From: Parafilimonas sp.
Lineage (GTDB): Bacteria; Bacteroidota; Bacteroidia; Chitinophagales; Chitinophagaceae
NCBI GenBank assembly: GCA_023251275.1
Contig: JAHEZC010000006.1
Coordinates: forward strand, 1-15,363
Direction of reading: 5' to 3'
Length of the DNA: 15,363 bases
A program made the translations under genes and the position numbers. The first letter of the stretch is position 1. Each line of letters begins with the position of its first letter. Shown piece by piece: positions 1 through 15,363 of the stretch. The notes below the pieces were generated by a model. That model made no database searches. It was given only the letters and a program-made list of their open reading frames with translations, and was not told the DNA's origin.

Positions 1-2
1 CG

Positions 3-1010
3 ATTTTATCTCCGGGCACAGCTTCGTTTATTTGCCCGGTGAGCAATCAAAAAGTTTCCTGGGAAGAAAAAGACGTTTTCAATCCCGCTGTTGTCGTAAG
101 AAATGACACCGTTTTCATGCTGTATCGTGCACAGGATAAGATCGGCAAGCCAGATGGTACTTCAAGAATAGGACTGGCATGGAGCATAGACGCTGTTCAT
201 TTCACCCGAATGCCTTCTCCCGTTTTGTATCCTGAAAATGATGCATACAAAAAATATGAATGGCAAGGGGGCTGCGAAGATCCCCGTATCGTGGAAGACA
301 GCAGTGGTACCTATTATATGACCTACACTTCTTTTGATGGAAAAACAGCAAGATTATTTATTGCAACATCAAAAAACCTACTGCACTGGAATAAATATGG
401 CTGCGTATTTGCAAAGGCTGCGAATGGGAAATATATGAATGCATGGAGTAAATCCGGTTCGATCATATCTGTTTATGCAAATGGTAAAATTGTTGCGACA
501 AAGATCAATGGTAAATACAGGATGTATTGGGGTGATAAATATATCTGGGCTGCCACTTCGGATAATTTAATAGACTGGGTACCGGTTGAAACCGATGAAA
601 AACAAAATTATGATTCAGTATATTCGGGTTTTGATATTTCAAAACTAAAAGTGATTGTCCCCACGCGAATAGGGAAATTTGACAATAATATTGTTGAAAG
701 CGGCCCGCCTGCAATGCTTACTGACAAAGGAATTCTGCTGATGTATAACGGACGTAATGTTCCGGCAACCGGCGATACTGCACTGGCTGAAGGCACTTAT
801 GCAGCATCACAGGTGCTGCTCGACAAAAACGATCCCGATAAAACTATTGACAGAATGAATACTTATTTCATCAGGCCCGATAAATCTTATGAAACAACAG
901 GACAGGTAAACCAGGTTTGTTTTATTGAAGGGCTTGCACAATTCAAAAATAAATGGTGGCTGTACTATGGTACTGCAGATTCGAAAATAGCAGTGGCAGT
1001 GAAAGAATGA
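3..1010 (+). CDS. GH130-type glycosidase / mannoside phosphorylase, 5' partial
   Basis: Predicted five-bladed propeller enzyme of family GH130, which hydrolyses or phosphorolyses beta-mannosides. Visible blocks include DVFNPAVVV, SRIGLAWS, GGCEDPRIV (its Asp codon is at 279-281; this ED-P-R block is the conserved acidic site of the family), ESGPPAM and a C-terminal YYGTADSKIAVAV. The frame is open leftward to the window edge and already reads ...FICPVSNQ before the GTG at 39. FxCPV belongs to the family fold, so GTG 39 is an internal Val codon and the true start, probably with an export signal, lies upstream. It stands 73 nt before galM on the same strand, so its product may feed galM/galK. 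Hydrolase versus phosphorylase, and the linkage, cannot be decided here. Confidence 0.82.
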   Translation: MLSPGTASFICPVSNQKVSWEEKDVFNPAVVVRNDTVFMLYRAQDKIGKPDGTSRIGLAWSIDAVHFTRMPSPVLYPENDAYKKYEWQGGCEDPRIVEDSSGTYYMTYTSFDGKTARLFIATSKNLLHWNKYGCVFAKAANGKYMNAWSKSGSIISVYANGKIVATKINGKYRMYWGDKYIWAATSDNLIDWVPVETDEKQNYDSVYSGFDISKLKVIVPTRIGKFDNNIVESGPPAMLTDKGILLMYNGRNVPATGDTALAEGTYAASQVLLDKNDPDKTIDRMNTYFIRPDKSYETTGQVNQVCFIEGLAQFKNKWWLYYGTADSKIAVAVKE

Positions 1011-1083
1011 TTTTGCTCAATCGTTTGTTTGTAAATAACTATAAGAAAAAAGTTTTCTTTATAAAACAAAGGCATATTGTATA

Positions 1084-2031
1084 ATGGCATTTGAAGTATC
1101 AGTCTGCAGAGAAAAAAAATCACCTGTAATTATTTTGCGTGATACAACGAATGGTTGCGAAGCGGAGATCTATTGTTTTGGAGCGTTGCTGAACAGCTTT
1201 ATCATTAATACTTCCAAAGGAAAAATAAATGTGGTAGATGGCTTTTCATCCCCGGGGGATGCTGAACAAAATATACACAAGACATTTAAAAGCGCCAAGC
1301 TAAGTCCTTTTGTCTGCAGGTTGCGGGAAGGGAAATTCAGTCATGATGGAAAGGAATACAAAATTAAAAAATTTTATCTTGACAGGCACGCTATACACGG
1401 GCTTGTCTATGATATATTGTTTGAAATAAAGGAAGCCAAAGCGGATGATAAAAATGCTGCTGTTACAATCGGGGCTGATTATGACGGAAGCGATCCGGGT
1501 TACCCATTTTCGTATCACATTACTGTTACATGGAAGTTAGAGGCAAATCATAAGCTTACGGCCATCACGACAATTGAACACAGTAATCAAGAGGCTATTC
1601 CTATTGCAGACGGGTGGCATCCCTATTTTAAAATGGATGTTCCGGTAGATGAATGCGCAATTGAATTTGACAGTGAGGTACAACTCGAATTTGATGATGA
1701 ACTGCTGCCTACCGGCAAATTGAAAAAAGACAGCCGGTTTCTTAAAAAAACATCATTGAAAAATATTGAACTGGATAACAGTTTCGTTTTGGATACTGAA
1801 ATAGAATATCCTGAATGTATTCTCACAGGAAAAGAATTACAATTGACCATTTCACCTGATAAAAGCTATCCGTACCTGCAGATATACATACCTCCGCACA
1901 GGCAGAGTATTGCGGTGGAAAATATAAGCAGCCCGCCCGATTCTTTTAATATAGATTCATGGCGGGCATTTGCAAACCCGGGTGCTAAAATGATTTTCTC
2001 AGTGACCTATCAATTACAAACATTAAACTGA
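1084..2031 (+). CDS. galM: aldose 1-epimerase (galactose mutarotase)
   Basis: Interconverts alpha and beta anomers of hexoses, supplying alpha-galactose to galactokinase. The protein has 315 residues, within the 300-350 usual for the family. Expected active-site elements are present: Arg79 in the PFVCRLREGKF block, His105 in RHAIHG, His179 in DGWHPYF (proton donor) and Glu279 in AVENISSPPDSFN (general base). No signal peptide is seen, so it is probably cytoplasmic. The stop is 2 nt before the galK ATG, a strong operon signature. The N-terminal His block is less canonical (HAIHG rather than NHLHG), which suggests the divergent bacteroidetal branch. Substrate preference beyond galactose/glucose is not visible; the galK linkage favours galactose. 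Confidence 0.88.
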   Translation: MAFEVSVCREKKSPVIILRDTTNGCEAEIYCFGALLNSFIINTSKGKINVVDGFSSPGDAEQNIHKTFKSAKLSPFVCRLREGKFSHDGKEYKIKKFYLDRHAIHGLVYDILFEIKEAKADDKNAAVTIGADYDGSDPGYPFSYHITVTWKLEANHKLTAITTIEHSNQEAIPIADGWHPYFKMDVPVDECAIEFDSEVQLEFDDELLPTGKLKKDSRFLKKTSLKNIELDNSFVLDTEIEYPECILTGKELQLTISPDKSYPYLQIYIPPHRQSIAVENISSPPDSFNIDSWRAFANPGAKMIFSVTYQLQTLN

Positions 2032-2033
2032 TT

Positions 2034-3191
2034 ATGACAGGCAGCGCCCGACAGATCATTGCGGCTTTTAAGGAGATGTTCCATACAAAACCGGCGACTT
2101 TTTTTTCGCCCGGCAGAATAAATCTTATCGGTGAGCATATTGATTACAATGACGGGTTTGTGATGCCTGCTGCTATAGATAAAGGTATCTGGTTTGCTAT
2201 TGCAGCAAATAATACAGACAGGGTTCATGTCTATAGCGCAGATGAAAAGGAGCATCTTGATATCTCATTGCAGGAAATTAAAAAGGCAGATGGCTGGAAA
2301 AATTATATTCTGGGTATAATATATGAGCTGCAGCAGCGAAATGCAGACATTCATGGCTTTGATGCAGTGTTTGGCGGAAATCTTCCGATAGGTGCAGGCC
2401 TGTCTTCTTCTGCTGCAGTCGAGTGCGGATTAGGCTTTGCATTGAATGCTGTTTTCGGACTCGATATATTACGGATTGATATTGCACTGGCAGGCCAGAA
2501 AGCAGAACACAATTTTCCGGGGGTTAAATGCGGCATCATGGATCAGTTTGCCAATATGATGGGGAAAAAGGATCATGTGCTGCTTCTCGATTGTGATTCG
2601 CTGGAATATGAATTGCTGCCATTGAAATTAACGGATCATTCAATCATTCTCATTAACTCAAAAGTGCATCATGCACTCACTGGAGGCGGGTATAACGAGC
2701 GGAGGCAGCAATGCGAAGAGGGCCTGCATTTGCTCCAAAAAAAATACCCTTCTGCGAAAACATTTCGCGACATTACTCCGGAACAGGTTCTTGCTGTGAA
2801 AGAAAATATTCCCATTGATGTGTACAACAGATGCCTGTATGCAACACAGGAAATTCAACGCACACAACTGGCTGCACAACTGTTGAAACAAAATAAATTG
2901 AAAGAATTCGGTGATCTTATGTTTGCCACTCATGAAGGGCTGAGTAAATTGTATGATGTAAGCTGTGAAGAACTGGATTTTTTGGTGGATGAAGCAAAAC
3001 GTTTTAAAGAAGTTATCGGCGCAAGGCTGATGGGTGGAGGCTTCGGTGGTTGTACGATCAATATCATAGAAAATAATTTGCTGGAAAAAATAACCTCATC
3101 CATCACAGAAAATTATAAAACAAAATTCGGGATTGACGCAGAAATATATTTAATGCACCTCGAAGACGGAACACATGAGATCTGTGGATAA
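2034..3191 (+). CDS. galK: galactokinase
   Basis: Phosphorylates alpha-D-galactose to galactose-1-phosphate with ATP, the first committed Leloir step. It is a GHMP kinase of 385 residues, normal length. The galactokinase signature PGRINLIGEHIDYNDG is at residues 26-41, with sugar-binding Glu34, His35 and Asp37. The GHMP ATP loop LPIGAGLSSSAAVE is at 117-130, the catalytic Asp170 sits in GIMDQFANMMG, a sugar-contacting Tyr220 in GGGYNERR, and motif 3 GARLMGGGFGGC at 329-340. It follows galM by 2 nt, indicating co-transcription and probable translational coupling. No galT or galE is in the window, so the later pathway steps must be encoded elsewhere. All key residues are intact. Confidence 0.96.
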   Translation: MTGSARQIIAAFKEMFHTKPATFFSPGRINLIGEHIDYNDGFVMPAAIDKGIWFAIAANNTDRVHVYSADEKEHLDISLQEIKKADGWKNYILGIIYELQQRNADIHGFDAVFGGNLPIGAGLSSSAAVECGLGFALNAVFGLDILRIDIALAGQKAEHNFPGVKCGIMDQFANMMGKKDHVLLLDCDSLEYELLPLKLTDHSIILINSKVHHALTGGGYNERRQQCEEGLHLLQKKYPSAKTFRDITPEQVLAVKENIPIDVYNRCLYATQEIQRTQLAAQLLKQNKLKEFGDLMFATHEGLSKLYDVSCEELDFLVDEAKRFKEVIGARLMGGGFGGCTINIIENNLLEKITSSITENYKTKFGIDAEIYLMHLEDGTHEICG

Positions 3192-3199
3192 AGTTTCCT

Positions 3200-3218
3200 G
3201 AAAACAGCAGGTGTTTTC
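3200..3218. terminator. possible bidirectional hairpin between galK and the minus-strand operon
   Basis: A perfect 7-bp inverted repeat (GAAAACA / TGTTTTC) with a 5-nt GCAGG loop fills the 35-nt gap between two converging genes. No T-tract follows on either strand, so it may slow polymerase or stabilise 3' ends rather than act as a classic intrinsic terminator. Confidence 0.35.
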
Positions 3219-3226
3219 ACTATCAA

Positions 3227-3508
3227 TCAGAGGAATATTGCGCCACCGCCGCAACTGATCCCGCTCAACAGCAATAATGCTGCACCGCTCAGCAGAAATC
3301 CATTTCTCCACTCAGGAGTATTCGTAAAGATGAATATAAATCCAAGAAACAGGTTGATCAACGCACCGCCGAGACAAAGTATTCCGAATAGAAAAGCGAA
3401 CTCACCGGCAAAATCTCCACCATCAGCAATATTGATGAGAAGTGAAATAATGAATGCCAAAACAATATTAATCAAAATGATTTTGTAAGAAAGTTTCAGG
3501 TTACGCAT
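3227..3508 (-). CDS. small three-helix membrane protein, last gene of the rSAM/Lgt-like operon
   Basis: No recognised family. It has 93 residues: a short basic N-terminus (MRNLKLSYK), then three hydrophobic stretches at about 8-27, 36-60 and 69-92, separated by a DGGDFAGEF acidic loop and an NTPEWRNG turn. It resembles the gene just upstream in length, helix spacing and the acidic loop followed by FG, so the two look like diverged tandem paralogues. It starts 19 nt after that gene ends and is convergent with galK. The position implies a membrane function linked to the radical SAM and Lgt-like proteins, but no catalytic motif is visible. It could also be a passenger gene. Confidence 0.72.
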   Translation of the reverse strand: MRNLKLSYKIILINIVLAFIISLLINIADGGDFAGEFAFLFGILCLGGALINLFLGFIFIFTNTPEWRNGFLLSGAALLLLSGISCGGGAIFL

Positions 3509-3527
3509 GTGATAACAAATTTTAGGA

Positions 3528-3800
3528 TTACATCATTCTTAATTTTAGCGGGTAAAGCGTGCAAACACCGGCGCCGATCAGCAGCATAATTCCTGCTGCG
3601 GCAAGAATGCTTAACCCTGTTTCCTTTTGCCGTGCCAGCAGCATAAAGCACCCAACTAATATTCCCAACACTGCTAAAACCAAATTCATTGCTCCAAAGC
3701 CGGTCATAAAATCATGATCGAATGTTCCCTCATTGAAAATGATCGCAACAATAAAGGAAAAGATCAATTGTGCAATTAAAATCAAAAGTATTCTCTTCAT
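3528..3800 (-). CDS. small three-helix membrane protein, translationally coupled to the rSAM gene
   Basis: No recognised family. It has 90 residues with hydrophobic segments at about 2-22, 37-57 and 63-83, joined by an NEGTFDHDF acidic loop and a basic RQKETG loop. Its ATG overlaps the TGA of the radical SAM gene by 4 nt (ATGA), the typical layout for coupled translation and a strong hint that the products act together. The next gene downstream encodes a protein of the same size and topology, so this is probably one half of a tandem duplication. Possible roles are a partner subunit, a lipid-presenting scaffold or an assembly factor, none supported by a motif. Confidence 0.74.
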   Translation of the reverse strand: MKRILLILIAQLIFSFIVAIIFNEGTFDHDFMTGFGAMNLVLAVLGILVGCFMLLARQKETGLSILAAAGIMLLIGAGVCTLYPLKLRMM

Positions 3801-5203
3801 AACAAAATATTTTCTTTTTCTCTCTGCAGTTCCTTCACATGATTTTCTTTCTCATCCCTGTAAAATAAATTCATTGTTTCAAACGGGATGATGCGGCCAT
3901 CCTTGTGCACAATATGCACACAGCTTTTCTTGATGGCACGCACGTCAAAATCATACGCATCAATAAAACGCATGATGATGATGCGGAATAAATTATCATA
4001 GTTCAATCCCGGTGCATGTATTTCCGGCAAACAGCAAAGCAGTTGCTTAAAGTTTTCTTCCACCCTGTCCACAGAAATACCTGTACTGAATATTTTCAGC
4101 AGATGTGCGTGCAACTCAGCATCCTGTTCATACACAATTGTATTGCGGCTGTTATTGAGCAGGTGTGCCGGATCAATATACCGCGTCATTGGAAACACTT
4201 GCCCGGCAAGCTTCAGCGCATAACCCATTACCAATGCATCGGGATTGCAGGGAACCGGGATTAAATCATTTTCGTCGAACACCTTTGTTTGATCCAGTAT
4301 TTTTTGCCGAACATCTGTCATCGTGATACGGTCTGTGGCGGGATTAAAATTTTCCGTTCTTCCTGCAATTTGCGTAGGTTGAAAGGTTACACCCCGCACA
4401 CATTTTTGCTGCAATGCAAAATCTATGATCTTACCAATCTCATCATCATTCAGACCTTTTTGCAGTGTTACTACAAGCGTAGTTGATAAATTCAATTCAT
4501 TCAAATGTTCCAGCGCTTTGATTCTTATATCCGTAAGATCCTTGCCACGTAATTGTTTCAGCACTTCAGGTCTGAATGAATCGAACTGCAGGTAAATTTC
4601 AAAGTCAGGCATGTATGACGCGAGTCTTTCGGCAAATTCAAAATCTTTTGCAATGCGTATTCCGTTTGTATTCACCATTAAATGACGGATAGGTTTTTTC
4701 TTCGCCTTATCGAGTATTTCAAAAAAATGAGGGTGTATGGTAGGTTCTCCGCCGCTTATCTGCACTACATCAGGACTTCCTTCATTTGCAACAATGATCT
4801 CGAGCATTCTTTCCACTTCCTCCAAAGTTCTATGTCTGCCGTAGTGAGGTGAGCTCATCGCATAACAGGTAGGGCAGGTAAGATTACAACGATCTGTTAT
4901 TTCAATAATAGTTAAGCAACTGTGCTGCTCATGGTCGGTACACAGCCCGCAATCATAAGGACAGCCGTAATGACTTTTTGTATTGAATTTCAGCGGTACT
5001 TCTGATGGCTTATTATAATTCCGTATGTTTTTATAATATTCAACGTCAGTTGCGATGAGCACTTTGCTGAAGCCATGCTCTGAACAATTCTTCAGCATAA
5101 AAACATGATTATTTTCAAAGACAATTTTTGCATCAACCCTTCTCAGGCATTCCGGACAGAGGCTAAGTGTAAAATCGTAATAAGTATAAGGACGTTCAGG
5201 CAT
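3797..5203 (-). CDS. multi-cluster radical SAM protein, MJ0619/Tes (tetraether lipid synthase) type
   Basis: 468 residues. The N-terminus carries CPEC (Cys16/Cys19) plus Cys40 and His43, matching a rubredoxin-like or zinc-ribbon site. Next is CPYDCGLC (Cys81/85/88), with Cys96, as an auxiliary cluster site. The radical SAM motif CNLTCPTC (Cys106/110/113) follows, then GGEP at 151-154 for SAM binding. Cys268, Cys319, Cys390/391 and Cys428 are spare ligands. The C-terminal block HKDGRIIPFETMNLFYR resembles the ending of this family. In archaea, MJ0619-type enzymes join lipid tails through C-C bonds to form tetraether lipids; earlier annotation called them pterin methyltransferases. The gene follows the Lgt-like gene by 63 nt and overlaps the next gene by 4 nt. 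Substrate is unknown; membrane-lipid coupling is inference from family and neighbours. Confidence 0.85.
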   Translation of the reverse strand: MPERPYTYYDFTLSLCPECLRRVDAKIVFENNHVFMLKNCSEHGFSKVLIATDVEYYKNIRNYNKPSEVPLKFNTKSHYGCPYDCGLCTDHEQHSCLTIIEITDRCNLTCPTCYAMSSPHYGRHRTLEEVERMLEIIVANEGSPDVVQISGGEPTIHPHFFEILDKAKKKPIRHLMVNTNGIRIAKDFEFAERLASYMPDFEIYLQFDSFRPEVLKQLRGKDLTDIRIKALEHLNELNLSTTLVVTLQKGLNDDEIGKIIDFALQQKCVRGVTFQPTQIAGRTENFNPATDRITMTDVRQKILDQTKVFDENDLIPVPCNPDALVMGYALKLAGQVFPMTRYIDPAHLLNNSRNTIVYEQDAELHAHLLKIFSTGISVDRVEENFKQLLCCLPEIHAPGLNYDNLFRIIIMRFIDAYDFDVRAIKKSCVHIVHKDGRIIPFETMNLFYRDEKENHVKELQREKENILL

Positions 5204-5208
5204 AAGAC

Positions 5209-5234
5209 AGTTTGTGGTTTGTAGTTTGTGGTTT
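5209..5234. repeat. short direct repeat in the leader of the radical SAM gene
   Basis: The 12-mer AGTTTGTGGTTT occurs at 5209-5220 and again at 5223-5234, a 14-bp period, directly upstream of the minus-strand ATG at 5203. Similar TTTGTGGTTTGTAG-type strings are simple low-complexity spacers. A regulatory role is possible but unsupported. Confidence 0.5.
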
Positions 5235-5266
5235 TGGGTTCCTGCTGCAAATAATTAAACATTGCT

Positions 5267-6049
5267 TTACCCAACATTTATTTCTCTCAAATCTAACGTG
5301 TATTTTTTTAATAATAGTTTTGGTTGCATTATAAATCGGGCATACCATATCAGTCCCGCAAGACACGTTAGCTGAATTGTTGATAATCCAATATTGAAAG
5401 TATAATGTGGTTTTATGAAATCAAGTATGAAACGAAACAAACAATAGTTGATCATAAATAGTTTGAATTTTGCCCCGTTTACCAATGTAAGTTTTTTTTC
5501 CAGCCACACGATCAATAACCATAGCAAAATCAAAAAAATAATTTCATACAGTGCGACCGGATGACGCATTTCGACATCACCTAAACGCATTCCCCATGGC
5601 AACTTTGTTGGCAGTCCATAAGTTTCTTCATACACACCCATGCTGAAACAACCAATCCGCCCAATGATAAGCGCCAGCATCATGGGATAAGTAAATAAGT
5701 CTCCTGAAGCATTTTTTTCACGAATAATTTTTTTTACCAGTTCCACACCCATAAGGCCGCCAAGAAATCCGCCAACTACAGTTTTATTCGAATAAAAATA
5801 GTAAAGTGTATTTTCTGCATGAAGCATCGCAGGAGGATTTTCAAGCCCTCCGATCAGGCGGCTCCCGACTAATGCGCCGAATATAGCACCGATAATTATC
5901 CACACCCTGTTCTGTGATGCTATAATATCATGCTGCCTGCTGCGCAGGTACAAAAAATACCTGAAGCCTGCAAAAAAAGCAACCAGCTCCAAAACGCTGT
6001 GCAACAAAACAGCAACACCAAAAATATTTATATGGACAGGATAATGCAA
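5267..6049 (-). CDS. Lgt-like integral membrane protein with altered active site
   Basis: Homologue of prolipoprotein diacylglyceryl transferase (Lgt), 260 residues with about six to seven hydrophobic segments. Recognisable Lgt blocks are VVGGFLGG (91-98), GRIGC...ETYG (130-145), RHPVALYE (162-169) and NYCLFRFILDF (201-211). The Lgt residues Arg143, Gly154, Tyr235 and Arg239 (E. coli numbering) appear kept as Arg131, Gly145, Tyr202 and Arg206. However, the HGG histidine (His103) is Val92, Asn146 is Cys134 and Glu243 is Asp210, so ordinary lipoprotein diacylglycerylation is doubtful. The start is TTG at 6049: no in-frame ATG lies between it and the TAA at 6086-6088, and the next Met is about residue 75, inside the fold. 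It leads the operon with the radical SAM gene. It may handle phospholipid or diacylglycerol for that enzyme (inference). Confidence 0.8.
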   Translation of the reverse strand: MHYPVHINIFGVAVLLHSVLELVAFFAGFRYFLYLRSRQHDIIASQNRVWIIIGAIFGALVGSRLIGGLENPPAMLHAENTLYYFYSNKTVVGGFLGGLMGVELVKKIIREKNASGDLFTYPMMLALIIGRIGCFSMGVYEETYGLPTKLPWGMRLGDVEMRHPVALYEIIFLILLWLLIVWLEKKLTLVNGAKFKLFMINYCLFRFILDFIKPHYTFNIGLSTIQLTCLAGLIWYARFIMQPKLLLKKYTLDLREINVG

Positions 6050-6252
6050 AACAATGATAAGTTTAAAAAATATTGAATGTTCAAGTTAAATGTTTTTTTA
6101 TGAACTGAAAACTGAAATCATGCATTGCTTCAGTTGAATAAAATACCAGGCTGAAGATTTAATCAAAAAAGATATTTGGCAACGCATAAAAAATGAATGA
6201 TTGAATGAATATTTATATCTTACATTCTTCCTTTTAATTCAAAAAAATATAT

Positions 6253-6960
6253 ATGGTTACTTACAACGAGCTTGCAAAAATGATTGACCACTCATTGCTG
6301 CATCCAACCTTTACAGATCAACAGGTCATTGATGGTTGCAAACTTGCGCAAGCTTATGATGTCGCTTCTGTATGTGTGAGGCCCTCTGATGTGAAAGCTG
6401 CAGCCGCGATATTAAAAGACAGCGATGTATTGGTATCAACCGTTATCGGCTTCCCGCATGGTACGACAACCACACTTGCAAAAATTGCGGAAGCCCAGGA
6501 AGCAATTGATAACGGGTCTGCGGAACTGGATGTAGTATTAAATATCGGAAAAATGAAAAGCGGTGACTATGATTATGTAAAAAAAGATTTAGCCGCTGTC
6601 ATTGCTGTTGCTCATGCACAAAACGTCAAGGTGAAAGTGATCTTTGAAAATTGTTATCTTACAAAAGAAGAAATAAAACAGGCATGCCTTATATGCAATG
6701 ATATCAAGGCGGACTGGGTGAAAACATCCACAGGTTATGGTACAAGTGGCGCTGCGGATGAAGATTTAAAAATCATGCGTGAATATGCTTCGCCTCATAT
6801 ACAGGTGAAGGCTGCAGGTGGCATTCGTACATTGGAACGTGCCATCGAGGTGCGTAATCTCGGATGCACACGAATAGGTGCAACTGCTACAGCAGCAATA
6901 TTGGAAGCATTCAAAAATCCATCAATTGCTGCAGAAAAAGAGAATAGCACCGGGTATTGA
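6253..6960 (+). CDS. deoC: deoxyribose-phosphate aldolase
   Basis: Cleaves 2-deoxyribose-5-phosphate to glyceraldehyde-3-phosphate and acetaldehyde during deoxynucleoside catabolism; a cytoplasmic class I TIM-barrel aldolase. It has 235 residues, within the 215-260 range. Key residues are present: Asp93 in ELDVVLNIG, the Schiff-base Lys157 in WVKTSTGYG, and the partner Lys186 in VKAAGGIRT. The ATG at 6253 follows an A/T-rich leader typical of Bacteroidota, without a Shine-Dalgarno box. It is divergent from the Lgt-like gene (203-nt intergenic region) and convergent with the lipoprotein gene at 7009. No other deo genes are nearby, so it appears to be a single-gene unit. Confidence 0.96.
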   Translation: MVTYNELAKMIDHSLLHPTFTDQQVIDGCKLAQAYDVASVCVRPSDVKAAAAILKDSDVLVSTVIGFPHGTTTTLAKIAEAQEAIDNGSAELDVVLNIGKMKSGDYDYVKKDLAAVIAVAHAQNVKVKVIFENCYLTKEEIKQACLICNDIKADWVKTSTGYGTSGAADEDLKIMREYASPHIQVKAAGGIRTLERAIEVRNLGCTRIGATATAAILEAFKNPSIAAEKENSTGY

Positions 6961-7008
6961 AATATCAAATAAATTTTATCAATTCATGTATTGAAGAGAT
7001 CTGTAATT

Positions 7009-7602
7009 TCAATGAGTGAGCTTCTGCAGTTTTTCAATAGTTGCTCTTATTTCACCAATATTGTAAAAGCGATATACTTCCGGTTCTTTATCACCTTCTT
7101 TTGCAATTGACGTCATTTGATGAAAAGGTCCAACAACGAAAGCATCGGTGTTGTCAGAAATCTTTGCCGCAGAATTTGGTGGCAAAAAGAAGTTACGGTT
7201 AGCTGCGCTTACATTTTTATTTTGTATCAATTGCTGCAATGAATCAATATCGCGTTTCAGTTCTTCCTGTGTGATCATGCGGTTGGCTTCCTCAGGCGTG
7301 CTGTATTTCTGGTAACTGCCAACAATAGTATCATTTTTTGCATTCAGCACATAGTATCCATTTTCGGGAATATCAATCGTGCCTTCACCAGCCTGTGATT
7401 TTATATGAAGGCTTATCTTATCAGATGTGTTGAATGCTATGGTTTGTTCTTCATGGTTATTGCCCTGGCTTGTTGCCGTAATTGTTTTTGCATCTTTGTC
7501 AATAGTGGCTATACCTCTTGACATAACAAGAATTTTTTTCTCATTGCTTGAACATGAAGCCAAAAAGAAAATCACAAAAAAAAGAAACGTACAATTTTTC
7601 AT
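7009..7602 (-). CDS. hypothetical lipoprotein
   Basis: No family recognised. 197 residues beginning with a short hydrophobic signal ending in the lipobox FLASC, so Cys17 should be lipidated, followed by SSNEKK. The mature part is polar and beta-rich at first (SRGIATIDKDAKTITATS, then an EGTIDIPENGYYVL block). A predicted helix follows at about 107-125 (MITQEELKRDIDSLQQL), and the C-terminus holds a PFHQMTSI...PEVYRFYNIGEIRATIEKL block. The GYYVL/VGSYQKYSTPEEA segment suggests a small ligand- or envelope-stress-type beta domain, but I cannot name it. It is convergent with deoC (48-nt gap) and follows the cyclase gene on the same strand after 263 nt, so it probably has its own promoter. Confidence 0.78.
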   Translation of the reverse strand: MKNCTFLFFVIFFLASCSSNEKKILVMSRGIATIDKDAKTITATSQGNNHEEQTIAFNTSDKISLHIKSQAGEGTIDIPENGYYVLNAKNDTIVGSYQKYSTPEEANRMITQEELKRDIDSLQQLIQNKNVSAANRNFFLPPNSAAKISDNTDAFVVGPFHQMTSIAKEGDKEPEVYRFYNIGEIRATIEKLQKLTH

Positions 7603-7865
7603 TATTGCAAAATTTTTTATCTCCGCTTCAGCGAATTTCGTTTTAAATTAAAGAAAATAATACACTGCTGTTCTCTGCACTTTTATAATCGGTTTTGAAT
7701 ATTTTATTTTGTATTTCGCTGCATGCACCCTAACCCCGCAATTAACATACAAAATTTATTGCAATACAGCCTTCCCTACTGAACTATCAGATCCACACAG
7801 AAATTAAGATTCAATTTTTTTACAATATTAATCCAAAATGATGGCTTCACCGCGGGCTGAAATAA

Positions 7866-10800
7866 CTATGTAGTCTTTATTCTTTCAACAAAATACATAT
7901 CAATCTCGCCTTTATTCTTCGCTTCTACTTTTCCGCGATAAGTGCAGATGAATTTTTCTTTCACTAAATCATAAGTGCTGCCGCTGATGTTTACTTTGCC
8001 GGGTTCCCCGCTGCTTTCCATACGTGAGGCGATATTCACCGCGTCTCCCCAGATATCGTAGGCGAATTTTTTTATTCCAACTATTCCCGCTACCACCGGC
8101 CCGGTATGCAAACCGATCCGTATTTCAAAAAAAGTCTTTCCCTGTGCTGCTCTTCTTTCTTTTTCCAGGATCATAAAATCCCTGATTTCTATGGCTGCCA
8201 TCAGCGTATCTTCCGGATTTGTTTTTTTTTCGACAGGCAATCCTCCTGCGCACATATAACTATCCCCAATGGTTTTTATTTTTTCGATTCCGTACCTGCT
8301 GATAATGTTATCGAAGGCACTGTAACAGAAATTTATTTCGCTTACCAATTCCTGTGCATTCAGATGCTCGCTCATGATGCTGAAGTTCTTGAAGTCTGTG
8401 AACAAAACAGTGACTTCATTAAAATCTTTTGCTTTTGCAGTGCCTGTTTTTTTCAGTTCTTCTGCCGTTTCAGCAGGCAGAATATTCAGCAGCAGACTTT
8501 CAGACCTGTCTTTTTCTTTGCGTAATTCACTAGTTCTTATTTCAACTTTCTCCTCCAATATTTCTTTCTCTTTTCTCAATGCTCCAGTTCTCCACCTAAA
8601 GATTAACACGATACTCATTAATATGATGAATGCATAAATTACATACATCCACCAGGCACGATACCAGGGCGGAAGGACTGTAAATGAATACTGGATGGGT
8701 TTACTCCAAACCCCATCCGGGCTTTGGGCTTTCAGACTAAAAGTATAAGTGCCTTCGTGTATATTACCGAAGGTGGCCGATGTTTTATTTGCAACGGGGC
8801 TCCAGTCATGGTCATATCCTTCCAGTATATATTGGTAGCGGACAAGGAAGCTTTTTCCTGTTTCCAAAGCGGCAAAATCAAAAGTTACATTGTTGTGCTT
8901 AAACGGTAAAACAAGGTTTTCAGGTATTGAATAAAAAGGAGTGATACTATCAAATTTTACATCGCCAAATTTTTTACGCATGGCATCACGCTGAGCTGCC
9001 GTCAAAGCCTTATCAAAAATGATTGCTTCTTCCGTTATGTTTGGAGCTATAGTATTGCTATCGGCTTTCAGCTCCGACCTACCATCTCGTCCGGAAGCGA
9101 GAAGATCATACCAACAAATATTCTCATTATTTATTTTTATACTCTGTATAAAAACATTTGGAGCAGCAGTGTCTTTATGTATTGCGCTGTAATCAAACCT
9201 GACTAATTTTTCTCCTCCTGTACCAATCCAGATCAGGCCTTTTCTGTCAACGTACATAGCGTTGTTGTTGATGTCTTTTACCGGGTAGCCGGTTTTTTGA
9301 TTATAATATTCCAGGCCTTCTTTGGCAAATGATTGCCCGGATGTTCCTAACCCGCCTTTAAGGACAGTAATGCCTAAGTTAGTACCGATGATAATATTAC
9401 CGCTGCTATCCTCAACAACGTCATAAACAATATCATCTGCAAGGCCTTCATTGGTTGTGAAATTTTCAAAAGTCATTTTATTCCCATCTGCAGCATTAGT
9501 TTTCTCATTATTCGCTTCTGGTGCTTCCTGACTGCGATTACGCAACACAGACACGCCTCCGCCATCTGTGCCAAACCAGATGTTTCCTGACTTGTCTTCA
9601 GTGATGCAATAAATAGTGTTGTTGGAAAGACCTTGCACCGTTGTAAAATTGGTAAAAGATTTTCCATCATATCTGCTCACACCTGCACCGGTAGATCCGA
9701 ACCAGAGATTTCCTGCTTTATCTTCAGCGATGCAGGAGACACGATTGTCAACAAGCCCTTGTTTTTTTGTAAAATTGATGAAGGATTTCCCGTCATAACG
9801 ACTCACACCGCCGCCGTCTGTGCCAAACCAAAGATTTCCCTTCTTATCTTCTGTGATACAATAAACCTTATTATTAGAGAGCCCCTGCGCTTCTGTATAA
9901 TTGGTGAAAGATTGCCCGTTATAACGACTTACTCCATCGCCACTTGTGGCGAACCAGAGATTTCCTTTTTTATCTTCAATAATGCCGAAAATAGTATTAT
10001 CGGAGAAACCCTGCGCTGTTGTAAAATTCGTAAAGAATTTTCCATCATATTTACTCACCCCGCGGTCAGTGCCAAACCAGAGATTTCCCTTCTTATCTTC
10101 GGTTATACAATAAACCTTATTATTGGAGAGCCCCTGCGCTGCGGTAAAGCTGACAAAAGATTTTACGTCATAACGGATTACCCCTTCACTATTAGTGCCG
10201 AACCAGAGATTCCCCGCTCTATCTTCTTTGATGCTCCATACTTTATTATCAGAAAATCCTTGTTCTGTTGTAAAATTTGTAAAGGATTTTCCATCATATT
10301 TACTCACCCCGCGATCTGTGCCGAACCAGAGATTTCCTTTTTTATCTTCTGCAATGCTGTAAACATTATCATTAGTAAGGCCCTGCGCCGATGTAAAACT
10401 GGTAAAAGATTTTCCATCGTATTTATTCACCCCTCCGCCATTAGTGCCAAACCAGAGATTTCCTTTTTTATCTTCTGCGATGCACCAAACATAATTGTTA
10501 GAAAGCCCCTGTGCCGTAGTAAAATTGGTAAAGGATTTCCCATTATAGCGGCTTACCCCTCCCACAGTGCCGAACCAGAGATTTCCTTTTTTATCTTCTT
10601 TGATGCTCCATACTTTATTATCAGAGAGCCCCTGTGCGGTAGTAAAATTGGTAAAGGATTTTCCGTCATAACGGCTCACCCCTCCGCCAATAGTAGCGAA
10701 CCAGAGGTTTCCTCTTTTATCTTCCGTGATGCCCCATACATTGTTATTAGAGAGCCCTTGAGTTGTAGTAAAATTGGTAAAGGATTTTCCGTCATAGCGG

Positions 10801-11204
10801 CTCACTCCTCCGCCAACAGTGCCGAACCAGAGATTTCCCTCTTTATCTCTGTAGCCGCAACTGATGCTGCTTAGCGCGAGCCCTTGCTCAGTGTTATAGT
10901 TTTGCATGGTTACAAAAAAATCAGCGGGCTTTTTTTCCGGTGGTGCAAGCTCAATTTCTATGGGCTCGCCTGTTGTTTTAAAGATGTAAGAACCACCGGG
11001 CGTTTCAGGTACGGCAATAGTGCGGGGAGGAGGGCATGTGTCCGGATTGGGTGTGATGGGATTGCCTGCCGTTACAACAACAGGTGGTATTATGCTGTCT
11101 TGTTTTATCAGGGACTCCGGCTGCCCTGTTTTGCCTTGTGAGCATGAGTTTATAAGAAACGCGAAACTTATTAAAAAAAGCAAAAAAGTTAAAAGCTTAG
11201 CCAT
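7866..11204 (-). CDS. propeller/Y_Y_Y transmembrane sensor with class III adenylate cyclase domain
   Basis: 1112 residues. An N-terminal signal ends in LINSC (Cys21, possible lipobox). A Pro-rich linker leads to 11 two-component-regulator propeller repeats, whose N(L/I)WF cores start at residues 124, 166, 208, 249, 291, 332, 374, 415, 457, 499 and 541, plus two degenerate ones near 603 and 657. A Y_Y_Y beta-sandwich spans about 765-845, one TM helix about 848-868, a charged coiled coil about 873-905, then a class III cyclase domain about 925-1090. Metal Asp937 (LFTDF) and Asp981 (GDSYM) are present. Lys977 and Asp1050 (YDIWG) specify adenine; Asn1057 and Arg1061 complete the site. It should therefore sense a periplasmic ligand and make cAMP in the cytoplasm. 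Propeller/Y_Y_Y sensors more often carry histidine kinase outputs. The ligand is unknown. Confidence 0.93.
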   Translation of the reverse strand: MAKLLTFLLFLISFAFLINSCSQGKTGQPESLIKQDSIIPPVVVTAGNPITPNPDTCPPPRTIAVPETPGGSYIFKTTGEPIEIELAPPEKKPADFFVTMQNYNTEQGLALSSISCGYRDKEGNLWFGTVGGGVSRYDGKSFTNFTTTQGLSNNNVWGITEDKRGNLWFATIGGGVSRYDGKSFTNFTTAQGLSDNKVWSIKEDKKGNLWFGTVGGVSRYNGKSFTNFTTAQGLSNNYVWCIAEDKKGNLWFGTNGGGVNKYDGKSFTSFTSAQGLTNDNVYSIAEDKKGNLWFGTDRGVSKYDGKSFTNFTTEQGFSDNKVWSIKEDRAGNLWFGTNSEGVIRYDVKSFVSFTAAQGLSNNKVYCITEDKKGNLWFGTDRGVSKYDGKFFTNFTTAQGFSDNTIFGIIEDKKGNLWFATSGDGVSRYNGQSFTNYTEAQGLSNNKVYCITEDKKGNLWFGTDGGGVSRYDGKSFINFTKKQGLVDNRVSCIAEDKAGNLWFGSTGAGVSRYDGKSFTNFTTVQGLSNNTIYCITEDKSGNIWFGTDGGGVSVLRNRSQEAPEANNEKTNAADGNKMTFENFTTNEGLADDIVYDVVEDSSGNIIIGTNLGITVLKGGLGTSGQSFAKEGLEYYNQKTGYPVKDINNNAMYVDRKGLIWIGTGGEKLVRFDYSAIHKDTAAPNVFIQSIKINNENICWYDLLASGRDGRSELKADSNTIAPNITEEAIIFDKALTAAQRDAMRKKFGDVKFDSITPFYSIPENLVLPFKHNNVTFDFAALETGKSFLVRYQYILEGYDHDWSPVANKTSATFGNIHEGTYTFSLKAQSPDGVWSKPIQYSFTVLPPWYRAWWMYVIYAFIILMSIVLIFRWRTGALRKEKEILEEKVEIRTSELRKEKDRSESLLLNILPAETAEELKKTGTAKAKDFNEVTVLFTDFKNFSIMSEHLNAQELVSEINFCYSAFDNIISRYGIEKIKTIGDSYMCAGGLPVEKKTNPEDTLMAAIEIRDFMILEKERRAAQGKTFFEIRIGLHTGPVVAGIVGIKKFAYDIWGDAVNIASRMESSGEPGKVNISGSTYDLVKEKFICTYRGKVEAKNKGEIDMYFVERIKTT
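9540..10847 (-). repeat. tandem ~126-bp repeats encoding propeller blades
   Basis: Eleven direct repeats with a period of 123 or 126 bp (41 or 42 codons) lie inside the cyclase-sensor gene. The unit encodes a blade of the pattern EDKKGNLWFGT-GG-VSRYDGKSF followed by TNFT-AQGLSNN. Several units are nearly identical at the DNA level, notably the two coding for FGTDRGVSKYDGK, which suggests recent duplication or gene conversion. The array is liable to copy-number change and to assembly collapse. Confidence 0.9.
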
Positions 11205-11366
11205 GTTAATGGTCGTTGATTATAAGGATTCACCCAGGTTGCATACTGATCTCACTGCTTATAAGATGTCAAAATCAAATGGAGAAAACCGGCCTCTCTT
11301 TTGAAACCTGCCTGTTTCATTTTTGATTTAGTCGTAATTACAGCACAAACGCAGCACAAAAGAAAT

Positions 11367-11393
11367 AAAAAAATCCCGCTGTTGAGCAGGATT
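11367..11393 (-). terminator. intrinsic terminator of the DUF4397 gene
   Basis: Read on the minus strand, a 9-bp stem (AATCCTGCT pairing with AGCGGGATT, one G-U pair) closes a 4-nt loop and is followed by seven T. It begins about 28 nt past the DUF4397 stop codon, the expected place. Confidence 0.72.
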
Positions 11394-11421
11394 CGAATAT
11401 TAAATGAAAATGTATTATTTA

Positions 11422-12117
11422 TTATTCGTTTTGAATGACATTTCCAATGCCTAATGCCTGTGCCCCTGTGCCTCCGGCAAATCCCTTAAGGTAAATGGAA
11501 TATACCTTTCCTCCCTGGAATACAGCACCCGGTGCGGATGTAATGACGTCAGAGGTTCCTGCATTCCGGACCTCAAGGTTATAACCGCCCGCCGGAACTG
11601 TAATAAATTGCTGGTAAGAAGTATTAGCGCTTTCATCATTAAAGATCCGGTTGCTGTACAACGGCGTTGCGATACCGGTAACTCCAAGATCCACCGCAGC
11701 CACATCAGGGCTGAAATGAAAAAAACGAAGCCTCACTGAATCTGCGGGCGGAACACTGAAATTATCAATAACAGCTACGCCTTTAATATGAGAAAAAGAG
11801 TCAATTGTATAAATGGAATAGGCTGCGGCAGGTGCAAGATTAAAACCTGTATCAAGCACATAATTCGTCGTACCTGTGGCTGCAACTTTTATATTTAATG
11901 TGCCCGGCGAAAGTGAAAAATAACCTGTATCGCTTGTATAAGGAAAACCCGAAACCAGCAGATTTCCGTCTGCATATACATCTACATTCGGGGCATCAGG
12001 CGACACCTGTACAAAAGCAAATTGAGTATAAGGCGGTGTAGTGGAATTATCATTAAGGTTACAACTGCTTACTGCCGACAGTAATAAAATAAAAGATAAA
12101 AAACGGTAGTTTTTCAT
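11422..12117 (-). CDS. DUF4397 domain lipoprotein
   Basis: 231 residues with a signal peptide and lipobox VSSC (Cys19), so probably lipid-anchored in the envelope. The mature protein has two related beta-sandwich halves. The first starts FAFVQVSPDAPNVDVYADG (about 33-85). The second is RLRFFHFSPDVAAVDLGVTG through VPAGGYNLEVRNAGT (about 129-190). The SPDAP-VDVY pattern is typical of DUF4397, which is common in Bacteroidota surface or envelope proteins of unknown function. It is a single-gene unit, with a terminator just downstream and an own leader upstream. No catalytic residues are evident; a structural or binding role is more likely. Confidence 0.87.
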   Translation of the reverse strand: MKNYRFLSFILLLSAVSSCNLNDNSTTPPYTQFAFVQVSPDAPNVDVYADGNLLVSGFPYTSDTGYFSLSPGTLNIKVAATGTTNYVLDTGFNLAPAAAYSIYTIDSFSHIKGVAVIDNFSVPPADSVRLRFFHFSPDVAAVDLGVTGIATPLYSNRIFNDESANTSYQQFITVPAGGYNLEVRNAGTSDVITSAPGAVFQGGKVYSIYLKGFAGGTGAQALGIGNVIQNE

Positions 12118-12505
12118 ATTGGTGTTTTTTAGTTAGAAGATAAAACGAAGATAAGAGACAATATTACCTGGCAATTTGCCATCAAAGTTTGTTAAGAGAA
12201 CTTTATGTTAAAATTGCTTCGTTGAAAAATGAATAAAGATACCCAGAAATAGTGGTTGTGAACTTTTATAAAGTGAGATCGTTATTTGTGGCTGAAATTC
12301 TTTACAAAAATCAGTAACAGAAAACTAAGGGGCAATTGATATGCTATTTTTGCTGGTCACCAGGCTAATAACAACACAGCATTGTGCTTCTAATTTTGCA
12401 TACTTAAACTGGAAGAACGAGGGAAGAGGAAAAAGTTGTTAACAAAAGCTTAGCTCATATTTAAAATGGCATTTCTTTCATTTAAAATTTGGACAATTTC
12501 GCTTC
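12118..12505. other. 388-nt intergenic region between DUF4397 and vsr
   Basis: An AT-rich divergent region with no open frame of note. It should hold the minus-strand promoter of the DUF4397 gene and the plus-strand promoter of the restriction module. Two TANNTTTG-like -7 boxes are on the plus strand (12345-12352 and 12391-12398). Close to vsr there is an imperfect direct repeat (ATTTAAAAT at about 12459-12467 and again at about 12480-12488). No C-protein gene or convincing operator was seen. The left border of the accessory module probably falls in this stretch. Confidence 0.5.
12391..12398 (+). promoter_or_regulatory. candidate Bacteroidota -7 box upstream of vsr
   Basis: TAATTTTG matches the TANNTTTG -7 consensus of the Bacteroidota primary sigma factor. 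A second match, TATTTTTG, lies at 12345-12352. Neither has a TTG at the expected 17-23 bp upstream, so both are tentative. The box would give a leader of about 100 nt. Confidence 0.25.
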
Positions 12506-12922
12506 ATGGCAGATGTGCATAACAAAGAAATAAGAAGTTATAATATGAGCAGGATCCGTTCAAAAAATACGCAGCCGGAGATCCAGCTCAGAAGGGTTCT
12601 TCACGCAAATGGTTTTCGATTCAGATTGCATTACAAAGATTTACCGGGCAGCCCGGATATTGTACTGCCAAAATATCGCACAGTAATTTTTGTACACGGT
12701 TGTTTCTGGCATAATCACAAAAATTGCAGATTCGCAAAATTTCCAGCGACGAACAAAACCTATTGGACACCCAAGCTTTTAAACAACATTAAACGTGACG
12801 ATAAAAACCGCTTGGCTTTAAAAAAGGCAGGGTGGAAAGTAATAAGAATATGGACATGCAGGTTAAAGCCATTTTATTTTAATAAAACAGTTTCTGTATT
12901 ACTTAAAAAGTTGTGCATATAA
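12506..12922 (+). CDS. vsr: very short patch repair endonuclease (Vsr)
   Basis: Nicks next to T:G mismatches produced by deamination of 5-methylcytosine, which starts short-patch repair. 138 residues, the normal size. The N-terminus has MSRIRSKNTQPE with Glu25. Asp51 (SPDIVL) and His64/His69 (VHGCFWH) form the metal and catalytic site. The structural zinc ligands are likely Cys66, His71, Cys74 and Cys118 (IWTC). Vsr genes travel with cytosine-5 methyltransferases, and one follows 73 nt downstream. This supports m5C chemistry for the module. The ATG at 12506 gives the typical family start. Confidence 0.94.
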   Translation: MADVHNKEIRSYNMSRIRSKNTQPEIQLRRVLHANGFRFRLHYKDLPGSPDIVLPKYRTVIFVHGCFWHNHKNCRFAKFPATNKTYWTPKLLNNIKRDDKNRLALKKAGWKVIRIWTCRLKPFYFNKTVSVLLKKLCI

Positions 12923-12995
12923 TATTGTTTGTGGATAATATATTCTGTATTGACATTCAGGTTTTACGTATTTTTATAAATAAAGTTTTACAGCA

Positions 12996-13559
12996 ATGGA
13001 GTATGTGAATTTTATTAGTGAAACGCTTATCCCGAGAATAACAGAAAAAGAAATTGTACTGGATTTATTTGCGGGCTGCGGGGGACTTTCATTAGGCTTT
13101 GAAGCTGCAGGCTATAAAACTATTGGTTATGAAATGGAGCCGAATGCCGCAGAAACTTACAGACAAAACCTTAACGGTAACTGCACTACTGTAAAGCTTG
13201 ACACATTTTTTAATTATCCTGATGCCCAAATAATAATTGGCGGTCCGCCATGCCAGCCTTTCAGTGTTGGCGGTCACCAGTTAGGAATGAAAGATGCAAG
13301 AGATGGTTTCCCGATTTTCATTGATGCTGTAAGAAAACTGAAACCCAAAGTTTTTATGTTTGAAAATGTGAGGGGGCTTTTGTACACTAATAAATGGTAT
13401 TTTGAATTAATAGTAGAAGAACTGAAAAGACTTGGCTATATGGTTGATTATCGCTTATTGAATGCTGTTCACTTCGGAGTCCCGCAAAACAGGGAAAGGC
13501 TTTTTGTGATCGGTCATAAATCGCAATTTCAATTCCCGATAAGGGAAAAAATAAAATAA
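12996..13559 (+). CDS. DNA cytosine-5 methyltransferase, N-terminal part (frameshifted)
   Basis: First 187 codons of a type II m5C methyltransferase that transfers methyl from SAM to C5 of a target cytosine. Motif I DLFAGCGGLSLGF binds SAM (about residues 23-35). The motif IV loop GGPPCQPFS has catalytic Cys86, motif VI FENVRG has Glu113, and motif VIII VPQNRERLFVIG is complete. The frame stops at TAA 13557 just after motif VIII. The rest, including target recognition, motif IX and motif X, continues in the -1 frame, so this ORF alone cannot be active. It lies after vsr and before a BsuBI/PstI-family endonuclease. Joined with the downstream part, it gives 337 residues, a normal length for a small m5C enzyme. 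Confidence 0.9.
   Translation: MEYVNFISETLIPRITEKEIVLDLFAGCGGLSLGFEAAGYKTIGYEMEPNAAETYRQNLNGNCTTVKLDTFFNYPDAQIIIGGPPCQPFSVGGHQLGMKDARDGFPIFIDAVRKLKPKVFMFENVRGLLYTNKWYFELIVEELKRLGYMVDYRLLNAVHFGVPQNRERLFVIGHKSQFQFPIREKIK
13546..13551 (+). other. A6 run at the frameshift point of the methyltransferase
   Basis: Reading GAA AAA ATA AAA TAA ends the gene. Slipping back one base in the A6 run gives GAA AAA AAT AAA ATA ACT, which continues as N-K-I-T-A-G-E-A-I-K-D-L into the downstream frame without a stop. Adding one A gives exactly 338 codons including the stop. The string is not a canonical X XXY YYZ slippery heptamer. Confidence 0.82.
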
Positions 13560-14008
13560 CTGCGGGGGAAGCTATTAAAGATTTAATGTACACTATCCCT
13601 CCTGAAAGTAAATTCCTGACAAGCGCACAAGACATTTATATAGCCAAATACGAAAAAGCTTCTGAATGTATAAATCCACGGGATTTATACACTGATAAAC
13701 CTGCAAGAACATTAACCTGCCGAAATCTTGCTGCAGCGACAGGCGATATGCAAAGGATAAAATTACAAGATGGCAGACGAAGGCGTTTATTAATTCGTGA
13801 GGCCGCAAGACTTCAGTCATTTCCCGACTGGTTCAAATTTTCAGGTAATGAAACAAGCCAGTTTTATCAAATAGGCAATGCAGTTCCGCCTTTATTAGCT
13901 TACCAGCTTGCACAGTCTGTAAAAAAATGCTATAAGACACCGGGCAAACTTTTGTCGCTGAATGAATACAAATCTTTACCTGTAAACCAAAAGATTGCTT
14001 TGTTTTGA
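13560..14008 (+). CDS. DNA cytosine-5 methyltransferase, C-terminal part (frameshifted)
   Basis: Continuation of the methyltransferase in the -1 frame. No stop interrupts the path from the A6 run, reading TAGEAIKDLMYTIPPESKF. An ATG at 13586 could start an isolated 140-residue fragment, but it sits in the middle of the domain and is not a natural start. It carries a short target-recognition region, motif IX (DKPARTLTCRN) and motif X (QIGNAVPPLLAYQLAQ), which closes the SAM pocket. The TGA stop at 14006-14008 overlaps the endonuclease ATG by one base (TGATG), indicating coupled translation of methyltransferase and endonuclease. Codon use and A/T richness match the first half, so both come from one gene. 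Confidence 0.88.
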
Positions 14009-15003
14009 TGAAAACCTATTTAACAAATTCAAATAAAACCCCGCAAACCCAAAAGCTTATAAACCAGGGGCTGGATATTTTAGAAAGTGTCGGAATTCCC
14101 TTTGAAAATAAAACAACTAAAGGGTTGCAAAGTATGGCAATGTGTTTCCTGGCAGTGGCGGTGGTTTTTAAATCGTGGAAACAGGCTAAAGGGCAAAACG
14201 AAAATCGCCACTTAAAAACAAGAGATATTATCAAGTTTATTAATGAGCATTACGAAGAAAATATTTCTCCTGGTTCTTATGACGATATTAGGCGTAAGCA
14301 TTTAAAATTGTTAGTACTTGGAGAATTAATATTAAATAGCGCAGACAACCCAAGCGCATCTACTAATGATCCTACGAGAGGATACACGCTAAAATCAGAT
14401 TTCGGGAACTTAATCATTTATTACAATACCAGTGAATGGGAAATTAAACTTAAATTATTTTTAAAAAATCAAAAACCTTTATCTGAACTGCTCGCAAGAA
14501 ACAGGGCAATTATTAAATTGCCTGTTACTCTTCCCGGAAATATTGAAATAAAATTGTCGCAAGGCGGACACAATGAACTGCAAAGAGAAGTTATTGAAGA
14601 GTTTTTACCGCGCTTCGGACTTGGATGCGAAGTATTATATATTGGCGATACAAGCAAAAAAATATTGCATTATGAAGAAGATAAGCTGAAAACATTGGCC
14701 TTCTTTAAGCTTTCACATGATGATTTGCCCGATATAATTGCCTATAATGCCGAGAAAAATTGGTTATATCTTATTGAAGCTGTTTTCAGCTCATGTCCAA
14801 TGAGTGAACAAAGAGTTTTGGAATTAAAAAAGGCATTACAGAATTGCTCAGCAGAATTAATTTTTGTTACTGTCTTTACTTCAAGGAATGATTTCAAAAA
14901 ATATTTAACAGAAATAGCTTGGGAAACAGAAGTTTGGACAGCTGACAACCCTGATCATCTGATTCACTTTAATGGAGAAAAGTTTTTAGGACCTTATGTT
15001 TGA
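14008..15003 (+). CDS. BsuBI/PstI-family type II restriction endonuclease
   Basis: 331 residues from the ATG at 14008. A TTG at 14005 is also open, but the TGATG overlap with the methyltransferase stop favours ATG. The N-terminal part (about 1-160) has an alpha-rich DNA-recognition-like domain with THKGL/KSW-type and RGYTL segments. The C-terminal part fits the family nuclease core: LPDIIAYN (Asp242), then [16 protein letters not shown] (Glu257), [14 protein letters not shown], the strongly conserved [20 protein letters not shown], and a terminal FLGPY. It is open and full length, with no sign of decay. BsuBI and PstI cut CTGCAG but are paired with adenine methyltransferases; here the partner is a cytosine enzyme, so the recognition sequence may differ. 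Confidence 0.9.
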   Translation: [331 protein letters not shown]

Positions 15004-15032
15004 GTTACCTATCTTTTCAGTAAAATGATATT

Positions 15033-15049
15033 AAAGCGGCAGCTTTTTT
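15033..15049 (+). terminator. weak intrinsic terminator after the restriction operon
   Basis: A short 5-bp stem (AAAGC / GCTTT) with a GGCA loop and a following T-run lies about 30 nt past the endonuclease stop. The stem is short, so it is only a candidate. Confidence 0.4.
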
Positions 15050-15201
15050 CTTTTAACACAAGCACGCAATATTTCTTCCTCAGTAAAGTTCAGAATCTCT
15101 CAATGAGTAACGAGAAGCGTGATGAAGAATTTCAGTTAATAACATAAAAATTCTCTGTTTTCATTTTTCATTTCACTATTCTTCCCGATATTGAAATTTT
15201 T

Positions 15202-15234
15202 GGGAGAAAGAGTTTTCTCAAACCTGATTCTCCC
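15202..15234. repeat. inverted repeat just upstream of the tRNA promoter
   Basis: GGGAGAA (15202-15208) and TTCTCCC (15228-15234) are perfect complements. An alternative inner hairpin pairs GAGAAA (15204-15209) with TTTCTC (15214-15219). The element ends directly at the TATTTTTG box, so it could be an operator-like site or a chance structure. Confidence 0.4.
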
Positions 15235-15242
15235 TATTTTTG
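15235..15242 (+). promoter_or_regulatory. -7 box of the tRNA-Asn promoter
   Basis: TATTTTTG is an exact match to the Bacteroidota -7 consensus TANNTTTG. It lies 10 nt before the mature tRNA 5' end, so transcription would start a few bases upstream of the tRNA. A clear -33 TTG is not seen. Confidence 0.5.
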
Positions 15243-15252
15243 CAGCCCTCAT

Positions 15253-15326
15253 TCCTGCTTAGCTCAGTTGGTTAGAGCATCTGACTGTTAATCAGAGGGT
15301 CGCTGGTTCAAGTCCAGCAGCAGGAG
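15253..15326 (+). tRNA. tRNA-Asn (GTT anticodon)
   Basis: A complete cloverleaf of 74 nt. The acceptor stem TCCTGCT pairs with AGCAGGA. The D arm has AGCTCAGTTGGTTAGAGC, the anticodon loop reads CTGTTAA with anticodon GTT, and the T arm is GCTGG TTCAAGT CCAGC. The discriminator base is G, as expected for Asn. CCA is not encoded, as is usual in Bacteroidota. tRNA genes are frequent integration sites, which is relevant to the accessory restriction module on its 5' side. Confidence 0.96.
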
Positions 15327-15329
15327 CAG

Positions 15330-15351
15330 AAGTCCCGGTCGGGACTTTTTT
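15330..15351 (+). terminator. intrinsic terminator of tRNA-Asn
   Basis: A perfect 8-bp inverted repeat AAGTCCCG / CGGGACTT with a 2-nt GT centre is followed by a T-run (effective loop probably four bases). It starts 4 nt after the tRNA 3' end and should end the tRNA transcript. Confidence 0.85.
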
Positions 15352-15363
15352 CTTTAAACCCAT

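Follow-up and report, generated by a model that had tools for sequence, protein, structure and literature searches.

An Lgt-fold protein, a Tes-like radical SAM protein and mini membrane proteins with a C-terminal cysteine constitute a conserved, putative modification module in Bacteroidota

The canonical lipobox of bacterial lipoproteins has G, A or S at position −1 to the Cys and closes an N-terminal signal peptide, and RiPP loci usually feature small, tandem and fast-evolving proteins encoded next to a radical SAM enzyme with auxiliary clusters. PMC9433317 describes Tes as an enzyme that binds phospholipids and couples lipid tails, and PMC13274423 describes Mss, a bacterial synthase of membrane-spanning (iso-diabolic acid) lipids, as sharing the Tes catalytic architecture. 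Two papers (PMC8941075 and PMC11868695) consider that homologues of Tes in bacteria might produce membrane-spanning lipids; their available portions do not mention the gene trio described here.

Within the window, a 15,363 nt stretch of Parafilimonas sp. DNA, we analysed a locus of four co-directional genes with a single ATGA overlap. This arrangement had been reported in the first-pass annotation and was confirmed, with all open reading frames on the minus strand:

6049-5267, minus strand: Lgt-like integral membrane protein (260 aa, TTG start, PF01790 fold)
5203-3797, minus strand: radical SAM (rSAM) protein (468 aa, Tes fold)
3800-3797, minus strand: ATGA overlap between the rSAM stop codon and the start codon of small protein 1
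3800-3528, minus strand: small membrane protein 1 (90 aa; C-terminus LLIGAGVC(80)-TLYPLKLRMM), candidate substrate
3508-3227, minus strand: small membrane protein 2 (93 aa; C-terminus LLLLSGISC(86)-GGGAIFL), candidate substrate

Pfam analysis assigned PF04055 (107 bits) and PF23545 (69.5 bits) to the rSAM protein and PF01790 (76.9 bits) to the Lgt-like protein, and matched no family to small proteins 1 and 2. The Lgt-like and rSAM genes are separated by 63 nt and the two small genes by 19 nt, and the ATGA overlap is likely to couple translation of the rSAM protein and small protein 1. Promoter-like sites numbered six, compared with 10.7 in shuffled sequences, and terminator-like sites numbered five, compared with 2.4.

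Structural comparison of single chains gave the overall Tes fold for the rSAM protein, with Tes (also GDGT-MAS; MJ0619, PDB 7tol/7tom) as its closest structure and the RiPP maturases SkfB and SuiB among the next neighbours. The Cys sites listed in the first-pass annotation (CPEC, containing C16 and C19, plus C40; CPYDCGLC, C81–C88; CNLTCPTC, C106–C113) are all present, and three of the four metal sites of Tes, whose ligands were taken from PMC9433317, have counterparts. C16, C19, C40 and H43 match the C9-X2-C12-X20-C33-X2-H36 rubredoxin-like site of Tes, C81, C85, C88 and H91 correspond to its N-terminal cluster (C73, C77, C80 and a His, where the His that completes the cluster is our own assignment), and C106, C110 and C113 provide the CX3CX2C radical SAM cluster, as in Tes. 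The C-terminal cluster region is rebuilt: of C338, C438, C455, C456 and C470 in MJ0619, only C456 is matched, by C428, while A323, I410, S427 and E442 stand at the remaining positions and the altered Cys set of the rSAM protein consists of C319, C390, C391 and C428. The C-terminal part is shorter than that of Tes and lacks approximately 20 residues adjoining Cys338. Two further MJ0619 residues are completely conserved in archaeal homologues, of which M439 is retained as M411 and Y459 is replaced by Ile.

These C-terminal differences, the profile score and the tree position led us to reject membership of the Tes family (NF045702). The rSAM protein scored 291.5 bits on the Tes profile, with its best stretch spanning residues 12–320, against a cut-off of 450 bits and a score of 493.8 bits for a Tes control (L168). 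In a midpoint-rooted tree, for which the program warned that two long branches meet, 15 Tes sequences lie across a 100/100 branch from the window rSAM protein, which groups with the other 44 sequences. At Tes loci L168 and L169, neither an Lgt-like protein nor a small Cys protein occurred among the neighbours listed, and the genomes carrying these loci (G207 and G434) gave no Lgt-like match at 1e-12. The first-pass label "Tes-type" holds for the fold and three metal sites, but not for family membership.

The best full-length profile match was to TrsS (NF045646; 323.4 bits, profile positions 3–436 of 441), which was likewise rejected as an assignment because the score falls below the cut-off of 490 bits, a value that none of 395 sampled genomes of the phylum exceeds. 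At two TrsS-like plasmid loci (L197 and L199; 335 and 338 bits, both below the cut-off), the rSAM gene is followed by a methyltransferase gene of the DVU_1556 type (136 and 132 bits against a cut-off of 155) and the fetched stretch contains no Lgt-like match. No methyltransferase gene was found among the neighbours of the window rSAM gene, a comparison that uses a feature of these two loci and not a published definition. Among 14 control genomes, only three archaea gave a match to PF23545, the domain with which the window rSAM protein begins.

The Lgt-like designation was upheld by the PF01790 match, by an Lgt fold and by retention of R131, R206 and Y202 as counterparts of R143, R239 and Y235 in Escherichia coli Lgt. 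The catalytic Arg pair (R131 and R206; the roles of R143 and R239 are described in PMC4728403) is kept in 109/109 homologues, one fragment of 110 having been left out of the count. Scores fell below the NCBIfam Lgt cut-offs (46.9, 38.3 and 30.7 bits against 334, 118.9 and 636 bits, respectively), and the protein differs from Lgt (PDB 5azb) at defined residues. The His of the HGGL motif (the essential His103 of E. coli Lgt) is replaced by an aliphatic residue (V, L, M, A or I) in all 109 homologues, none of which features [HYW]GG there, while H17 aligns with the essential Tyr26 and E21 with Tyr30, as read by eye from two ungapped sequence alignments. H17, E21, E103 and K106 are invariant in the Bacteroidota-type homologues, and E103 and K106 are invariant in all 109. 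Given the replacement of His103 and the Tyr26 to His change, the Lgt-like protein may not perform classical diacylglyceryl transfer. Loss of His103 was rejected as proof of a dead enzyme, since this residue varies among real Lgt proteins, being Y, W or F in some (PMC13251419), and since an N146C change also occurs in a separate 387 aa Lgt-family protein (FYGGL) encoded in the same genome. The second Lgt homologue of Mycobacterium smegmatis, MSMEG_5408, is reported to carry Y26H and N146C (PMC13251419) and may belong to the Lgt-like subfamily.

The Lgt-like protein, the rSAM protein and the mini proteins are conserved together. The Lgt subfamily is present in 31 of the 32 phylum genomes that encode the rSAM family, versus 1/363 of the others, and among 147 relatives it occurs in 15/15 rSAM genomes versus 2/132 genomes that lack rSAM (co-occurrence was assessed by a Fisher test that ignores common descent). 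The pairing persists when the genes are apart, either by 23 kb (G054) or on different contigs (G062, G177 and G406). Across 80 named Bacteroidota loci, 75 feature an Lgt-like gene, which in 70 lies directly upstream of the rSAM gene on the same strand and within 600 nt; 52 of these 70 have a gap of at most 20 nt or an overlap. The linkage on which the first-pass annotation had made its reading depend is conserved.

A small open reading frame with a C-terminal Cys follows the rSAM gene in 72 of the 80 loci, so the two tiny membrane proteins picked out in the first pass are genuine and no accident of the Parafilimonas genome. A profile of the small proteins matched 14 of the 147 relatives, comprising 12 rSAM genomes, where the match is always immediately behind rSAM, and two genomes without rSAM that gave weak matches (G023 and G038); three rSAM genomes gave no match (G066, G110 and G126). 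Over a set of 121 loci, a retained Cys protein was not found directly downstream of rSAM in 20, partly because the small gene adjoins the Lgt gene instead or had been removed by our overlap filter. Neither partner was found near the rSAM gene of L165, whose product is 73% identical, and the Lgt-like gene of that genome is on another contig. The same trio is carried by the laboratory strain Chitinophaga rupis DSM 21039 (L049) and is present in Chlorobi-type loci (L166, L167 and L170), in L174, in a named Persicobacter record and in Mycobacterium branderi, whose two small proteins contain ...SGGLCTGLNP and ...TVGVCTGLNP and matched no Pfam family.

Small proteins were called by rule as hydrophobic open reading frames of 45–130 aa, and 26 of 180 were removed owing to overlap with longer frames, leaving 154; this filter also discarded motif-bearing frames in L014, L026, L063 and L081. 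In 144/154, the last helix carries a C-terminal Cys at its predicted periplasmic end, mostly in the context G-[FL]-[SG]-x-C-[SG], and all ten Cys-less proteins share their locus with a Cys-bearing copy. This Cys is the only invariant column in an alignment of 20 small proteins, outside of which the protein body evolves quickly. A strict form of the motif was detected in 116 of the 180 frames, compared with a mean of 4.4 (maximum 11) in shuffles and 4/130 control hydrophobic frames. Tandem sets of two to four copies occur in 39 of 101 loci. Two helices are predicted for 52 of the proteins and three for 92, and the positive-inside rule places the Cys outside in both groups. As in bacterial lipoproteins, the Cys would thus mark the periplasmic end of a helix with N-in orientation and is often followed by S or G (97/144). 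Departing from the canonical lipobox, 114/144 have V, T, I or L at position −1, and the Cys begins a short, variable C-terminal tail of 2–20 residues, Cys included, that ends in His in 41/144. Searches with 20 small proteins returned scattered, weak matches in Pfam (best E 0.0036; Bax1-I in two proteins and each other family in one) and NCBIfam (one protein per match; best, the type I toxin model PepG1, E 3e-4), and names based on these matches were rejected.

We propose, with a probability of about 0.42, that the locus encodes a three-component modification module made up of a diverged Lgt-fold transferase, a Tes-like rSAM protein and dedicated mini membrane proteins. From the observed module we infer a chemistry in which the mini proteins would be dedicated substrates, a role that fits their tandem copies and fast-changing bodies. 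The helix and its Cys would be recognised by the Lgt-fold enzyme, as E. coli Lgt acts on such a Cys in the periplasm, and the enzyme would most likely move a lipid group onto the Cys thiol. The rSAM protein, which resembles an enzyme that abstracts hydrogen from lipid tails, may modify this lipid or the product, supplying or finishing the lipid by forming a C–C or C–S bond on the tail. Its presumably cytosolic location and the periplasmic Cys are on opposite faces of the membrane, so a shared lipid has to be assumed. The product would be a multi-pass mini protein with a lipid-modified C-terminal Cys, as opposed to a classical N-terminal lipoprotein. The identity of the lipid, and whether the rSAM step precedes or follows transfer, are the least certain parts of this scheme.

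The first-pass annotation had read the locus as a membrane-lipid modification cassette. In such a cassette, the rSAM protein would couple or alter phospholipid acyl tails, for example converting iso-C15 chains into membrane-spanning or branched ones, the Lgt-like protein would present phosphatidylglycerol or move lipids, and the small proteins would be accessory subunits of a lipid-remodelling complex. The retained lipid-site arginines and the structural proximity to Tes, a phospholipid-binding tail coupler according to PMC9433317, are consistent with this, but the rSAM protein falls outside the Tes family by score and clade, lacks the segment near Cys338 and Tyr459, and the near-constant Cys of the small proteins is left unexplained. 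We consider this reading unlikely as a whole. Archaeal-type lipids were also considered and rejected: a GGGPS-family gene (PF01884) is present in 139 of the 147 relatives, including 14/15 module genomes, and being near-universal it does not track with the module and carries no signal.

If the rSAM protein acted on the small proteins themselves, for example by forming a thioether or C–C crosslink at the Cys, the system would be RiPP-like and the Lgt-like protein would be a lipid-binding partner or chaperone without transfer activity. The small, tandem and fast-evolving proteins encoded alongside an rSAM enzyme that bears auxiliary clusters, the structural proximity of SkfB and SuiB and the replaced His103 all point this way, whereas membrane proteins of two or three helices, a conserved residue on the predicted outer side and an Lgt-fold partner set the locus apart from such systems, and we regard this as improbable. 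Secreted peptides are typically encoded as tandem, variable copies, which would also suit cleavage of the short tail after the Cys and its release as a lipopeptide signal or bacteriocin, given that the tails are variable and end in His in 41/144. Of the 80 named loci, 30 have an M23-type peptidase gene on the opposite strand, but it is absent from the other 50 as fetched, and a leucyl-tRNA-synthetase-like neighbour (recognised by eye) is comparably common (23 loci), so the presence of either seems to reflect shared gene order. There is no constant exporter-family neighbour among the clustered frames, the PepG1 match was confined to one of 20 small proteins, and the only defence-related signal was a generic similarity of rSAM to viperin (51 bits), on which basis an anti-phage role was also rejected. 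Tail release is thus very unlikely.

Within the modification module that we favour, a more specific claim is that it constitutes an undescribed lipidation pathway, in which the Lgt-fold enzyme puts an rSAM-remodelled lipid on an extracytoplasmic C-terminal Cys in Bacteroidota, Chlorobi-type bacteria and Actinomycetota; this is tentative and we hold it to be somewhat doubtful. The first-pass annotation knew of no role for the four-gene set, and we likewise found no description of the module in searches of open-access literature, which is weak evidence of absence. In the one annotated trio, the two enzymes carry no more specific names than "radical SAM protein" and "prolipoprotein diacylglyceryl transferase family protein". 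If correct, the pathway would be a second bacterial route to protein lipidation, in which a helical mini protein accepts the lipid on a Cys close to its C-terminus, and would explain what one group of Tes homologues in bacteria does. As such homologues have been discussed as possible makers of membrane-spanning lipids, the pathway would also caution against taking every such gene for a brGDGT gene. Should the chemistry turn out otherwise, the module still offers a clear, testable candidate substrate, with one Cys, for this pair of enzymes.

The four genes of the cassette lie on the minus strand, co-directional as the first-pass annotation had described, and one ATGA is common to the stop of the radical SAM (rSAM) gene and the first of the two small genes:

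6049-5267, minus strand: Lgt-like gene (Lgt, prolipoprotein diacylglyceryl transferase)
5203-3797, minus strand: rSAM gene
3800-3528, minus strand: small hydrophobic protein gene 1
3508-3227, minus strand: small hydrophobic protein gene 2

The source genome is 3.3 Mb in 645 contigs and 83% complete, and the closest named rSAM protein comes from Foetidibacter luteolus (Chitinophagaceae, 87%) in a comparison from which very near records may be missing. GH130, aldose epimerase and galactokinase genes on one side and deoC on the other, oriented opposite to the cassette, are not conserved neighbours of the module, as a search for them in 80 named rSAM loci gave a single match (GH130 in L044, opposite strand). 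In 30/80 named loci (e.g. L039 7967-8671) the opposite strand carries an M23-type peptidase gene facing the cassette, and a leucyl-tRNA-synthetase-like gene, recognised by eye, occurs in 23/80; both probably reflect shared gene order, while a link of the peptidase to the cassette is possible. Elsewhere in the window, 7866-11204 encodes a predicted one-piece sensor cyclase of 1112 aa, in which two-component-type propeller repeats and a Y_Y_Y domain are combined with a guanylate/adenylate cyclase domain at the C-terminus. A restriction-modification set at 12506-15003 comprises a Vsr-type endonuclease, a C5 cytosine methyltransferase and a BsuBI/PstI-type endonuclease; the methyltransferase is in two pieces (12996-13559 and 13586-14008, profile positions 167-268 unmatched between them) and looks broken or misassembled.

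The pairing of Lgt-like and rSAM genes noted in the window is conserved and recurs in relatives. Of 147 relatives, 15 carry rSAM (E 1e-20) and 17 carry Lgt-like (E 1e-15), with all 15 within the 17; the two genomes with Lgt-like only were G046, where the match is a fragment, and G031, at 35% identity. In a phylum sample of 395 genomes, 34 had an rSAM match at 1e-30, two of which (G207 and G434) are Tes (tetraether lipid synthase) proteins. Of the 32 non-Tes rSAM genomes, 31 matched Lgt-like at 1e-40 or better, and the remaining one, G236, has a weaker match (3e-19) adjoining its rSAM gene; in this sample only G031 carries Lgt-like without rSAM. At 1e-12 the Lgt-like profile matched 60 genomes in total; the 28 beyond the 31 and G031, all at 4.8e-22 or weaker, were taken as other Lgt proteins, G236 excepted. 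Co-occurrence P values were 1e-18 and 9e-44, calculated ignoring common descent. Lgt-like is directly upstream of rSAM in 70/80 named loci, elsewhere in the locus in 5/80 and not found in 5/80, one of which ends at a contig edge; in G054, G062, G177 and G406 both genes are present though apart in the genome. In genome G007 the Lgt-like frame (G007:C32:813814-814563) contains one in-frame TAA, either sequencing error or decay, while its rSAM frame is open and followed by a small-protein match.

The small proteins are a conserved third component of the module. In 121 loci (80 named, 40 further and the window), the chain of genes downstream of rSAM was followed and all its hydrophobic ORFs of 45-130 aa were collected, 180 in total. 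Close to the C-terminus, 116/180 have the strict motif G-x-[SGAT]-x-C, compared with a mean of 4.4 and a maximum of 11 over 200 shuffles; of the hydrophobic ORFs taken as controls in these loci, 4/130 have it. Removal of 26 ORFs overlapping longer ones left 154 in 101 loci, 39 of which carry two to four tandem copies. A C-terminal Cys occurs in 144/154, and all ten ORFs lacking it share a locus with a Cys-bearing copy. Position -4 from this Cys is Gly in 111 and Ser in 24, -3 is mostly Phe or Leu, and both -2 and +1 are mostly Ser, Gly or Thr, followed through to a tail of 2-20 residues counting the Cys. His is the last residue in 41/144, often as ...NFH or ...NMH. Cys is the sole invariant column in an alignment of 20 small proteins (17-42% identity to the first row), and L025 is 86% identical to the window in rSAM versus 42% and 60% in the small proteins.

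No Cys ORF was kept in 8/80 named and 12/40 further loci. Among the named loci, L026, L063 and L081 had a motif ORF that the overlap filter removed, L083 is at the end of its contig, and L079, L088, L091 and L094 have no Cys small ORF downstream of rSAM. Of the 12 further loci, L014 likewise lost its ORF to the filter. For five of the 12, the same genomes taken with longer flanks (as L162-L164, L166 and L170) have the small gene next to the Lgt gene instead, and so does L167, the longer form of a sixth.

The Cys-bearing proteins were split by us at 72 aa, with helix numbers also set by us. In the short class (52 proteins, two helices), 49/52 N-termini are neutral or negative, and the mean K+R is 3.4 for the loop leading into the last helix and 0.23 for the part after the Cys. 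In the long class (92 proteins, three helices), the mean is 1.8 for the N-terminus and likewise for the loop, and 0.34 for the tail. Under the positive-inside rule, this distribution predicts for both classes an N-in helix whose extracytoplasmic end carries the Cys, arranged as in a lipoprotein signal peptide.

The trio of Lgt-like, rSAM and small protein also occurs beyond the window's gene order. L166 and L167 encode rSAM proteins 37-39% identical to that of the window and 98% (P0121) and 100% (P0125) like records named Chlorobiales and Chlorobaculum; there and in L170, the gene after Lgt-like encodes a small protein with the ending ...LLFGAC... or ...IFGSC.... In L174 a small protein ending ...SGGMC... 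sits between the two enzymes, and Persicobacter psychrovividus has all three components, with gene overlaps. Mycobacterium branderi (Actinomycetota) encodes an Lgt family protein that shares 28% identity with that of the window and does not keep E103, then two small proteins with the endings ...SGGLCTGLNP... and ...TVGVCTGLNP..., and then rSAM; in Nonomuraea, Lgt-like adjoins rSAM and the preceding ORF ends ...SAGICTGINP.... L165 has neither partner nearby despite an rSAM 73% identical.

Unlike the trio, two TrsS-like rSAM genes (TrsS being a radical SAM (seleno)protein family) on Mycolicibacterium and haloarchaeal (Salinirubellus) plasmids (L197, L199) are followed by a DVU_1556-type methyltransferase, with no Lgt-like match within the fetched stretch. 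Genes for CcdA and a disulfide oxidoreductase lie close to the former, and peroxiredoxin genes close to the latter. The phylum's two Tes loci list neither Lgt-like nor small protein among their neighbours; their proteins, L168 (G207, 493.5 bits) over the Tes cut-off of 450 and L169 (G434, 441.6) just below, are candidates for membrane-spanning lipid synthesis. A GGGPS/PcrB-family protein, of an archaeal-type ether lipid enzyme family, is present in 139/147 relatives and thus nearly universal in that sample.

Metal-site and lipid-site residues are kept in the module. Together with its composition, co-occurrence, conserved Cys and predicted topology, this is consistent with small proteins that would serve as substrates: the Lgt-fold enzyme would act at their periplasmic Cys, while the lipid would be the target of the rSAM enzyme, prior to or following transfer; we put this tentative reading at roughly 40%. 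That the product is instead a free membrane lipid seems rather unlikely, a RiPP-like reaction in which rSAM modifies the small protein is more doubtful still, and a released peptide is highly improbable.

Both enzyme families are already known. The open-access literature searched, which leaves most subscription papers outside, contained no account of the trio, and on that literature we rate it new as a system. A list in PMC13188914 sets small selenoproteins, including a 'LULAxC motif' protein, alongside TrsS, to which they may or may not be linked. If TrsS and those small selenoproteins turn out to act as the trio does, the trio would become a variant of that kind.
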